From Prevotella histicola JCM 15637 = DNF00424 (GTDB taxonomy: Bacteria > Bacteroidota > Bacteroidia > Bacteroidales > Bacteroidaceae): 64,000 nt of DNA. Positions 1 to 64,000 of this stretch are shown here, piece after piece. Position 1 is the first letter of the stretch. Every line of letters begins with the position of its first letter. The position numbers and the translations under genes are program-made. The stretch spans positions 1 to 64,000 of the forward strand of contig NZ_BAJX01000013.1 of the NCBI RefSeq assembly GCF_000613925.1, written 5' to 3'. The notes under the pieces are model-generated. The model searched no databases, was not told where the DNA came from, and worked only from the letters and a program-made list of their open reading frames with translations.

Positions 1-1022
1 ACTACTCGTGCTTTGACAGATTCTCTCAGATGATCTTGGGTACGTTCAGCCTGCTGTCGGTATACCTCTCCAATGCGGTCATTGGTGAAGTCGATATTAC
101 GGCTACCAAACGGAATAGCGGCACTAATTCCTGCTCCCATATAGAACTTTGGGAAAGCATAGAAACGAAGCAGGACTTGTGGAGTAATGAAATTATAATG
201 AAATCGTGTAGTCTCGGTTACATTTTCAGGTATCTTATGCTCTGTCAGCTTGCTGAGAATACGGGTGTAATCAATGCCCAGCTCAGCACCTAATCTACGA
301 TATTGCCATGTGCCAAAGATTCCAATACGAGGATTTACACCACCACGTTCACTCATTGTGAAAGTAGGGCGTATATCATAGTTCTCAATAATACTGCTTA
401 ATCCTGAAATGCTGGAATAACCAACTCCAGCTCTGAGTCCTATCCGAAAAAGGTGATAGTGAGGAAAAGAATAAGTTATCAAAGATAGTGATTCTTTCGG
501 ATTCTCCTGTACGATGGAGGGCTGACTATTCATAGAGTTGTCAAGAACATGTTCACCTATTTTCAGATTTGTTGGCTCATTGTCTGGTTCGCTCATCTCA
601 TGTTTTCTAATGGCTGTTTTATCGTTTAAATATGAAAGGTCAGTTGATAATGATGGAGAAAGGATAGGCTGCTCTGACGAGGAATGTTTGCCATTAGCAG
701 TTTTTCTTGTCCTGCTTGATTTTTTAATTCTCCTTGTATTGATACTTGTAACGTTTCGGGGCACATTCCCCAGCTTATTATATACACAATCTGAACGTCC
801 CGAATCCTTCTGCACTTTTGTCTTGTCTAAAGAAGAAGAGACATGCGGTGTAGTAGATTGTGATGGTGCCTTGTCTGCTGTCTTTTGTTCTATACGCTGC
901 TCAGACTCTGGATCGTCATTAACACAGCGTTCTATACCAAAAAGAGTAGCTATGCCAAGAAAGATTCCTGCCAGAATATAACGTTTTTTCCTGTTGCTCT
1001 TGTCCTTCATAGATAAACTCAT
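1..1022 (-). CDS. Outer-membrane beta-barrel protein with N-terminal membrane anchor (partial, runs off left edge)
   Basis: The minus strand is open from an ATG at 1022 to the window edge, about 340 residues without a stop. The protein begins MSLSMKDKSNRKKRY, then has one hydrophobic segment near residues 16-32 (YILAGIFLGIATLFGI). A Ser/Thr/Lys-rich linker of about 150 residues follows, and from about residue 175 an alternating, glycine/aromatic-rich stretch typical of outer-membrane barrels (IGLRAGVGYSS..., RFYAFPKFYMGAGIS). Basic N-terminus, single membrane helix, periplasmic linker and barrel-like C-terminal half is an arrangement seen in Bacteroidetes outer-membrane barrel families. An alternative start is the ATG at 1010. 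The gene begins 5 bp after the upstream barrel gene ends, so the two are probably co-transcribed. Function is unknown and the C-terminus is not visible. Confidence 0.7.
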   Translation of the reverse strand, partial: MSLSMKDKSNRKKRYILAGIFLGIATLFGIERCVNDDPESEQRIEQKTADKAPSQSTTPHVSSSLDKTKVQKDSGRSDCVYNKLGNVPRNVTSINTRRIKKSSRTRKTANGKHSSSEQPILSPSLSTDLSYLNDKTAIRKHEMSEPDNEPTNLKIGEHVLDNSMNSQPSIVQENPKESLSLITYSFPHYHLFRIGLRAGVGYSSISGLSSIIENYDIRPTFTMSERGGVNPRIGIFGTWQYRRLGAELGIDYTRILSKLTEHKIPENVTETTRFHYNFITPQVLLRFYAFPKFYMGAGISAAIPFGSRNIDFTNDRIGEVYRQQAERTQDHLRESVKARV

Positions 1023-1027
1023 AAGGG

Positions 1028-1747
1028 TTAAGGTTTAAAAAGATAGCTGATACTTAGCTCTATGTTCTGTCCATGGGTTGAATGTTCTGCCCAGTTATAG
1101 TCATTACGCTCTGTCTTAATGGTAGAGTTCAATCCGAGGAAGTAACGTAAGTCTATATTCCAATGCTTGCCTATTTCATATCCAAAACCACCGCCAACAG
1201 CAATATCTGGCTGTCCTGTCAACTTCTCTTTCATTAGACGTTCCGTCTCATCGACAGTGGCAAAATGATAGTTTGCAAACTTACTGTCTTCTTGATTACT
1301 CTCGTAAGATATGCCCTTGCCATTAAGGTTAGCTCCCGCGCGTCCTCCAATTGAAATATTGAAGCCTTTGCGCCAAGGATAAATCTTCAACAGAGCAGAT
1401 ACGCCAATGTAATTATAACGAGGTGTTACCTTATAGTTTAACTCCTTATTATCATTATAGACAAGCTGTGAAGCCTTCTGCCAATAGCTAAATCCACCTT
1501 CAACACCTATGATGGAACCATCAACATGATACTGAGCAAATACACCAACTGTTGGCGTAAGCTGCCACTTGTCTTTGGAACTGTAATTGGAATAATAGTC
1601 TTCAGGAACAAGAATCCTATCCAGACCAGTAGTGACAGACATGCCGCCACCTAAGCGGATGCCTAACTTGAAGGCGGAATCTTGCGCGGATAAATGCCCG
1701 CATGAGAGACATAGTGCTAATACGGTGACTGACTTGATGATGTTCAT
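1028..1747 (-). CDS. Outer-membrane beta-barrel (porin-family) protein
   Basis: A 239-residue secreted protein. Residues 1-21 are a signal peptide ending at LSA-QDS. The rest alternates polar and hydrophobic residues with many Gly and aromatic residues (LGIRLGGGMSVTTG, VGVFAQYHVDGSIIGVEGGFSYW, NIDLRYFLGLNS) and ends in a strand-like IELSISYLFKP, as expected for an eight-to-ten-strand outer-membrane barrel of the OMP_b-brl type. It is the first gene of a two-gene unit with the anchored barrel downstream. A TAnnTTTG motif lies 25-32 bp upstream of the ATG. No substrate can be assigned. Confidence 0.75.
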   Translation of the reverse strand: MNIIKSVTVLALCLSCGHLSAQDSAFKLGIRLGGGMSVTTGLDRILVPEDYYSNYSSKDKWQLTPTVGVFAQYHVDGSIIGVEGGFSYWQKASQLVYNDNKELNYKVTPRYNYIGVSALLKIYPWRKGFNISIGGRAGANLNGKGISYESNQEDSKFANYHFATVDETERLMKEKLTGQPDIAVGGGFGYEIGKHWNIDLRYFLGLNSTIKTERNDYNWAEHSTHGQNIELSISYLFKP

Positions 1748-1771
1748 ATTGCTAACTGTTTAATAATTTTG

Positions 1772-1779
1772 CAAAAATA
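1772..1779 (-). promoter_or_regulatory. -7 promoter motif of the barrel operon
   Basis: TATTTTTG on the minus strand matches the Bacteroidetes -7 consensus TAnnTTTG and lies 25-32 bp before the ATG at 1747. The -33 element is not clear. Confidence 0.5.
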
Positions 1780-1924
1780 CGAAAAACAGTGAAAATCAAC
1801 CGTAACTATCGTAAATTTAACATTTTTGTAGGCTTAATTTTCTGTAAAAGGAATGAATAGTATGAAAAACTGTGGACGAGAGGTAAAATCCATTGAGTTT
1901 GTTGGATATTTCATTTTTAGTTAC

Positions 1925-1932
1925 TATCTTTG
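1925..1932 (+). promoter_or_regulatory. Orphan -7 promoter motif at the left edge of the island
   Basis: TATCTTTG matches TAnnTTTG on the plus strand. The 290-bp gap 1748-2042 holds this motif and a small hairpin (AAGAAAC/GTTTCTT around 1979-1999) but no gene. The promoter now reads into the truncated helicase fragment; it may be the original promoter of something lost at the junction near 2040-2080. Confidence 0.4.
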
Positions 1933-2042
1933 CCGTATTTATTGGTCTTTGAAGTATTGCAGAATAAAGAAAGGAAAAGAAACTCGCTCGTTTCTTAATC
2001 GTTCACCTTAATTATATCATATATTCTGCTTTCTATTAGTAA

Positions 2043-3800
2043 TCAGCCAATTACATTCATACCCACTACTTTTATGCGGAGATATGCGATTTTCGCACTG
2101 CCAAGGACATCGGCATTGACAGACCAGAGAAGAATGAGATACTGCATAACATACCACCGACACCCGAGCAGGAGGTGTTTATTAGCAAGCTGATGGAGTT
2201 TGCCAAGAGTGGCGATGCCACAATCTTAGGACGTGCACCTCTGAGTGAGAGCGAGGAAAGGGCAAAGATGCTAATTGCAACAGACTACGCCCGCAAGATG
2301 AGCTTGGATTTACGCATGATTGATGAAAATGGCTACTCAGACCATATCGACAACAAGGCGAGCCACTGTGCGAAACTACTCAATGACTATTACAAGAAGT
2401 TCGACGCACAGAAAGGTACGCAGTTCGTTTTCTCTGATTTAGGTACTTATAAGCCCGGTGGAGACTTTAATGTCTATTCGGAAATCAAGCGTAAGCTGGT
2501 AGAAGACTATCACATCCCGTCCTACGAGATACGCTTCATTCAGGAGTGCAAGAACGAGAAGGCAAAGAAGGCGATGGTAGATGCTATGAACCGTGGGGAT
2601 ATCCGCATTATCTTCGGTTCTACCTCTATGTTGGGTACTGGTGTGAATGCTCAACAACGTGCCGTTGCGGTCCATCATTTGGACACGCCTTGGCGACCTT
2701 CGGACTTAGAGCAGCGTAACGGACGAGCTGCGCGCAAGGGAAACCTTATCGCCAAGGAGTTTGCGGACAACAAGGTTGATGTGATTATCTATGCTGTAGA
2801 GCGGTCACTGGACAGCTACAAGTTCAATCTGCTGCATAACAAGCAATTGTTTATCAATCAGTTGAAGACCAATACGCTTGGCAGTCGTACCATTGACGAG
2901 GGTTCAATGGATGAGGACAGCGGCATGAACTTCTCAGAATATGTAGCAGTGCTTTCAGGTAATACCGACCTTTTGGAAAAAGCCAGATTGGATAAAAAGA
3001 TTACCACCTTGGAATCCGAGCGCAAGAACTTCCTCCGTGAGCGTGATGCCGCAACGGGCAAGTTGGCAGAGATTGAGAGTTCTGTATCCTTCCATACGGA
3101 CAAAATCAAAGAGGCACAGTCTGATTTAGCTCTCCTTGAGAAGCGTGTGGAGCGTGATGATGAAGGTACACCTATAAATAAACTTACAATCAAAGGTGTG
3201 GAAGACAGCACCGATATCAAGGCTATTGCTGCACGTTTACAAGAAATAGACGAGAAAGCTCGCACCAAAGGGGAGTACAACAAAATTGGCGAAATCTATG
3301 GTTTCTCCATTATGGTCAAGACAGAGAGCACTTCCAAGGATTTGTTTGACTGTTCGGTGAATCGCTTCTTTGTGAAAGGGCAGGAGTCTATCTACTACAC
3401 TTACAATAATGGAAAGTTGGCAACTGACCCGAAACTTGCGTGTCAGAACTTCATTAACGCCTTGGAGCGTATTCCAAAGGTGATAGAGTCGCACGAGAAG
3501 GAAATGGAGAAAGTAACAGCCAATAAGGATGTTTACATTACTATTGCAAACAGCTCGTGGAAAAAAGAGGACGAGCTTCGCTCACTTAAAAGTGAAGCTG
3601 CGGAGCTGGACAGAAAAATAGCCTTAACACTTTCACCTCCGGAAGAGGAACAAGATGCAAAGGATGAAATGAAACAAGGAGAGGGTCTGTCTGGCAACAA
3701 TCATTCTGTCGGGAAAGGGAATGATAACCTTTCTGTTCAGGATGCAGAAGAGGAGAAACATTCGCAGAGTTTCAAACCGAAATGGCGACATTATCCTTAA
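2043..3800 (+). pseudogene. C-terminal fragment of a mobile-element DNA methylase/SNF2-type helicase
   Basis: The frame is open from 2043 (stop at 2040-2042) to the TAA at 3798-3800. Similarity to the large N6-methylase/helicase proteins of Bacteroidetes conjugative elements begins around 2080 (residues [16 protein letters not shown]), upstream of the first possible start, a GTG at 2175. Visible parts are the second RecA-like helicase lobe with a clear SNF2 motif VI ([13 protein letters not shown], about 2707-2745), a coiled coil about 2980-3160, and a charged Gly/Glu-rich tail. The family is normally well over 1500 residues with N-terminal methylase and DEXH motifs, all missing here, so this is a 5'-deleted remnant that cannot be an active helicase. 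It marks the left part of the island. Codon use looks like its neighbours. Confidence 0.75.
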
Positions 3801-3819
3801 TGTTATTCCTTAGTTCTCT

Positions 3820-3866
3820 CTATTAGATTTTGGCAAATAACGCTTGTTATTGCCAAAATCTAATAG
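3820..3866. terminator. Perfect inverted repeat between helicase remnant and abiEii (bidirectional terminator)
   Basis: A 16-bp perfect arm (CTATTAGATTTTGGCA and its complement) is extended by five more pairs with one bulged A and closes on a GCTT loop. It lies between the convergent helicase remnant (+) and abiEii (-), where a two-way terminator is expected. The arms are A/T-rich at their ends, giving U-tracts in both directions. Confidence 0.7.
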
Positions 3867-3883
3867 ATTACTTGTGTTGTTTA

Positions 3884-4900
3884 CTATTTGCTTATCCTAA
3901 ACCTTTCTTGAAGTTCGGATAGTGCAGCTAATAGTTCTTCAAATGAAGGTTTTTTCCCATAAATCATTGATTCCATCATTGCCTGATAGTCTGATTTCCA
4001 TTCTTCAAGAATATCTTTCCGGGGGACAATCCTGAGACGTTTGCGTACATCAGGAGTATAATCCACATCTTTCACTGAAGTATAAATTTCTCTATGATGA
4101 CGAATAGATTCCCATAATGCATCATCTGCAATGGCTTTCTTTGCAAAATCTTTATTCATCATGACGTAAAGGTCATAAAGATGTCGGCTCTTGCGCTCTG
4201 CTATCATTCCGTGTCCGGGAATGGAGAAGAGTTCGTGAAGCAAAAACGCCTTTTCAAGGAATGTCTTTGAGGGAATAGCAGTATAAACGGCACTGTCAGC
4301 CAATGGTGTAATCGGAAGATGCTCTCCAATAATACTTTTAATTTGTATTGATTCTGTCGGTTCAAGCAATGAACGTGCACTCACTTCCAATACAATATCA
4401 GGGCGGAGATATGTAATCTCCTTGTCAAAAACTGATTTGTAGTGAAGATAAATCTGACGTGGCTCGGGATAGGTGGTGTCACCTTCGCCATTGGGTTGGG
4501 CATTAACTGTGACAAACGACAGCAAGCCTTGTCTTTTTAGTTCTTCACAAATCATAGGGGTTAGTTCCTCTAAAACAAAAAGCGATGATGCCTTGCGCAA
4601 TTTCTTGATTTGTTTTTTTGTGAGATCTCCTTCAGGAGCACCAAGAAAAACAGGATTGACAGCAACATCTATATCTTCCGAGAATCGCTCTATAAGTTTC
4701 CAACCTTTGCTCAGACTTGTGCCGCCTTTGAAAACGAGATGCTCTGCTATAGGAAGTGAAAAGATAGTTTGCAAGATTGCAGTTACCCAAAAATCTTTCT
4801 CTATCACTTGTGCGGGTAACCCAACTTTATCTGCAATTGATTCATAGACGCTTTTCCGTTGTGAGTCGGATAATCCAAGAAACCTATTCATATAGACCAA
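3884..4900 (-). CDS. abiEii: AbiEii/AbiGii-family nucleotidyltransferase toxin
   Basis: A 338-residue protein (possibly starting at Met4). It carries the DNA-polymerase-beta-like nucleotidyltransferase motif KGGTSLSK at residues 58-65 followed by the metal-binding DID at 76-78, the GSx(n)DxD signature of AbiEii toxins. In characterised AbiE systems the toxin is bacteriostatic and can transfer nucleotides to target RNA. Its start overlaps the end of the AbiEi antitoxin gene by 17 bp, so translation is probably coupled. A strong inverted-repeat terminator follows. The pair sits in a mobile-element remnant, typical for phage-defence or element-maintenance modules. Confidence 0.88.
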   Translation of the reverse strand: MVYMNRFLGLSDSQRKSVYESIADKVGLPAQVIEKDFWVTAILQTIFSLPIAEHLVFKGGTSLSKGWKLIERFSEDIDVAVNPVFLGAPEGDLTKKQIKKLRKASSLFVLEELTPMICEELKRQGLLSFVTVNAQPNGEGDTTYPEPRQIYLHYKSVFDKEITYLRPDIVLEVSARSLLEPTESIQIKSIIGEHLPITPLADSAVYTAIPSKTFLEKAFLLHELFSIPGHGMIAERKSRHLYDLYVMMNKDFAKKAIADDALWESIRHHREIYTSVKDVDYTPDVRKRLRIVPRKDILEEWKSDYQAMMESMIYGKKPSFEELLAALSELQERFRISK

Positions 4901-5489
4901 CTATAAATTCCCTTACCTTTGATGGCATCAGTTTGAGGTCGGCAACTTGAAGGTGAGGATTTTCGTTTAACTTCATTTTAATGGTAGCAACCTGCTCATT
5001 AGTCAGGTTCTCTACTTTCCAGTCTTTAAGGGCTGTTGTTAAGAGAAGGGCCAACCGGCTACGGATGGAGAAATATCTGGGAGAGGCGCGCTTGAATCTT
5101 ATGTTTTTCCCTTCGCCAAGATTTATAGTACGTGAGACGCCATCGGTTAAGTAAGCTATGTTCATCGGTATCTGTTGAGTCAGTCCTAACTGGTATTGGG
5201 CATAAAGCCCCGTTGGGACAATTCTTGCGCCATCCCTTTTTGCCATTGCTTTGGCAATATCCTCAAGCGATGGAGGAACCATACCCAGGCCATATACTTT
5301 TTCCATTTTGGGGTAGCAATAAATGCCACGTGCAACCCTAAGCATCTGTCCTTTTTCTACGAGACGTTCCAAAGCCTTATTAACGGCATCTCGATTGCCA
5401 TACGAAATAAAATCCCCCACAAAAAACACAGAACCACGTCCGCGCTTCTTTGATTTTATAAGTATTTCACTTTCAATGCTTTTTGTCAT
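4884..5489 (-). CDS. abiEi: AbiEi-like antitoxin/transcriptional regulator (DUF6088 type)
   Basis: A 201-residue protein with an N-terminal winged-helix region (about residues 15-60: GSVFFVGDFISYGNRDAVNKALERLVEKG, then RVARGIYCYPK), as in AbiEi-type antitoxins, which repress their own promoter by binding inverted repeats. The rest is the antitoxin domain (GLYAQYQLGLTQQIPMNIAYLTDG). It is the promoter-proximal gene of the pair with abiEii. A palindromic operator overlaps the predicted transcription start. Confidence is high for the family and moderate for the exact subfamily. Confidence 0.83.
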   Translation of the reverse strand: MTKSIESEILIKSKKRGRGSVFFVGDFISYGNRDAVNKALERLVEKGQMLRVARGIYCYPKMEKVYGLGMVPPSLEDIAKAMAKRDGARIVPTGLYAQYQLGLTQQIPMNIAYLTDGVSRTINLGEGKNIRFKRASPRYFSIRSRLALLLTTALKDWKVENLTNEQVATIKMKLNENPHLQVADLKLMPSKVREFIVGLYE

Positions 5490-5505
5490 AATTATAATTG
5501 TATTT

Positions 5506-5534
5506 TGTCGTGAAATAATGCATTATTCACGACA
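5506..5534. promoter_or_regulatory. Palindromic operator of the abiE pair
   Basis: A 29-bp near-perfect palindrome with TGTCGTGAA at one end and TTCACGACA at the other, centred on AATGCATT. One arm has a single extra A. It lies between the -7 element (5536-5543) and the antitoxin start (5489) and covers the expected transcription start. AbiEi proteins autoregulate through such inverted repeats, so this is the likely repressor site. Confidence 0.72.
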
Positions 5535-5535
5535 A

Positions 5536-5543
5536 CAAAGGTA
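5536..5543 (-). promoter_or_regulatory. -7 promoter motif of the abiE pair
   Basis: TACCTTTG on the minus strand fits TAnnTTTG, 47 bp before the antitoxin ATG and directly beside the palindromic operator. Confidence 0.6.
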
Positions 5544-5632
5544 CATATAAAATCTCATAATCAGCACAAAAAACGGAAAAAAGTACAAGCTTAGCGAGCT
5601 ATGCCAGTATTAATGTACGTATTTTCAATTTT

Positions 5633-5830
5633 GGGTTCTGCGGGATTTAGTGTGAATTAACATGCCGTATCCCGCATTAAGCGGCACGAAATTCGTATCT
5701 TTGTAGTCTGTATGAAGAAATCAAGACCATCGGCAGAGGATATGGTACTGCCGAACGCTATCGGATAGCGATTCTATTCTTCTATGGTGATCTAGACATA
5801 TGTTAACTCACACTAAATCCCGCAGAACCC
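5633..5830. mobile_element. 198-bp MITE-like element with terminal inverted repeats and 6-bp target duplication
   Basis: Both ends begin GGGTTCTGCGGGATTTAG, and the terminal repeats match at 30 of 31 positions. The element is flanked on each side by AATTTT (5627-5632 and 5831-5836), a 6-bp direct repeat consistent with a target-site duplication. Inside are a plus-strand -7 motif TATCTTTG (5696-5703) and an ATG at 5712 opening only a short peptide (MKKSRPSAEDM...) that stops soon after. This suggests an internally deleted insertion sequence that kept its promoter, start codon and termini. It carries no transposase, so movement would need a transposase in trans. Confidence 0.8.
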
Positions 5831-5908
5831 AATTTTGTAACCGTTATTTTGTAATGTAACTGCTTGCATTTACACAACAAAACAACAATAAAAACCAACA
5901 AATACGCA

Positions 5909-6217
5909 TCACCAACTATCTCGCCTTCTCAGCATCTCGTCAATCTCTTCCCGGAGAAAAAGTAATCGCCCATTGGCCTTGAGATAGGGAATTTTCCCTG
6001 CCCACACCCAATTATAGATGGTCTTTTGTTCTACTTTGAGTATCTTGGATACATCAATGATATCCAAGTATTCGGGTTTCAAGGGAGGATGGACAGTTAT
6101 ATCAACAGATTGCTCTTGCAGAATCAGCAGGCGGTCGAGTTTACCCTCGACGCTTATCAGCTTGTCGAACAGGCGTTTTTGCCAAGTGTCTTCGGTTTTA
6201 TAATCTATGTACGGCAT
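5909..6217 (-). CDS. Excisionase-like helix-turn-helix protein
   Basis: A 102-residue protein whose C-terminal half is an HTH_17/excisionase-type fold ([23 protein letters not shown], then [22 protein letters not shown], about residues 52-98). The N-terminal half looks like a short coiled segment. Such proteins act as directionality factors or regulators in Bacteroidetes integrative elements. Its start overlaps the end of the primase-helicase gene by 13 bp, making it the last gene of a coupled operon. No partner integrase is in the window. Confidence 0.75.
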
Positions 6218-8265
6218 AGTTCTCCTTTTTGATAGTTACCATTGGTATCTTGTGACAAGATACGTTGTTCTTTCATATAGGCGATGTATTTCTTTGCAGT
6301 TCTGTCCTTGATTTCCATTTCTCGCATCAGAACCTCACAAAGTTCTTGGTAAGTGAGCTTGAAAGAATTTCGGAAGGCTTCTTTGACAACAGCAATGAGT
6401 TCCTCAGTCTTGCGCTTTTCCTTGTCCTCTTTAGACTTCTCGCCACGATAGACGTGCATGTCCTCAGCCTTATCCCAGCCGAAAAGCATCATCGGTACGT
6501 CCAACGGACTTCCGTCACGGACTTTCAATGCCTTTACGACCGAGTATTCGGGATTATCGTCTTTCTCAATGGAGAGTATCCCTGCTGCCTTTCGTTGAAG
6601 TTCCGAGCCGATATGCCCACGGAGTTTAATACCATTTGGTACGAAGTGTAGCACGCAGATGATACAGGTATTATAAATCCCCGCCAAGCGATAAAGCTCG
6701 TCCACAATGGCAATACTTTCCGTTTCATCGTTGGCAGAACGTATTAAGTCGGCTATTCCGTCAATCACTACAAGATGGATGCCTCCATGCCTGTGATGGA
6801 ACAAGTCCATACTCTCACGGATAAGGTTCAGTCTGTCCTTACGAGACAGAGAGGCAAGGTACAGAGAATGGCAAAACTCCGGTACTGCCGTCAAAGAAGC
6901 CCTACGCAGTGTCTTACCCAAGTTCTTGTGCAACTGTGCCTCGGACTGTTCCGTGTCATAGTGTAGGACCGCCAAGCCTTTGGGATTGGCGGTAATCTCT
7001 AATCCCAAGGTCTTCTCTATCGGCAATCGTTTTTCTCCCAATGTCCCAGCAAGAATAGCACCCACATAGTTGCTCTTGCCCGTACCCTCACCTCCGGTAA
7101 TGCAGAACAGGTTATCCTGTGTGCCGAGTGGCACACCGTTTACTGCTACTACTGATTTGGAAATGTCCGGTGGATTCTCATAATCAATCTCACAGGAACG
7201 TAACATCATCATGGTTTGGCTATATAGATCTGAGAACATCTTGGCAAGCAGCTCTTTCAGTTCCTTTGCCCCGTTGCCTAAGGCAAAGAAATCAGAAATG
7301 TCTTTTTCAGACTTCGTACCACTTAGCGGAAGTGAAAGGTTCAAGACCTTGTATTCCACCAGATGTTCAGACTGTTTATGTGCCTCCCGTACACCTGTTT
7401 CATCCGCATCATATAAGAGTATTATATGCCTAAAACGAAGCTGAAGGCTCTCAATGATACTTGTCGGTATCTGTGCCGTTTCACTATTGAAGCAAATCGC
7501 ATTGAAGCCGTGTGCATACAATGAGAGTACATCCTTTTCTCCACCTGTAATGAAAAGCATATCTCCTTTGGCAGGAATCTGCTCCATTCCGAAGCAATAA
7601 GTCGCAGGCATCCGTCCACCATAAAGAAAGCGGATTTTTGGACTGTGAGGTCGGTATATCTTTACATAGTCATTTCCTATATAGGCAAACATAGGTTCCG
7701 TAGGTGAGCTATAAAGTTCAAATTTCTTACCTTCAGCAGATACACTTTCATAGCGTTTAAGACTCCGTACACGAAAGCGACGGAGTGTATCCCCATGGAT
7801 GCCATAATGTGCCCAATAGTTCAGCAGACCATCGTCAAATGGCTGTATCTCAAAACTATATGGACGTTCTTCCGTCCACTTGGTTATATCAGCCTTAGGA
7901 GTGGGAACAATAGTTTTTTTATATGCTGACGTGATATGGCTGCTATGCTTTTCACCATCACATAAAGAATACAATCCAAGTTCTTGTACTATCGTTTCCA
8001 ATACTTCGGGAAAACTTGTTTTCAGGTTCAAATTACGGAGGGTTGCCACAAACCAGAAGCAATCCCCAGAATAGGTGGTATCTCCATGATCATAGAATTT
8101 GTAAGAAGAAGTTTTCCTGTCGTAGTAGATATGGCAGGAAGCCCGCCTGTCGTCATAGAAAGGGCTTCGGAAGTTGCGATGAAGGTTTACCTCAAAGCCA
8201 AGGAAATGTGAAAACACATTCAAACCTCCTTGTGTAAGTAAAAGAATCTGTTCCTTTTCTATCAT
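6205..8265 (-). CDS. Toprim/RecA-type primase-helicase of a mobile element
   Basis: A 686-residue protein. Residues about 20-80 resemble a degenerate DnaG-type N-terminal domain ([27 protein letters not shown]). A Toprim domain follows at about 233-300 with the acidic motifs GGEKD (241-245) and DADET (286-290). A RecA/DnaB-like ATPase has Walker [10 protein letters not shown] (391-399) and a Walker B-like LVVIDGIAD near 498-506. A winged-helix-like tail closes it. This layout matches the replication primase-helicases of NBU-type mobilizable elements and plasmids, acting on element DNA after excision. It overlaps the upstream HTH gene by 4 bp and the downstream one by 13 bp. All key motifs are intact, unlike the neighbouring helicase remnant. 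Confidence 0.8.
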
Positions 8266-8642
8266 AGTTGTCGGTTTTTAGGATTAATACATGAACTCAT
8301 GATGAGATTGTCCTTGAAACGGTTGAGCCGACCAAGAATCTCGTCGTTTTTCATACCTGATACGCGAAGCCGGTTACACTTCGTGGCTATCACGATAGAC
8401 TTGAAGAAGTAGCGTACATCGCCACCCTCCGTGTAGCGATACCGTACCAACTGCTTCTTGCGCCAGCGGTAAAGGGTGGACTCTGAAACATTCAGAGTCC
8501 CGATAAGGTCTTTCGTGGTCATCTCCAGCTCGTCGTCAATGTCTTGAATAAGACGGGAGGTGCGCTCAACATACTGCTCAATACGATTGAGCTTGTCTAT
8601 CAGTTCTTGATAGGCTTGGCTTTCTACTGCTATTATTTCCAT
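8262..8642 (-). CDS. Helix-turn-helix protein of the mobile element
   Basis: A 126-residue protein: a coiled N-terminal third (YQELIDKLNRIEQYVERTSRLIQDIDDEL), then a helix-turn-helix (DLIGTLNVSESTLYRWRKKQLVRYRYTEGGDVRYFF, about residues 46-82). It resembles the MerR/HTH_17-like proteins that sit before the primase in Bacteroidetes integrative elements. Its ATG overlaps the stop of the XRE gene (TGATG) and its end overlaps the primase start, so the operon is translationally coupled. A regulatory or replication-initiation role is plausible but not shown. Confidence 0.72.
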   Translation of the reverse strand: MEIIAVESQAYQELIDKLNRIEQYVERTSRLIQDIDDELEMTTKDLIGTLNVSESTLYRWRKKQLVRYRYTEGGDVRYFFKSIVIATKCNRLRVSGMKNDEILGRLNRFKDNLIMSSCINPKNRQL

Positions 8643-8983
8643 CAGCGTAATCGTTTGGTTTTAATTGTTACATGTTCTATTCCAAGTTCACTGACTAACT
8701 GTGAAAGTCTTCTGAATGCTTCCTCAGTAAAAACTTCCAGATGAATTTCTGCTATAGGTAAAGGACCGGGCTGCCCATTACGTGCAAGAAACTCAAATAT
8801 TTTGGTAGACTGGATGCCCACCTTTGAAGCGTACATCAGAATTTGTTCAAGAGTCATTGCTGTCTTTCCTCTTTCCCAGCGCGAAATCCGACTCGAACTA
8901 ACTTTCAGAATAACAGATAGATACTCCTGCGAATAACCATTTTTCACTCTTGCTGACTTCAGCATTTCCAATAACTTTTTCAT
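8642..8983 (-). CDS. XRE-family HTH transcriptional regulator
   Basis: A 113-residue protein with a lambda-Cro/XRE helix-turn-helix at residues 6-58 (MLKSARVKNGYSQEYLSVILKVSSSRISRWERGKTAMTLEQILMYA), ending in a short tail of unknown role. As first gene of the element operon it probably controls the HTH/primase genes behind it. Two short palindromes upstream (9030-9041 and 9054-9068) are possible binding sites. No clear TAnnTTTG promoter is seen; TAACTTTA just before the ATG is a weak match. Confidence 0.8.
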   Translation of the reverse strand: MKKLLEMLKSARVKNGYSQEYLSVILKVSSSRISRWERGKTAMTLEQILMYASKVGIQSTKIFEFLARNGQPGPLPIAEIHLEVFTEEAFRRLSQLVSELGIEHVTIKTKRLR

Positions 8984-9029
8984 ACTTATAAAGTTACTAA
9001 AGCACCGTTACAAGAGCAACCCGCCACAT

Positions 9030-9068
9030 GCAAATGTTTGCACACTATGCAATCCGTCTTGCAGACGG
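9030..9068. repeat. Two short palindromes upstream of the XRE operon
   Basis: GCAAATGTTTGC (9030-9041) and CCGTCTTGCAGACGG (9054-9068) lie 47-85 bp upstream of the XRE start. They could be operators for the regulator or part of an element origin; neither is proven. Confidence 0.4.
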
Positions 9069-9183
9069 TGCAAGTTTGTTTGTTAGTAGCGGAATACACA
9101 GTGTACCAATAAATATAACGAACTAAATCTAAAACATTTTATTACTCTTATATCTTTGTATAATTATTATTGTTTTGTAAAAC

Positions 9184-9237
9184 TCCAGTGCAAGGTGCAA
9201 GTCCCTTTATATATAAGGGCTTGCACCTTGCACTGGA
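9184..9237. repeat. 54-bp near-perfect palindrome in the non-coding end of the island
   Basis: The arms TCCAGTGCAAGGTGCAAG and CTTGCACCTTGCACTGGA are perfectly complementary. They continue as CCCTT/AAGGG after one unpaired T and close on a TATATAT-type centre. The sub-motif GGTGCAAGT also occurs at about 9067-9075. It lacks a U-tract and a neighbouring gene end, so it is not an obvious terminator. A replication origin, transfer origin or recombination site of the element is possible. Confidence 0.6.
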
Positions 9238-9278
9238 AAATGTAGCAGTAAAATCTCTAAATATTTATGGCACAAAGA

Positions 9279-9310
9279 TTTGGAGATATAAACAAAAAGA
9301 TCTAACTTTG
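9279..9310 (+). promoter_or_regulatory. Strong complete promoter reading into a gene-free region
   Basis: A -33 TTTG (9279-9282) and a -7 TAACTTTG (9303-9310) are separated by 20 bp, an ideal Bacteroidetes promoter spacing. No annotated gene follows on this strand. Confidence 0.6.
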
Positions 9311-9316
9311 TACTCC

Positions 9317-9517
9317 GAGAATGGGAGTGAGCGTGCTTTCAACTGATAGTCAAAATAGCGGTCATAAACCAGTCAGTTTGCTGCTACATTTCTGCTACAG
9401 AGACTGTCAGTACAAAAAGGTAAATATTTAGCTAACAGCGATAAGGACATATTGTGGATTAGTTCAGGCTGGTCCACAAATGATTCCCTTGTAATTAATG
9501 ATTACAAGGGATTTTTT
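9317..9517 (+). ncRNA. Candidate small RNA between promoter and terminator
   Basis: The segment starts at the expected start site of the complete promoter and ends in a hairpin with a T-run. It would give a transcript of about 200 nt. It contains one 36-codon ORF (ATG 9321 to TAG 9431; MGVSVLSTDSQNSG...) with no recognisable relative. It also holds two CTGCTACA boxes near 9380-9399 that are inverted relative to TGTAGCAG at 9241-9248. It may be a small RNA, a leader left from a deleted integrase, or an attachment region. Confidence 0.35.
9485..9517 (+). terminator. Rho-independent terminator at the right edge of the island
   Basis: An 11-bp stem TCCCTTGTAAT / ATTACAAGGGA with loop TAATG is followed by TTTTTTG. 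It ends the candidate small RNA. The rest of the gap to 10211 holds a 22-bp repeat array and nothing else recognised. Confidence 0.65.
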
Positions 9518-9917
9518 GTTTTTTGAAGGTTGCAGACATAGTCTATGAGATGCTACTAGGAACAGGGGTGCTGTGTTAATGATTGATTTCTACTTCTTTA
9601 TGTAGCATAGAGTGTGTGGCAAAACTTGAATACGAATTATATGGAAAAGTGAGAATAATGTAAGGGAATGTTTTCTTTGCAGTTTTTATTGGTGTACTTT
9701 TACATTGTAGAAGCTTATCCTATTTCTTTTATCCGCACGAAATCTGATTGGTATAAGATTGTTCATAGGTTTGTCTTTTTAGTATGTAATTGCATGGTGA
9801 TACAACGAAAATAAGCCTTATACCTCCAAAGAAATGATGTGTATTTGGGATTGTTCAGCCTTCCTTTAAGAACAAATTACGCTTGGAGTTATGATGTGTT
9901 GTAAGGTGTTTGACCCT

Positions 9918-10005
9918 CAGCACGTCTGGTGCGGACCACTAACTCCATTGGTGCTGGGCATCAACTCCATTGGTGCTAGGCGTCAGCTCCATTGGTGCTG
10001 GGCTG
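9918..10005. repeat. 22-bp-period tandem array, CACCATTGGTGCT family (4 units)
   Basis: Four in-phase 22-bp units at 9918, 9940, 9962 and 9984. The last three share CTCCATTGGTGCTGGG with small changes and the first is diverged (CAGCACGTCTGGTGC). It lies downstream of menE. The same family occurs again at 12425-12512 between menC and menB. Confidence 0.8.
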
Positions 10006-10211
10006 CAATACATGAGTAGAAGATGGTGGAATATGTTTGTTCTTGTCGTGGTAATATGTTTGATAAGATACTAATGACTTACTGATACAGGGAATATTTA
10101 TCACTCATCAAAGTTATTATGCCTTGTAGATGTACGCTTATGATTATCAGAAGTCCATTTTCTTACAGTTTTTCTAGCTGCATTTTGCCTGTTGATAGCA
10201 TATATGTTCAT

Positions 10212-11243
10212 TTATTCAGCTTGCTTGTTTATCTGCCTAGCAAGTTGTCTTATATTTGCTCGAGCAGGTTTCCCCGTTTCTGTCTGTGGGATATTGTCTG
10301 TATGAAAGATATGCCGTGGCTGCCAAAACTTAGGTAGAATCTTCTTGCAAATAGCGTCAACGATAGTAATGTCGGTTAGTGTTGTCAGCAGTACAACAGC
10401 CTCTCCAAATTTCTCATCTGTTATACTTGTTATTGCAAAGCCACCCGATAGATGGGGCTTTAGTGTCCTTTCAACTTCTTCAATCTGAATCTTTATGCCT
10501 CCAGAATCAATGACATTGTCTTTTCTTCCGATGATACGAAAGCGTACGAAAGCCTCGTTTTCGTCAGTTTTGAATGTCTGAAGCTCGGCTATATCATTAG
10601 TAACCAGTGTTTGATTGCATACTGCAGGAGCATGGATAGTTAGACATTTTTCATGGTTTAGGCAGACTTCTATACCATCCAACGGCGTATACCATTCAGT
10701 AGCCTGGGGCCCGTTAAGGCGTCGAAGAGCAATATGTGACAGTGTTTCTGTCATTCCGTAGGTACTCCACACGGCATTCGGGAAGTTCTTTAGTTCCTCT
10801 GATAGTTTTTCATCAATGGCTCCTCCACCGATAATCAAGTGCTTTATCTGCATCAATCGTTCCCGTTCTTCAGGTATTTGCAATGAGTTATATACCTGTA
10901 AGGGAACCATGGCTGCAAAGGTTATTGGTCTTTCAGGGTTTTCAAGTTGCTGAAGTGATTCAGAAGACAGTGGATGTCCTGACGGTTTCACGCTCAATAG
11001 CTGCATACCTCGCTCTAATGTCCGCACTACAACCATCTTACCTGCAATGTAATCTAACGGCATACAGAGTAGGGCAGTGTCGTGTTTCTGTAGTCCAAGG
11101 AAGTCACAAGTGATGCGAGCAGAGTTCAACATGCGTTGCTTTTCCACCCATATTGGTTTCGGTTTCCCTGTAGATCCACTTGTATGAACACGCAGAAGGG
11201 GGCTGTCATTGTTCCATTCTGAAAGAAATTCTTGTAGTGTCAC
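10212..11243 (-). CDS. menE: o-Succinylbenzoate--CoA ligase
   Basis: An AMP-forming acyl-CoA ligase of 343 residues, short as is usual for Bacteroidetes MenE. The P-loop-like VHTSGSTGKPKP is at residues 19-30, the AMP-binding YGMTET about 160, and the hinge/adenylation FRIIGRKDNVIDSGGIKI about 240 (R-x-D-x5-GG-K). It activates o-succinylbenzoate with CoA and ATP in menaquinone synthesis. It is the last gene of the men operon, 27 bp after menC, which supports the assignment over other acyl-CoA ligases. Confidence 0.9.
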   Translation of the reverse strand: MTLQEFLSEWNNDSPLLRVHTSGSTGKPKPIWVEKQRMLNSARITCDFLGLQKHDTALLCMPLDYIAGKMVVVRTLERGMQLLSVKPSGHPLSSESLQQLENPERPITFAAMVPLQVYNSLQIPEERERLMQIKHLIIGGGAIDEKLSEELKNFPNAVWSTYGMTETLSHIALRRLNGPQATEWYTPLDGIEVCLNHEKCLTIHAPAVCNQTLVTNDIAELQTFKTDENEAFVRFRIIGRKDNVIDSGGIKIQIEEVERTLKPHLSGGFAITSITDEKFGEAVVLLTTLTDITIVDAICKKILPKFWQPRHIFHTDNIPQTETGKPARANIRQLARQINKQAE

Positions 11244-11270
11244 AATCCTATTCTATTCTTTATGAGGATA

Positions 11271-12323
11271 TTAAATATTCCGATTTGTGTTGTTGACCCA
11301 CAACTGTTCTCCTCTGATTTCAAGTGGCATGGGGATATTATCACTGAAAAGTTGTCCCGTACCTAAGCCTTGTGCCATAGTGATGTGTGGACCATAGATG
11401 TCAGCAGTGAGCTGTGCTATGGCGTTAAGTCCTATGTTACTCTCCAAAGCTGATGTTATCCATGAGCCAATACCTCGCTCTTTTGCCAACTTTATCCATT
11501 CCCTTGTACCACTAATACCCCCATGTAGACTGGGCTTGAGGATAATATATTGTGGTTGAATGGTATCTAACAGCTGGTTTTTCTCCGTAAGATTATTGAC
11601 GCCAATGAGCTCTTCGTCCAACGCAATGGGCAAGGGACTGTTCTTACACAGCCGTGCCATCTCCTTCCATTGATGCTGTCGGATGGGTTGTTCTATGGAG
11701 TGTATGTCATATTTAGCCAATGCTTCTAATCGTTGCATGGCGTTATCAGGTGTGAAACCACCATTGGCATCTACTCGTAATTCCACCTCTTTGCGTGAGA
11801 AATGCTGTCGGATGTGTTGTATCAGGCGTAGTTCTTTCTTAAAATCAATGGCACCAATCTTTAGTTTTACACAATGGAAACCCGCCTTTAGTTTAGCTTC
11901 TAACCGTTGGAACATCTCATCGAATGTTCCCATCCATATCAGTCCGTTGATGGTAATGCCTTCTTCTCCTCTGCCAAAAGGAGTATTAAAGAGGTCAATT
12001 CCCCCTCCATTGTCAAGCTGTCTCTTTGCTGTCTCCAGTCCAAAGAGCATAGAAGGATAGGGACGCATCGCCTTTTTGTTAATTTTTCCAGACTGACAGA
12101 GGTCATCACAGAAGCCTTTTAGTATCCGTTCATATTCCTTTGGAGGCATAGCATCACATGATAGGTCGGGTAAGGTGGCACACTCTCCGATACCAACGAT
12201 ACCTGGTACATTATCATCAGACAATGTTACGTAATAGCTTTGTCGCGTTGTATATACACCACGGGATGTCCCTGCAGGTTGAATGAAGTGCAGTATGCGT
12301 GAAGATAGTTTGAATTGATACAT
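11271..12323 (-). CDS. menC: o-Succinylbenzoate synthase
   Basis: An enolase-superfamily enzyme of 350 residues that dehydrates SHCHC to o-succinylbenzoate. The catalytic barrel shows the lysine motif CVKLKIG (about residues 145-151), metal-ligand acids in LRVDANGGF (about 182-190), SIEQP and ALDEEL, and the second lysine in YIILKPSLHGG (about 258-268). An N-terminal capping domain covers residues 1-110. It sits between menB and menE in the operon, separated from menB by 236 bp holding a repeat array. Confidence 0.9.
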   Translation of the reverse strand: MYQFKLSSRILHFIQPAGTSRGVYTTRQSYYVTLSDDNVPGIVGIGECATLPDLSCDAMPPKEYERILKGFCDDLCQSGKINKKAMRPYPSMLFGLETAKRQLDNGGGIDLFNTPFGRGEEGITINGLIWMGTFDEMFQRLEAKLKAGFHCVKLKIGAIDFKKELRLIQHIRQHFSRKEVELRVDANGGFTPDNAMQRLEALAKYDIHSIEQPIRQHQWKEMARLCKNSPLPIALDEELIGVNNLTEKNQLLDTIQPQYIILKPSLHGGISGTREWIKLAKERGIGSWITSALESNIGLNAIAQLTADIYGPHITMAQGLGTGQLFSDNIPMPLEIRGEQLWVNNTNRNI

Positions 12324-12424
12324 CTAAAAGGCTTCTGTGTTATTTTGTTTTTATGATGTTTCAGTTATTTTTTTACTGTAAGTTGCGATTATACTAACAA
12401 CATCTTATATGTGTGCGGCACGCT

Positions 12425-12512
12425 CAACACCATTGGAGTTAGCCCTCAACACCACGTGTGCTGGGCTGCAACACCAGTGGTGCTCGGCTGCAGCACATTG
12501 ATGAAAAACAGG
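12425..12512. repeat. 22-bp-period tandem array inside the men operon (4 units)
   Basis: Units at 12425, 12447, 12469 and a diverged one at 12491. The shared core is CAACACCA..TGGTGCT..GCTG, containing the palindrome CACCAGTGGTG in unit 3. It is the same family as 9918-10005 and sits between menB and menC, transcribed with the operon. Confidence 0.8.
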
Positions 12513-12611
12513 AAGACATGTGCCCGACAGGCATCCTTGAAGAACCAGTAAGTTACTTCTTACTGACTCAAAGTAGAGGATATTCCCTGCCGCCAGTTGT
12601 CTTTTGCCCTC

Positions 12612-13438
12612 TTAAGGGAACTGTGGATACTTGTCAAAGTCGGGCTTACGCTTCTCCAAGAATGCTTTTCCTCCTCTTGTGCCTCGTCAAGTGTATAATA
12701 AAGCATGGTAGCATCACCAGCCAACTCCTGTATGCCAGCTTGTCCATCCAGCTCAGCATTAAAACCAGCCTTCATCATTCGCAGTGCCAAAGGTGACCGT
12801 TCCATCATAGTTTCTGCCCATTCAATGCATTCATCTTCGAGTTTTTCGAACGGAATGACCTTGTTTACCAGTCCCATACGCTCTGCTTCAACTGCAGAAT
12901 ACTGTCGACAGAGGTACCATATCTCACGTGCTTTCTTCTGTCCTACGATACGTGCAAGGTAAGAAGCACCAAATCCGGCATCAAAAGAGCCCACTTTAGG
13001 TCCTGTTTGTCCGAAGATAGCATTGTCAGAGGCTATACTGAGGTCGCAGACAACGTGTAGAACATGGCCTCCACCAATGGCATAACCATTTACCATTGCT
13101 ATGACTGGCTTCGGCAAACGGCGTATCTGCATCTGTAGGTCGAGTACATTCAGGCGAGGAACGCCGTCTCCTCCCACATATCCACCACGTCCTTTGACAT
13201 GCATATCACCCCCAGAGCAGAAAGCTTTGTCGCCTGCTCCAGTCAGTAATACCACACGAATGTCAAGTGCTTCACGGCAATAATTGAATGCTTGTGACAT
13301 CTCCCATACCGTACGAGGTGTGAAAGCATTGCGATAACGAGGGCGATTGATGGTTACCTTTGCTATGTGATTATACTCTTCGAAGAGTATTTCCTCAAAG
13401 TTAAAGCCCTCTATGGGTTTCCAGTTTCTTGTTTCCAT
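12612..13438 (-). CDS. menB: 1,4-Dihydroxy-2-naphthoyl-CoA synthase, frameshifted at the C-terminus
   Basis: A crotonase-fold enzyme that cyclises o-succinylbenzoyl-CoA. Family signatures are intact: [26 protein letters not shown] with oxyanion-hole glycine, [40 protein letters not shown] and [13 protein letters not shown]. The frame as written runs to 12560 and ends in an unrelated tail after DEAQEEEKH. Restoring one G in the GAGGAGG run near 12680-12690 gives [21 protein letters not shown] and a stop at 12612-12614, exactly the conserved MenB C-terminus. The break is therefore a missing base, not a variant protein. Confidence 0.88.
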
Positions 13439-13511
13439 ATAATCTTTTTTGTATTTATTTCTGTTTAAAGCTAGGGTTTACAGTATGTGGTACGAGGTAT
13501 CTCGAAGTCTA

Positions 13512-15173
13512 TTAAAAGCTCTGATAATAGTCTTGTAGCGCCTGTGCATCATCTTCAGGACTGGTAAATACTTCCAAAAGTACCGGTCCTTCTTCTGCAT
13601 TGAAGAATCTTTCAAGTCCCTTTGTCAGCTCTTCCGTATTATGAGCTGATAGGTAAACAATGTCATGCGACTGACATATACCCTCTGCAGAAGTAGTGTG
13701 TTGCGCTGCTATGGCAGTGTCTCGATAGGGAGAACGCCCTAATCCCGGTAGCTGATGGAAGATTCCTCCACCGCCATTGTTAAGTAAAAGGATTGAGAGA
13801 TTGGGTGAAAGGTTTTCATTCCACAGTGCGTTCTGATCGTAAAAGAAGCTTAGGTCACCAAGAATACAATATACATCTTCTTCCTCTTGTTGTGCTACTG
13901 CATATCCAACTGCCGTTGACAGTGAGCCTTCAATGCCATTTACACCACGATTTACATAGATGTATTGATCGGAGAAGATGTTGCCAAGTCGTACAGAAGC
14001 GCTGTTACCATAGAATAATTCACCATCAATATCCAGTTCTCTCATCATCTTATGGAACGTCTTAACAGCTAATAGTTGTGAGTATCGAGGAGTTATTTTC
14101 TCCCGAATAGCCATAGCTTTGGTAAAGACAGAATCCCATTTATCAACAAATTCCTTTCGTTCTATACCTTCAGCTTCGTTGGCAAAGATGCCAAGAACAT
14201 CTGTTGGAGCTCCTTGGATGACGTCTGTTGCGTGCATAAAGGTATCACAGCAGTTGCCATGTTCGTCTACAATGATAGAGCTTTTACACTTACTTTTACG
14301 TAGGAAGTGCTTAAGTCGTTTGCTAACGACACATCCTCCTATATATAATAGGTGGTCTGGACGGTAAGAATCATCATCTTCTATTATGCTAAGTGCTTCA
14401 TCAATGGGCAGAGAAGGGCAGATGTCATCATCCGCCAGCTTCTCTTGTATGACAACAGCGACCTTCTTTAGTGCTTCAATAGCTTCGAGAGCGTCACCAA
14501 CAACTTCGGGTATCATCTGCCCAAGGACAATCATGGGCTTCTCTCCACAGAAGAAATTGCTGGCTATTTCGTAGACTTCAGCATCGTTGATGACAGCCTG
14601 GTGTAAGGTGATTCGTCGTTCATCAGGAAGGTTTGCGGTGCTGTAATCGAACAAAGGCTCGGTTATTGGGACATTGATATGGACTGGTCCGCCACCATTT
14701 AGCATACAGGCATTGATGACTTCATTGACCAATCGGTTGCAATACCATCGTTCTTCGTCATTGTTTGGTTCGGGAAGAGTCACGCTTTTGCGGACATTTG
14801 GCTCTAAGGCTTCATGCTGTTGAATGGTCTGACCATCCTTTTGTTCAATCCATTGTGCAGGTCTGTCTGCTGAAATAATAATCAACGGACGGTTCTGATA
14901 GTATGCTTCAGCAGCTGCAGGAGCTACATTGAGCAGTGCAGATCCTGATGTTACACAGATGACAACAGGCTCATTATCGGCTAAAGTCATACCAAGTGCA
15001 AAGAAACCAGCCGACCGTTCGTCCGTAACAGGATAACATTCAATGTCAGGACATGCACAAAGGTTATGTACAATGGGTGAGTTTCGTGATCCAGGACAGA
15101 CCACTGCTTTTGTTATTCCAGCCTTTACGAGTAGGGAAGTGAGGATGTTTACGTTCTCTTTTGTGCTGTACAT
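13512..15173 (-). CDS. menD: 2-Succinyl-5-enolpyruvyl-6-hydroxy-3-cyclohexene-1-carboxylate synthase
   Basis: A thiamine-diphosphate enzyme of about 553 residues. The N-terminal pyrimidine-binding domain has VVCPGSRNSPIVHNL and the conserved Glu in DERSAGFFALG. The C-terminal PP domain has CILGDLSFFYDQNALWNE, the GD-x(n)-N metal/ThDP motif, and LLNNGGGGIFHQLPG. The frame extends to 15248, but MYSTKENVNIL at 15173 matches the usual MenD start and avoids overlapping menF, whose stop is at 15191. It joins isochorismate and 2-oxoglutarate in the first committed step of menaquinone synthesis. Confidence 0.93.
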   Translation of the reverse strand: MYSTKENVNILTSLLVKAGITKAVVCPGSRNSPIVHNLCACPDIECYPVTDERSAGFFALGMTLADNEPVVICVTSGSALLNVAPAAAEAYYQNRPLIIISADRPAQWIEQKDGQTIQQHEALEPNVRKSVTLPEPNNDEERWYCNRLVNEVINACMLNGGGPVHINVPITEPLFDYSTANLPDERRITLHQAVINDAEVYEIASNFFCGEKPMIVLGQMIPEVVGDALEAIEALKKVAVVIQEKLADDDICPSLPIDEALSIIEDDDSYRPDHLLYIGGCVVSKRLKHFLRKSKCKSSIIVDEHGNCCDTFMHATDVIQGAPTDVLGIFANEAEGIERKEFVDKWDSVFTKAMAIREKITPRYSQLLAVKTFHKMMRELDIDGELFYGNSASVRLGNIFSDQYIYVNRGVNGIEGSLSTAVGYAVAQQEEEDVYCILGDLSFFYDQNALWNENLSPNLSILLLNNGGGGIFHQLPGLGRSPYRDTAIAAQHTTSAEGICQSHDIVYLSAHNTEELTKGLERFFNAEEGPVLLEVFTSPEDDAQALQDYYQSF

Positions 15174-15190
15174 CGTTGGGTGCAGATTAA

Positions 15191-16234
15191 TTATTGACCT
15201 TTTAATAACTGTCTCATGGTATCGAGTTTGGCTTCTGTTTCCTGCCATTCATTCTCCTCCGTACTTTCTTTCAATAATCCTCCACCAGCATAAAGACGGC
15301 AAGTCTTGCGTGAAAAATGCATACAACGAAGGGTAACATATAACTTTGCCTCTCCTTTATCACCAAGAAAACCACTGAATCCACTGTAGTATTCTCTCTC
15401 TCCGTGTTCGTTTTGATTGATGAAAGAGCGTGCATCTTCCTTTGGTATACCACAAACAGCAGGGGTAGGGTGCAGCGTTGAGAGGAAACTGCCCAGTTGT
15501 TGACTCTCCTTGAGGCGGAAAGTGAAGTCTGTACGGAGGTGTACTAAGTGAGCTGCACGGGCTGTATACGGTTCAGTTTCTGTGAGTTCAGAGGTGAATG
15601 GTTGCAGACATGTGCGGATATAATCGGCTACTAATCGTTGTTCTTCCTGGTTTTTAGCTGACCACTTCATGTCTTCTCCTTCATATTTCATAGTCCCTGC
15701 CAATGCCATAGTCTGATAACCATCTGCGTTACCATGGAGAAGTATCTCAGGACTGGCTACGAGCCACATGCCCGTCTGTGGTGTATAGAACAGAGCAACA
15801 TACTGTCGTGGATACCGTTTACAGGCACGTAGAAAGATATTCCGAGGTGTCAACGCCTCGTCTTTAGGCTCGATGACTGACCGTGCAAGGACCAATTTGC
15901 GGAAGATTCCTTGTTTTAATGCTCCATGAAAGCGTGTGAAAGCATGGTGATAGTCTTCACGTAGGTTGTCAGACTGCGTAAAAACGGCGTCATCTTGCCA
16001 GTCAGGAATAACCTGAAAGCCCTCGCTGCCATCCAAAGGAACGTCCATATAACTTCCACTTTCACCATCTAAAAGGCAAATAGGATGGTCTGGACCCTCC
16101 GAAAATGGGGATATTACAAATCCTTTATGGTCATTAAGCTCGCCCCAGTTTGTGAGAATAGAAGGTTCCTCCTTCTGTGTATAACAATGACAAAGCTCCT
16201 CTAAAGGTTCGCGATAGATAAAGAAAGAGTTCAT
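15191..16234 (-). CDS. menF: Isochorismate synthase
   Basis: A chorismate-binding-domain enzyme of 347 residues. Signatures include FRKLVLARSVIEP, SPEILLHGNADGYQTMALAGTMKYEGEDMKWSAKNQEEQRLVADYI, HPTPAVCGIPKEDA and the C-terminal LRCMHFSRKTCRLYAGGGLLKESTEENEWQETEAK. It converts chorismate to isochorismate. The gene starts directly after menI with no gap and is followed 17 bp later by menD, so the context favours the menaquinone role over siderophore or salicylate synthesis. Confidence 0.9.
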   Translation of the reverse strand: MNSFFIYREPLEELCHCYTQKEEPSILTNWGELNDHKGFVISPFSEGPDHPICLLDGESGSYMDVPLDGSEGFQVIPDWQDDAVFTQSDNLREDYHHAFTRFHGALKQGIFRKLVLARSVIEPKDEALTPRNIFLRACKRYPRQYVALFYTPQTGMWLVASPEILLHGNADGYQTMALAGTMKYEGEDMKWSAKNQEEQRLVADYIRTCLQPFTSELTETEPYTARAAHLVHLRTDFTFRLKESQQLGSFLSTLHPTPAVCGIPKEDARSFINQNEHGEREYYSGFSGFLGDKGEAKLYVTLRCMHFSRKTCRLYAGGGLLKESTEENEWQETEAKLDTMRQLLKGQ

Positions 16235-16651
16235 TTACTTCTTCTGTGGGTCTATGACATAGTTGGTAACTTGTACGCTGGAGACGAGCTCTCCCTCGTT
16301 ATTTTTGACTTCTATGCTCCACACATGTAGTGTGTGTCCCTTGTGAATCAGCTTTCCGTACGCTGTAACTGTTCCGCCATAGGGCATCGCTTTAACGTGA
16401 TTACCATGTACATTAATGCCTAATGCCATCTTACCTGGGCATGCTGCCATAGACCCGACACCTGCAAGATTCTCAGCAAGGGCCAATGAAGCACCACCAG
16501 AAAGGAAGCCAAAAGGTTGTTTGTTACGGTCGTCAACAGCCATTCGAGCCTTTAAAGTGTCAGGCTCAGGGGTAGAGATAAACTCCATACCTAGCGTCCT
16601 GCTGAGTCCATCTTCTCGTTCTATGTTTTTTAATATATTGTCTATGTTCAT
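16235..16651 (-). CDS. menI: Hotdog-fold 1,4-dihydroxy-2-naphthoyl-CoA hydrolase
   Basis: A 138-residue PaaI-type thioesterase. Residues about 38-66 carry the hotdog motif (DDRNKQPFGFLSGGASLALAENLAGVGSMA), with the catalytic acidic residue expected at the Glu of ALAENLA. It is the first gene of the men operon, adjacent to menF. In this pathway the missing step is hydrolysis of DHNA-CoA, so the MenI role is well supported by position; a general thioesterase cannot be excluded by sequence alone. Confidence 0.82.
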   Translation of the reverse strand: MNIDNILKNIEREDGLSRTLGMEFISTPEPDTLKARMAVDDRNKQPFGFLSGGASLALAENLAGVGSMAACPGKMALGINVHGNHVKAMPYGGTVTAYGKLIHKGHTLHVWSIEVKNNEGELVSSVQVTNYVIDPQKK

Positions 16652-16741
16652 GCCGCATCCATATTATTGGGTGTAAAAAGTAATGTAAGCCAGATAGAAA
16701 AGGGATTTGTTCTTATTTTACCAGCTACTGTTTATTTCATG

Positions 16742-16772
16742 CAAAGATAATAAAAAGTATATAGAATGCAAA
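16742..16772 (-). promoter_or_regulatory. Promoter of the men operon
   Basis: A -33 TTTG (16769-16772) and -7 TATCTTTG (16742-16749) are separated by 19 bp on the minus strand, about 90 bp before the menI start. It is the only full promoter seen for menI-F-D-B-C-E. Confidence 0.7.
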
Positions 16773-17028
16773 ATCATTGCAGTTGAACAAGCGGGAATAT
16801 CCTTCCTTTGTTCTGCATGTTTTAGTGTGGAGAAAGGAGTAAGGCCAGAAATGTCAGGTGGTTTACCTGACTTTAGAAGAAACTTTAATGTGATGAAAGG
16901 AAGGACTCTTTGCTATTTTGAAACACCTTTACAAATAATCAGCAGTAATTCGTTTGGATTTTGATAAAAGCCGTTGTTTTTTACTTTTGTAACTATTTGG
17001 ATGCCAGATAGTTAATAGATAGGTAAGT

Positions 17029-17138
17029 AAAAGACGCCCTTTTACGTTGCAAAAGGGCGTCTTTTACACCTCAAAAGGGCATCTTTTACATCGCAAAAGG
17101 GCACCTTTTACAATGCAAAAGGGCGTCTTTTATTTTCC
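17029..17138. repeat. 22-bp-period A-tract array, AAAAGGGCGTCTTTT family (5 units)
   Basis: Five exact 22-bp units start at 17029, 17051, 17073, 17095 and 17117. Cores in order are GACGCCC, GGGCGTC, GGGCATC, GGGCACC and GGGCGTC, each between AAAA and TTTT. Units 1 and 2 form a perfect hairpin with a 17-bp stem and an ACGTTGC loop. It lies between the divergent men promoter and doxX. The remaining sequence of this 730-bp gap shows no other gene. Confidence 0.88.
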
Positions 17139-17332
17139 GATAGTGAATTAATTTTACATAAAACACGCTCTCTGACATTTCATTATTATAATAATCAGTG
17201 TTTCGTTTCCTCTTTCATACAATTGGAATGACCCTGTTTCTGTCTCCTGAAGTTCTACCATGTATGTGGTATTTTAGTCGTTCCCGATAATATTTCTTGC
17301 TGCTTTATAGAGGTTTTCTCCAATAATATCTA

Positions 17333-17340
17333 TAAATTTG
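17333..17340 (+). promoter_or_regulatory. -7 promoter motif of doxX
   Basis: TAAATTTG fits TAnnTTTG and lies 49 bp before the ATG at 17389. Confidence 0.5.
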
Positions 17341-17388
17341 CCCCAAGAAACTAAATTGAAACATTAACAATTATAAATAGAAAGAAGA

Positions 17389-17814
17389 ATGAAAAGTTTA
17401 TCATTATTGTTCCCAAATAAGTTTGAAAGTACAAAAACATCGTTGATACTATTGGCTTCTCGCCTTGTGTTCGGACTAACATTCGCCAGTCATGGACTTG
17501 AGAAACTGCAGCATTTTACAGAGACAGCAGCTCACTTCCCAGCCCCATTTGGACTAAGCGGAGACGTAGCTGTCGGTCTGAGTATCTTCGGTGAACTGTT
17601 TTGTGGATTAGCTTTTGTATTCGGATTCCTTACCCGTCTGACTCTGTTACCAATGATTTTTACGATGATAGTAGCCTTTACTACGGTTCATGGTGGCTCG
17701 GTCAGTGCTGGAGAATTGGCTTTCTTGTACCTCGTAATCTTTATTCTTTCTTGGTTCGCAGGTGCTGGTAAGTATTCCATCGATGGCTTTATCGCACGGA
17801 AAATAAGTAAATAA
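17389..17814 (+). CDS. DoxX-family membrane protein
   Basis: A 141-residue protein with four predicted membrane helices. The DoxX signature is visible in SRLVFGLTFASHGLEKLQHF (about residues 22-41), followed by LSIFGELFCGLAFVFGFLTRLTLLPMIFTMIVAFTTVHGG. DoxX-like proteins are small quinone- or redox-linked inner-membrane proteins, and the biochemical role is rarely known. It appears monocistronic, with its own -7 motif and a strong hairpin after the stop. Confidence 0.85.
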   Translation: MKSLSLLFPNKFESTKTSLILLASRLVFGLTFASHGLEKLQHFTETAAHFPAPFGLSGDVAVGLSIFGELFCGLAFVFGFLTRLTLLPMIFTMIVAFTTVHGGSVSAGELAFLYLVIFILSWFAGAGKYSIDGFIARKISK

Positions 17815-17856
17815 GCTATCTACATAGGTGGATTAATCCGTCACATATATAAATGA

Positions 17857-17891
17857 AACTCCCCCTGAAGCGCATGACTTCAGGGGGAGTT
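17857..17891 (+). terminator. Strong hairpin after doxX
   Basis: A 14-bp perfect stem AACTCCCCCTGAAG / CTTCAGGGGGAGTT with a 7-nt loop. It lacks a strong T-run on the plus strand, so the call rests on stem strength and position. Confidence 0.6.
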
Positions 17892-17938
17892 CTGTGTTAA
17901 AAACATCCAGATAGATGCATTTATTAACATAAAATGAC

Positions 17939-17946
17939 TATCTTTG
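17939..17946 (+). promoter_or_regulatory. -7 promoter motif of the small membrane gene
   Basis: TATCTTTG, 69 bp before the ATG at 18015. Confidence 0.45.
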
Positions 17947-18014
17947 CGATATATACAATGTCTTTTAGACGTGATATCTAATATTTGAATGAACCTTAAA
18001 TGACCTGAGAAGAT

Positions 18015-18212
18015 ATGATGTGGAAAATCATTGCCATAGCGCTTTTCGCCTTTATTACCTACTGTTTTGGTGACGTGTCGTACAGTATAGTAACAACTTT
18101 GAAGAAGAAAAGATACAGAGCTGCATGCCTTAACTTTGTCTTACTCTTGGCAATGTCTCTGATTTCATTTTTCCTTCTCAGTCCTTTCGACATCCTCAGG
18201 AGTGCATTCTGA
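18015..18212 (+). CDS. Small hypothetical membrane protein
   Basis: A 65-residue frame with two hydrophobic segments (IIAIALFAFITYCFG at residues 4-18 and FVLLLAMSLISFFLLS at 41-56) separated by a basic loop (TTLKKKRYRAAC), a plausible two-helix inner-membrane protein. A TAnnTTTG motif upstream supports expression. Its 3' end overlaps the end of the convergent symporter gene by 48 bp. No family is recognised. Confidence 0.5.
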   Translation: MMWKIIAIALFAFITYCFGDVSYSIVTTLKKKRYRAACLNFVLLLAMSLISFFLLSPFDILRSAF

Positions 18213-19643
18213 GTCCGTTTCATCCCAACATTCAATGTCATCAGCTATCTCTGGCATCTGTGTCTTATGGAAAACGGGACTCTTTATGCCTGCATGTTTC
18301 TGCCGTAAGTAATCGTCCAGCAGGAAAAAAGCTTGTTTACCCAAGACAAGAATAGCGATAAGATTGCACACAGTTATGAGCCCCATGAAGAGATCTCCAA
18401 TGCTCCAGACAAGGTCAAGACTGGCTATTGCACCGAATAATACCATCACTCCTCCCGTAACAATGCGCAAAGCAAATACTGCAGAACGGCGATTTGTAAG
18501 GAAACGGACATTCGCTTCACCATAATAATAGTTCCCGATAATACTGCTGAAAGCAAAGAAGAAGATGGCAATAGCAACAAAAGTTGGACCAGCACTGCCC
18601 ACTTCGCTCTGCAAAGCATTCTGTGTCAGGAGGATTCCTGACTCTGTACTGTTTGTATAAACACCACTGATGATGATGATGAATGCCGTACAACTACAAA
18701 CTACTAACGTATCTGTAAAAACGCCAAGAGCCTGAATCAAACCTTGTTTTACAGGATGTGTGGTGCTTGCAGTGGCTGCTATATTCGGTGCAGAACCCTC
18801 TCCTGCCTCATTACTGAACAGTCCGCGCTTGATACCATTCATCATCATAGCTCCTAAACTACCGCCTGCTATAGGACCAATACCGAACGCATTCTCGAAA
18901 ATCAGACGTATAACATTCGGTACAAGATGGATGTTGAGGGCAATAATAACCAATGCTAAGATGATATAACCAACTGCCATGAAAGGTACAATGATACTAC
19001 TTACGTTGGCAATACGGTGAATACCACCGAAAACGATACTCAATGAGAGGACAACAAGGATGATTCCCATCCATAAAGGATTTACACCAAAGGCGTTTTG
19101 CATGGCTCCACAGATGGTATTACTGTGTACAGAGATATATGCCATACAGAAAGTCATAGTGATTAATACGGCAAAAAGCTTCGACATCCATTTGTTATGC
19201 ATTCCATAAAGGATGTAATAAGCTGGCCCCCCAATGAATGAACCATTGTGTTTACGCTTATAAAGTTGTGCCAAAGTAGACTCGACAAAGGCTGAAGCAG
19301 AGCCCAGAAGGGCTATAACCCACATCCAAAACACTGCACCAGGGCCTCCTATAGCTATCGCACTGGCTACTCCAGCAAGGTTACCTGTGCCTACACGCGA
19401 AGCAATAGACACTGCAAAAGCCTGGAATGACGACACATGCTTCTTACCATCATGCTTGTTTGTTGATTCACTCAGCAAGCGAATCATCTCACCAACCATA
19501 CGAAACTGCACGAAATGAGTCTTCCATGTGAACCATAAGGCACATGCTATCAGTCCTGCAACAAGGATATACGACCAGAAAAAGTCGTTGAATGACACGA
19601 TTGTAGTGTTTAGCCATCCATCAGCAGAGAATATTTCCATCAT
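18165..19643 (-). CDS. Sodium:alanine (AGCS family) symporter
   Basis: About 492 residues with roughly ten membrane helices and the AGCS motifs SIASRVGTGNLAGVASAIAIGGPGAVFWMW and GIKRGLFSNEAGEGSAPNIAATAST. It takes up alanine, glycine or glutamine with sodium. The frame could start at 19676, but the -7 element ends at 19665, so transcription would begin near 19658. MMEIFSADGW at 19643 (or the next Met at 19640) is the likely start. The C-terminal tail is acidic (DDIECWDETDSECTPEDVE). Confidence 0.9.
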   Translation of the reverse strand: MMEIFSADGWLNTTIVSFNDFFWSYILVAGLIACALWFTWKTHFVQFRMVGEMIRLLSESTNKHDGKKHVSSFQAFAVSIASRVGTGNLAGVASAIAIGGPGAVFWMWVIALLGSASAFVESTLAQLYKRKHNGSFIGGPAYYILYGMHNKWMSKLFAVLITMTFCMAYISVHSNTICGAMQNAFGVNPLWMGIILVVLSLSIVFGGIHRIANVSSIIVPFMAVGYIILALVIIALNIHLVPNVIRLIFENAFGIGPIAGGSLGAMMMNGIKRGLFSNEAGEGSAPNIAATASTTHPVKQGLIQALGVFTDTLVVCSCTAFIIIISGVYTNSTESGILLTQNALQSEVGSAGPTFVAIAIFFFAFSSIIGNYYYGEANVRFLTNRRSAVFALRIVTGGVMVLFGAIASLDLVWSIGDLFMGLITVCNLIAILVLGKQAFFLLDDYLRQKHAGIKSPVFHKTQMPEIADDIECWDETDSECTPEDVERTEKEK

Positions 19644-19664
19644 AGTAATATACTTTTTAAAGCG

Positions 19665-19672
19665 CAAAAATA
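19665..19672 (-). promoter_or_regulatory. -7 promoter motif of the symporter gene
   Basis: TATTTTTG on the minus strand. Its position inside the longest frame argues for the shorter start at 19643. Confidence 0.5.
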
Positions 19673-19749
19673 GCAAAAAGGATTGATAATGTCAATCCCA
19701 TTAAACAAAAAATATAGTTCTTATAGAGTTGAATTCATTATAAATTCAC

Positions 19750-19757
19750 TATCTTTG
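19750..19757 (+). promoter_or_regulatory. -7 promoter motif of yitT
   Basis: TATCTTTG, 103 bp before the ATG at 19860. Confidence 0.5.
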
Positions 19758-19859
19758 CAAGCAATTATTTTAGGTATTACCTATACAACTGACCTATAAA
19801 CTTATCTCTAACAAAAGCCTACTGACTCTTAATGCAGTGGGAATAAGCAGACAAAACAC

Positions 19860-20774
19860 ATGGCGAGAAAAAGAAAAAGCAAATTCAAAAACGTCTGGGA
19901 GTTCTTCATGATAGCCGTAGCTATGATATTAGGTAGCTTTGGTTGGTGTGCATTCTTACTCCCTCACAAGATTACAATTGGTGGTATTGCGGGTATAGCA
20001 TCCGTCGTACAATGGGGAACTGGTGTTCCTGTGCAGTACACTTATCTTATTATTAATGGTATTTTACTCTTCGTTGCATTGAAAATATTGGGTTGGAAGT
20101 TCTGTGTAAGGACTATCTTCGCTGTATTAGTATTTGCTATTGCCACTTCCATCTTACGACAAGTGTTTGCCGAACATGCACTTTTTGCTGATGAGCCATT
20201 CCTTGCTTGTGTCGTTGGTGGTGTCTTGTTAGGTGCAGGAGTTGGTATTGCGTTGCAGTATAATGCAAGTTCTGGAGGCTCAGATGTCATTGCTGCGATG
20301 ATACATAAGTACCGTGACATATCTCTCGGACGTGTTATTCTTGCGTGTGATTTGTGCATTATCACATCAAGTTACTTGGTTTTGAATGATTGGGAGAAGG
20401 TAATCTATGGCTATATCGTACTGTTTGTGATGACTTACTTCGTAGATTATCTCATCAATGGCATGCGTGGATCTGTTCAGTTCTTCGTAATTTCAGAGCA
20501 TTGGGGCGAGATTGGAACCGCTATTAATAATGATGTAGAACGTGGTTGTACGGTGATTGAAGCCCGTGGGTTCTATACAGGCAAGAAGGTTGGTATGCTT
20601 TTTATTATTGCACGACGCTCAGAAGCACGTTCAATCTTCCAAGTTATTGATGAAATAGACCCTAATGCGTTTGTCTCACAAGGTGCTGTGAATGGTGTAT
20701 ATGGCATGGGCTTTGACAGAATGAAGGTTGCACATCGCAAGAAAGAGGCTGAAGAAGCTGTGCACAATAGGTAA
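19860..20774 (+). CDS. YitT-family membrane protein
   Basis: A 304-residue protein with five or six membrane helices (MIAVAMILGSFGWCAFLLPHKITIGGIAGIASVVQW, YTYLIINGILLFVALKILG, LACVVGGVLLGAGVGIALQYNASSGGSDVIAAMIHKY) followed by a soluble C-terminal DUF2179-like domain (GCTVIEARGFYTGKKVGMLFIIARRSEARSIFQVIDEIDPNAFVSQG). This is the standard YitT layout; function is unknown. It is 31 bp before mnmA and may share its transcript. Confidence 0.88.
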   Translation: MARKRKSKFKNVWEFFMIAVAMILGSFGWCAFLLPHKITIGGIAGIASVVQWGTGVPVQYTYLIINGILLFVALKILGWKFCVRTIFAVLVFAIATSILRQVFAEHALFADEPFLACVVGGVLLGAGVGIALQYNASSGGSDVIAAMIHKYRDISLGRVILACDLCIITSSYLVLNDWEKVIYGYIVLFVMTYFVDYLINGMRGSVQFFVISEHWGEIGTAINNDVERGCTVIEARGFYTGKKVGMLFIIARRSEARSIFQVIDEIDPNAFVSQGAVNGVYGMGFDRMKVAHRKKEAEEAVHNR

Positions 20775-20805
20775 GAAAACAAGAAGAAGGTGAAAGGATT
20801 GTAGG

Positions 20806-21888
20806 ATGAACATAGAAGAATTAAAGGACAAACGGATTGCAGTTCTGCTTTCAGGAGGAGTAGATAGCTCTGTCGTAGTGTATGAATTTGCACGGCAGGG
20901 GTTACATCCTGATTGCTTTTATATCAAGATTGGACCAGAAGAAAAGGAGGAATGGGATTGCAATTCAGAGGAAGACTTAGAGATGGCAACGGCTGTTACA
21001 CGTCGGTTTAACTGTAATCTGCAAGTAATAGACTGTCATAAGGAATATTGGGAGCAGGTAACTCACTACACAATGGCGAAGGTTAAGGCTGGATTTACGC
21101 CTAATCCAGACGTAATGTGTAACCGATTGATTAAGTTTGGAGCCTTTGATGAGAAGATGGGACATGCCTATGACCTCATAGCTACCGGTCATTACGCACA
21201 AACTGAGTGGATAAACGGGCGTAAATGGCTCACAACAAGTCCTGATCCAGTGAAAGATCAGACTGATTTTCTTGCTCAGATATATGATTGGCAACTGAAG
21301 AAAGCTATCTTTCCTATCGGACATTACGAGAAAAACGAGGTGAGAGAGATTGCTGAAAGAGAGCATCTTATCAATGCAAAGCGTAAAGATTCTCAAGGAA
21401 TATGCTTCCTTGGGAATATTGATTACAATGAATATGTACGCCGTTACCTTGGAGAACAGGTCGGAGATGTCATTGAATTGGAGACAGGAAAGAAGATAGG
21501 GGAGCATAAAGGGTTATGGTTCCATACGATAGGGCAGCGTAAAGGACTTGGTTTAGGCGGTGGTCCATGGTTCGTTATCAAGAAAGATGTTACACAGAAC
21601 ATCCTCTATGTAAGTCATGGGTACGACCCAGAGACAGCCTATAAGAAAGACTTTCCACTGCATGACTTCCACTTCTTGACGGAAGGAGTAACTGATTTAC
21701 CAGAGAAAATCACCTTTAAGATTCGTCATACACCAGAATATCATCCAGCAACCGTTGAACAATTGTCTGATGGTAAGTGCTTGATTCATTCAGCCGAGAG
21801 CATACATGGCGTTGCTCCCGGCCAGTTCTGCGTTGTCTATGATGAGCAACATCATAAGTGTTATGGCTCTGGAGAGATAACACTGTAG
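20806..21888 (+). CDS. mnmA: tRNA 2-thiouridine(34) synthase
   Basis: A 360-residue ATP-dependent thiolase acting on U34 of Lys, Glu and Gln tRNAs. The PP-loop SGGVDSS is at residues 16-22. The two catalytic cysteines appear in NPDVMCNRLIKFG (about residue 104) and DSQGICFLG (about 204). The C-terminal beta-barrel includes GQRKGLGLGGGPWFV. It is the second gene after yitT. Full length for the family. Confidence 0.95.
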   Translation: MNIEELKDKRIAVLLSGGVDSSVVVYEFARQGLHPDCFYIKIGPEEKEEWDCNSEEDLEMATAVTRRFNCNLQVIDCHKEYWEQVTHYTMAKVKAGFTPNPDVMCNRLIKFGAFDEKMGHAYDLIATGHYAQTEWINGRKWLTTSPDPVKDQTDFLAQIYDWQLKKAIFPIGHYEKNEVREIAEREHLINAKRKDSQGICFLGNIDYNEYVRRYLGEQVGDVIELETGKKIGEHKGLWFHTIGQRKGLGLGGGPWFVIKKDVTQNILYVSHGYDPETAYKKDFPLHDFHFLTEGVTDLPEKITFKIRHTPEYHPATVEQLSDGKCLIHSAESIHGVAPGQFCVVYDEQHHKCYGSGEITL

Positions 21889-21900
21889 CATTATAAGCAA

Positions 21901-21946
21901 CACCATTAATGGGGATGTAATCAATTGAGTATCACCATTAATGGGT
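21901..21946. repeat. Two CCATTAATGG palindromes between mnmA and fbaB
   Basis: CACCATTAATGGG occurs twice (palindromes at 21903-21912 and 21935-21944), 32 bp apart, upstream of the fbaB promoter. It could be a paired operator or weak mnmA 3' structure. Confidence 0.4.
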
Positions 21947-22006
21947 ATTTTTACCTGCTAAACAAATATATAAGATGCCAAATAAAAAGTTTGGTTATAT
22001 ATTTGT

Positions 22007-22014
22007 TATCTTTG
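22007..22014 (+). promoter_or_regulatory. -7 promoter motif of fbaB
   Basis: TATCTTTG, 35 bp before the ATG at 22049. Confidence 0.55.
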
Positions 22015-22048
22015 CTCATGATATGTTTAACAATTAAACAAGTAAGTT

Positions 22049-23110
22049 ATGAGTAAGAAAATTGTAGAACTATTAGGCAAAGATGCTGACTTTTATTTAG
22101 CTCATGAGTGCAAAACCATATCTAAATCCATGCTCAATCAGCCTGGAGCAGACTTTGTAGATCGTGTATGGAAAGACAGTGATCGCAACATACAAACCAT
22201 CCGTAGCCTTTCAACTTTGTTTAATCATGGTCGCCTTGGGGGTACAGGTTACATGTCAATACTGCCTGTTGACCAAGGTATAGAGCATTCTGCAGGTGCC
22301 TCTTTTGCTCCGAATCCCGAGTATTTCGACCCAGAAAATATTATTAAACTTGCTATCAATGGTGATTGTAATGCCGTTGCAACAACATTTGGAGTATTGG
22401 GTAGCGTAGCCCGTAAGTATGCTGATAAGATTCCGTTTATCGTAAAACTGAACCATAATGAGCTGCTTACCTATCCTAATAGCTTCCAACAGATCATGTT
22501 TGGAACCGTCCGTGAGGCGTGGAATATGGGTGCTGTGGCTGTCGGAGCAACAATCTACTTCGGTTCAGATGATGCACATCGGCAGATTATTGAGGTTGCT
22601 CAAGCCTTTGAAGAGGCGCACTCTTTGGGTATGGCAACCATCCTTTGGTGCTATTTACGTAACCCAGCTTTCAAGAAAGACGGCGTAGATTATCATACTT
22701 CAGCTGACCTTACTTCACAAGCTATACACATTGGTGCAACCATACATGCAGACATCGTAAAGCAGAAACTGCCTGATTGCAACGGAGGTTTCACTGCCTT
22801 GAACTTTGGAAAGACAAGTCCGTTGGTATATGATAAGCTGACAACCGCACATCCAATCGACCTCACACGTTATCAGGTTGCCAATGCTTACATGGGACGT
22901 GTTGGTCTTATCAACTCTGGTGGAGCATCTTCTGGTAACGAACATGATGATCTTCGTGCAGCTGTCATCACTGCTGTTTGTAACAAACGAGCAGGTGGTA
23001 TCGGTCTGATAAGTGGTCGTAAGGCGTTCCAGAAGCCGATGAAGGATGGTGTAGAACTACTTCATACAGTTCAGGATGTATATCTTGACAAGGAAATCAC
23101 TTTGGCTTAA
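22049..23110 (+). CDS. fbaB: Class I fructose-bisphosphate aldolase (DhnA type)
   Basis: A 353-residue Schiff-base aldolase of the DhnA/FbaB family. Typical segments are [79 protein letters not shown] and [22 protein letters not shown]. It cleaves fructose 1,6-bisphosphate in glycolysis or makes it in gluconeogenesis. Expressed alone: it has its own promoter motif and a terminator at 23210. Class I bacterial aldolases of this type are common in Prevotella and Bacteroides. Confidence 0.92.
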
Positions 23111-23209
23111 TGAAGCTGTGTCTTATTAAACACATTACCAATGAAGGTTTAGTCTGAGTTTACAGGCTATTATTCTATAAGTTATAGGATTATAACAACT
23201 ATATTTCAG

Positions 23210-23256
23210 AGAGTTTTATCCAACCTTAATAACGAGGTTTGATAAGACTCTTTTAT
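23210..23256 (+). terminator. Terminator of fbaB
   Basis: The stem AGAGTTTTATCCAACCT pairs with AGGTTTGATAAGACTCT with one mismatch and is followed by a T-rich stretch (TTTTATTG). Confidence 0.65.
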
Positions 23257-23403
23257 TGTTTACTACTTCGTATTCGTTTGTATGATTCGAGTCGATTTAC
23301 GTACGTCTGGACTAAATCATATGAGCAATAGCAAAGCAATACATATACTGACAGATAACAGTTCATACTGCTGTTTTGTAAGATTAATTCCCATGTGGTT
23401 TTT

Positions 23404-23513
23404 AAAAGGGCGTCTTTTGCATTCTAAAAGACGCCCTTTTGCGATGTAAAAGATGCCCTTTTACCATGCAAAAGGGCACCTTTTGAGAGTCAAAAGATGC
23501 CCTTTTGTTTTGC
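23404..23513. repeat. 22-bp-period A-tract array between fbaB and the calcium ATPase (5 units)
   Basis: Units at 23404, 23426, 23448, 23470 and 23492. Cores: GGGCGTC, GACGCCC, GATGCCC, GGGCACC, GATGCCC, each flanked by AAAA and TTTT. Units 1-2 form one hairpin; units 3-4 form another with the loop ACCATGC, the same loop as in the array at 40432. The rest of the convergent 550-bp gap shows only the fbaB terminator. Confidence 0.88.
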
Positions 23514-23660
23514 CTTCTGTAATCTGTTGGTATATAGACGGTTACAGATGCCTTAAAAATACGTTTTCTTTAAGAATTTAATCGATAGAGGTTCTTTATT
23601 TGTAAAGTCTTTTCTAAACACCCTCAACAAGACTTCTTTATGCACTAATCAAGGATTAAG

Positions 23661-26357
23661 TTATCTCCTATTCATCAGTCTGAGTAATTCCCCAACCCAT
23701 AGAACGAGTGAAGTAACTAAGATGATTGCAATCCAATCAGTCAGACAAAGTGGAGTAACATTAAACATCTTACCACCGAATTGTACGATGATGATTTGTC
23801 CGATGAGGATGACCAGTACAATGATACCAAACCCTTTACAACCTTTGAAGTGGAATGTACTCTTGCCCGTAGCGAATGCCCGCGCATTGAACATGTTCCA
23901 GAACTGTAGCATAACAAAGACAGTGAAGAAGATACTTAGCTCATGATTGGTCAGTTCTCTTGGTCCTGTGGGGTGCCATGTGAGCAGGTCTGTCATGCTA
24001 TTGATAGGTGCATACTCTAACATATAGAGCAGTCCTAAGAGTAAAATGAAGAATAAACCACCCACGCCAATAATCTGTCGTGACATAGATGGGTTGATGA
24101 TAAATGCCTTTCGGTCACGTGGTTTGTTCTGCATTACTGCTTCTGATGGTGGGAGAGATGCAAGTGCCATTGCTGCAAAGGTATCCATGATAAGGTTTAC
24201 CCATAGCATCTGTGTCACGGTCAACGGACTCTGTGTTCCAAGTAGTGCTCCTGCCAGTACGATAAGACAAGCTGCTACGTTCACAGTCATCTGGAAAAGG
24301 ATGAAACGTTGTATGTTCTGATAGAGTGAACGTCCCCACATCACAGCGCGACCGATGGAGCTGAAGGAGTTATCTATAATGGTTATGTCCGATGCTTCCT
24401 TAGCTACGCTTGTTCCATCACCCATAGATAAGCCAACGTGGGCAGCCTTTAAGGCTGGTGCATCATTGGTACCATCACCCGTAACAGCCACCACGTGGTG
24501 TTTTGCCTGTAATGCTTCAACGAGCCGTTTCTTGTCCATTGGCCGTGCGCGGGCAATGATTTTCATACTGTTTACACGTTCTGATAGTTCTTTATCACTA
24601 AGAGCTTCAAACTCAGGACCCGTTATGACGCACCGATCACAGTCCTTTTCAGTCCATATACCTACCTGTCTGCCAATCTCTTTGGCAGTACCAGGAGTGT
24701 CACCCGTCACGATTTTCACATCGATACCAGCGTCTAAGCACTCCCGAACGGCATCAGGCACTTCCTTACGTACAGGATCGGCAATAGCAACGATACCTTG
24801 AAAAGTCAGTCCGTTATTACCATCTTTTATAGAATCAAGTATCTGACTGATGACACCTTCGTGTAGTTTGAATTCTGAACTGTCTGGTATTATCATGTAG
24901 GCGAACCCCAAGGTTCGCATAGCTTGGTTCTGCCATTTAAGCAGTTGTGCCGTAATGTCATCCCATGAGCGGTTCCCCATGATGTCAGAACAGTAGTATC
25001 GGATGATGTCTGTTGCACCTTTTAGATATAGTATGGTCTTACCCGGTAGCAGCCCAGAGCGTACTAATGTTCCCATACACTTGCGTTCTGTGGAGAAAGG
25101 TAACTCATCAATGATTTCAACATCAGCCCTTAGTTGACGGTAATCATAACCTTTTTCGTGTAACCACAGTAGGAGTGCACCTTCAGTTGGGTTGCCTAAA
25201 ACGGTCGGATGCTGAGCATCAGAGAGATCAAGTGACGCCGTAGAGTTAACGGCAATCCCTTCTTTGGCTAATGCTTTATGCTCTTCCGAGTTGCAATCAA
25301 CTTCGATTTTATATACCCGCATCTGATTCTGAGTCAGCGTTCCAGTCTTGTCTGTGCAGATAACTGTTGTCGCTCCCATCGTTTCACAGGCGTGCATCTT
25401 GCGTACAAGATTGTTGGTCTTGAGCATACGACGCATGGAGTAAGCCAAGGAAAGTGTAACTGCCATAGGCAATCCTTCTGGTACTGCAACGACGATGAGC
25501 GTTACGCAGATCATGATAGAGTCCAGGAGATATTGCAGAAAGTGCACCCATGTGAAGTCATAGCTGAGGAAGAACATCGCTATTCGGGCTATAAGGATGA
25601 TTACAGCGATGGCATAACTTGACCAGGTGATAAGGTTTCCAAGTCTTTCAAGTTGTTCGGTGAGTGGTGTTTTTACGCTGTTGTCAATCTGCGATGCCAC
25701 GAAAACCTTACCATTTTCAGTATTGTCACCTACCTTTTCCACACGGAAAACACCGTGTCCTTCCATAACTTTGGTTCCTCGCAACACGTAATCAGAAGGA
25801 AAGGTAGCGTCTTTGTCAAAGTCTTCTTCATGGGTACTCTTATTACAGATGGGTTCTCCGGTGAGTGTTGACTCATCTATGTGCAGTGAGATAGCTTCAA
25901 GTAGCTTGCCATCAGCAGGCACTTCGGCACCCGTATTCAGTAAGACAATATCGTCAACAACGATGTCACGCTTTGCAATTTTCTTTGGATTGCCATCACG
26001 GATAACCTCTACAGGCTCGTCATCATCCACCTGATTGAGTATGGCAAACGCCCTATTGGCTTTCTCTTCAAAGAAGAAAGCCATTCCTGTGGCAAGCAAA
26101 ATAGCGATAAAGATGCCTACAGGCTCGAAAAAAACTTCTGTTCCTTCGTGTAATCCATGGTATTCATAAAATGAAATGGCGATAGAAAGGACTCCTGCAA
26201 CAAGTAGAATGATGATCAAAGGGTCTTTGAACTTTGTTATAAAGCGTTTCCATAGTGGTGTTTGTGCAGGGGGAGTGAGGAGGTTCTCACCGTATTTCTT
26301 CCTGTTCTCTGCAACTTCCTGTGCGTTAAGTCCTGTGTATATCTTTTTAAGTTCCAT
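23661..26357 (-). CDS. Calcium-translocating P-type ATPase, PMCA type
   Basis: An 898-residue type IIB P-ATPase. The actuator TGEP is at residues 166-169, the ion-site helix PEGLP at 293-297, the phosphorylation site DKTGT at 336-340, then KGATD, ATP-binding GDTPGTAKEIG and hinge GDGTNDAPALKAAHVG. Ten membrane helices are visible, with the C-terminal cluster after about 690. PMCA-type pumps export calcium using ATP; sequence alone does not rule out another divalent cation. Expressed from its own promoter motif. Confidence 0.92.
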   Translation of the reverse strand: MELKKIYTGLNAQEVAENRKKYGENLLTPPAQTPLWKRFITKFKDPLIIILLVAGVLSIAISFYEYHGLHEGTEVFFEPVGIFIAILLATGMAFFFEEKANRAFAILNQVDDDEPVEVIRDGNPKKIAKRDIVVDDIVLLNTGAEVPADGKLLEAISLHIDESTLTGEPICNKSTHEEDFDKDATFPSDYVLRGTKVMEGHGVFRVEKVGDNTENGKVFVASQIDNSVKTPLTEQLERLGNLITWSSYAIAVIILIARIAMFFLSYDFTWVHFLQYLLDSIMICVTLIVVAVPEGLPMAVTLSLAYSMRRMLKTNNLVRKMHACETMGATTVICTDKTGTLTQNQMRVYKIEVDCNSEEHKALAKEGIAVNSTASLDLSDAQHPTVLGNPTEGALLLWLHEKGYDYRQLRADVEIIDELPFSTERKCMGTLVRSGLLPGKTILYLKGATDIIRYYCSDIMGNRSWDDITAQLLKWQNQAMRTLGFAYMIIPDSSEFKLHEGVISQILDSIKDGNNGLTFQGIVAIADPVRKEVPDAVRECLDAGIDVKIVTGDTPGTAKEIGRQVGIWTEKDCDRCVITGPEFEALSDKELSERVNSMKIIARARPMDKKRLVEALQAKHHVVAVTGDGTNDAPALKAAHVGLSMGDGTSVAKEASDITIIDNSFSSIGRAVMWGRSLYQNIQRFILFQMTVNVAACLIVLAGALLGTQSPLTVTQMLWVNLIMDTFAAMALASLPPSEAVMQNKPRDRKAFIINPSMSRQIIGVGGLFFILLLGLLYMLEYAPINSMTDLLTWHPTGPRELTNHELSIFFTVFVMLQFWNMFNARAFATGKSTFHFKGCKGFGIIVLVILIGQIIIVQFGGKMFNVTPLCLTDWIAIILVTSLVLWVGELLRLMNRR

Positions 26358-26426
26358 AATGTATTGTTATTGGGACTGTACGTTTTGAACGGGATCAGTC
26401 CCTTATCTGGTGACTGTTTGGGCATG

Positions 26427-26434
26427 CAAAGATA
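26427..26434 (-). promoter_or_regulatory. -7 promoter motif of the calcium ATPase gene
   Basis: TATCTTTG on the minus strand, 70 bp before the ATG at 26357. Confidence 0.55.
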
Positions 26435-26453
26435 CAAAAATTAAATGAATAGG

Positions 26454-26493
26454 AAAGCACTCTCTTTCATAAGAATCAGAAAGAGAGTGCTTT
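26454..26493 (-). terminator. Terminator of aroB
   Basis: A perfect 15-bp stem AAAGCACTCTCTTTC / GAAAGAGAGTGCTTT between the aroB stop and the ATPase promoter, separating two same-strand genes. Confidence 0.7.
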
Positions 26494-26529
26494 GTCTTAT
26501 TGTAAATGTGACGTTTCTTCGTTAGATTG

Positions 26530-27576
26530 TTATCCTTCTCGAAAGAAATCAAGTGCTTCTTTCACATCGTTTTCAGTGATTGACTGGTCGATACGGATGT
26601 CTCCTATACCGCCAAGGAGGGTGACATTGATTTCGTTGCCACGGTTTTTCTTGTCGTGATACATTAGCTCGATGAGCTCTGGATAGTCATTGCATGTAAT
26701 AGGAAGTGTACCGTAATACTCACGGATGAAGCGCACTGTCTGGTGCATACGGTCTGTAGGAAAGCCTGTTTTGATCACTGCCAGATAGAGTTCGGGTATC
26801 AATCCAAAGGCAACAGCGTATCCATGAAGAATCGGTTGATGCTTCAGAGCCCATGACTCAAGGGCGTGTCCGAAGGTATGTCCAAGGTTAAGAGCCTTTC
26901 GAAGACCCTTCTCATGTGGGTCTTTCTCCACGATTCTCTCCTTAACCTTCACACTTTTACCCAACATAGTGGATAGTTTTTGTAGGTCAGGGTTGGCAAG
27001 ATTGAATTTGATAAGTTCTGCCCACATGTCTTCATTGGCTATCAATCCATGTTTTAACATCTCCGCATAGCCACTCCGAAGGTTCTCTTCATCAAGTGTC
27101 TTCAGCCAGTTCGTGTTGAGAATGACACAGTTTGCATCGCAGAAGACACCAATCTCGTTCTTTAATCCACCAAAGTTGATGCCTGTTTTACCGCCGACAC
27201 TGGCATCCACCATAGCAAGAAGAGTCGTAGGAACATTGATAAAGTTGATTCCACGTTTGAAGGTTGAGGCTGCAAAGCCACCAAGATCCGTCACCATACC
27301 ACCTCCAAGGTTAATAAGAAGGCTATGTCGTGTGGCACCCCCTTGCTGCAATGACTCCCATACATGCGTCAGTGTTTCGAGTGTCTTGCTGCTGTCTGTT
27401 GTCCCAATCGTTATCACCTGTGCTCCTTTCAGGCAGTAATAATCCTTTATAAGATCCCAGCAAAGATCTTTAGTGGTCTCGTCTACGAGTATAAAAATCC
27501 GATCATGTTCACACTCTGCAATGGCTTTTGCCAAGTCGCTCTTGAACTGTTTCGATATAATAACCTGTTGTTTCAT
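26530..27576 (-). CDS. aroB: 3-Dehydroquinate synthase
   Basis: A 348-residue NAD-dependent enzyme of the shikimate pathway. The NAD site is in LLINLGGGMVTDLGGFAASTFKRGINFINVPTTLLAMVDASVGGKTGINFGG (about residues 86-136). Zinc ligands are expected at E in SGYAEMLKHGL and at H in LNLGHTFGHALE and HGYAVAFG, all present. It makes dehydroquinate, feeding chorismate, which the men operon in this window also uses. Own promoter motif at 27602. Confidence 0.95.
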   Translation of the reverse strand: MKQQVIISKQFKSDLAKAIAECEHDRIFILVDETTKDLCWDLIKDYYCLKGAQVITIGTTDSSKTLETLTHVWESLQQGGATRHSLLINLGGGMVTDLGGFAASTFKRGINFINVPTTLLAMVDASVGGKTGINFGGLKNEIGVFCDANCVILNTNWLKTLDEENLRSGYAEMLKHGLIANEDMWAELIKFNLANPDLQKLSTMLGKSVKVKERIVEKDPHEKGLRKALNLGHTFGHALESWALKHQPILHGYAVAFGLIPELYLAVIKTGFPTDRMHQTVRFIREYYGTLPITCNDYPELIELMYHDKKNRGNEINVTLLGGIGDIRIDQSITENDVKEALDFFREG

Positions 27577-27601
27577 AAGCTTTCTCCCTTTCTCTTTCTT
27601 A

Positions 27602-27609
27602 CAAAAATA
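27602..27609 (-). promoter_or_regulatory. -7 promoter motif of aroB
   Basis: TATTTTTG, 26 bp before the aroB ATG. The rest of the gap to 27970 shows nothing further. Confidence 0.55.
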
Positions 27610-27970
27610 CGCTTTTCTTTGTTTTAAAAAGGAATAACGGCATTTTTATTTCACACAATTTAATATGAAATGGATTATTATTGCGCACATTGATTATTGT
27701 CTGTGCAGTGGGTCAAGGTCTATCTTTCTCTCTCGAGAGTAGGACAGAGAGCGCTTGTATAGGTAAACTTTTCCACAAGAAAGTTACCCCATGGAGACTC
27801 TCACATAGAATGAATATCATATTATTTCTGTATTGATTCTTCTCTTATAGGAATATTTTTCTTCTATATAATAATAAGATGGGAAGCGAAGGGTAGGGAA
27901 GAAAAAATGATTTAGGTATTAAACTTTTAAGAATTGTTGGCATCATATAAAACAGCTAATGATATAATTT

Positions 27971-30939
27971 ATGATAAAAAGACTGTTGATATTCGTTCTT
28001 TTGATGACAAGTGCCGTTGCTGTGATGGCACAGAACAGGACGGTTACGGGCTCTCTTTATGATGGAGAACTAAAGGAGAAGGTGCCTTATGCTGTTGTTC
28101 AGCTGCTGAAGCAGGACAGTAGTTATGTTGTTGGGGCTGTCTCTGATGATGGAGGAAACTTTAAAATCACTGCACCTGCTAATGGTAGGTATATTCTAAA
28201 GGCGTCGTACGTAGGATATAAGACTATCTATCAGGACGTAGCCATAGCCAACGAACAAGATGTTGCGGTAGGTCAATTGGACTTCCATGTGGACTCTCAT
28301 ACACTGAAAGAGGTGAAAGTTGTGGCAAGTGCACCTAAGGTTGTAGTGAAGGCAGATACCTTTCAATACAATGCATCAGCTTATCGTGTACCAGAAGGAT
28401 CGACGATAGAAGCGCTGGTGAAGAAGCTTCCAGGTGCAGAAGTGTCGGATGATGGAACGATAAAGATTAATGGAAAGGAGGTAAAGAAGATTCTTGTAAA
28501 TGGGAAAGAGTTCATGGTGGGCGATACAAAGACTGCTATGAAGAACTTACCAACATCCATTATTCAGAACATAAAGGCCTATGATCAGCAGAGTGACCTT
28601 AGCCGTGTGACAGGAATAGATGATGGAAATGAGTCAACAGTATTGGATTTCGGTGTGAAACCAGGGATGAACAAAGGACTCTTCTCAAACATCGACCTTG
28701 GTATTGGTACTAAGAACCGATATTCTGAACGTGGAATGGCGGCTTACTTCAATGACAAGTTCCGCATGATGGGTTTCGTTTCGGCGAACAATGTCAATGA
28801 TATGGGCTTTGGAGGTGGGCCTCGTGGCGGCTTTGGTGGTGTACGTCAGGGACTCAACGCTACGAAGATGATAGGATTGAACATGAACTATGATAACGGA
28901 AAGACGCTGCAATGGATGGTAGTGTGAGATGGAATCACTCGGATGGTGACCTCAATACGCGCGTGTCAGCAGAGAATTTCGTAGCTCATATGGGATCTTT
29001 TTCTAATCGACTGAGCCAGCAATATACACGGGAGAACTCCTGGGACGGACGTTTCCGGTTAGAGTGGAAGCCTGATTCTGTATGGAATATTATGTTCCGA
29101 CCAAATATTCAGATTAGTAAGAGTGATGGTCAGACGGTTAGTACATCGGCTGCTTATAGTGCAGACCCATATGAAACTGTTGACGACCCTTTGTCTGCTG
29201 CTTCTATTGCACAGCTAAAGGCGTTAGGAGTAATGGTGAACAGCCAGCGTAACATGACGATATCATATGGTGATAAGACTACTTTGGGAGCAATGCTTCA
29301 GGTGAACAGGAAGTTAAGTAAGGCGGGAAGGAACGTCACATTACGTGTAGATGGTGATTATAGTGATGCCGATTCGAAGACATTCTCCACACAAGACCTA
29401 CAATATTTTCAGTTGCGTAATGCGTTGGGTAATGACTCTACTTATCAAGCCTACCGCTATAACCTCATGCCAACGAAGAGTTGGAATCTCGCAGTACAGA
29501 CAACTTACAGTGAACCGATAGCCCGAAAGACTTATTTACAGTTCAGTTATCAGTTCAAATATGGCTTTTCTAAGAGCGATCGTGATACGTATGATTTCTC
29601 TGCTCTGCCTTCTGGAGCCTTCAATAGTCTGCAACCTGCCTATCGTTCGTGGGGAAATTACCTCGGATTGTTACCCAATCCTGTAGGCAGTTATCTGGAT
29701 AATGACCTGAGTAGGTATTCGGAATATCGTACTTATACGCATGATATGCAAGTGATGTTGCGCATGATTAGGAATAAGTGGAAGATGAATGTCGGTGTAA
29801 TGCTACAGCCACAACGGTCTACATATATGCAGGATTATCTCGGAGTACATGTTGATACTGTCCGAACGGTGGTAAACTGGAGTCCAACATTCGACTTCCG
29901 TTATAAGTTTAGTGAGCAGAGTAACCTACGAATTAATTATAAGGGGACGGTGACACAGCCAACGATGAGTCAGTTGTTGAACATTGTTGATAACACTGAT
30001 CCACAGAATATCTCTATTGGTAATCCAGGGTTGAAGCCTGCATTCGTGAACCGTTTCCGTCTGTTCTATAATACTTTCAGACAGAAACATGCGCAGGCAC
30101 TCATGACTTTTGCGAACTTCTCAACCACACGCAATGCCATCGGAAACAGTGTAACCTATGATGCTGCAAGTGGAGCACGAACGGTTCGGCCCATAAACGT
30201 CAACGGAAACTGGAATGCAGATGCGGCGGTGATGTTCAATACAAGTATTGATTCAGCTGGAATATGGAATGTACACTCCTTTACACGTGCTAACTTCAAC
30301 CGTTATGTCAGCTATCTGCAGCCTAATGCAGCAAGTCTTTTAGAGAAGAATATAACGAAATCGCTGACTTTGGGAGAACGTTTGGCAGGCAGTTATCGTA
30401 TCTCTTGGCTTGAATTGGAGTTAGATGGCTCGGTGGATTACACACGTACAAAGAATAATCTACAGAGTTTCAGCAATCTACGCACATGGCAGTTCGCTTA
30501 CGGAGGTACGCTTAACTTCAATCTCCCATGGAATATGAGTATCTCAACGGATTTGCATCAGACCAGCAGAAGAGGATATAATGACGCTTCACTGAATACG
30601 AACGAGTTATTGTGGAATGCCCAAATCTCACAGAGTTTGCTACGTGGTAATGCGCTGACATTGAGCTTACAGTTCTATGATATACTGCATCAGCAGAGTA
30701 ATCTCTCACGTGTCATCAGTGACGTGAGCCGTTCAGATACGGAATATAACAGTATAAATAGCTACGTTATGTTACGTGCTACGTATAGATTGAACCTCTT
30801 TGGAGGTAAGAATGCAATGCCGAAGCCGCCATCGGGACGTGATTTCGATCGCCAAGGTCCTAGGATGGGACCACCTCCTGGGGGCAGACCTGGTGGTGGA
30901 GGTAGACCGCCGATGGGTGGAGGACCTGGTGGTTTCTGA
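27971..30939 (+). CDS. Outer-membrane beta-barrel protein with carboxypeptidase-like regulatory domain, frameshifted
   Basis: Signal peptide (residues 1-20, ending MAQ-NRT). A carboxypeptidase-regulatory-like beta-sandwich follows (VTGSLYDGELKEKVPYAVVQLL..YVGYKTIYQDV, about 23-100), then a plug-like region (EALVKKLPGAEVSDDGTIKINGKEVKKILVNGKEFM) and a long TonB-receptor-like barrel of the OMP_b-brl_3 class. The C-terminus is Gly/Pro-rich (MGPPPGGRPGGGGRPPMGGG). The frame breaks near 28914: CAATGGATGG must be CAATGGGATGG to continue from TLQW into DGSVRWNHSDG. One missing G explains the two pieces 27971-28927 and 28912-30939. Substrate unknown. Confidence 0.85.
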
Positions 30940-30973
30940 TGGCAATACGTAGATTATTACTTGATTATAAGAT

Positions 30974-31002
30974 GGGGGCGCTCTATTCGAGTGTCCCCTT
31001 TT
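30974..31002 (+). terminator. Terminator of the barrel gene
   Basis: A GGGG-CGCTC / GAGTG-CCCC stem followed by TTTTC. Confidence 0.6.
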
Positions 31003-31071
31003 CGATTATAATACAAGTGTTAGAAGAATCTTTAGAGTACTTTGGCACCTTATGAATTACCCTTCTCTTTA

Positions 31072-31137
31072 AAAAAGGTCAACCTTTTTGAAGAAAAAGT
31101 TGACCCTTTTTGTGAAAACCGTAGCCCTTTTTCATTG
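31072..31137. repeat. Short A-tract array, AAAAAGGTCAACCTTTTT family (3 units, period 21-22)
   Basis: Units begin at 31072, 31094 and 31115 with cores GGTCAACC, GTTGACCC and CCGTAGCCC between A and T tracts. The first two are nearly inverse complements. It lies between convergent genes. The spacing is 22 then 21 bp, the only array here that is not strictly 22. Confidence 0.65.
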
Positions 31138-31180
31138 AGACCATGAATCCCTTGCTGGGGGAAGTATCTGCAGATAGAAC

Positions 31181-31233
31181 AAAAAAAGCCCCCGACAGTC
31201 CGTAAGCTTGTCAGCTTTTCGGATAGTCGAGGG
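31181..31233 (-). terminator. Terminator of the rplY-pth-hslR unit
   Basis: On the minus strand a long stem (CCCTCGACTATCCG / CGGACTGTCGGGGGC) is followed by TTTTTTTG, a classic rho-independent terminator 120 bp after the hslR stop. Confidence 0.75.
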
Positions 31234-31353
31234 TATCTTTCTCCTGTAAAAAAGTGCTCGAATATAATGCCGTTATGCCTTGTTTTATTCATTTCTCATG
31301 ACGATTAAAGGTTGGAAAGTCCATAAGAGTCTATGGTACAATCCTCCTTTTCA

Positions 31354-31770
31354 TCAGAAATCCTCATCATCTTCATCGTCGAACCCAAACATTGCAGGCT
31401 CAACAAAGGCATCCATTTGGCGCCGATCTTTCTTTGTTGGTCGTCCCGTTCCACGTGCTCTGTCAACAAATCCACTGATGCGGCTCATTTCAAGTAGCTC
31501 ATATTGCTTTGCCTCAGTAACATTCTCATACACCTCAGGGATGAGTTTTGCACCTACACGCTGCTCAATAGTCTTCAGAACTTTGAAGGAATATGTGATT
31601 GGAGGTTTCTTGACGCTGACCACTTCACCTACCTTTATAGTGTGTGAAGGCTTCACATTTACACCTTTTATTGTAACACGTCCGTTCTTACATGCATCAG
31701 CTGCAATGGAACGGGTCTTGAAAATGCGAGCAGCCCATAACCATTTATCTATTCTTGCAACGTCATTCAT
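31354..31770 (-). CDS. hslR: S4-domain RNA-binding protein (heat-shock protein 15-like)
   Basis: A 138-residue protein whose N-terminal 60 residues form an S4 domain (RIDKWLWAARIFKTRSIAADACKNGRVTIKGVNVKPSHTIKVGEVV). A basic linker and acidic tail (FGFDDEDDEDF) follow. Hsp15 proteins bind free 50S subunits carrying nascent chains in stalled translation. Its ATG overlaps the pth stop by one base (TAATG), giving translational coupling in a ribosome-rescue-flavoured unit with pth and rplY. Confidence 0.87.
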   Translation of the reverse strand: MNDVARIDKWLWAARIFKTRSIAADACKNGRVTIKGVNVKPSHTIKVGEVVSVKKPPITYSFKVLKTIEQRVGAKLIPEVYENVTEAKQYELLEMSRISGFVDRARGTGRPTKKDRRQMDAFVEPAMFGFDDEDDEDF

Positions 31771-32342
31771 TATTTCTTTCCAAGCTTATTAAACTGATTC
31801 ATCGTGATGTCTGTCCCTGCAAGGACGAAACTCTTGATGATATCCACACCTAAATCGATGGACGGTTGGAGTAGCTTCATGTCTTCATCAGAGTAATGCC
31901 CAAGAACCCAATCAATCTGACCGCCCCGCGGATAGTCATTTCCTACACCCATACGAAGCCGTGCATAGTTCTGTCCGATAAGCTGTTGGATGTGTCCTAA
32001 ACCGTTGTGCCCACCGTTTGAACCATTACCTTTCAGTCGGAAAGCACCGAGTGGCAGGGCTACATCATCCGAAATGACAAGCAGGCGGCTCTGGTCTATG
32101 TTCTCTTTATTCAACCAATAACGCACTGCATTACCTGATAGATTCATAAAAGTCGTGGGCTTTAGCAAGAACACCTTACGTCCCTTAATACTTGTTTCAG
32201 CTACGAATCCGTAACGTTTGTCCTCAAAAACAATATTGGACGCTTTAGCGAAAGCGTCCAATACCATAAATCCTGTGTTGTGGCGAGTCCCATCATATTC
32301 CTGTCCGGGATTACCTAAACCACAAATTAGATACTTGTCCAA
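31770..32342 (-). CDS. pth: Peptidyl-tRNA hydrolase
   Basis: A 190-residue full-length Pth. Motifs are [26 protein letters not shown] with the catalytic His of RHNTG (about residue 21), [43 protein letters not shown] and [16 protein letters not shown]. It recycles peptidyl-tRNA released from stalled ribosomes. It lies 57 bp after rplY and overlaps hslR. Confidence 0.95.
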
Positions 32343-32399
32343 TGTTTCTTATTTACTTGTACAATCTGTCCTGTTTAATGGTTCAGTGAGTAATAAGTA

Positions 32400-33010
32400 T
32401 TACTCAGCAGCAGCTTCTTCAGCCTCTGCAGCTGCAGCAGCCTGAATAGAGTTACGTGTTGCCTTGATAGAACAAACAACAACCTCCTTAGGAGTAACCA
32501 ATTCAAGACCCTCGAAACTGAGATCGCCAACCTTGATGCTCTTACCGAGACGGAGCTCTGTAACGTTGATATCAAGGTGTTCTGGAATCTGCTGGTATGG
32601 AGCCATAACATTAATCTTACGGATAGAAAGGTTCATACGACCACCATCGCGAACACCTGTGCCAAGCCAACAAGCTTAACAGGTACTCCAATTGTGATAG
32701 GCTTTTGGTCATTAACCTCATAGAAGTCAACATGAAGCAGAGCGTCTGTTACTGGATGAAACTGGAGCTCCTTGAGAACTGCAGTGTGAGACTCACCATC
32801 AATAACCAACTCAACAACATAGATGTGTGGAGTATAAACCAACTTACGTAATTCTGACATTGATGCTGTGAATGACAATGCCAATGGCTTACCGTCCTTA
32901 TGTGCCTCACCATAGAGGTTACAAGGAACTAAACCTTCCTTACGGAGATGCTTTGAAGCTTTCTTTCCAAGGTCTGTACGCTTCTGACCTGCAACTTTGA
33001 TTTCTTTCAT
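32400..33010 (-). CDS. rplY: 50S ribosomal protein L25/general stress protein Ctc, frameshifted
   Basis: The two-domain TL5/Ctc form of L25, about 203 residues when restored. The N-terminal 5S-rRNA-binding domain (MKEIKVAGQKRTDLGKKASKHLRKEGLVPCNLYG) and the C-terminal domain (LNLSIRKINVMAPYQQIPEHLDINVTELRLG) are in different frames. Restoring one base in the CC at 32656-32657 (a GGG read as GG on the coding strand) turns LAQVFAMVVV-stop into LAQGVRDGGRMNLSIRK and joins 32633-33010 to 32400-32636. It is a core ribosomal protein, so real loss is unlikely. The C-terminal tail is Ala/Glu-rich. Confidence 0.92.
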
Positions 33011-33128
33011 AATCTTTGTGTTACTCTAAATTAATATGAACTTTAATTCGCCATCACACACTGAGAAACTAAGGATTGGAAAACTGTTACGTTTGCAATT
33101 TTCAATTCTCAATTTGCAAAAAGCGATG

Positions 33129-33136
33129 CAAAGGTA
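33129..33136 (-). promoter_or_regulatory. -7 promoter motif of rplY-pth-hslR
   Basis: TACCTTTG on the minus strand, about 120 bp before the rplY ATG, with a CTTG 20 bp further upstream as likely -33. Confidence 0.5.
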
Positions 33137-33195
33137 GTTTTTTTCGACGAATTGGGCAAGTAATATGTAAAAAAACATAGAAAAACAAATGATTG

Positions 33196-33227
33196 TTTGC
33201 ATGTACGGAGGTTTTTTCCTACATTTG
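33196..33227 (+). promoter_or_regulatory. Promoter of the nusB operon
   Basis: -33 TTTG (33196-33199), 20-bp spacer, -7 TACATTTG (33220-33227), 45 bp before the nusB ATG. Both elements match the Bacteroidetes consensus. Confidence 0.7.
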
Positions 33228-33271
33228 CAAAATAAAGAATTTAATAGAAACACAATCTTTTAGAACAGACA

Positions 33272-34363
33272 ATGATCAATAGGGAACTAATTCGAATCAA
33301 GATTGTCCAGTTAACCTATGCATACTATCAGAACGGTAACAGGAACATGGACAATGCTGAAAAGGAACTTCTTTTCAGTCTGGCAAAAGCGTATGATCTT
33401 TATAATTACCTCTTGGCTCTAATTGTTTCTGTCACGCAGGAGGAGCGCCATCGTGTGGAGATTGCCGCTAACCGTGCTACCCGTGAAGGGACAGAGGCTC
33501 CGTCACAACGGTTTGCTTACAATAAGTTTGCCGTACAATTAGAAGAAAACAAGCAGCTGAATCTCTTCATGGAGAATCAAAAACGTCGTTGGGAAGATGA
33601 TATGGAGGCTGTTCGTAAGCTCTGTGATCAGATTGAACAGAGTACAATTTATAAGGAATACATGGCAAGTGAAGATGATTCTTATGACGTAGACCGTGAG
33701 GTATGGCGTAAGATTTATCGTACTTTGATACAGGAAAATCCTGACTTGGATGCTGTTTTGGAGGAGAGAAGCCTTTACTGGAACGATGATAAGGAAGTGG
33801 TTGATACTTTTGTTATCAAGACAATCAAGCGTTTTGATCCAGAAAATAAGGCAGATCAAGAGTTATTACCCGAATACAGAGATGAAGAGGATCGTGAGTT
33901 TGCAGTAAAACTATTCCGTGCTACCATTCTTAATGCAGATGTATATCAGCGTTACATGAGTGAAGCAAGTCGTAATTGGGATTTCTCTCGTTTAGCATAT
34001 ATGGATGTTGTCATCATGCAGATTGCCATAGCCGAGATGCTTACCTTCCCAAATATCCCTGTTTCAGTGACAATAAACGAGTATGTTGACTTGGCCAAGT
34101 TGTATAGTACACCGCGTAGTGGTGGCTATATCAATGGTATGCTTGATACAATTGCGCGTCATTTGGTTCAGACTGGTAAGATGATGAAAGCGATGCCAGA
34201 GCCTCGTCAGCGTCGGAATCGTGATGATCGTCAGGAGGAAAGGGATTTCCGCCGTGAAGGGCGTAGGCCAACTGTAGCAGAGACTTCTGCCCAACGTCTT
34301 GCTGAACGTCAGCGAACAGAGGAAGTACAGGCTGAGAATTTGGAGAATGATAACGCGGAGTAA
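33272..34363 (+). CDS. nusB: Transcription antitermination factor NusB (long Bacteroidetes form)
   Basis: A 363-residue protein. The NusB RNA-binding fold is in the C-terminal half (FAVKLFRATILNADVYQRYMSEASRNWDFSRLAYMDVVIMQIAIAEMLTFPNIPVSVTINEYVDLAKLYSTPRSGGYINGMLDTI, about 213-298). An N-terminal domain of about 200 residues and a charged Arg/Glu-rich tail (about 308-363) make it much longer than the 140-residue E. coli protein, as usual for this phylum. It acts in rRNA antitermination with NusE. It heads a plus-strand cluster with yajC, ybbR and coaE. Confidence 0.9.
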   Translation: MINRELIRIKIVQLTYAYYQNGNRNMDNAEKELLFSLAKAYDLYNYLLALIVSVTQEERHRVEIAANRATREGTEAPSQRFAYNKFAVQLEENKQLNLFMENQKRRWEDDMEAVRKLCDQIEQSTIYKEYMASEDDSYDVDREVWRKIYRTLIQENPDLDAVLEERSLYWNDDKEVVDTFVIKTIKRFDPENKADQELLPEYRDEEDREFAVKLFRATILNADVYQRYMSEASRNWDFSRLAYMDVVIMQIAIAEMLTFPNIPVSVTINEYVDLAKLYSTPRSGGYINGMLDTIARHLVQTGKMMKAMPEPRQRRNRDDRQEERDFRREGRRPTVAETSAQRLAERQRTEEVQAENLENDNAE

Positions 34364-34409
34364 TCAGTTCTTCTGTCGTATAATAAAGGAAAACAAATAA
34401 GAAAAATAA

Positions 34410-34742
34410 ATGAATACAAGTCTTTTTTTAGCGGCACAAGCCGCACAGCAAGGTGGTAGTGCTATGCCTATGATACTAATGATGGTGGCAATATTTGTCA
34501 TCATGTGGTTCTTTATGATTCGTCCACAGCAAAAGAAACAGAAAGAAATTCGTGCTTTTCAGAATGCATTGAAGGATGGTGACGCAGTCGTAACAGGTGG
34601 CGGTATCTATGGAACAGTAAAGCACATTGATTTGACCAATAATAAGGTTGATATAGAAATAGCACGTGGCGTTGTCATTACAGTAGACAAAGGCTATGTC
34701 TTTGGCAGTGTACAAGCTTCTCAGCAGAACCAAAGTAAGTAA
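34410..34742 (+). CDS. yajC: Preprotein translocase subunit YajC
   Basis: A 110-residue protein with one N-terminal membrane helix (MPMILMMVAIFVIMWFFMIRP, residues 19-39) followed by QQKKQKEIRAFQNALKDGDAVVTGGGIYGTVKHI, the YajC signature. It joins SecDF in the Sec translocon. It lies 46 bp after nusB and 30 bp before the YbbR-like gene, so probably in one operon. Confidence 0.93.
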   Translation: MNTSLFLAAQAAQQGGSAMPMILMMVAIFVIMWFFMIRPQQKKQKEIRAFQNALKDGDAVVTGGGIYGTVKHIDLTNNKVDIEIARGVVITVDKGYVFGSVQASQQNQSK

Positions 34743-34772
34743 CACTTATCGGTTGTTAAAGAGATAAGGTAT

Positions 34773-35786
34773 TTGATGAAGACAGGTAAATCGCTTCATG
34801 CATTTAGTATTTTCAGGAACTTCTTGTCGAGAATTGTCAGCAAGGAGTTTCTGATTTTTTTGTTCTTCTTAGTGTTAAGTGGGGCATTTTGGCTTGTGAT
34901 GACGCTGAATGAAACGTACGAACGTGAGTTTAGCATTCCTCTTCGCATAGTAGATGTCCCACGTAATGTAGTGATAACGAGTGATCCTGATACTGTTGTG
35001 CGTTTTACAGTACGAGATAAAGGATACATGATAGCTGCTTATGCTACGGAAGAGGCTTTTCATCCAATTTTTATAGATTATAAAGTCTATACGGATGGTA
35101 AGGGGCATGGAGAGATTTCTGCTGCAGATATTCAGCGACTGATTTATCTTCAATTAGCTAAAAGTTCGAAGATAACTTCAGTGAAGAGTGGAAATTATAC
35201 TTTCTCTTTCAACTTTGGACTCCATAAGAAAGTGCCTGTAAAACTGTTGGGAAAAGTTATACCTGGTAACAATTATTATCTTGCACATGTTGAATTCATT
35301 CCTGATAGCGTACAAGTGTATGCTACCCGGAGTGTGTTGGATAGTATTCAAACGGTATATACATCACGTCAACATATCTCGAATTTCACAGATGTGAAGG
35401 AGATAACAGTTGACTTGCGGCGTTTTACCAATGCTAAGTGCATTCCTTCCAAAGTGAAGATGAAGCTATTCCCTGATGTCTTAACGGAAGAAAGTGTGGA
35501 AGTCCCCATTGAAGCTATCAATACTCCGGCGGATAAGGTAATGCGTACGTTCCCAAGTAAGGTAACTTTGAAGTTCGTTGTTGGTGCTTATCGTATGCGA
35601 ACGATGCCAAAGAATCCAGAAACGAGGGAACTGTTACCTGTTGGTTTCCGTGTTGTTGTTAATTACAAGGAGGTAGAATCGCGTCATTCAGATAAGTGTC
35701 ACCTCTTTATACAAGCCACTCCTAATGGTGTTCGTGATGTTCGTCCATCAGTAGATGTTGTTGATTACCTCATTGAACAGCGATGA
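34773..35786 (+). CDS. YbbR-like domain protein
   Basis: A 337-residue protein with one N-terminal membrane helix (FLIFLFFLVLSGAFWLVMTL, about 27-46) and an extracytoplasmic part of repeated YbbR-like beta domains (EREFSIPLRIVDVPRNVVITSDPDTVVRFTVRDKG; HISNFTDVKEITVDLRRF). YbbR/CdaR proteins regulate cyclic-di-AMP synthase in Firmicutes. In Bacteroidetes the gene is typically next to coaE, as here, and its role is unproven. Its stop overlaps the coaE start (ATGA). Confidence 0.8.
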   Translation: MMKTGKSLHAFSIFRNFLSRIVSKEFLIFLFFLVLSGAFWLVMTLNETYEREFSIPLRIVDVPRNVVITSDPDTVVRFTVRDKGYMIAAYATEEAFHPIFIDYKVYTDGKGHGEISAADIQRLIYLQLAKSSKITSVKSGNYTFSFNFGLHKKVPVKLLGKVIPGNNYYLAHVEFIPDSVQVYATRSVLDSIQTVYTSRQHISNFTDVKEITVDLRRFTNAKCIPSKVKMKLFPDVLTEESVEVPIEAINTPADKVMRTFPSKVTLKFVVGAYRMRTMPKNPETRELLPVGFRVVVNYKEVESRHSDKCHLFIQATPNGVRDVRPSVDVVDYLIEQR

Positions 35787-36367
35787 TTGTAGCATTGACA
35801 GGTGGTATTGGAAGTGGAAAATCTTATGTCTGCCAGTTACTGAAGGCTCATGGGATTGATGTTTATGACTGTGATGCACATGCAAAGCAGTTGATGCGTA
35901 CATCTGATACTTTACAACGTGAGTTGTCAATGTTGGTAGGCGAGGATGTATACCGTGATGGAGTCTTGCAAAAAGCTGTACTTGCCCAATATCTTCTTCA
36001 TAGTGATGAGCATATGCAAGCAGTGAATAATATCATTCATCCAGCCGTGGCATACGACTTTGAACAGTCGGGTTTTACTTGGTTAGAGAGTGCAATATTC
36101 TTCGATAGTGGGTTTTATAAGCGGACACATGTCGATAAAGTAGTTTGTGTTACGGCCCCAATAGATGTTCGTGTGCAACGTGTAATGATGCGAGACCATA
36201 TCAGTAAGGATAAAGCCTTAGATTGGATATCACATCAACTTCCACAAGAGGAGGTTTTACAACGAAGCAATTATGAAATAATCAATGATGGTTTACGCCC
36301 TTTAGAACCACAGATAACTCACCTATTGAGTCAACTTGGTACTTCTTGTGCCACATTAAAAAGATAG
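35783..36367 (+). CDS. coaE: Dephospho-CoA kinase
   Basis: A 194-residue P-loop kinase with LTGGIGSGKSYVC (residues 5-17), DCDAHAKQLM, NIIHPAVAYDFEQ and VTAPIDVRVQRVMMRD. It phosphorylates dephospho-CoA in the final step of CoA synthesis. It overlaps the YbbR-like gene by 4 bp, so translation is coupled. Confidence 0.93.
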   Translation: MIVALTGGIGSGKSYVCQLLKAHGIDVYDCDAHAKQLMRTSDTLQRELSMLVGEDVYRDGVLQKAVLAQYLLHSDEHMQAVNNIIHPAVAYDFEQSGFTWLESAIFFDSGFYKRTHVDKVVCVTAPIDVRVQRVMMRDHISKDKALDWISHQLPQEEVLQRSNYEIINDGLRPLEPQITHLLSQLGTSCATLKR

Positions 36368-36406
36368 AAAAAAGGATAATTCAATAATTAAAAGTTATAT
36401 ATAAAA

Positions 36407-36844
36407 ATGTTACAGACAATTCTTTCAATTGCAGGTAAGCCAGGACTCTATAAGTTAGTGAGCCGTGGTAAAATGAATCTTATCGTAGAAGCATTAGACG
36501 AAACACACCGTCGTCAGCCCGCTTTTGCAACAGATCGTGTGACAAGTCTTGCTGATATAGCAATGTTCACCGATAGTGAGGATGTTCCATTGGGACAGGT
36601 TCTTGCTAAATTACGTGATAAAGAGGGTGGAAAAGTTGCTTCTCTGAATTGGCGTAAAGCCTCTGCTAAAGAGTTACAGACCTATTTTGGCGAAGTACTT
36701 CCCGACTTTGACCGTGACCGTGTACACAGTAGTGACATAAAGAAGCTTCTCCAATGGTATGAAATACTTGTAAAAGCAGGTATAACAAACTTTGAAGAAG
36801 ACATGAAACCTACGGAAGGTGATAACATAGATGATAGAAAATAA
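36407..36844 (+). CDS. Conserved hypothetical protein, DUF5606-like
   Basis: A 145-residue protein beginning MLQTILSIAGKPGLYKLVSRGKMNLIVEALDETHRRQPAF, an SH3-like N-terminal half typical of the DUF5606 family of Bacteroidetes. The second half (GKVASLNWRKASAKELQTYFGEVLPDFDRDRVHSSDIKKLLQWYEILVKAG) is helical. No function is known. It lies 39 bp after coaE and is followed by a strong terminator, so it is the last gene of the nusB-to-DUF5606 cluster. Confidence 0.78.
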   Translation: MLQTILSIAGKPGLYKLVSRGKMNLIVEALDETHRRQPAFATDRVTSLADIAMFTDSEDVPLGQVLAKLRDKEGGKVASLNWRKASAKELQTYFGEVLPDFDRDRVHSSDIKKLLQWYEILVKAGITNFEEDMKPTEGDNIDDRK

Positions 36845-36850
36845 ACAAAG

Positions 36851-36886
36851 AAAGTCCTCAAGTGTACAAGACACTTGAGGACTTTT
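36851..36886 (+). terminator. Terminator of the nusB-yajC-ybbR-coaE cluster
   Basis: A perfect 15-bp stem AAAGTCCTCAAGTGT / ACACTTGAGGACTTT with loop ACAAG and a T-run. Confidence 0.8.
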
Positions 36887-37001
36887 CGATTCTAATAAAA
36901 ACTCAATTAAATAGGGATAATCACTTCATTTGACTTTCGGAAAATATCTTTGCGAGTATCCCAAACTCCTCTTCCATCAGGGCAAGTAGACCCTTTCTTT
37001 G

Positions 37002-37409
37002 TTAACCTACAGTAATTTGGCGAGCAATCTTCTGTACATCAACCTTAATCTTTGGTAAGGTGACGGTCAGAACACCGTTGACTACACGTGCAGCGATGTG
37101 CTCTTTCTCAACATCATCAGGAAGAATTAATGTCTGTTCGTACTTACTGTAAGCGAACTCACGACGTAAGTAATGAGCTTTCTGCTCCTTCTCATCAGAC
37201 TTCTTCTCCATCTTAATAGTCAAGTCACCATCATTATTGATGTTAACCTCAAAGTCATCTTTGCTTAAACCTGGTGCAGCAACCTCTACAGTGTAATCAG
37301 TTTCAGTCTCCAAAACATTGATTGCAGGTGCTGTTGCATTTGTTTTTGGCATATTCGTAGTGTTCAAGAAATCATTAAATACTTCTGGTAACCATGAATC
37401 TCTGTACAT
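37002..37409 (-). CDS. Small heat-shock protein (Hsp20/alpha-crystallin)
   Basis: A 135-residue protein with an alpha-crystallin domain at about residues 30-130 (NVLETETDYTVEVAAPGLSKDDFEVNINNDGDLTIKMEKK ... GVLTVTLPKI). The N-terminal arm (MYRDSWLPEVFNDFLNT) and the C-terminal IxI-like tail (KIARQITVG) fit the family. It is an ATP-independent holdase for unfolding proteins. No TAnnTTTG motif is seen upstream, so another sigma factor may be used. Confidence 0.92.
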   Translation of the reverse strand: MYRDSWLPEVFNDFLNTTNMPKTNATAPAINVLETETDYTVEVAAPGLSKDDFEVNINNDGDLTIKMEKKSDEKEQKAHYLRREFAYSKYEQTLILPDDVEKEHIAARVVNGVLTVTLPKIKVDVQKIARQITVG

Positions 37410-37526
37410 ATCTTTATCTCCTTTACTTTATTTTTATTATTAATATTTTGTACAGAGTGTTATGCAATGAGCGTACCAGTGGAGTTTTAGTGACACTTTG
37501 ACACTTTAATACGTCAATATGTCGTA

Positions 37527-37865
37527 TTAGCTTAGTAGTTCTTTCAATACCACAGCATTGTTATGCTCCTCGTCATGTGCGGCAAAGAGGAGTGTCGCAT
37601 CAGGATGTTCAGAAAGTACTTTACGAAGATCATCCAGCGCACCAGACTCTGCTAACTCTGCCTTATAGCGTTTTGTGAATTCTGGGAAACGCTCTGGTAC
37701 GTGTCCAAACCATTTCCTCAAGTCACTACTTGGTGCTACAGACTTCAGCCAAAGATCAATCTTTGCCTTTTCTTTGCTAATACCACGTGGCCATAAACGG
37801 TCAACTAGAATACGATAACCGTCGGTTTCTTCAGCCGGCGCATAAGCACGTTTAATCTTTATCAT
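37527..37865 (-). CDS. DUF488-family protein
   Basis: A 112-residue protein with the signature IKRAYAPAEETDGYRILVDRLWPRGISKEKAKIDLWLKSVAPSSDLRKWFGHVPERFPEFTKRYKAEL. DUF488 members have a conserved Arg-rich pocket and no established function. It lies 86 bp after the hemerythrin-domain gene and may be co-expressed with it and hsp20 under stress. Confidence 0.85.
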   Translation of the reverse strand: MIKIKRAYAPAEETDGYRILVDRLWPRGISKEKAKIDLWLKSVAPSSDLRKWFGHVPERFPEFTKRYKAELAESGALDDLRKVLSEHPDATLLFAAHDEEHNNAVVLKELLS

Positions 37866-37951
37866 TGTATCTTTATTTTATAGGATCCAGCTTAATGCTA
37901 CTCCCCGATATTATCCTCTATAATATAATAAGGTGTAATATCTTTGGTTGA

Positions 37952-38476
37952 TTATTCCAAAGCCAATGCTCTTGGGAAGATAATCTCATCCTCCAAGTAG
38001 ATGTGTTCCAGGAGATAATCACGGAAACGGTGCAAGTCTTCCATTGCTTTCACGTATTCAGGTTCGGCACCTTCAGGGGCAGTATACCCATTTGTGAGTT
38101 CCTCAATACGCTTGTGTCGTTCTGTTTCATCACCATGGTCAGCCATCATAGCATTGATTGGGTACTGAATTGACCCACAGTGGAACTGTGCATGTTGCTG
38201 TCCTAACTCAGAAGCATTGAACAGTTCGAGAATGAATGGATAGAGAACATTCTCTTCCTTTTGGCAGTGCAGGTCAAGATCTGCGATACTATTGCGGAAA
38301 TGATCTACTACACGGTCCAGCTCTGGATGCTTAGCAGCGAGCGCATTAAGTCTGTCAAGGAGTTCGTATCCATATTTTCTCGTATTACGATGATGGAACT
38401 TCAAAACATAATCTACCAGTAAATCAAGATCCCAAGTTTCAAATGGGATTGTCGTATTAAATTGTTTTTGTGACAT
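37952..38476 (-). CDS. Hemerythrin-domain (RIC/YtfE-like) protein
   Basis: A 174-residue protein with hemerythrin HHE repeats. Candidate di-iron ligands are H in LKFHHRNTRKYGYELL, H in VVDHFRNSIADLDLHCQKEENVLYPFI with its Glu, and H/E in FRDYLLEHIYLEDEIIFPRALALE. YtfE/RIC proteins repair nitrosylated or oxidised iron-sulfur clusters. It is divergent from a Crp/Fnr regulator gene with a palindrome between them, which suggests stress-responsive control. Confidence 0.85.
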   Translation of the reverse strand: MSQKQFNTTIPFETWDLDLLVDYVLKFHHRNTRKYGYELLDRLNALAAKHPELDRVVDHFRNSIADLDLHCQKEENVLYPFILELFNASELGQQHAQFHCGSIQYPINAMMADHGDETERHKRIEELTNGYTAPEGAEPEYVKAMEDLHRFRDYLLEHIYLEDEIIFPRALALE

Positions 38477-38510
38477 ATTCTTATTTGTTATTTATTGTTT
38501 CTTTGGTTGC

Positions 38511-38518
38511 AAAGGTAT
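38511..38518 (-). promoter_or_regulatory. -7 promoter motif of the hemerythrin gene
   Basis: TACCTTTG on the minus strand, 35 bp before the ATG. Confidence 0.55.
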
Positions 38519-38540
38519 ATAGATATAGATAGATGGCAGG

Positions 38541-38558
38541 TAACAAATGTGCCTGTTA
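38541..38558. promoter_or_regulatory. Candidate Crp/Fnr-type operator
   Basis: An inverted repeat TAACA-N8-TGTTA lies between the divergent hemerythrin and Crp/Fnr genes, just upstream of the hemerythrin -7 motif. Crp/Fnr-family regulators bind symmetric sites of about this size. The link to the neighbouring regulator is inference. Confidence 0.4.
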
Positions 38559-38602
38559 TGGATTAAATATTGTTAAAACCCTAAGGTTAGGAAGAAAAGT
38601 AT

Positions 38603-38610
38603 TACCTTTG
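38603..38610 (+). promoter_or_regulatory. -7 promoter motif of the Crp/Fnr regulator gene
   Basis: TACCTTTG ends only 5 bp before the ATG at 38616. The transcript would be leaderless, or the true start is Met6 at 38631. Confidence 0.5.
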
Positions 38611-38615
38611 TAACT

Positions 38616-39287
38616 ATGGAAGATAAAGTAATGAGAGCCTTAATAGCCTGCCCTCTCTTTGCAGGAATGAGCCCAATGGAGATAGAAATGATGGTTGGTA
38701 ACGTCAAGTATCATGTCGTTAAGTTGCCTGCACATGATGTCTATGCCCTTGCTGGTATGCCTTGTCGCTATGTTGACATTGTCGTAAGTGGTTTTCTTAT
38801 CTGTCGAATGGCATCTTTGTCAGGCAAGCAGGTTGAGGTCAGCCGTCTGCACTGTGGTAATCTGGTAGCTCCAGCCTTTATTTTCTCCAAGGATAATAAG
38901 CTTCCTGTTAGTGTGGAGACGGACGGGGCCGTAGAACTCTTCCGTATTTCCCCAAGTGAACTCAAGCTGTTGATAGATACTGATGAGACTATTCGTACCA
39001 ACTATATTCGTATATTATCTAATATAGACGTCTTCCTGACTCAGAAAATGAAGATTCTCAGCTTGTTTACTGTGCGTGAAAAGGTGGCTTATCTTTTGTT
39101 GGAAAGTGCAGGGGAGCAGGGTAGTAATGAGGTTCATCTGCAGCGTTCTCGTCAGGAGATAGCCGACTCTTTTGGTATCCAGAAGTTCTCTTTGCTGCGC
39201 GTCTTGTCCGATTTTGAGAAGGAAGGCGCCATAGAAATCAAAGGAAAGGTCATAAAGATATTGAACAGAAGTAAGATGTTGAAATAA
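38616..39287 (+). CDS. Crp/Fnr-family transcriptional regulator
   Basis: A 223-residue protein. An N-terminal cyclic-nucleotide-binding-like beta-roll (about residues 10-125, CPLFAGMSPMEIEMMVGNVKYHVVKLPAHDVYALAGMPCRYVDIVVSGFL) is followed by a dimer helix and a C-terminal Crp-type winged helix (RSRQEIADSFGIQKFSLLRVLSDFEKEGAIEIKGKVIKI, about 178-216). No FNR-type cysteine cluster is evident at the N-terminus. Its neighbour encodes a RIC-like repair protein, so control of nitrosative or oxidative stress is plausible. Promoter position hints at a leaderless mRNA. Confidence 0.88.
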   Translation: MEDKVMRALIACPLFAGMSPMEIEMMVGNVKYHVVKLPAHDVYALAGMPCRYVDIVVSGFLICRMASLSGKQVEVSRLHCGNLVAPAFIFSKDNKLPVSVETDGAVELFRISPSELKLLIDTDETIRTNYIRILSNIDVFLTQKMKILSLFTVREKVAYLLLESAGEQGSNEVHLQRSRQEIADSFGIQKFSLLRVLSDFEKEGAIEIKGKVIKILNRSKMLK

Positions 39288-39372
39288 ATAAGGATGCACA
39301 AGTATCCCCTATTTTATTAAGGTGTAAATACATAAAAAGTCAAAAAACGAGTGGGGATAGAAAGATTTTATT

Positions 39373-39380
39373 TATTTTTG
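39373..39380 (+). promoter_or_regulatory. -7 promoter motif of the TlpA-like gene
   Basis: TATTTTTG, 26 bp before the ATG at 39407. Confidence 0.5.
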
Positions 39381-39406
39381 TACCCCCATATTAAAACAAG
39401 AACCAT

Positions 39407-40243
39407 ATGAAGAAAATAATTTTATTGGCAATATTAGCCGTAGTATCTTTTACTGCTAAGGCACAAGATACTAAGCCATACGAGGAGAAGATGGCTAAAC
39501 TTGAGAGTGCTTTTAAGGAACTTGAGGATGCATATCACAGTTTTTCAAAACGTGATCCAGCTACTTTCACTGATGCAGAGAAAGCTCAATTGAATCAAAT
39601 CATGGTGAAAGCAGATTCGTTAGACTCTGTTCAGACTGCAACAGCATTGGAGATTGCAGAAAAGTTCAAGACTACAAAGTTCCCTGCAAGGTATCTTGCA
39701 GATGTTATGTACAACTTGGAATATGACCAATTGAAGCAGCTTTGCGATCCATCAACGGGTTATTACAATGAGCCGGGTATGGAGAAAGTGAAGAAACTGC
39801 TTGCTTCTTATGAGTTGCGTCACCCAGGACTGATGTACAAGGAGCTTACTATGGAGGATCTTAATGGCAAGCAAGTGAAGCTCAGTGACTGGGTTGGAAA
39901 GGGCAAATATGTCTTTGTTGACTTCTGGGCAAGCTGGTGTGGTCCATGCCGTAAGGAGATGCCGAATGTTGTTGAGGCATATAATCGCTACAAAAACAAA
40001 GGACTTGAGATTGTTGGTGTAAGCTTTGACAGCAATAAGTTACAGTGGTCTGCTGCTGTTGAGAAGCTTGGTATGACCTGGCCTCAGATGTCTGACCTCA
40101 AAGGTTGGGAGTGTGCAGCTGCTAAGGTGTATGGTATTCGTAGTATTCCTTCTAACATTCTTATTGATCCACAGGGCAAAATCGTTGCTATGGACTTAAG
40201 AGGAAGCAAGCTGCAGACGGTACTTGCTGAGTTGATAAAGTAG
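39407..40243 (+). CDS. TlpA/ResA-like periplasmic thioredoxin
   Basis: A 278-residue exported protein. Signal peptide residues 1-19 (ending AKA-QDT), a helical N-terminal domain (about 20-135) and a thioredoxin fold with active site WCGPC (Cys178 and Cys181) in VDFWASWCGPCRKEMPNVVEAY. The cis-proline region is GIRSIPSNILIDPQG. Such proteins keep periplasmic thiols reduced or handle disulfides, often for cytochrome maturation. Single gene with its own promoter motif and terminator. Confidence 0.88.
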   Translation: MKKIILLAILAVVSFTAKAQDTKPYEEKMAKLESAFKELEDAYHSFSKRDPATFTDAEKAQLNQIMVKADSLDSVQTATALEIAEKFKTTKFPARYLADVMYNLEYDQLKQLCDPSTGYYNEPGMEKVKKLLASYELRHPGLMYKELTMEDLNGKQVKLSDWVGKGKYVFVDFWASWCGPCRKEMPNVVEAYNRYKNKGLEIVGVSFDSNKLQWSAAVEKLGMTWPQMSDLKGWECAAAKVYGIRSIPSNILIDPQGKIVAMDLRGSKLQTVLAELIK

Positions 40244-40266
40244 GGGATAGCCCCTTTAAAAATATG

Positions 40267-40308
40267 AAAGGTATCAAAGGATTCGTCCTTTGGTACCTTT
40301 TTCTTTTG
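40267..40308 (+). terminator. Terminator of the TlpA-like gene
   Basis: A stem AAAGGTATCAAAGGA / TCCTTTGGTACCTTT closed by a stable TTCG tetraloop and followed by TTCTTTTG. Confidence 0.8.
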
Positions 40309-40431
40309 TCTTTCCTCTTGCTCGGAAAAGTCTTTACAGATAAAAATGTGACTGAATGCCGAATGGAAAGAAAACCTTTCTTTTTTAGGTTTGTAATCTC
40401 TTGACTGATAAATAGTTATGAATAGGGTTGT

Positions 40432-40541
40432 AAAAGATGCCCTTTTGCAGTTTAAAAGACGCCCTTTTGAAGCATAAAAGGTGCCCTTTTACCATGCAAA
40501 AGGGCACCTTTTATGCTTCAAAAGGGCGTCTTTTAAATCCG
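40432..40541. repeat. 22-bp-period A-tract array with a perfect 40-bp-arm inverted repeat (5 units)
   Basis: Units at 40432, 40454, 40476, 40498 and 40520. Cores: GATGCCC, GACGCCC, GGTGCCC, GGGCACC, GGGCGTC. Units 2-3 and 4-5 form a perfect inverted repeat: left arm 40451-40490, 7-base loop ACCATGC (40491-40497), right arm 40498-40537. Even the spacers are complementary (GAAGCAT/ATGCTTC). It lies between convergent genes. Confidence 0.9.
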
Positions 40542-40613
40542 TTATGCGAATTTATATGACATAAAAGTCATTCCTTCTTTAGTTTCTTTGTGGTGGAGTC
40601 GTTATCATACAGA

Positions 40614-41554
40614 CTATAGAAGCCACCACATGTAAGCCACGAAGACAGCTGTGAGAACGGCTCCCTCCCATCGTTCGATGGTACTTCTTGTAAAAGAGAA
40701 GAACCAAATGAGAATCATGGAGACAACCATTACAGACAGGTCTGTTGTCGTTATGCCCTTTATTGTCATAGGCTGATGAGTCCAGTCACGCCTAAGATGG
40801 CAAGAATGTTGAAGACATTAGATCCTAAGACATTGCCAATGGCAATCCCACTGTTTCCTTTTCGTGCTGACACCACGCTTGTTGCCAGCTCAGGAAGTGA
40901 TGTTCCACCAGCCACAATCGTCAGTCCGATGACAGCTTCTGACACCCCTAGCTGTGCTGCAACCTGTGTTGCACCTTCCACAAAGAGGTTACTTCCACCT
41001 ATCAGGCATGCTAAACCAATGATGATCCATACGGCAGACATGGTTGCTGACATAGGTTTCTTCTCTGTTTTTATGTCTGAAGATTCTTCTTGCAGTTCTG
41101 TTTTACTACTCTTTGCACCGTGTAAGGTAATATACATGAAGGCTATGAACATTACGAAAAGCGTTGCAGCATCAAGCCGACTGATATGTCCATCAAGGCA
41201 CATGATCATCAATACGATTGAAGCTACCAATGCAAAAGGAATGTCTTTGCTGATAGTTACCCTCGTAATAGCCATGGGAGCAACCATAGCTGATACTCCA
41301 ACAATCAACAGAGCATTGAAGATGTTCGAACCAACAATGTTTCCTACAGCCAAGTCGGGTGTACCTTTGAGAGCCGATACCAGGCTGACACAGAACTCGG
41401 GCATGCTGGTTCCCATTGCAACTATTGTTAATCCAATCACAATCTGTGGCATCTTTAGCTTTTCAGCCACGGCTACTGCACCCTCTGTCAGTCGGTCCGC
41501 ACCCCATAAAACGAGGCTTATTCCCACGAGAATAAAGACAATGTTTAGAAGCAT
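40614..41554 (-). CDS. Calcium/sodium antiporter (CaCA, YrbG-like), frameshifted near the C-terminus
   Basis: Two inverted CaCA repeats are intact: VIGLTIVAMGTSMPEFCVSLVSALKG..GNIVGSNIFNALLIVG and VIGLTIVAGGTSLPELATSVVSARKG..GNVLGSNVFNILAILG. The frame as written stops at 40766 after LGVTGLISL. Restoring one C at 40771-40772 (CCC read as CC on the coding strand) gives LISPMTIKGITTTDLSVMVVSMILIWFF..AVFVAYMWWLL and a stop at 40614-40616. That is the expected last helices of the family, for about 313 residues. The protein exchanges calcium for sodium across the inner membrane. Confidence 0.88.
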
Positions 41555-41582
41555 AATTTCTTATCTGATATTTGTTTGGCGG

Positions 41583-41590
41583 CAAAGTTA
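41583..41590 (-). promoter_or_regulatory. -7 promoter motif of the antiporter gene
   Basis: TAACTTTG on the minus strand, 29 bp before the ATG. Confidence 0.55.
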
Positions 41591-41795
41591 CGAAGAAAAG
41601 TTGAACTCATGCGTCTCTTTCGGCTCCTTATTCTCTGCAGAAGACTCATCTTCTTGTATATATATGAGGTGGAAAGAGTGCGTTTGTGTCTTATGATTTA
41701 GTAACTTCCTTTTAATGATTATAGGGCTTTTAACAGTCTGCCGAAAACTAATGTTAATCTTTTTCGTCTTTAATAAATATATAATACGAAAACAT

Positions 41796-41803
41796 TATAT
41801 TTG
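41796..41803 (+). promoter_or_regulatory. -7 promoter motif of the secreted-protein gene at 41867
   Basis: TATATTTG. It overlaps the TTG at 41801 where the longest frame opens, which rules that codon out as the start. Confidence 0.55.
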
Positions 41804-41866
41804 CAAACAGAAACGAAAATAGCATGCCTAAGCCACGCTAAATTAACAAATTACAAAACAAATCAA

Positions 41867-43513
41867 ATGTTCAAGTATTTACATTTATCGCTAACACTCC
41901 TGTTAGGGTTTGTCTCTGCTGGTGTGTCAGCTCAAAGTCCGCAGCCGTCAAAAGATGGTTATTTCCGCATTGTCAATGCCAATAATCGTGCTGATGGTAA
42001 GCAGTATGTGTATGTAACAGGCGCATATGCCGCAATGCCGAATGCCACTAAGACAGAGGCAACGACGCTACCTGGTACGGTAATACATCTGAAAATGGTA
42101 GAAAATGGTACCAATACAGGTGTTTATGATGTGCAAACTCTGCGCTCACAGGGCGTTGATGTCATTAATGGATATCTGAATCCTGCTATTGAAAAGGTGG
42201 AGAAAGCTTTGAAAGACAAGCTAAATGAAAAGCTCTCAAGTCCTATGGCCTCCCTGGCCTATGGGCTATTTAGTACGAGTGTGATTGGACAATGGGACCT
42301 GAAAATGCACCTAAAATCAGTAAGAACCTCTGATGGACGTGATGCTTACTATGCCTATGCAACAGTTCCTTCCATACAACCACTTTGTGATTTCTGGCAT
42401 ACTTATGGGACATTTGCAGGTAGTGCTCTTAATAACTATCCTAACTTAAAGGCAGCTTTAGACAGTGGAAATCCAGACGATGTATGGTATGAGATAGAGC
42501 GACTAGCATTGGCTAAAATAGAAAGTAGCTCTTATGCAAGCACTGAACTGGTGAATATTATCAAGCATTACATTGGTACTACACGTGCTGAGAATCGTAT
42601 CAATCAAGGGCAAACTTACTATCTTATCTCTGGTAATCTAAAGAAGGTTGATCCTTCTGGTACGGCACATAACCCTGCCAATCCTATGGGTACGGCACAT
42701 AATGAATATGACGGGACGGAGGCAAAGTTCGACTTTGTCAACAACAATACAAATGATCAATACTGGGGTCCAGAACTTCCTGTAACCAAGGATGCCGCTA
42801 TGTGGATATTAGAGGAGGTAAACAATACAAACTACTTTGCGGTGAAACCTTCTGCAAACATGCGCGGAAAGGATGGCAAATATTACACAACACTTTATGT
42901 GGACTTCCCCTTCAAGATAGTTGGTGACGTAAAAGCTTATACCATTGAGGGCGTAAATGCCCAGAATGCACAGGGCTATTACTTTGCTAAAGTGAAGAAA
43001 CTGGCTCAGCAAGGAGATGTTGTTCCAGCTCAGACTGCCGTTGTCTTGGAATGTAACTCAACTAATCCAGTTGACAATCAGTTGTTGCCTCAGGGTGATG
43101 AGACTCCCCAGGCAAGTGGTAACCGTCTCTGTGGAACATACTTTGGAGCAGCTATCAATGGCTTGGAGGTAAAGGATGGTGCAGGAAACGCATACAATGT
43201 AACACATGATAACGTGCGTGCTTTCAATATAAACACTGCTGATGCACGTAACCCTATAGGCTTCTATAAGCTGAATAGTGCCGTTACAAGCGTACCAGGT
43301 AACAAGGCTTTCCTTGTTCTTACCAGTACAGAAGCACAGGCAAAGAGCTTCGTTTTGAACTTCGATGACGGTGAAACAACAGGTATAGAGACCATCAATG
43401 TGGAGAAGAATGCTACAGAAGACGGCGTTTACTATGACCTACAAGGACGTCGTGTAGAGCATCCAACACGTGGAATTTATATCTTGAATGGTAAGAAAGT
43501 TGTTATTAAATAA
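41867..43513 (+). CDS. Secreted protein with T9SS-like C-terminal domain
   Basis: Start at ATG 41867 (MFKYLHLSLTLLLGFVSAGVSAQSP, a signal peptide) because the promoter covers the longer frame. The 548-residue product has no recognised enzymatic domain; the middle is rich in aromatic and Asn/Thr residues and looks beta-rich, with one repeat-like pair (DPSGTAHNPANPMGTAHNEYDG). The last 45 residues, GIETINVEKNATEDGVYYDLQGRRVEHPTRGIYILNGKKVVIK, match the Prevotella secreted-protein C-terminal domain used for type IX secretion or surface attachment. A small gene follows 16 bp after the stop. Confidence 0.78.
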   Translation: MFKYLHLSLTLLLGFVSAGVSAQSPQPSKDGYFRIVNANNRADGKQYVYVTGAYAAMPNATKTEATTLPGTVIHLKMVENGTNTGVYDVQTLRSQGVDVINGYLNPAIEKVEKALKDKLNEKLSSPMASLAYGLFSTSVIGQWDLKMHLKSVRTSDGRDAYYAYATVPSIQPLCDFWHTYGTFAGSALNNYPNLKAALDSGNPDDVWYEIERLALAKIESSSYASTELVNIIKHYIGTTRAENRINQGQTYYLISGNLKKVDPSGTAHNPANPMGTAHNEYDGTEAKFDFVNNNTNDQYWGPELPVTKDAAMWILEEVNNTNYFAVKPSANMRGKDGKYYTTLYVDFPFKIVGDVKAYTIEGVNAQNAQGYYFAKVKKLAQQGDVVPAQTAVVLECNSTNPVDNQLLPQGDETPQASGNRLCGTYFGAAINGLEVKDGAGNAYNVTHDNVRAFNINTADARNPIGFYKLNSAVTSVPGNKAFLVLTSTEAQAKSFVLNFDDGETTGIETINVEKNATEDGVYYDLQGRRVEHPTRGIYILNGKKVVIK

Positions 43514-43529
43514 GGAGGAGGACACAAAT

Positions 43530-43745
43530 ATGAAGAAGAATTATATGGCTCCTCAATGCGAGCAGGTTGTTCTGAACGTTAGTGAAGAGATACTTGATGG
43601 TCATTTTGGTAACCAAAGTGGTGTGCCAGTAGAGCCTTCAACAGGTGGTTCTGGTACTCAAGGTAACACGGGAAGTGGAGTAGATGGCTTTGAAGCAAAG
43701 GAAAGTGAATGGGGAGAAGTCTATTATTCACCGTGGGAAGATTAG
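43530..43745 (+). CDS. Small Gly/Ser-rich protein of unknown function
   Basis: ATG at 43530 after a good AGGAGGAGGAC ribosome-binding stretch; the frame continues upstream to 43488 but that part overlaps the previous gene. The 71 residues begin MKKNYMAPQCEQVVLNVSEEILDG, a start shared by many small Bacteroidetes proteins, then a glycine/serine-rich stretch and an acidic aromatic end (SEWGEVYYSPWED). No signal peptide is clear. It could be a short secreted or processed peptide; a natural-product precursor role is only a guess. Probably co-transcribed with the secreted protein before it. Confidence 0.6.
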   Translation: MKKNYMAPQCEQVVLNVSEEILDGHFGNQSGVPVEPSTGGSGTQGNTGSGVDGFEAKESEWGEVYYSPWED

Positions 43746-43774
43746 TATAACACGATAATAAAGGATTATAAAAC

Positions 43775-43828
43775 AGGGATAATGAATGCCTATGAGGTGT
43801 AACTTAGGGCTATTCATTATCCCTTTTT
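43775..43828 (+). terminator. Terminator after the small Gly-rich gene
   Basis: An AGGGATAATGAAT / ATTCATTATCCCT stem with a 21-nt loop and a TTTTT run. Confidence 0.75.
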
Positions 43829-43883
43829 CTTGTCCAAATGAAGCTTTTTATGTATGGTACAGCGATAGTTCAGATAAATTATG

Positions 43884-43891
43884 TACCTTTG
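43884..43891 (+). promoter_or_regulatory. -7 promoter motif of the queuosine-precursor transporter
   Basis: TACCTTTG, about 20 bp before the riboswitch candidate. Confidence 0.55.
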
Positions 43892-43909
43892 CAACCACGT
43901 ATTTAAGAT

Positions 43910-43944
43910 AGGGGTACTTGCTCAACCCCCTTTAACAAAACAAG
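43910..43944 (+). promoter_or_regulatory. preQ1-I riboswitch candidate overlapping the translation start region
   Basis: A short stem GGGGT (43911-43915) / ACCCC (43925-43929) closes a loop ACTTGCTCA. The A-rich tail TTTAACAAAACAAG carries CAAG (43941-43944), which can pair with loop CTTG (43917-43920) as a pseudoknot. This is the preQ1-I layout: small C/U-rich loop, A-rich tail and pseudoknot. The tail ends 3 bp before the ATG of a queuosine-precursor transporter, so ligand binding would hide the ribosome-binding region. Function and position agree; the exact class is inferred from pairing only. Confidence 0.75.
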
Positions 43945-43947
43945 ACA

Positions 43948-44640
43948 ATGATAAAACAAAAACAACAAGTGAGTGTGCTGTTTATGCTTTTCAGCATCCT
44001 CTTTTGCGTTTGCTTGATTGCAGCAAACATCCTCGAGACAAAGCAAATATCTGTGTTTGGTATCTCATTGACGGGTGGACTTATCGTTTTCCCTATCTCT
44101 TACATCATCAACGACTGTGTTTGTGAGGTGTGGGGATTCCAAAAAGCACGTCTGTTGATATGGACGGGCTTTGCTATGAACTTCTTCTTTGTGGCGATGG
44201 GAGCATTATGCGACTGGATACCAGGTGCACCTTATTGGACAAATGATGCTGGATTCCATGCTATCTTTGGTCTTGCTCCACGTGTGGCAGCAGCCTCTTT
44301 CGTTGCTTTCATTGTGGGTTCATTCGCTAATGCCTACGTGATGAGTAAGATGAAACTACGTGATGGAGGTCGTCATTTCTCATGGCGTGCCATCTTGAGT
44401 ACCATTGCTGGTGAGAGTCTTGACTCTCTCATCTTCTTTCCTTTGGCGTTGGGTGGCGTTGTTCCTACCCCTGAATTGCCAAAACTAATGCTTTGGCAGG
44501 TAGTGTTAAAGACGCTTTATGAGGTAATAGCCTTGCCTATAACGATTCGAGTTGTGAAGGCTTTAAAGGCGCATGAAGGGGAAGATGTTTATGATGAAGG
44601 TGTGAATTATAGCATCTGGAAGGTCTTCACTCTGCAATAA
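43948..44640 (+). CDS. yhhQ: Queuosine precursor transporter (YhhQ-like)
   Basis: A 230-residue membrane protein of the COG1738 family with about six helices (SVLFMLFSILFCVCLIAANILETKQISVFGISLTGGLIVFPISYIINDCVCEVWGFQKARLLIWTGFAMNFFFVAMGAL, SFVAFIVGSFANAYVMSKMK). The acidic motif SYIINDCVCEVWG is characteristic. It imports preQ0/preQ1-type bases. A preQ1-I riboswitch candidate controls it, and queF lies downstream. Confidence 0.88.
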   Translation: MIKQKQQVSVLFMLFSILFCVCLIAANILETKQISVFGISLTGGLIVFPISYIINDCVCEVWGFQKARLLIWTGFAMNFFFVAMGALCDWIPGAPYWTNDAGFHAIFGLAPRVAAASFVAFIVGSFANAYVMSKMKLRDGGRHFSWRAILSTIAGESLDSLIFFPLALGGVVPTPELPKLMLWQVVLKTLYEVIALPITIRVVKALKAHEGEDVYDEGVNYSIWKVFTLQ

Positions 44641-44661
44641 AGAGCTGATAACTGACAACAA

Positions 44662-44699
44662 GAAAGGGGATATGCCAATCAACAGGCACATCCCCTTTC
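44662..44699 (+). terminator. Terminator of yhhQ
   Basis: A GAAAGGGGATATGCC / GGCACATCCCCTTTC stem with one mismatch and an 8-nt loop. The rest of the gap to 44965 holds only the queF promoter motif. Confidence 0.7.
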
Positions 44700-44929
44700 G
44701 TTGTTTACTTCCCAAAATTCTGTTCGTTTCCCGTAATTCAGACTATCAAAACAGCGTATGTCTTGGTATAGTGGTCGTTACATTGTTTTAAGATGTCTAT
44801 CCTTTAGTAATGGTAGGAATCAATGTAAATGAGGTTATAGTGGGAATAAGAGGAAGGAATATTACCATAAAGCTGACTGATAATTAGGAATATCTTTCAG
44901 GAAATGCGCATAAATCACTTACAATATAG

Positions 44930-44937
44930 TAACTTTG
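44930..44937 (+). promoter_or_regulatory. -7 promoter motif of queF
   Basis: TAACTTTG, 28 bp before the ATG at 44966. Confidence 0.55.
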
Positions 44938-44965
44938 CAAATAAATTAAAGTATAATAAACGATT

Positions 44966-45421
44966 ATGGAAAGAAATGAAGAGGGCTTGCAGTCGTTAGG
45001 TTCTGCAACCAAATATAGAATGGATTATGCGCCAGAAGTGCTGGAAACATTTGTGAATAAGCATCCTGGAAATGACTATTGGGTGCGTTTCAACTGTCCT
45101 GAGTTCACGAGTTTGTGTCCTATTACGGGGCAACCTGACTTTGCAGAGATACGCATATCCTATATACCAGATGAGCGAATGGTGGAGAGTAAGAGCCTGA
45201 AACTCTATCTTTTTAGCTTCCGTAATCATGGTGATTTCCATGAGGATTGCGTGAACATCATTATGAAAGACCTTATCAAACTCATGGATCCTAAGTACAT
45301 AGAGGTAACAGGAATCTTCACTCCACGTGGTGGTATCAGCATCTATCCTTATGCTAATTACGGTCGGAAGGGAACGAAATACGAGAAACTTGCCGACCAT
45401 CGGTTTATGAATCATGAGTAA
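44966..45421 (+). CDS. queF: NADPH-dependent 7-cyano-7-deazaguanine reductase
   Basis: A 151-residue short-form QueF of the T-fold. The catalytic cysteine is in [16 protein letters not shown] (about residue 52), followed by [31 protein letters not shown] with the NADPH/substrate residues, and [16 protein letters not shown]. It reduces preQ0 to preQ1 for queuosine. Own promoter motif; transport and reduction of the same pathway sit side by side. Confidence 0.94.
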
Positions 45422-45540
45422 AATGCTTGGTGGAGCTGTGCGTTGGACACATCAATAATTTGCTTGTCGTGATGTGCCAAGACTGCTTTGATATTCATGA
45501 TTGGGTAGAATTATGTAAGGATAATTCACGTTAGGCTTTT

Positions 45541-45584
45541 AATCTATCGTCTTTTACATTCTAAAAGAGCATCTTTTAGAATGG
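45541..45584. repeat. Degenerate 22-bp-period A-tract array (2 units)
   Basis: Units at 45541 (diverged) and 45563 (AAAAGAGCATCTTTT) in strict 22-bp phase, between the convergent queF and lipoprotein genes. It looks like an eroded copy of the larger arrays. Confidence 0.6.
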
Positions 45585-45707
45585 CTTTTGTAAGCACTTG
45601 ATTCATTGAAAGTTACAAAACGGGAAAAGAACAGTATTTGTTTGAGAATCTATAAATACGCGTTTGATAGTTGTAAATACTTTTCTTTCTCACTACTATC
45701 TCATACT

Positions 45708-46523
45708 TTACTTCTTAGTAGTATCTTTTATAGCAGCTTTTCGTTCAGCTTCCTGTGCTCTCTTGTTGGCTTCTAAGGCGTTAAGCTTGCGATGATACTG
45801 CATGACTTTCTTGCCAAAGAGGGCAGCCATGGAGTCATTTGAGAGGTAACGCATTGAGCCTGAGTCGAAGCCAACAGAGTCCTGTGGGATGCGTTGTCCC
45901 TGTTCATCAACCGTATCCTTATATATATAAAGTCTGCCATTATAGATATGCCAGCTTGTATATACTGTCACTTTAGGATATTCAACAGGACTTTCATCCT
46001 CCAGAGAGTTTGCTTTCATGATGTAACCGACAGGTGAAGCCTGGTTATAACTCTTAAGTGTGAAACCATATTCACGTGGTATGAATAAGGCTTTCTTCAT
46101 GGAATCACTCATTTCCGCCATGATCTGTTCGTCCGTTTTGGTTGGATTCGGTTTCAGTTTTGGCAGAACCTGGAAAGTCCATGTCCCTTTCATCTGTTCA
46201 AGATTGATAACCATGACAGCCTCTAATGGGTCGATAGGATTAGGAAGAATGGCGAGTTCGTCACCAATTTTGGGAGTACCATACACCATTCCATTGCGCA
46301 TTGCCGTTACGATATCGAACTTTATAGGGTCTCCACCCTCATTAGGAAGGAAAACAATGATAGAGTCTGAACATCCGTCGCATGCCAAACCATAGCGTGT
46401 ACTGTCGCCCTTCAGTTTCATTTCCATATCTATAGCCCCGTGATCGCTTGTTGTTGCCTGATTATTACATGCTGTAAGAAGCAGTAAGGGGAAGGTTATA
46501 AGTGGAAAAAATAATTTCTTCAT
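45708..46523 (-). CDS. Hypothetical lipoprotein
   Basis: A 271-residue protein with a lipoprotein signal: LITFPLLLLTAC with the lipobox cysteine near residue 19, then a soluble domain (KGDSTRYGLACDGCSDSIIVFLPNEGGDPIKFDIVTA) and a Lys/Glu/Ala-rich helical tail (RKLNALEANKRAQEAERKAAIKD). The CDGC pair is noticeable but unassigned. Expected on the inner face of the outer membrane or exposed. No family is recognised. Own promoter motif. Confidence 0.72.
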   Translation of the reverse strand: MKKLFFPLITFPLLLLTACNNQATTSDHGAIDMEMKLKGDSTRYGLACDGCSDSIIVFLPNEGGDPIKFDIVTAMRNGMVYGTPKIGDELAILPNPIDPLEAVMVINLEQMKGTWTFQVLPKLKPNPTKTDEQIMAEMSDSMKKALFIPREYGFTLKSYNQASPVGYIMKANSLEDESPVEYPKVTVYTSWHIYNGRLYIYKDTVDEQGQRIPQDSVGFDSGSMRYLSNDSMAALFGKKVMQYHRKLNALEANKRAQEAERKAAIKDTTKK

Positions 46524-46542
46524 GTGTCTACTTTTGTGACTG

Positions 46543-46550
46543 CAAAGATA
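46543..46550 (-). promoter_or_regulatory. -7 promoter motif of the lipoprotein gene
   Basis: TATCTTTG on the minus strand, about 20 bp before the ATG. Confidence 0.55.
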
Positions 46551-46603
46551 GTCAATTATTGCAAAAAATATAATTAGTCAGCCGTTTTTTGGAAATTTTT
46601 ATC

Positions 46604-46611
46604 TAATTTTG
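46604..46611 (+). promoter_or_regulatory. -7 promoter motif of the carboxyltransferase gene
   Basis: TAATTTTG, 53 bp before the ATG at 46665; back-to-back with the lipoprotein promoter. Confidence 0.5.
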
Positions 46612-46664
46612 CAGGTCGAGATTGCAGGTTGCAATCGCCCGTTTAGATAACAACAAAATCACAT

Positions 46665-48438
46665 ATGGGAAAGAAAATTCAGTTCAGTCTCATTTATCGA
46701 GACATGTGGCAGAGCTCTGGTAAGTTCCAGCCACGTAAAGATCAGTTAGTGCGCATCGCACCTGTGTTCGTTGAGATGGGGTGTTTCGCACGTGTAGAAA
46801 CCAATGGTGGTGCTTTTGAACAAGTAAATTTGCTGGCTGGTGAGAACCCAAACGAGTCAGTACGTGCCTATACAAAGATTCTGCATGAAGCTGGTATCAA
46901 GACTCACATGCTTGATCGCGGTTTGAATGCATTGCGTATGTATCCTGTACCTGATGATGTTCGTGCGATGATGTATCGTGTAAAGCACGCTCAGGGTGTA
47001 GATATTACTCGTCTTTTCGACGGTTTGAATGATATTCGTAACATTGCTCCAGCTTTGAAATGGGCAAAGGAAGGTGGTATGACTCCACAGGGTACACTCT
47101 GTATCACGACCTCTCCTGTTCACACATTGGACTATTATACAAAGCTGGCTGACGAAGAAATTGCAGCTGGTGCAGAGGAACTTTGCTTGAAAGATATGGC
47201 AGGTATTGGTCAGCTGTATTCCTTGGTGAGCTGACTCGTCGTATCAAAGAGAAGCATCCAGATGTTCTTCTTGAGTATCATGGTCACTCTGGCCCAGGTC
47301 TTTCAATGGCTTCTATGTTGGAAGTTGCTAAGAATGGTATCGATATCCTCGATGTTGCAATAGAACCACTGTCATGGGGTAAAGTTCATCCAGACGTTAT
47401 CTCTGTACAAAGTATGTTGAAGAATGCAGGCTTTGATGTACCTGATATCAACATGGATGCCTATATGAAGGCTCGTGCTATGACCCAGGAATTCATTGAT
47501 GAGTGGTTAGGTTACTTCATCAACCCACAAAATAAGATTATGAGTTCTTTGCTTCTTAGCTGTGGTTTGCCTGGTGGTATGATGGGTTCTATGATGCTGA
47601 CCTCGGTGGTATCCGTTCAACCATCAATAATCTCCGCAAGAAGAAGGGTGAGCCTGAGCTCTCTGTTGACGACATGCTTATCAAGTTGTTCGATGAAGTA
47701 GCATATGTTTGGCCACGCGTGGGTTATCCTCCATTGGTAACTCCATTCTCACAATATACTAAGAACATCGCATTGATGAACCTCCTCACCCTTGAGCAGG
47801 GTAAGGGTCGCTTTGTTATGATGGATGATTCAATGTGGGGTATGATCCTCGGAAAGAGCGGTCGTGTGCCAGGTGAGATTTGTCAGGAATTGAAAGACCT
47901 TGCAAAACAGAAGGGACTTGAGTTCACTGATGCTGACCCACATACATTGTTGAAGAATAATCTTGAGGATTTCCGCAAGGAAATGGACGAGAATGGCTGG
48001 GATTATGGTCAGGATGAAGAGGAACTCTTCGAGCTTGCTATGCACCCAGAACAGTATCGTAACTACAAGAGTGGACAGGCTAAGAAGAATTTCTTGGCTG
48101 ACCTTCAGGCTGCTAAGGACGCTAAACTCGGTGCAAAAGTTAGTCCTGAAGAGGCTGCAGCATTCAAACATGCAAAGGCAGATGCACTTGTTTCTCCTGT
48201 CAAAGGTCAGTTGTTCTGGGAGTTCCAGGGCGATGCCGAGGCTAGTCCTGCTGTAGAACCATTCATTGGTAAGGCATATAAGGAAGGTGATATATTCTGT
48301 TATATCCAGGCTCCTTGGGGTGAGTTCGTCACAATTCCTGCTGCTCTCGGTGGTAAGTTGGTTGAAATCAACGCTAAGCAAGGTGCTAAAGTGAACAAGG
48401 GTGATGTTATTGCTTATATCCAAAGAGACGAAAAGTAA
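46665..48438 (+). CDS. Biotin-dependent-type carboxyltransferase (oxaloacetate decarboxylase alpha/pyruvate carboxylase subunit B), two frameshifts
   Basis: The carboxyltransferase TIM barrel begins with FSLIYRDMWQSSGKFQPRKDQL and includes LLEYHGHSGPGLSMASMLEVAKNGIDILDVAIEP and a PYC/OADA-type helical domain (YVWPRVGYPPLVTPFSQYTKNIALMNL). Three frames join if one C is restored at 47213-47214 (GIGQ-PVFLGELTRRIKEKHP) and one G at 47596-47597 (GSMMADLGGIRSTINNLRKKKGEPELS). Restored length is about 592 residues. The C-terminal biotinyl-like fold has QAPWGEFVTIPAALGGKL where AMKM is expected, so no lysine is available for biotin; a separate carrier protein may be used. Substrate (oxaloacetate, pyruvate or methylmalonyl-CoA) is not certain. 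Confidence 0.85.
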
Positions 48439-48464
48439 GGACTTAAGCTAAACAATATAACTAC

Positions 48465-48529
48465 GATTCATTCACGAATTATAAGGCCGGAACGCTTTCA
48501 TAGTTTGTGAATGGATCGTTTTTCTTTTT
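48465..48529 (+). terminator. Terminator of the carboxyltransferase gene
   Basis: GATTCATTCAC pairs with GTGAATGGATC (one G-T) across a 31-nt loop, followed by TTTTTCTTTTTG. Confidence 0.55.
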
Positions 48530-48615
48530 GTATGGGCAACAATGCTCATAATAAAAAGGAAGATAACGGTGATATGTTGAAAGCAGATACTCCCGATACT
48601 GATTGCCTCTAAAGT

Positions 48616-49158
48616 ATGGATTTACGCAGCCTATTAACAAAGAGAATATACAAAGAGGAGGTGAAACATCTTGCTTCCATGGTGCAGTCTTCCTTTGATG
48701 ACCGTGAATTCGCTGAGTTCTTTCAACTCTTATACGATGAGGATGCAAGGGTTTCAGAGAATAGTGCATGGATAATGAGTCATTTTAATAAAGTAGGATG
48801 GGGACGGTTAAACAGTAAAAAACAATCCCTCATGGAAAAAGCAATGCATACTTCCAGTACCACAGAACTACGTTTGTTGCTCACTATCATCTCAAAGTTG
48901 TCTGTTTCAGAAGAAGAAATAGCAATACCTTTCTTGAATTTTTGCCTTGATAACATCACAACTATGGCTCAATCAGTAGCTGTAAAGTCGCTCTGTATCT
49001 ATCTTTCTTTTCAGCAATGCAAGTTCTTTCCAGAGCTTTTGCAGGAGTTGCAAACGATATTAACCTCTTATGATGGTGTATCTTTGTCTCCGGGACTGAA
49101 GAGTGCACGGTCAAAAGTATTACAAGCAATAGTAAAAAACAATAGAAGAAACAAATAG
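48616..49158 (+). CDS. Hypothetical HEAT-like helical protein
   Basis: A 180-residue all-helical protein (IYKEEVKHLASMVQSSFDDREFAEFFQLLYDEDARVSENSAWIMSHFNKV; LRLLLTIISKLSVSEEEIAIPFLNFCLDNI; QSVAVKSLCIYLSFQQCKFFPELLQELQTILTSYD). The repeating helix pairs resemble HEAT/armadillo repeats used for protein binding. No specific function. It ends 2 bp before the HD gene, so the two form a unit. Confidence 0.65.
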   Translation: MDLRSLLTKRIYKEEVKHLASMVQSSFDDREFAEFFQLLYDEDARVSENSAWIMSHFNKVGWGRLNSKKQSLMEKAMHTSSTTELRLLLTIISKLSVSEEEIAIPFLNFCLDNITTMAQSVAVKSLCIYLSFQQCKFFPELLQELQTILTSYDGVSLSPGLKSARSKVLQAIVKNNRRNK

Positions 49159-49160
49159 CA

Positions 49161-49697
49161 ATGAATTATCAAGCCATCATAGACAAGTATTATCCTGAAG
49201 AAAATGAATTAAAGCATATCTTGCTTGTACATAGTAGAAGCGTAGCTGATAAAGCATTGATGGTGGCTGAACGCCATCCAGAGTTACATCTTGATTGTCA
49301 ATTCTTGGAAGAAGCTGCCATGTTACATGATATTGGGATCATTCGTTGTGATGCTCCAGGCATCCAATGTTTTGGTTCTGAACCTTATATATGTCATGGT
49401 AGATTGGGGGCAGAGATGCTTCGTAAGGAAGGTTTTCCGCGTCATGCCCGTGTCTGTGAACGGCATACAGGAGCAGGTGTTACACGTGAACAGATTATTA
49501 ATCAGCATCTTCCACTCCCAGAACAAGACTTTTTGCCAGAGACAATGGAAGAGAAAGTGATCTGTTATGCGGATAAATTCTTTTCAAAAACACATCTTGA
49601 TAAAGAGAAAACAGTTGAGCAGGCAGAACGAAGTCTTGCAAAGTTTGGTGAAGAAGGAGTCCTACGTTTCCGTGAATGGGAACAAATTTTTTGTTAA
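49161..49697 (+). CDS. HD-domain phosphohydrolase
   Basis: A 178-residue HD protein. The metal-binding HD pair is in AAMLHDIGI (residues 56-57), with earlier H in LLVHSRSVADKAL and later H in ICHGRLGAEML and VCERHTGAG, and D in CYADKFFSKTHLDKEKTVEQAERSLAKFG. HDIG-type enzymes hydrolyse phosphate esters or nucleotides; the substrate is unknown. Downstream partner of the HEAT-like gene. Confidence 0.82.
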   Translation: MNYQAIIDKYYPEENELKHILLVHSRSVADKALMVAERHPELHLDCQFLEEAAMLHDIGIIRCDAPGIQCFGSEPYICHGRLGAEMLRKEGFPRHARVCERHTGAGVTREQIINQHLPLPEQDFLPETMEEKVICYADKFFSKTHLDKEKTVEQAERSLAKFGEEGVLRFREWEQIFC

Positions 49698-49747
49698 AAG
49701 AGTATATTTTCTTATTTGTAAAGCTTGTTTTTACATTTTATATAGAT

Positions 49748-49777
49748 ATGAAGTAGCATTGCTACTTCATTTTGTTT
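49748..49777 (+). terminator. Terminator of the HD gene
   Basis: ATGAAGTAGC / GCTACTTCAT stem with an ATT loop and TTTGTTT. The remaining gap to 50130 holds only the next promoter. Confidence 0.7.
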
Positions 49778-50017
49778 AATACAGTATAGGTCATTTTTCC
49801 TTTGTTTTTGTCTATACTTTGGAATAGTAAGTCTTTGAGCTTTTGATTTTATGAATTTATAAACTTATTGTATATTGATAATTCTTTCTTCTTTCATTGT
49901 GTAGGAAGTAATGAATTGTTAATGTATTTCTATGTATCAATATGCTTCTATTATGAAAAATAGGGATAATCTTATTAAAAACTTATAAATAGGTGTTGCC
50001 CTTTTATATTTTATGTT

Positions 50018-50025
50018 TAACTTTG
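50018..50025 (+). promoter_or_regulatory. -7 promoter motif of the secreted-protein operon
   Basis: TAACTTTG with GTTG 19 bp upstream as a likely -33 element, about 105 bp before the first ATG. The three following genes have 7-bp and 5-bp gaps. Confidence 0.55.
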
Positions 50026-50130
50026 CCAAAGTAGTCTAATGACATTTTACTTGGCGAAGTATCATAAAGCACAACCTTCTACCTCTTTAAATAAAAGGTA
50101 CAAGATATATATAATTTAAACCAAAAGCGT

Positions 50131-51729
50131 ATGAAGAATATTTACTATTTGCTATTATTAGTTATTGTAACTCTGGTGTCAAGCAATGCCGTGGCTGATA
50201 CTCCAATCAAGCTAAGGGTTGATGATTCCAGCAGAGTTGTGGTGAAAGTTAATTACCATCCAGTTGATATTTCTAATGGTTTGAATAAACTGGATGTTCC
50301 TCAGTACGGCTCAGTACAGATTGAAGCCGTAGACGGATGTTATCTTAAAGAGGTATCTAAGCCTAACAAGAGCGAAGGTGGGAATATTCCTATGAGTATC
50401 TCGTCTATGCGAAACTGTAACCTATATATCTCGGATGAAGATAAGAATGTAACTTTTACGGTGAAGAGTGGAATCTTTGATGAAGCGCGTACAGGCTTTT
50501 GTATCGTTAAGATTGATGATGCATCTAAGGTTAAAATGGTGCGTTATGAATCTCAGACGGGAGTAAATCTGAAGAATGGAGATAACGATGTAAAGTGGAT
50601 TCCTGGAGCAGAGAAGACCTTAGTGATTACTAATGCCAATTATGGAGATGCTCCTATTTATCGTGTAACATTAGATGGTGTGGAGGTGGAAAGCTCCAGT
50701 AACCAGTTCTTTGTTACTCCTAAGGATGGTAGTGTAGTTAATATTACCGCAAATTATCCCGATGTTGATTATGCAGTAAAGTTTAATTTCTCTGATAATG
50801 CTGCTAAAAATGTTATCTCAAAGGTGATGATTGATGGGGTAGAGGTAGCTAATTACAATGAAGAAGGGTTCAAGGTAAAGGCTGGGAAAAAGTTAACGCT
50901 TACATTTGATAAGGTAAATTACTCTTTAGATGGGTTTAAAGTCAACGGTGAATCTATATCTCTTTATGGTCCTTATGAATGTATTGTGAAGAACGAAATG
51001 AACTTTGAGATATCAGCACATAAGTATGCTACGGTAAAATCTACGCTAAATGTGGATAAAGCTGCTAATGTTACTGTTTATCAAGGACAGAGTTATAATA
51101 ATAAGGTGATATCAGTCCATGATGGAGAAAATGTTTTGGAGTTGAATGAAACAAATAGTATGATTCAGATAAAGCCGAATAGTGGTTGCAAAATTGATTC
51201 GGTGAAGGTCAATGGTAATCATTTCTCTATTGGATATGATGGTGCTTGTGAGATTAAACTGACGGAAGGAATGAGGGTTGATGTTGCAACTTCAGCCATT
51301 GTACGTGACCAAAAGGCAACTGTTTTTATAGATGATATAAGTCTGGCAAACTATGGTTTCAATTTCTATCGTACTGATCATTCAACGGTACAGATGCAGT
51401 CTGGTGAGAATACACTGATGTTCTCGAAAGATGATCACCACTTCATGTTTGGTGCTTATGGTACTGATATGAGTAAAATGGTGGTGAAACTGAATGGAAC
51501 AGTACTTGATCCAACTTATCCTGGTGGGTCAAGTTTTGAGTTTGATTTAAAAGATAATGACCGTTTGGAAATCTTATTGAAAGGTGAAACTAATGGTATT
51601 GATTCCGTAGGACATGTAAAGGGGAATGAAAGAAAGGTTTATCGTATAGATGGAACTTGTGTGACAGGTGAGAATTTGCCACGCGGTTTATATATTATTG
51701 ATGGTAAGAAAGTATTAATTAACAAGTGA
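50131..51729 (+). CDS. Secreted beta-domain repeat protein with T9SS-like C-terminus
   Basis: A 532-residue exported protein. Signal peptide residues 1-22 (MKNIYYLLLLVIVTLVSSNAVAD). The body is built of repeated beta units of about 80 residues ending in phrases such as DGVEV, NGESI and NGNHFSIGYDG, with the periodic motif KV(T/M)(L/I)DGVEV and LKVNG..., suggesting Ig- or big-like domains. The C-terminal part, DSVGHVKGNERKVYRIDGTCVTGENLPRGLYIIDGKKVLINK, is a T9SS-type sorting domain. No enzymatic motif. First of three secreted proteins. Confidence 0.72.
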   Translation: MKNIYYLLLLVIVTLVSSNAVADTPIKLRVDDSSRVVVKVNYHPVDISNGLNKLDVPQYGSVQIEAVDGCYLKEVSKPNKSEGGNIPMSISSMRNCNLYISDEDKNVTFTVKSGIFDEARTGFCIVKIDDASKVKMVRYESQTGVNLKNGDNDVKWIPGAEKTLVITNANYGDAPIYRVTLDGVEVESSSNQFFVTPKDGSVVNITANYPDVDYAVKFNFSDNAAKNVISKVMIDGVEVANYNEEGFKVKAGKKLTLTFDKVNYSLDGFKVNGESISLYGPYECIVKNEMNFEISAHKYATVKSTLNVDKAANVTVYQGQSYNNKVISVHDGENVLELNETNSMIQIKPNSGCKIDSVKVNGNHFSIGYDGACEIKLTEGMRVDVATSAIVRDQKATVFIDDISLANYGFNFYRTDHSTVQMQSGENTLMFSKDDHHFMFGAYGTDMSKMVVKLNGTVLDPTYPGGSSFEFDLKDNDRLEILLKGETNGIDSVGHVKGNERKVYRIDGTCVTGENLPRGLYIIDGKKVLINK

Positions 51730-51736
51730 AAAGCTA

Positions 51737-54118
51737 ATGAGAAAAATTCTACTTACAATTCTTTTGTTTGGAATGGTGGGTGCAGTATTTGGTCAATCCA
51801 AACTTGACCTGCAAAGTCAGATGGAGCTGCAGAGGCTTCGAAACACCTCCATTCCCACTTATAATGCTCGTACACGTTCCTTCGAACGCCCTAAAGTTGC
51901 CCAACAAAACACTTTAGCCATGGTTGAGCTCATGGGAGGATGTACTCGTGAAGATCTCGAAGCACAAGGTGTGGAAGTCTTAAGGGTACGTGGTAATATT
52001 GCAATTGTAGCGTTACCCGTCTCTGATGTTGAGCGTATTTCTACATTGACATGTGTTTATCGCATGGAACTTCCACGTCGGCTTTTTCAGAAGATGGACG
52101 TGGTACGTGCAGAGATAGGTGTAGATAAAATCCATAAAGGTATAGAATTGCCTCAAGCCTATACAGGAAAGGGTGTCGTAACGGGTATTGTTGATGGTGG
52201 TATTGACCCTAATCACATCAACTTTCTTAAGCCTGATGGCTCAACTCGCTTTGGTTATATCAGTAAGATTATAGCCGCTCCGAATGAAAAGAAAGGCTAT
52301 CATTATTATAATTATTATCCTCGTGCCGTACTTGACACTTTGTCAAATCGTGATGATACATATTCTATTGAGGATGATTTCACTACAGATTCTCCTACAA
52401 ACTTCCATGGAACGCACACAACAGGAATTATGGCAGGAGGTTATAAGGGGAATATAACATATGCAAAGACAAATAATGATACGACAAGTTACCTCGTAGA
52501 AGCTCCAAATCCATTCTATGGTTGTGCTACAGAGTCTGAGCTTGTGGCTTCATGTGGTGATTTACGCGATATGTATATAGCTTTTGGAGTTGATGATATC
52601 GTTCAATATGCATTACTATCGGGCAAGAAACCAAAGCCATGTGTTATAAACCTTTCCTTGGGAAGTAACATTGGAGTACATGATTCTACAAGTGTGATGA
52701 ACAAGTTCCTTGCAAAAGAAGGAGAACATGCTATCATTTGTATTGCTGCAGGTAATGAAGCTGATAAGGCTGTTGCCCTTAAAAAGAACTTTGAACATGC
52801 GAATGAAATGGTTAAGACATTCATTACCCCAATGGTTCCTGATACGCTAAAAATGGGGAAGAAGGCTTACATTAACTTTCGGAATGGTCAGATAGCTGCG
52901 TATAGTAATGATTCTACTGCTTTTGATTTTCAGATTGTTGTAACCAATACAAAGCGTGGAAATCATGCTGTAGTACGTATCCCAGTCATTGGCAATAGCG
53001 ATGGAAAAGCAATAACTTATGCTTCGGGAGGAGATGATTACGCAATCCCTGGTGCTATTATTAACCCAACCTTTGCTAAGGCTTTTGATGGTTATGTTAC
53101 TGCTGCTTCTGCTATTGATCCTGAGACGGGACGTTATTATGCAATGGCTGAGATAATGACCAGTGATAATCCAACTACAAACAAGGATGGAAACTATAAG
53201 TTGTCCTTGGAGATTAAAAGTAAAAAGGATGGTCAGAATGTAGAAGTTTATGGCGATGCACGCTATGTTTATTTCGATAGTAATAAGCAATCAGGATTTG
53301 TTAATGGAACACGAAATGGATCTATCAGCGATATGGCATGTGCAGCGAATGTTATTTCTGTAGGTAGTTATAATGTTCGTAATCATTGGTCTTCATTAGA
53401 TGGCTATGTGTATGGCTATAATAAGAGAGGTGAAAATGATGATTTCCCTCCTGGGGAGGCTTCTCGTTTCTCTTCTTTTGGTACACTTGCTGATGGAAGA
53501 AACCTTCCTCTTGTATGTGCACCAGGTGCTTCAGTCATCTCTTCAGTCAATACTTATGCTGTGAATAACCCTGAATTAGGGTATACTGATGCTGGCTTAC
53601 AAGGTAAACTAAAGAAAGGAGATAAGACTTACTATTGGCATCAGTCACTCGGAACATCTATGGCAACACCGGTTGTTGCTGGTGCTGTAGCTCTCTGGTT
53701 AGAGGCTAATCCTAAGCTAACTTGTAAAGATGTGGCACGTATCATTAAGGAAACAGCTCGTAGAGATTCCTTTGTGGTGAATACAGGTGACCCAGTACAG
53801 TGGGGAGCAGGTAAGTTTGATGCCTATGCAGGTTTGAAACAAGTTCTAAAAGAGAAGGAGTCAACTGGGATTAATGGTGTTAAGGTAGCTGCTGAAAAGA
53901 ATATTCCAGTCATCACTTCAACAGGTGAACGTTCATTTACTGTATTCCTTGCCGGTGCAAAACAGTTGAATGTACGTGTTTATACACTCTCTGGTCAACT
54001 TGCTCATACACTAGTTACTCAAGGTGATGAGACTAATATTAATGCTTCTGCATGGAGTAAGGGAGTTTATCTTATCCAGGTGAATGGGGGCAGAGCACAA
54101 CGAATTATTATTTACTAA
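51737..54118 (+). CDS. Secreted S8 subtilisin-like serine protease with T9SS C-terminal domain
   Basis: A 793-residue exported protease. Signal peptide about 1-19 (ending FGQ-SKL), a propeptide-like region to about 135, then the S8 catalytic triad: Asp153 in TGIVDGGIDP, His224 in NFHGTHTTG, and Ser641 in LGTSMATPVV. A beta-sandwich insertion lies between His and Ser. The C-terminal residues FLAGAKQLNVRVYTLSGQLAHTLVTQ..GVYLIQVNGGRAQRIIIY form a T9SS type A sorting domain. It probably acts outside the cell or on its surface, degrading host or community proteins. It sits 7 bp after the previous gene. Confidence 0.88.
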   Translation: MRKILLTILLFGMVGAVFGQSKLDLQSQMELQRLRNTSIPTYNARTRSFERPKVAQQNTLAMVELMGGCTREDLEAQGVEVLRVRGNIAIVALPVSDVERISTLTCVYRMELPRRLFQKMDVVRAEIGVDKIHKGIELPQAYTGKGVVTGIVDGGIDPNHINFLKPDGSTRFGYISKIIAAPNEKKGYHYYNYYPRAVLDTLSNRDDTYSIEDDFTTDSPTNFHGTHTTGIMAGGYKGNITYAKTNNDTTSYLVEAPNPFYGCATESELVASCGDLRDMYIAFGVDDIVQYALLSGKKPKPCVINLSLGSNIGVHDSTSVMNKFLAKEGEHAIICIAAGNEADKAVALKKNFEHANEMVKTFITPMVPDTLKMGKKAYINFRNGQIAAYSNDSTAFDFQIVVTNTKRGNHAVVRIPVIGNSDGKAITYASGGDDYAIPGAIINPTFAKAFDGYVTAASAIDPETGRYYAMAEIMTSDNPTTNKDGNYKLSLEIKSKKDGQNVEVYGDARYVYFDSNKQSGFVNGTRNGSISDMACAANVISVGSYNVRNHWSSLDGYVYGYNKRGENDDFPPGEASRFSSFGTLADGRNLPLVCAPGASVISSVNTYAVNNPELGYTDAGLQGKLKKGDKTYYWHQSLGTSMATPVVAGAVALWLEANPKLTCKDVARIIKETARRDSFVVNTGDPVQWGAGKFDAYAGLKQVLKEKESTGINGVKVAAEKNIPVITSTGERSFTVFLAGAKQLNVRVYTLSGQLAHTLVTQGDETNINASAWSKGVYLIQVNGGRAQRIIIY

Positions 54119-54123
54119 CGTAT

Positions 54124-57100
54124 ATGAAGAATAGATTTACTTTCCTGTCATCAACGTTCTTACTATTGATGACAATGTTATTGAGTTCCCTTGCTGTACA
54201 GGCACAGGAAGAACAAATCATCAGATTCCATACGAATATACCTGCAAAGGCAAAGAGTGCAGGTATCCCAGCACAAGTATCTTTCGTACTTGGAGCATCT
54301 GATGATGATCAGACTGTCAGTATAGACTGTGGTTCTGGTGATCAAGAGTTTGATGTAAAGAAAGCTATAATAGGTGTAGAGAGTGGTGAACAAACCATCA
54401 AAGGTTCCCTTTTTACTGGTACTGTCACCGATGAAGGATGGGTAACCATTACTGGTGATCCAACTAACATCTATTATTTCAATGCTTCTGGCAATGAGAT
54501 TGATAAGATAGAGTTTAGCAAGAACCTTCGGATTAAGGTGTTGAATTTGGAGCATAACACTCTGAATGCTTTAGATATTAACAACCTGAAGAGCCTACAA
54601 GTTATCTATTTGCAGGATAATCCTTTTACGGCATCAACTCCATTGATGATTGGTAATTTACCAGACTTGGTTGTTTTGGAGATTCCACAGATAGGACATA
54701 TCTCTCCTGATTTCACACTTCGTAACTTCCCTAACCTTCGTTCTTTCGATGCATATCACACATTGGGGTTGAAGACTGTTGACCCTGCAGGATGTCCTAA
54801 GCTGCAACGTCTGAGTCTTGATATGACGAATGTTGAGACAGTAGATATCTCTAAGAACCCAGAACTGCAGATTTTGAATGTAGGTGACTCTCGTGTGAAG
54901 TCTCTTGATCTGAGTAATAACCCTAAAATCACTCAGCTTTACATCTCTCATTCCTCTGGAACAGTAAATACTGATGTTAAGTTTGATAATATAGATGTTA
55001 CCCATTGCCCTGAACTTTATTATTTCTATTGTGGCGGTAATAATCTGAAGACTCTTGATTTGAGTAAGAATCCTAAGCTCTTTACGCTCTCTTGCGATCG
55101 CAACCTCCTGAGAAATCTGGATGTAAGCAATAATCCTGCTCTTTATAGTGTCAATGTTCGTTATAATTACATGGACTTTGCTACTCTTCCTTGGCCAGGT
55201 AACTGGTTCGAGTATTACCATGAGCAGAATCCAATGGAGCTTAATGATACATATAAGGTGGGTGACGTTATTGATTTGAGTAATCGTGTTCTGCGTGCAA
55301 GGACTACGACTGATGCAAAGCTTTATCGTGTTCCTAAGGCTGATCCAACCAAGCCTGTTGAGTTGGATGATTCTTATTATTCTTATGCTGATGGTAAGGT
55401 AACGTTGAAGAAGGCACTCGATGATGAAGTATTTGTACAGTTCACTAACAGCGTTCTAAGGGATTATCCTATTCGTACTGAGAACTTCAGAGTTAAAACT
55501 GTTGCTGATTTCGGAAAGGATGTAAAGGCTATCGAACTGACAAGTCTTGGTTCTGCAGGTTCACCAGTGAAGATGTCTGTTGGTATCTTGGGTGCTTCTG
55601 AGGCTAATCCTGTTACTGTAAAGGTTGATTTAGGTGATGGTGAGACGACTCCTATTCAGATTAAATCTGATCATCCTTCCCAGGCAAACATTGATGCAAT
55701 ACGTACCGGATCAGGTAATATTATAGTTTATGTCCCACAAGACCGTTATGTAACGACGTTGGAATCAGATGGTCAGTACATTGATAACATTGATCTTTCT
55801 GCACTGACAGAGCTACGTGTTCTTACTTTGAAGAATGCTGGATTGATGACAATCGACCTTGGATATAACAATAAACTTCAGAAGCTTGACCTGTCTGGCA
55901 ACCAGCTTAGACGTGTTGACCTCCGTGGTCCTTCTTCTTATTTCTATAAGAGTAAGCTTTCAGACATTAACGTCAGCCATAATCAGTTGGATTCACTTCT
56001 CTTTAATGACCTCTATGCGGTTAGAACTCTGAACATCAGTCACAATAATTTGAACAGTCTGGATGTCTCAGATGCTGATAATCTGCGTACACTTGATATT
56101 TCTCACAACAAGTTTACACGCCTCTTGCTCAATCATAGTGAGCTTGTTGAGGATATAAATGCATCAGACAATGCCCTTACTGAGGTGAAGATTCCACCTG
56201 TAGCACCAGTTCAGAAGCTGAATGTCAGTGGTAATTACTTCACACTTGCTACTATGCCTAATGACTTTGGCTTAGCTCGTGGTAAGTTTATCTATGCTCC
56301 TCAGCACATTCTTGAGATATCAAAATCGTCTCCAGGTATTGATCTTTCAGAGCAGAACATCACGAAGAACGGTGCAAATACACAGTTCATTTGGAAGAAG
56401 AAGGACGGTCAGCCTTTGCAGTTAGGTACTGATTACACAATCAGCAATGGCTCTGCGAAGTTCATTAACTTGGCTCTTGATTCTATTTATTGCGAGATGA
56501 CACATCCTGCTTATCCTGATTTCCAGGGTGCAAATGTGTTCAAGACTACTTATGTTCATCCTATTGCTTACCCAAGATATGAGTTGGCGAACTTCACAAC
56601 GATTAATCGTACAGACAGTGTTGCTCTATCTTTAGCAAGTCCTGTGGATGGTACTTCTGTTTATTTTGAGTGGAATGGCGATGGTAATGTTACCCAGTAT
56701 ACGCTTGGAACAACCTATAAACTCTTCCGTGCTAAGTCAAAAGAGAACACGAAGGTGCGTGTTCTTGTGGCAGAAGCTAATGATAAGCTGAAGATTTTCA
56801 GTGTGTCTGGCGTCAAGATGAGTCAGGCTGACCTCTCTGGACTAAAGGATGCGAAGGTTATAACGGTTGCTGAGGCTGAGTTGCCTGCTATTACTCTTCC
56901 TGCAACGGCTCCTAATCTGACCGATTTGAATCTTGATGGTAATGAGCTGACAGAGATTGATTTGTCCAAGTTCCCTAAGCTCTTCGCGTTGTCTTTGGTT
57001 AACAATAAGCTCAAGACATTCGATCTTTCTCCTGCAAAGAGCCTTGGTCTGGCTTATCTTTCAGGGAACAAGATGAAGGAGATTAAGTTTGATAACCCAC

Positions 57101-57837
57101 ATTTGTGGAATCTTGATTTGAGTAAGAATGACTTTGAAACCATCTCTCTTGATAAGCTTCCAGAGCTGGAGCAGTTGTGGTTGAACTCTAATAAGCTGAC
57201 GAAGGTTGATGTTTCAAAGAACACTAAGCTGCGTGTCCTCAATGTTGTTGACAACAAGCTGAAGTTCTCTACGATGCCTCTTCCTGAGAGTAACGGCAGA
57301 AAGTTCGATAAATACTCTTATAATCTCCAGGCTCCTATCGATGTTCAGTGCGTCAATGGTAAGGTTGATCTGAGCTCTGAGGCTGTTATTGCGGGTAAAC
57401 CTACTACTTATCGTTGGTTCGATGGTAAGGTTCAGTCTGTTGACGGCGTGCTGCAGGGTGAGGAATTAACTGCGAACGATGAGTATACAGTTGAGAATGG
57501 TGTGACAACCTTGAAGCTTACGGACACCTTTACGAAGCTGGTATGTATTCTTGCGAACGAGAACTTCCCTAATGCACTGTTGAATACGAACTATATTACC
57601 TTCACACCGACTGACGGTATTGACGAGGTCAAGGCTGGTGAAGAGGTGAAAGTACAGTTCGTTGCTGGCGGAATTAACGTTCTTGGTGCTCGAAACCACA
57701 CGCTTGCAGTCTATACGATAGATGGCAAACTGGCTTATCAGAGCAAGGTTAATACTGATGAGCAGCGTGTTTCTCTGGCTCCAGGTGCATACATCGTGCG
57801 TGTAGGCAACAGAGCTTCTAAAGTTGTTATCAAGTAA
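54124..57837 (+). CDS. Large secreted leucine-rich-repeat protein with T9SS C-terminal domain
   Basis: A 1237-residue protein. Signal peptide about residues 1-28 (ending VQA-QEE). Three leucine-rich-repeat blocks (about residues 140-330, 555-690 and 935-1050) have repeats of about 20 residues such as LKTLDLSKNPKLFTLSCDRN and LRTLDISHNKFTRLLL. They are separated by beta-rich linkers (ITKNGANTQFIWKKKDGQPL). The C-terminal LAVYTIDGKLAYQSKVNTDEQRVSLAPGAYIVRVGNRASKVVIK is a T9SS sorting domain. LRR surface proteins of oral Bacteroidetes such as BspA bind host proteins and other bacteria. Third gene of the operon, 5 bp after the protease. Confidence 0.85.
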   Translation: MKNRFTFLSSTFLLLMTMLLSSLAVQAQEEQIIRFHTNIPAKAKSAGIPAQVSFVLGASDDDQTVSIDCGSGDQEFDVKKAIIGVESGEQTIKGSLFTGTVTDEGWVTITGDPTNIYYFNASGNEIDKIEFSKNLRIKVLNLEHNTLNALDINNLKSLQVIYLQDNPFTASTPLMIGNLPDLVVLEIPQIGHISPDFTLRNFPNLRSFDAYHTLGLKTVDPAGCPKLQRLSLDMTNVETVDISKNPELQILNVGDSRVKSLDLSNNPKITQLYISHSSGTVNTDVKFDNIDVTHCPELYYFYCGGNNLKTLDLSKNPKLFTLSCDRNLLRNLDVSNNPALYSVNVRYNYMDFATLPWPGNWFEYYHEQNPMELNDTYKVGDVIDLSNRVLRARTTTDAKLYRVPKADPTKPVELDDSYYSYADGKVTLKKALDDEVFVQFTNSVLRDYPIRTENFRVKTVADFGKDVKAIELTSLGSAGSPVKMSVGILGASEANPVTVKVDLGDGETTPIQIKSDHPSQANIDAIRTGSGNIIVYVPQDRYVTTLESDGQYIDNIDLSALTELRVLTLKNAGLMTIDLGYNNKLQKLDLSGNQLRRVDLRGPSSYFYKSKLSDINVSHNQLDSLLFNDLYAVRTLNISHNNLNSLDVSDADNLRTLDISHNKFTRLLLNHSELVEDINASDNALTEVKIPPVAPVQKLNVSGNYFTLATMPNDFGLARGKFIYAPQHILEISKSSPGIDLSEQNITKNGANTQFIWKKKDGQPLQLGTDYTISNGSAKFINLALDSIYCEMTHPAYPDFQGANVFKTTYVHPIAYPRYELANFTTINRTDSVALSLASPVDGTSVYFEWNGDGNVTQYTLGTTYKLFRAKSKENTKVRVLVAEANDKLKIFSVSGVKMSQADLSGLKDAKVITVAEAELPAITLPATAPNLTDLNLDGNELTEIDLSKFPKLFALSLVNNKLKTFDLSPAKSLGLAYLSGNKMKEIKFDNPHLWNLDLSKNDFETISLDKLPELEQLWLNSNKLTKVDVSKNTKLRVLNVVDNKLKFSTMPLPESNGRKFDKYSYNLQAPIDVQCVNGKVDLSSEAVIAGKPTTYRWFDGKVQSVDGVLQGEELTANDEYTVENGVTTLKLTDTFTKLVCILANENFPNALLNTNYITFTPTDGIDEVKAGEEVKVQFVAGGINVLGARNHTLAVYTIDGKLAYQSKVNTDEQRVSLAPGAYIVRVGNRASKVVIK

Positions 57838-57868
57838 ATAACACGTTCTAAATAGCCCGATGAAGGGT

Positions 57869-57906
57869 AGAGAGGGTATGTCCGAAAGGCATATCCTCTC
57901 TTTTTT
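57869..57906 (+). terminator. Terminator of the secreted-protein operon
   Basis: AGAGAGGGTATG / CATATCCTCTCT stem with one mismatch followed by TTTTTT. Confidence 0.75.
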
Positions 57907-58020
57907 ATGCGTAAAGAGGATGCTTCTTATGTGGAATATACTTTACATTTGATTTTCTCATTATAGCTTTTTCCTGCCTTTCTTTATACCTTAAAATCGG
58001 TTAGATATGACCTTATAGGG

Positions 58021-58196
58021 AAAAAGTATATACCTTTTCGGCAAAAAGTATATACTTTTCAGTCAAAAAGTATATACTTTTCAGGCAAAACGATAGTACT
58101 TTTTGGGCAAAACGATAGTACTTTTTGCCTAAAATGATAGTACTTTTTACCTAAAACGATAGTACTTTTTGCTTAAAACGATAGTACTTTTCTGAA
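58021..58196. repeat. 22-bp-period A-tract array with GTATATAC and GATAGTAC cores (8 units)
   Basis: Eight strict 22-bp units from 58021. Units 1-3 have AAAAAGTATATACTTTT; units 4-8 have AAAACGATAGTACTTTTT. The core differs entirely from the GGGCGTC arrays but the 22-bp spacing and the A-tract/T-tract frame are the same. Units within each sub-block are almost identical, showing recent local duplication. It lies downstream of the LRR gene. Confidence 0.9.
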
Positions 58197-58500
58197 AACA
58201 GCTTAGTTCGTTCTGTTAGAAAGTATGCATGATTTCTGTAAACCGTTGGATATCAATTGCTTACAAAAACATAGCGTTAAACCGCCCAAAACGGGAGTAT
58301 TTGACCGTAAATATACCCTTTGTGAATAGCACCGTCAGAATGATAGTCGGAATTAACAATATTCTATTACAAAATACTTCCCTACGGTTTATGCGGACAT
58401 TCCTCATGAATCGTCGCCGTTCTCTCGGTCCGCTGATTGCGCTGAGCATACTTTTTAGCTGACGAGCAGCGTATTTCAATGCCCTAATGTCTTTATACTT
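58197..58500. other. Non-coding segment of unknown origin, more GC-rich than its surroundings
   Basis: The stretch between the repeat array and the phosphatase promoter is open in several frames on both strands (58229-58462 plus, 58261-58527 minus) without a promoter, ribosome-binding site or recognisable domain. Its base composition (GGTCCGCTGATTGCGCTGAG, TCGTCGCCG) contrasts with the A/T-rich flanks. The author has a weak memory of similar segments recurring in Prevotella intergenic regions. It is listed as a possible dispersed repeat or RNA, not a gene. Confidence 0.3.
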
Positions 58501-58512
58501 ATGGGAATTGCT

Positions 58513-58520
58513 TACCTTTG
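58513..58520 (+). promoter_or_regulatory. -7 promoter motif of the phosphatase gene
   Basis: TACCTTTG, 28 bp before the ATG at 58549. It lies inside the longer frame from 58501 and so supports the later start. Confidence 0.55.
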
Positions 58521-58548
58521 TATGCAACTAAGAATACATCACAACGAT

Positions 58549-59844
58549 ATGAAAAAACATCTTATTTTGCTTTGCGTGTTAGCTTTCTCAGCATCGCTAC
58601 ACGTCGTGGCACAATCAATCAGGAAGCAGATTGAGTCACATCCTGAACTTTCTGCCAACAATTACCTTGCTTATCCCGCACCATCGGGCAAGCTTACGCC
58701 TGCACCTTCGGGCTATCTTCCCGTCTATCTATCGCATTATGGGCGTCACGGTTCGCGCTATCTCATTCATGCGCAGCAATATCTTCGCCCGATCGAAACG
58801 CTTCAGCGGGCTGATTCGGCTGGCGTTCTGACCAATGAAGGCAAGGAAGTTCTCAAGAAATTACGCCTCATGTACACCGAATCCTATAAACGTTGGGGCG
58901 AACTGACACTGCTTGGCGCCCAGCAACATCAGCAGATCGCACGGAGAATGTACAATCGTTTCCCCTCAGTCTTCCGTGATTCAGTCTGGGTAGATGCCAA
59001 GTCTACGGATGTTATCCGCTGCATTCTTTCCATGGAGAACGAGCTGCAGGAGCTCATTCGGCATAATCCTCGCCTCAGAATCAGGCATGATGCAAGTGCG
59101 CATGACATGTATTACATGAATCAATCGGACAAGAAACTCTCCCATCAAAAGGACAGTAGCGCCGTAAAGAAGACGATTGACGAGTGGGCAAAGCGCAATA
59201 TTGACACGCAACCTCTGATGTCCCGCCTCTTTAAGGACAAGGAATACGTGGCAAAGAAGGTGGACGCATCGCAGCTTACATTCGACCTTTTCAGTCTTGC
59301 AAGCATTGTTCAGAACTCAGAAATACGCCATTCGCTCTCATTATACAACCTCTTTACACCCGAAGAACTGTATCGGCTCTGGCAAAGAAGCAATGCTTGG
59401 TGGTATTTACGCTATGCCAGCGCACCGCAAAGTGGAGGCAATCAACCCTTCTCGCAGCGTAATCTCTTGCGTAAGATCATCACTGATGCCGACTCTTGTC
59501 TGGCTCTTCCTCATCCAGGAGCAACACTTCGCTTCGGACATGACACGATGGTTATGCCGCTGACATGCCTGCTTAATCTTAATAATAGCGACATCCGAGT
59601 GTCAGATATAGACAGTCTTGCCCTTAAAGGTTGGAGTTCCACACGCATTGTTCCCATGGCAGCAAACATTCAGTTCGTGTTCTTTAAGAATCCGAAGCGT
59701 CCGAAAGATGATGTTCTTGTGAAGGTTCTGCTCAATGAAGAGGAAGTAACGCTGCCACTTCCCAAGACTTCCACACCGTATTATTACAAGTGGAGTGACT
59801 TTAAGAAGTACTATCTTGCCAAGCTGAATGCCTATCGCGGATAA
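58549..59844 (+). CDS. Histidine-type acid phosphatase (possible MINPP-like phytase)
   Basis: Start at 58549 (MKKHLILLCVLAFSASLHVVAQS, signal peptide) gives a 431-residue exported protein. The histidine-phosphatase motif is HYGRHGSRYL with nucleophile His67 and Arg66/Arg70. The proton-donor pair HD is at 331-332 in RFGHDTMVMPL. Two-domain histidine phosphatases of Bacteroides and related genera include MINPP-like phytases; activity on phytate is inferred from family, not shown. Single gene with its own promoter motif and terminator. Confidence 0.83.
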   Translation: MKKHLILLCVLAFSASLHVVAQSIRKQIESHPELSANNYLAYPAPSGKLTPAPSGYLPVYLSHYGRHGSRYLIHAQQYLRPIETLQRADSAGVLTNEGKEVLKKLRLMYTESYKRWGELTLLGAQQHQQIARRMYNRFPSVFRDSVWVDAKSTDVIRCILSMENELQELIRHNPRLRIRHDASAHDMYYMNQSDKKLSHQKDSSAVKKTIDEWAKRNIDTQPLMSRLFKDKEYVAKKVDASQLTFDLFSLASIVQNSEIRHSLSLYNLFTPEELYRLWQRSNAWWYLRYASAPQSGGNQPFSQRNLLRKIITDADSCLALPHPGATLRFGHDTMVMPLTCLLNLNNSDIRVSDIDSLALKGWSSTRIVPMAANIQFVFFKNPKRPKDDVLVKVLLNEEEVTLPLPKTSTPYYYKWSDFKKYYLAKLNAYRG

Positions 59845-59900
59845 AAACCATAAGCCTTCCTCGGCTGAAGGTCTATAGTAAAAACCCGGAATCATAAAAC

Positions 59901-59940
59901 AAAGAATAGGGACAGACGCTCTTGTCTGCCCCTATTCTTT
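59901..59940. terminator. Bidirectional terminator between phosphatase and tmRNA genes
   Basis: AAAGAATAGGG-CAGAC / GTCTG-CCCCTATTCTTT stem, between convergent transcription units. Confidence 0.7.
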
Positions 59941-59962
59941 TGATGTTTTCTCATTTCTGATG

Positions 59963-60360
59963 TGGACCTGGTGGGAGTCGAACCCACGTCCGCACAAGGA
60001 AACCATACGCTTTCTACACGTTTATTCCAGACTTTGGTTTTCGTATGTCGGCAAGACCTGGACCACCAACCGACATCTTATCCTCTAAATCTTCATCAGT
60101 GCAGCGAGGCATACACTGACTATTTCCGATTGAACCTGCATCGCTTACTCTCCGGATTCGGAACAACATCCTCGGAGCGATGTCTCGTTCAGCTATCTAA
60201 TAGCCGAATAAAGCCAGTAACCTACTGTACTTCGGTTAGGCAGCGAGAGCGTAATTGTTTTCGCCAATTAATTGTTTGATAGCTGATATTTAGGAGCAAA
60301 CTAACGACGCTCCGCGTGCTTACGTACCATTTCGTCTTGCCGTCAAATCCAAACAAGCCC
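59963..60360 (-). ncRNA. ssrA: Transfer-messenger RNA (tmRNA), tag GENNYALAA
   Basis: The minus strand begins GGGCTTGTTTGGATTTGACGG at 60360 and ends CGGACGTGGGTTCGACTCC.. CAGGTCCA at 59963, forming the tRNA-like acceptor and T arms; GGGCTTG pairs with CAGGTCC with G-U pairs. The tag frame at 60265-60236 reads GGC GAA AAC AAT TAC GCT CTC GCT GCC TAA, GENNYALAA. CCA is not encoded. It releases stalled ribosomes and tags unfinished proteins for proteolysis. The 35 bp before the 5' end up to the promoter probably include a leader removed by processing. Confidence 0.96.
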
Positions 60361-60451
60361 ATAGTACAATGAGGATTTCTGTGCTTTTGATGGAAAAAAT
60401 ATTCCCTTCATTGCGCTTTCATGCCTCATTCAGTTCATTTGAACTGGGTTG

Positions 60452-60483
60452 CAAAAGTAATCAGACTTTGCGAATTTACCAAA
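60452..60483 (-). promoter_or_regulatory. Promoter of ssrA
   Basis: -33 TTTG (60480-60483), 20-bp spacer, -7 TACTTTTG (60452-60459) on the minus strand. Transcription would start near 60445, about 85 nt before the mature 5' end, implying a processed leader. Confidence 0.65.
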
Positions 60484-60506
60484 TGTTTGGCGCTTTTTTA
60501 ATAAAA

Positions 60507-60546
60507 ATTGCCAGCCTCGTACATCTTATTGTGTGAGGCTGGCAAT
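60507..60546 (-). terminator. Terminator of the M20 dipeptidase gene
   Basis: ATTGCCAGCCTC / GAGGCTGGCAAT perfect 12-bp stem; on the minus strand it is followed by TTTTTATTAAAAAA. It separates the gene from ssrA. Confidence 0.75.
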
Positions 60547-60570
60547 GTTTTTATAGGATTATCTCCTCGT

Positions 60571-61931
60571 TTATGCTTCTTTATCGTACTCCAAATGGAA
60601 GTTGATAATTGTTTCAATACCCTTTAGCCAGAGATCAACAGGCATATTCTCGTTTGGAGAATGGATGGCATTTGATTCCAGACCGAAGCCCATGAGGACA
60701 CTCTTAGCACCAAGTAGCTTTTCAAAGGTTGAGATAATTGGAATAGAACCACCAATGCGAACAGGCAATGGGCGCTTTCCAAAGACAGTCTCGAAACCTC
60801 TTTCGGCAGCTTTATATGCTGGGAAGTCGATAGGACAGACGTATCCGTAGCCACCATGGTGCTTCTCCACCTTAACTGTTACTGTGTCTGGAGCAACACG
60901 ATTGAAGTAGTCTACTACTAATTGGCTGATCTTGTTGTGATCTTGATGGGGTACAAGGCGTGATGAAATCTTTGCATATGCCTTTGAAGGTATGACTGTT
61001 TTGGCACCATCACCCGTATATCCACCCCAAATACCGCATACATCGAATGAAGGGCGATAGCCTGTGCGCTCAATTGTGCTGTAGCCTTCCTCGCCGAAGA
61101 GAGCCTTTACGCCGATAGACTTCTTGTATTCTTCCTCATTGAAAGGTATAGAAGCAACGAGTTTGCGCTCCTCGTCTGATGCTTCTTCCACATCATCATA
61201 GAAACCAGGAATACGTATTTTGCCGTCAGGACCAGTGACATCTGCTATCAACTTACAAAGAACATTGATAGGATTAGCTACTGCACCGCCGAAAGTTCCT
61301 GAGTGTAAGTCGTGGTCAGGACCAGTAACTTCAATCTGCCAGTAGGACAATCCGCGCAGGCCAGTGGTGATAGAAGGTACGTCAGGACTAATGATTCCCG
61401 TATCAGATACGAGGATTACGTCACATTTCAGTAAGTCTTTATGCTCTTCAATGAATGGACCAAGACTTCCAGAGCCAATCTCCTCTTCACCTTCAAAGAT
61501 GAATTTCATGTTATGTTTCAGCAGGTTATGCTTGTTCAGATACTCAAAAGCCTTTGCCTGCATGAATGATTGTCCCTTATCATCGTCTGCTCCACGTGCC
61601 AGATATGCCCATCCTTAATGACTGGTTCGAATGGTTCTGTCTTCCATAGCTCGAATGGTTCAGCTGGCATCACATCATAATGACCATAAACAAGGACGGT
61701 CTTTGCCTTTGGATCAACCATTCTTTCAGCATAAACCATTGGATTTCCCTTTGATGGCATGACCTCAGCTTTGTCTACTCCTGCCTGCAACAAGAGCTCT
61801 TTCCAGCGTTCTGCACAACGTACCATGTCCTCTTTATGAGCTGTTTGTGCACTTACGCTTGGTATGCGTATCAGACTGAATAGCTCCTCGAGCATTCTGT
61901 CTTTGTTCTCTTCTACATATTTCTTAATCAT
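60571..61931 (-). CDS. M20-family dipeptidase, frameshifted
   Basis: Joining two frames gives about 453 residues. Motifs in order: SVSAQTAHKEDMVRCAERW, VLVYGHYDVMPAE (first metal His), DDDKGQ, EGEEEIGSGSL (catalytic/metal Glu), VSDTG and SIPIISTFEKLLGAKSVLMGFGLESNAIHSPNE (last His). At 61599-61600 one base is missing (GGG read as GG on the coding strand); restoring it turns GHIWHVEQTM into GHIWARGADDDKGQSFMQAKAFEYL. It is a cytosolic zinc peptidase, probably hydrolysing dipeptides such as cytosol nonspecific-type substrates. The product is near full length, so the break is probably an artefact. Confidence 0.87.
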
Positions 61932-61964
61932 AGTTATTTGGTATTTTATGGTGTTATATCTTTC

Positions 61965-62363
61965 CTATTTGAATGTAATTAATTCCTCCATGACACTGAT
62001 GAATGATTCAACTAATGGAAAGTAAGGTTTCACTTCATCTTCTGTTGCATTATACATATCATCATAATCTCCTGATTGACGCAGTTCATACAAACGTGAG
62101 AACAACCTTCCATATGTCTTATCTATCATCCCAGTTGATACAAACTGCTGCCCAATAATATGAATAGTCCCCGCATGTGTCTTGGCTGATAGACCTTTAT
62201 CTAGCAATAAAGCCTGTGCCATGTGGTAAACCGTGTAATATAAACGATTGCCAACAAGCGTCCAATGCCCGAGCTTAGCGTTATCATAAGCTTCCTTTAG
62301 AACCGACTTCGCCTTCTGTATTCTGTAGGTTACGAGTACTCTTCTCTCACCGTTTTTTAGCAT
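61965..62363 (-). CDS. HEPN-domain protein (MNT partner)
   Basis: A 132-residue helical protein with HEPN features (YRIQKAKSVLKEAYDNAKLGHWTLVGNRLYYTVYHMAQALLLDKGLSAKTHAGTI; LFSRLYELRQSGDYDDMYNATEDEVKPYF). It overlaps the nucleotidyltransferase gene by 7 bp, the usual HEPN-MNT toxin-antitoxin layout. The classic RX4-6H RNase motif of the toxin class is not seen; the sequence reads LRQSGDYDDMYN, closer to the PF05168-type HEPN. So it may not be an active RNase. Confidence 0.78.
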   Translation of the reverse strand: MLKNGERRVLVTYRIQKAKSVLKEAYDNAKLGHWTLVGNRLYYTVYHMAQALLLDKGLSAKTHAGTIHIIGQQFVSTGMIDKTYGRLFSRLYELRQSGDYDDMYNATEDEVKPYFPLVESFISVMEELITFK

Positions 62364-62686
62364 AAAGCAATCCCATCTAGTTCTATATTATCCCGGAAAG
62401 GAGTGTGAGAGCGAGTGCTCCATTCTTTTAAAGTATATACAATAGGATGAATCATCGCATTGATTTCCCAGCCAAGTTCCCAGAATGGATAAGTGAACTT
62501 ATCATGGTCTGCCACCTCTATCTTATCCTTGTCTAATAGGATAAGAATATCCCAATCGGAATCCTCACGAGCTTCACCACGTGCCTGAGAACCGAAGAGT
62601 ATTATCTTTCCATTCTCTGGTTTTAACTTCATTGCAACGTTGCGAATGGAGTTAAATACGTCTGTATGTTTCATCCTCGTAGTCAT
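62357..62686 (-). CDS. MNT-type minimal nucleotidyltransferase
   Basis: A 109-residue protein with the nucleotidyltransferase signature LFGSQARGEAREDSDWDILILL (GSxARG..SDxD, about residues 31-52), the metal ligands in DWD. MNT proteins can modify and neutralise HEPN partners. The promoter motif at 62694 places the transcription start near 62687, so Met5 at 62674 (after a GAGG) may be the true start, or the mRNA is leaderless. Confidence 0.85.
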   Translation of the reverse strand: MTTRMKHTDVFNSIRNVAMKLKPENGKIILFGSQARGEAREDSDWDILILLDKDKIEVADHDKFTYPFWELGWEINAMIHPIVYTLKEWSTRSHTPFRDNIELDGIALC

Positions 62687-62693
62687 TTGCTCG

Positions 62694-62701
62694 CAAATTT
62701 A
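62694..62701 (-). promoter_or_regulatory. -7 promoter motif of the HEPN-MNT pair
   Basis: TAAATTTG on the minus strand with CTTG about 20 bp upstream; immediately before the MNT start. Confidence 0.5.
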
Positions 62702-62859
62702 AGCATGATTTATGACTTTTGCAAGTTTTTCCTTTGGTTTTTCTTTTTTGTTTCTTCGTCTGATACAGGTGTTTCCTGCCTCTTGTAACAAATAGAATAG
62801 CTTTCTTTGAGTATTGCTTGTAATGTTATTAATGTAAAGATGATTCATAGTTCATTTTC

Positions 62860-62969
62860 AATAGGTGCCTTTTTGCGTTGTAAAAGACGCCCTTTTGCAT
62901 TGTAAAAGATGCCCTTTTGACATGCAAAAGGTGCCCTTTTAAACTTCAAAAGGGCACCTTTTAGAATGC
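62860..62969. repeat. 22-bp-period A-tract array upstream of the HEPN-MNT pair (5 units)
   Basis: Units at 62860 (diverged, AATAGGTGCCTTTTT), 62882, 62904, 62926 and 62948. Cores: GGTGCC, GACGCCC, GATGCCC, GGTGCCC, GGGCACC. Units 4-5 make a perfect hairpin around AAACTTC. It lies between mfd (ending 63071) and the MNT gene, same strand. The rest of the gap shows only the promoter at 62694. Confidence 0.86.
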
Positions 62970-63070
62970 TATCTGCAATCATTTGAAAGACTGATAGTTA
63001 CAAGCCCGGAGAAAAGAGGCTTCCTGTCATCTTGTAGATAATTGTGGAATAGACTTTGTAAAAGTGTTTC

Positions 63071-64000
63071 TTAAGATTGCTTTTTGTCTATCTCTCTTAA
63101 GACTTTAACTGCATCCTCTACACTCTTCACGTCATTTACCACCATAGAACGTTTACCGTTCCGTTCTTTCAGGTTGCAACGACGGGGATGATAACCTATG
63201 TAATTAAGTACTTTGTCAAAGGCTTCACTCTGATAGTACATACTGTTTGGGTTGGAAACGAACTGCATCTGCATGCGTCCTTGCTTGAGAATAATCTTCT
63301 CACAGCCCAATCGTTTACCCACTCTTCGCAGTGCAACGACCTGCATAAGTTCCTCTCCTTGGCGTGGAATAGGTCCAAATCGGTCTTGAAGACGTTTACG
63401 ATAAGCATCAAGATCTTCATCTTTCTCTATATTATCCAGCTCCCGATAGAGTAGCATGCGCTCAGAACTTCCTGGTACATAGTTATCAGGGAAGTACATC
63501 TCAAGGTCGCTTTCAACAGCACAATCATCAATGAAATCATCGCCTGTAATCTGCTTTCCTTCGTTCATCTCCTCTTCATAGAGATCCTGGAACTCATCAT
63601 TTTTCAATTCGGTGACTGCCTGACTGAGTATCTTCTGATAGGTCTCATAGCCTAAGTCCTCCATGAAGCCACTCTGTTCAGAGCCTAAGAGATTGCCGGC
63701 ACCGCGTATGTCTAGGTCTTGCATAGCAAGGTTGAAACCACTACCGAGGTCGGAGAAGGTCTCAAGAGCTTCCAGGCGGCGGCGTGCTTCTGGGTTCAGT
63801 GCTGATAAAGGTGGTGCTAAGAGATAACAGAAGGCTTTCTTATTCGAGCGTCCCACACGTCCACGCATCTGGTGAAGGTCGGATAATCCGAAGCGATGGG
63901 CATCATTAATAATGATGGTATTGGCGTTAGAGATGTCTATTCCGTTCTCTACTATGGTTGTGGAAAGCAGTACATCATAATCATAATTCATGAAGCCAAT
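63071..64000 (-). CDS. mfd: Transcription-repair coupling factor Mfd, C-terminal part (runs off right edge)
   Basis: About 310 residues of Mfd. The frame is still open at the window edge (IGFMNYDYDVLLSTTIVENGIDISNANTIIINDAHRFGLSDLHQMRGRVGRSNKKAFCYLL), covering the end of the helicase motor with motif VI (QMRGRVGRSNK). The TRG/AAA-associated segment SDLGSGFNLAMQDLDIRGAGNLLGSEQSGFMEDLGYETYQKIL and the C-terminal D7-like domain follow. It removes stalled RNA polymerase and recruits UvrA. The N-terminal UvrB-like and RNAP-binding domains lie outside. The listed end is the window edge, not the gene start. Confidence 0.94.
   Translation of the reverse strand: MGFMNYDYDVLLSTTIVENGIDISNANTIIINDAHRFGLSDLHQMRGRVGRSNKKAFCYLLAPPLSALNPEARRRLEALETFSDLGSGFNLAMQDLDIRGAGNLLGSEQSGFMEDLGYETYQKILSQAVTELKNDEFQDLYEEEMNEGKQITGDDFIDDCAVESDLEMYFPDNYVPGSSERMLLYRELDNIEKDEDLDAYRKRLQDRFGPIPRQGEELMQVVALRRVGKRLGCEKIILKQGRMQMQFVSNPNSMYYQSEAFDKVLNYIGYHPRRCNLKERNGKRSMVVNDVKSVEDAVKVLREIDKKQS

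Follow-up and report, generated by a model that had tools for sequence, protein, structure and literature searches.

The locus and its inverted repeat

The window is the whole stretch of DNA that was analyzed, 64,000 nucleotides in length. It contains a TlpA/AhpC-like gene (39407-40243, plus strand), which is followed by a convergent Na/Ca exchanger gene. Between the two genes lies one copy of a repeated element with a perfect inverted repeat inside it (Table 1). The upstream gene has its own terminator-like hairpin outside the element. A terminator scan of 40150-40750 retrieved that hairpin (40266-40301) and a second site at 40668-40681, and it retrieved none at the array of short units that holds the inverted repeat. 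The array does not have the G+C-rich stem and following T run of an intrinsic terminator. The initial annotation had placed the inverted repeat between convergent genes, past a separate terminator of the plus-strand gene, and this placement holds.

The exchanger open reading frame (ORF; 40766-41554, minus strand) ends early, and its C-terminal part runs on in another frame to 40612. This suggests a one-base frameshift near 40770, either real or a sequencing error. A tmRNA gene is present at 59962-60360 on the minus strand. It was the sole match to Rfam at gathering thresholds in the whole window.

An inverted-repeat search recovered the two arms at the coordinates first given for them. They are complementary at 40 of 40 positions (100%) and are separated by a 7-nt loop, ACCATGC. 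They lie in an array of five AAAAG-RYGCC-CTTTT units, whose central five bases are referred to below as words. The spacers between units had been described as 6 to 7 bp; all are 7 bp in this array. The loop sequence does recur in the array at 23404, as had been noted. The match means little, because ACCATGC and its complement GCATGGT make up 19 of 240 spacers and are among the commoner ones.

Table 1. Features of the locus and other copies of the element in the window
Feature	Position	Strand	Basis
Terminator-like hairpin of upstream gene, outside element	40266..40301	+	Terminator scan
Whole dispersed element, 237 bp	40325..40561	-	Terminal motifs; layout from 63 elements
Terminal motif, palindrome/tail side, consensus TTTGTAAGATTATTTC	40325..40341	-	
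Companion palindrome GTAAC-N3-TTGATTATC-N5-GTTAC, degenerate copy	40390..40419	-	Read by eye; family pattern
Unit AAAAGATGCCCTTTT	40432..40446	+	
Left arm of perfect inverted repeat	40451..40490	.	Inverted-repeat search
Unit AAAAGACGCCCTTTT, within left arm	40454..40468	+	
Unit AAAAGGTGCCCTTTT, within left arm	40476..40490	+	
Right arm of perfect inverted repeat	40498..40537	.	Inverted-repeat search
Unit AAAAGGTGCCCTTTT, within right arm	40498..40512	-	
Unit AAAAGACGCCCTTTT, within right arm; outermost, probably the copied one	40520..40534	-	
Terminal motif, array side, consensus TGTAAAATAAATTC	40548..40561	-	
Five-unit array, another copy	17029..17131	-	
Five-unit array, another copy	23404..23506	+	
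Two-unit remnant	45541..45577	+	
22-bp array with other words (58005-58192), then same kind of palindrome (58234-58268)	58005..58268	+	
Five-unit array, another copy	62860..62962	+	

A dispersed intergenic element

The perfect inverted repeat lies within one copy of a dispersed intergenic Prevotella element. The layout was read from an alignment of 63 elements, each with at least four units, away from the ends of the sampled stretches and set in one direction. An array-side terminal motif (TTTTGTAAAATAAATTC) comes first in all of them and is followed by the array, the palindrome (TTTGTAAC-N3-TTGAT..GTTACAAA), the AT-rich tail, and finally the other terminal motif (TTTGTAAGATTATTTC). The array usually consists of five 15-bp units at a 22-bp pitch, each in either orientation. 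The median length was 238 bp (range, 216 to 240 bp) in the 36 of 63 elements with both ends recognized. The spacers vary, but conservation of the unit positions is 91 to 100%, the R and Y of the word excepted, in the four units on the palindrome side. Read directly, A-tracts lie 11 bp apart in the array, and AAAAG/CTTTT inverted repeats flank every word and every gap between units. The terminal motifs are direct repeats, not inverted ones, in the source genome (G000). Those of one element are slightly more alike than swapped pairs (9.72 versus 9.32 of 14; P = 0.002).

The genome (2.95 Mb in 55 contigs) contains 631 exact units, 309 forward and 322 reverse; the reversed control gave 0. Further counts come from an 864-kb sample made up of the window and 40 stretches of 20 kb. 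This sample contained 70 clusters: 54 with five units, 6 with six, 4 with four, 3 with three, 1 with two, and 2 with one; stretch ends truncate some of the short clusters. None of the 70 was off register. Successive frames were 22 (166 cases), 44 (7 cases), or 66 bp (1 case) apart, with no other distance up to 80 bp, and 238 of the 247 AAAAG-N5-CTTTT frames were inside arrays. By extrapolation rather than by count, there are roughly 190 to 230 elements in this genome.

In the 864-kb sample, a profile of the palindrome half matched 116 times close to an array and 7 times elsewhere. Two of the 7 are the same place (L004:8298-8415), with no array recognized adjacent, and others adjoin degenerate or other-word units. 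The array at 58005-58268 has eight units of TATATA and GATAG types, which make up a second family of words in G000.

Among the 67 clusters with at least three units, 62 were intergenic, 1 overlapped an ORF, and 4 were at stretch edges. The 62 located elements lie between 32 convergent, 25 codirectional, and 5 divergent gene pairs; the background, from the same ORF-scoring gene calls, was 87, 512, and 92 pairs, respectively. With each element counted as one pair, the enrichment of convergent over divergent pairs gave a Fisher P of 2e-7. Most elements follow the 3' end of a gene, with a preference for convergent pairs.

The variable base pairs of the words, in 208 exact frames, were AT (76), AC (74), GT (57), and GC (1). 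The word GCGCC thus occurred once in 208, versus about 21 expected with independent positions, and it is one transition away from two common words. Restriction avoidance of GGCGCC was rejected as the cause of this scarcity; that site is only mildly rare (23 observed versus 37.9 expected). The number of distinct words per four units was slightly above that in shuffles (2.58 versus 2.43; P = 0.0135).

Origin of the exact arms

Exact repeats and spacers had been called unlikely by chance. Among the 60 arrays of five or more units, this locus alone has a perfect arm above 20 bp, and the longest elsewhere was 20 bp. Units and spacers were shuffled position by position in the whole set of 60, and 213 of 20,000 shuffles yielded arms that took in two units and a spacer. 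Pooled random draws gave 0.007 such arrays per 60. The case for chance is that words and spacers are few, so that some array somewhere bears a perfect arm. With three words and a limited set of spacers (113 distinct among 255), matches are far likelier than in random DNA. Over the roughly 200 arrays in the genome, the overall chance comes to a few percent, which makes a P of about 0.01 per 60 modest evidence. We nevertheless consider chance improbable, given the shuffles and the spacers of the arms. GAAGCAT and its complement ATGCTTC occur once each among 240 spacers, both in the array at 40432-40534. A pair of singletons confined to the locus is consistent with one arm having been copied. An exact outermost unit is seen in 10 of 60 arrays; the present array is among these, and here the unit complements an inner one.

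The initial annotation left a choice between copying of one arm from the other and selection for a long hairpin. A selected hairpin would be an RNA stem acting as a terminator or stabilizer, or else a cruciform, and would be kept perfect for that reason. The segment 40426-40560 folds strongly as RNA (-76.4 kcal/mol; z = -14) and as DNA (-52; z = -13.3), and it lies between convergent genes. However, it is the sole such array among 60. The other 59 arrays had a mean RNA folding energy of -45.73 on one strand, versus -47.07 (standard deviation, 0.72) when shuffled within positions, and 38 of 40 shuffled sets were as low or lower. Hairpin selection is thus unsupported, because the other arrays fold no better than shuffles and, if anything, worse. 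Inverted neighbors with the same word were not enriched (38 versus 33.9 expected; P = 0.22), and the terminator-like site is the separate one upstream. We consider a selected hairpin decidedly improbable. In this one genome of the species, the exact symmetry most likely arose by copying one arm from the other and not from a need for a hairpin. Of the two readings first offered, copying is supported by the singleton spacers and the exact outermost unit, and hairpin selection is not supported by the folding and neighbor tests.

The arrays carry wider traces of the same kind. Neighboring units had the same orientation in 151 cases versus 120.4 expected, and 0 of 2,000 shuffles were as high. Spacer direction tracks the flanking units (score, 45 versus 20.4; P = 0.0007). 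Orientation blocks with spacers that flip along are what block inversion by template switching would leave. A replication fork could switch template within the array, since words and gaps alike lie between AAAAG/CTTTT inverted repeats. Such a switch would invert blocks in register and homogenize facing arms. One event most likely copied 40454-40490 into 40498-40534, yielding the 40-bp arms; the three flanking bases of the arms would match by chance. We infer both the template switching and the direction of copying.

Template switching between inverted repeats is described as homogenizing arms and inverting spacers (PMC8604942), and it is described as able to produce a perfect stem in one event (PMC8794818). 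The present locus resembles such quasipalindrome mutations in that exact complementary arms and inverted spacers would come from imperfect inverted repeats. It differs in that the accounts given there concern yeast coding DNA and RNA genes, not the present element (PMC8604942, PMC8794818).

The clearest locus shared with another species (G003) bears on the pace of inversion. Its copy L208 is 85.8% identical over 710 bp to L007 and 81.5% identical over 665 bp to L003, both from G000. Word order and orientation are conserved in all three, and the changes are point changes, so block inversion is not fast. In the three pairs, 8, 6, and 10 of 81 columns differ in the array, 33, 46, and 31 of 164 on the tail side, and 8, 16, and 16 of 104 in the other flank. 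A smaller share of columns differs in the array than on the tail side, but the other flank is about as similar, so these counts do not cleanly show constraint on the array. A further recurrent sequence, translated LKVTATKN in all three, lies near these arrays and is possibly another repeat family.

A site-specific recombinase that inverts AAAAG-to-CTTTT segments, as in a shufflon with very short sites, would also change orientation in blocks, flip the spacers along, and always keep register. Inversion alone, however, is unable to make two complementary copies of a rare spacer. Orientation is also conserved at the shared locus, and five-base sites would be exceptional. We regard a recombinase as very improbable, and copying by template switching is preferred.

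Relatives, known repeats, and possible function

The exact unit is nearly absent elsewhere. Among 59 other genomes, four copies each were retrieved from G003, G004, and G026 and one each from G010 and G044. A search of 398 genomes of the genus for the layout with free words on a 22-bp pitch recovered it from 38, a tally that apparently includes G000. The reversed control was empty in nearly all; the exceptions were G334, G368, and G385, each with 8 to 15 matches, and G084, G148, and G355, each with one or two. The array-rich genomes each use their own core words. Outside the genus, the tally was 2 of 295 genomes, with G580 alone among the matches listed.

The companion palindrome alone, with at most 2 mismatches, was found in 74 of 200 genomes. 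For 20 palindromes picked irrespective of arrays, 28 lags were compared, and a lag of 22 ranked first around 11 of them. By eye, 12 of the 20 have an array and 8 do not, and the frames differ from AAAAG/CTTTT in some species. GTAAC..GTTAC palindromes without an array were seen in L244 (353-379) and L245. The one in L244 lies just past a tRNA-Ser gene, on its 3' side, where it may mark an integration site; L245 yielded no tRNA gene.

Two relatives, G170 and G156, were compared. A G170 stretch with degenerate units of the same words (L214:349-581) matched at least 38 places in G156 at 72 to 78% identity, among the 40 of 292 candidates that were scored. A locus shared by the two is 98.8% identical over 853 bp, and one word differs by a single transition. 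G170 does not have the outer units of the array, and its flank differs from that in G156, which may reflect deletion or rearrangement. A scan of approximately 1.2 kb downstream of the TlpA-like gene in each of 10 named relatives retrieved neither an exact frame nor a unit with up to 2 mismatches. The search for strain comparison gave 0 matches in viral contigs and none in phage and plasmid records.

The closest published relative is PINSR, a 188-bp intergenic noncoding repeat of Prevotella intermedia, two strains of which have 177 and 184 copies (Naito et al. 2015; PMC4755523). PINSR is reported also downstream of tnaA and without terminal inverted repeats. About three quarters of the sites are common to P. 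intermedia strains OMA14 and 17. It is placed only in the P. intermedia/nigrescens group, with negative PCR in P. veroralis and P. denticola, and section 3.4 of that paper describes no 22-bp array (PMC4755523). A relative, G108, has an element of the present layout downstream of tnaA. Its length is 188 bp when taken from TTTGTAA to TTTACA and 186 bp with TGTAA as the first end, which agrees with PINSR within the uncertainty of the ends. The terminal motifs of the G108 copies are inverted, whereas PINSR is reported to have no terminal inverted repeats. G017, whose tnaA product is very similar, has no such element within 600 bp downstream of tnaA.

The P. histicola element is, like PINSR, intergenic, noncoding, and present in well over 100 copies. 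Its direct terminal motifs fit the reported absence of terminal inverted repeats, but the inverted motifs of the G108 copies do not. It differs in its length of 237 to 238 bp and in its core words. It is filed as PINSR-like and not as PINSR, because the median in G000 is 238 bp versus 188 bp. We assign it to the same kind as this published relative by way of the G108 element, which has its layout and agrees with PINSR in length and place, rather than by consensus letters. The comparison suggests that PINSR is one local form of a family that is spread through Prevotella with species-specific word sets. A literature search for PINSR and Prevotella retrieved the paper of Naito et al. alone. No description of a 22-bp layout with swapped words was found in the literature search, which is not proof of its absence.

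Repetitive extragenic palindromes (REPs) and BIMEs of Escherichia coli are likewise extragenic, of high copy number, and in both orientations, and they favor 3' ends and convergent pairs (PMC1525189). REPs are defined as palindromes of 20 to 40 bp with a GTAG or CGTC tag (PMC3733652). The present units differ, being 15 bp at a 22-bp pitch with AAAAG/CTTTT ends and with no GTAG or CGTC tag seen by eye. A search for RAYT transposases (Y1_Tnp, PF01797) gave 0 matches in G000, a draft that is 95% complete, and found them in 5 of 14 control genomes.

The BrickBuilt miniature inverted-repeat transposable element (MITE) of Porphyromonas gingivalis is also intergenic, with an internal tandem array of about 22 to 23 nt and a distinct leader and tail (PMC4596501). 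It is described as having 1 to 22.8 copies of a 23-nt direct repeat and IS5-like terminal inverted repeats, with 19 copies per genome, in P. gingivalis and P. gulae only (PMC4596501). The present element has instead a 22-bp pitch, usually five units in both orientations, and no terminal inverted repeats in G000.

A classical MITE, in which the 22-bp units would be transposase binding sites and the arms a by-product of transposition, would account for an element that is dispersed, bounded, intergenic, and about 238 bp long. Its patchiness among species and its absence at the TlpA-like locus of the 10 relatives also fit, as does a DDE transposase gene (PF13612) in the flanks of 2 of 30 arrays (L072 and L076). 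Those 30 arrays were drawn from the genus-wide layout search. Few of their neighboring ORFs were alike, however, and no common companion gene emerged; the recurring neighbors checked were purH-like (L096 and L098), the DDE transposase, and an MFS transporter (L076). The G000 elements have direct terminal motifs where inverted ones would be expected of a MITE or BrickBuilt, and the 36 elements whose two ends were recognized showed no target-site duplication (P = 0.87). The lack of a Y1 transposase domain in G000 also counts against a MITE, and we consider this origin unlikely. An ORF end at the contig start in L003 (1-300), about 110 bp upstream of the array, looks by eye like a DDE transposase C terminus; it had no Pfam match. 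A modular element of the PINSR kind, with arms copied by template switching, is the joint explanation that we favor as probable.

The function of the copies may lie in protein binding. The E. coli IHF consensus is WATCAANNNNTTR. It was perfect in 27 of 63 palindrome windows and had one mismatch in 23; control windows had 0 of 63 perfect and shuffles 0.4%. These are predicted sites by an E. coli consensus, and the window's own palindrome copy is degenerate. The genome gave 8 matches to HU/IHF-family genes. Phased A-tracts and an IHF-like palindrome would serve the binding of HU/IHF-type proteins. Conserved units beside variable spacers are in favor of binding sites, and so is the locus shared with G003, where the array has a lower share of changed columns than the tail side. 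E. coli REPs are reported to bind IHF and gyrase (PMC1525189). As a tentative guess, by analogy with E. coli BIMEs, each 3' intergenic copy may be a chromosome-structuring site that is bound by HU/IHF-type proteins. A bolder and rather doubtful extension would make the elements genus-wide docking sites. Their layout of 22-bp pitch, A-tract frame, companion palindrome, and terminal motifs would be fixed, each species would have its own few core words at many loci for a DNA-binding factor of changing specificity, and template switching would reshuffle and invert the words within each array.

The striking perfect palindrome is explained without a hairpin function. The locus is a clear example that is consistent with arm homogenization by copying. 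If a protein reads the words, about a thousand sites in the genome would form a large DNA-recognition system that varies between species. Such a system, if true, would sit in a major human-associated genus.
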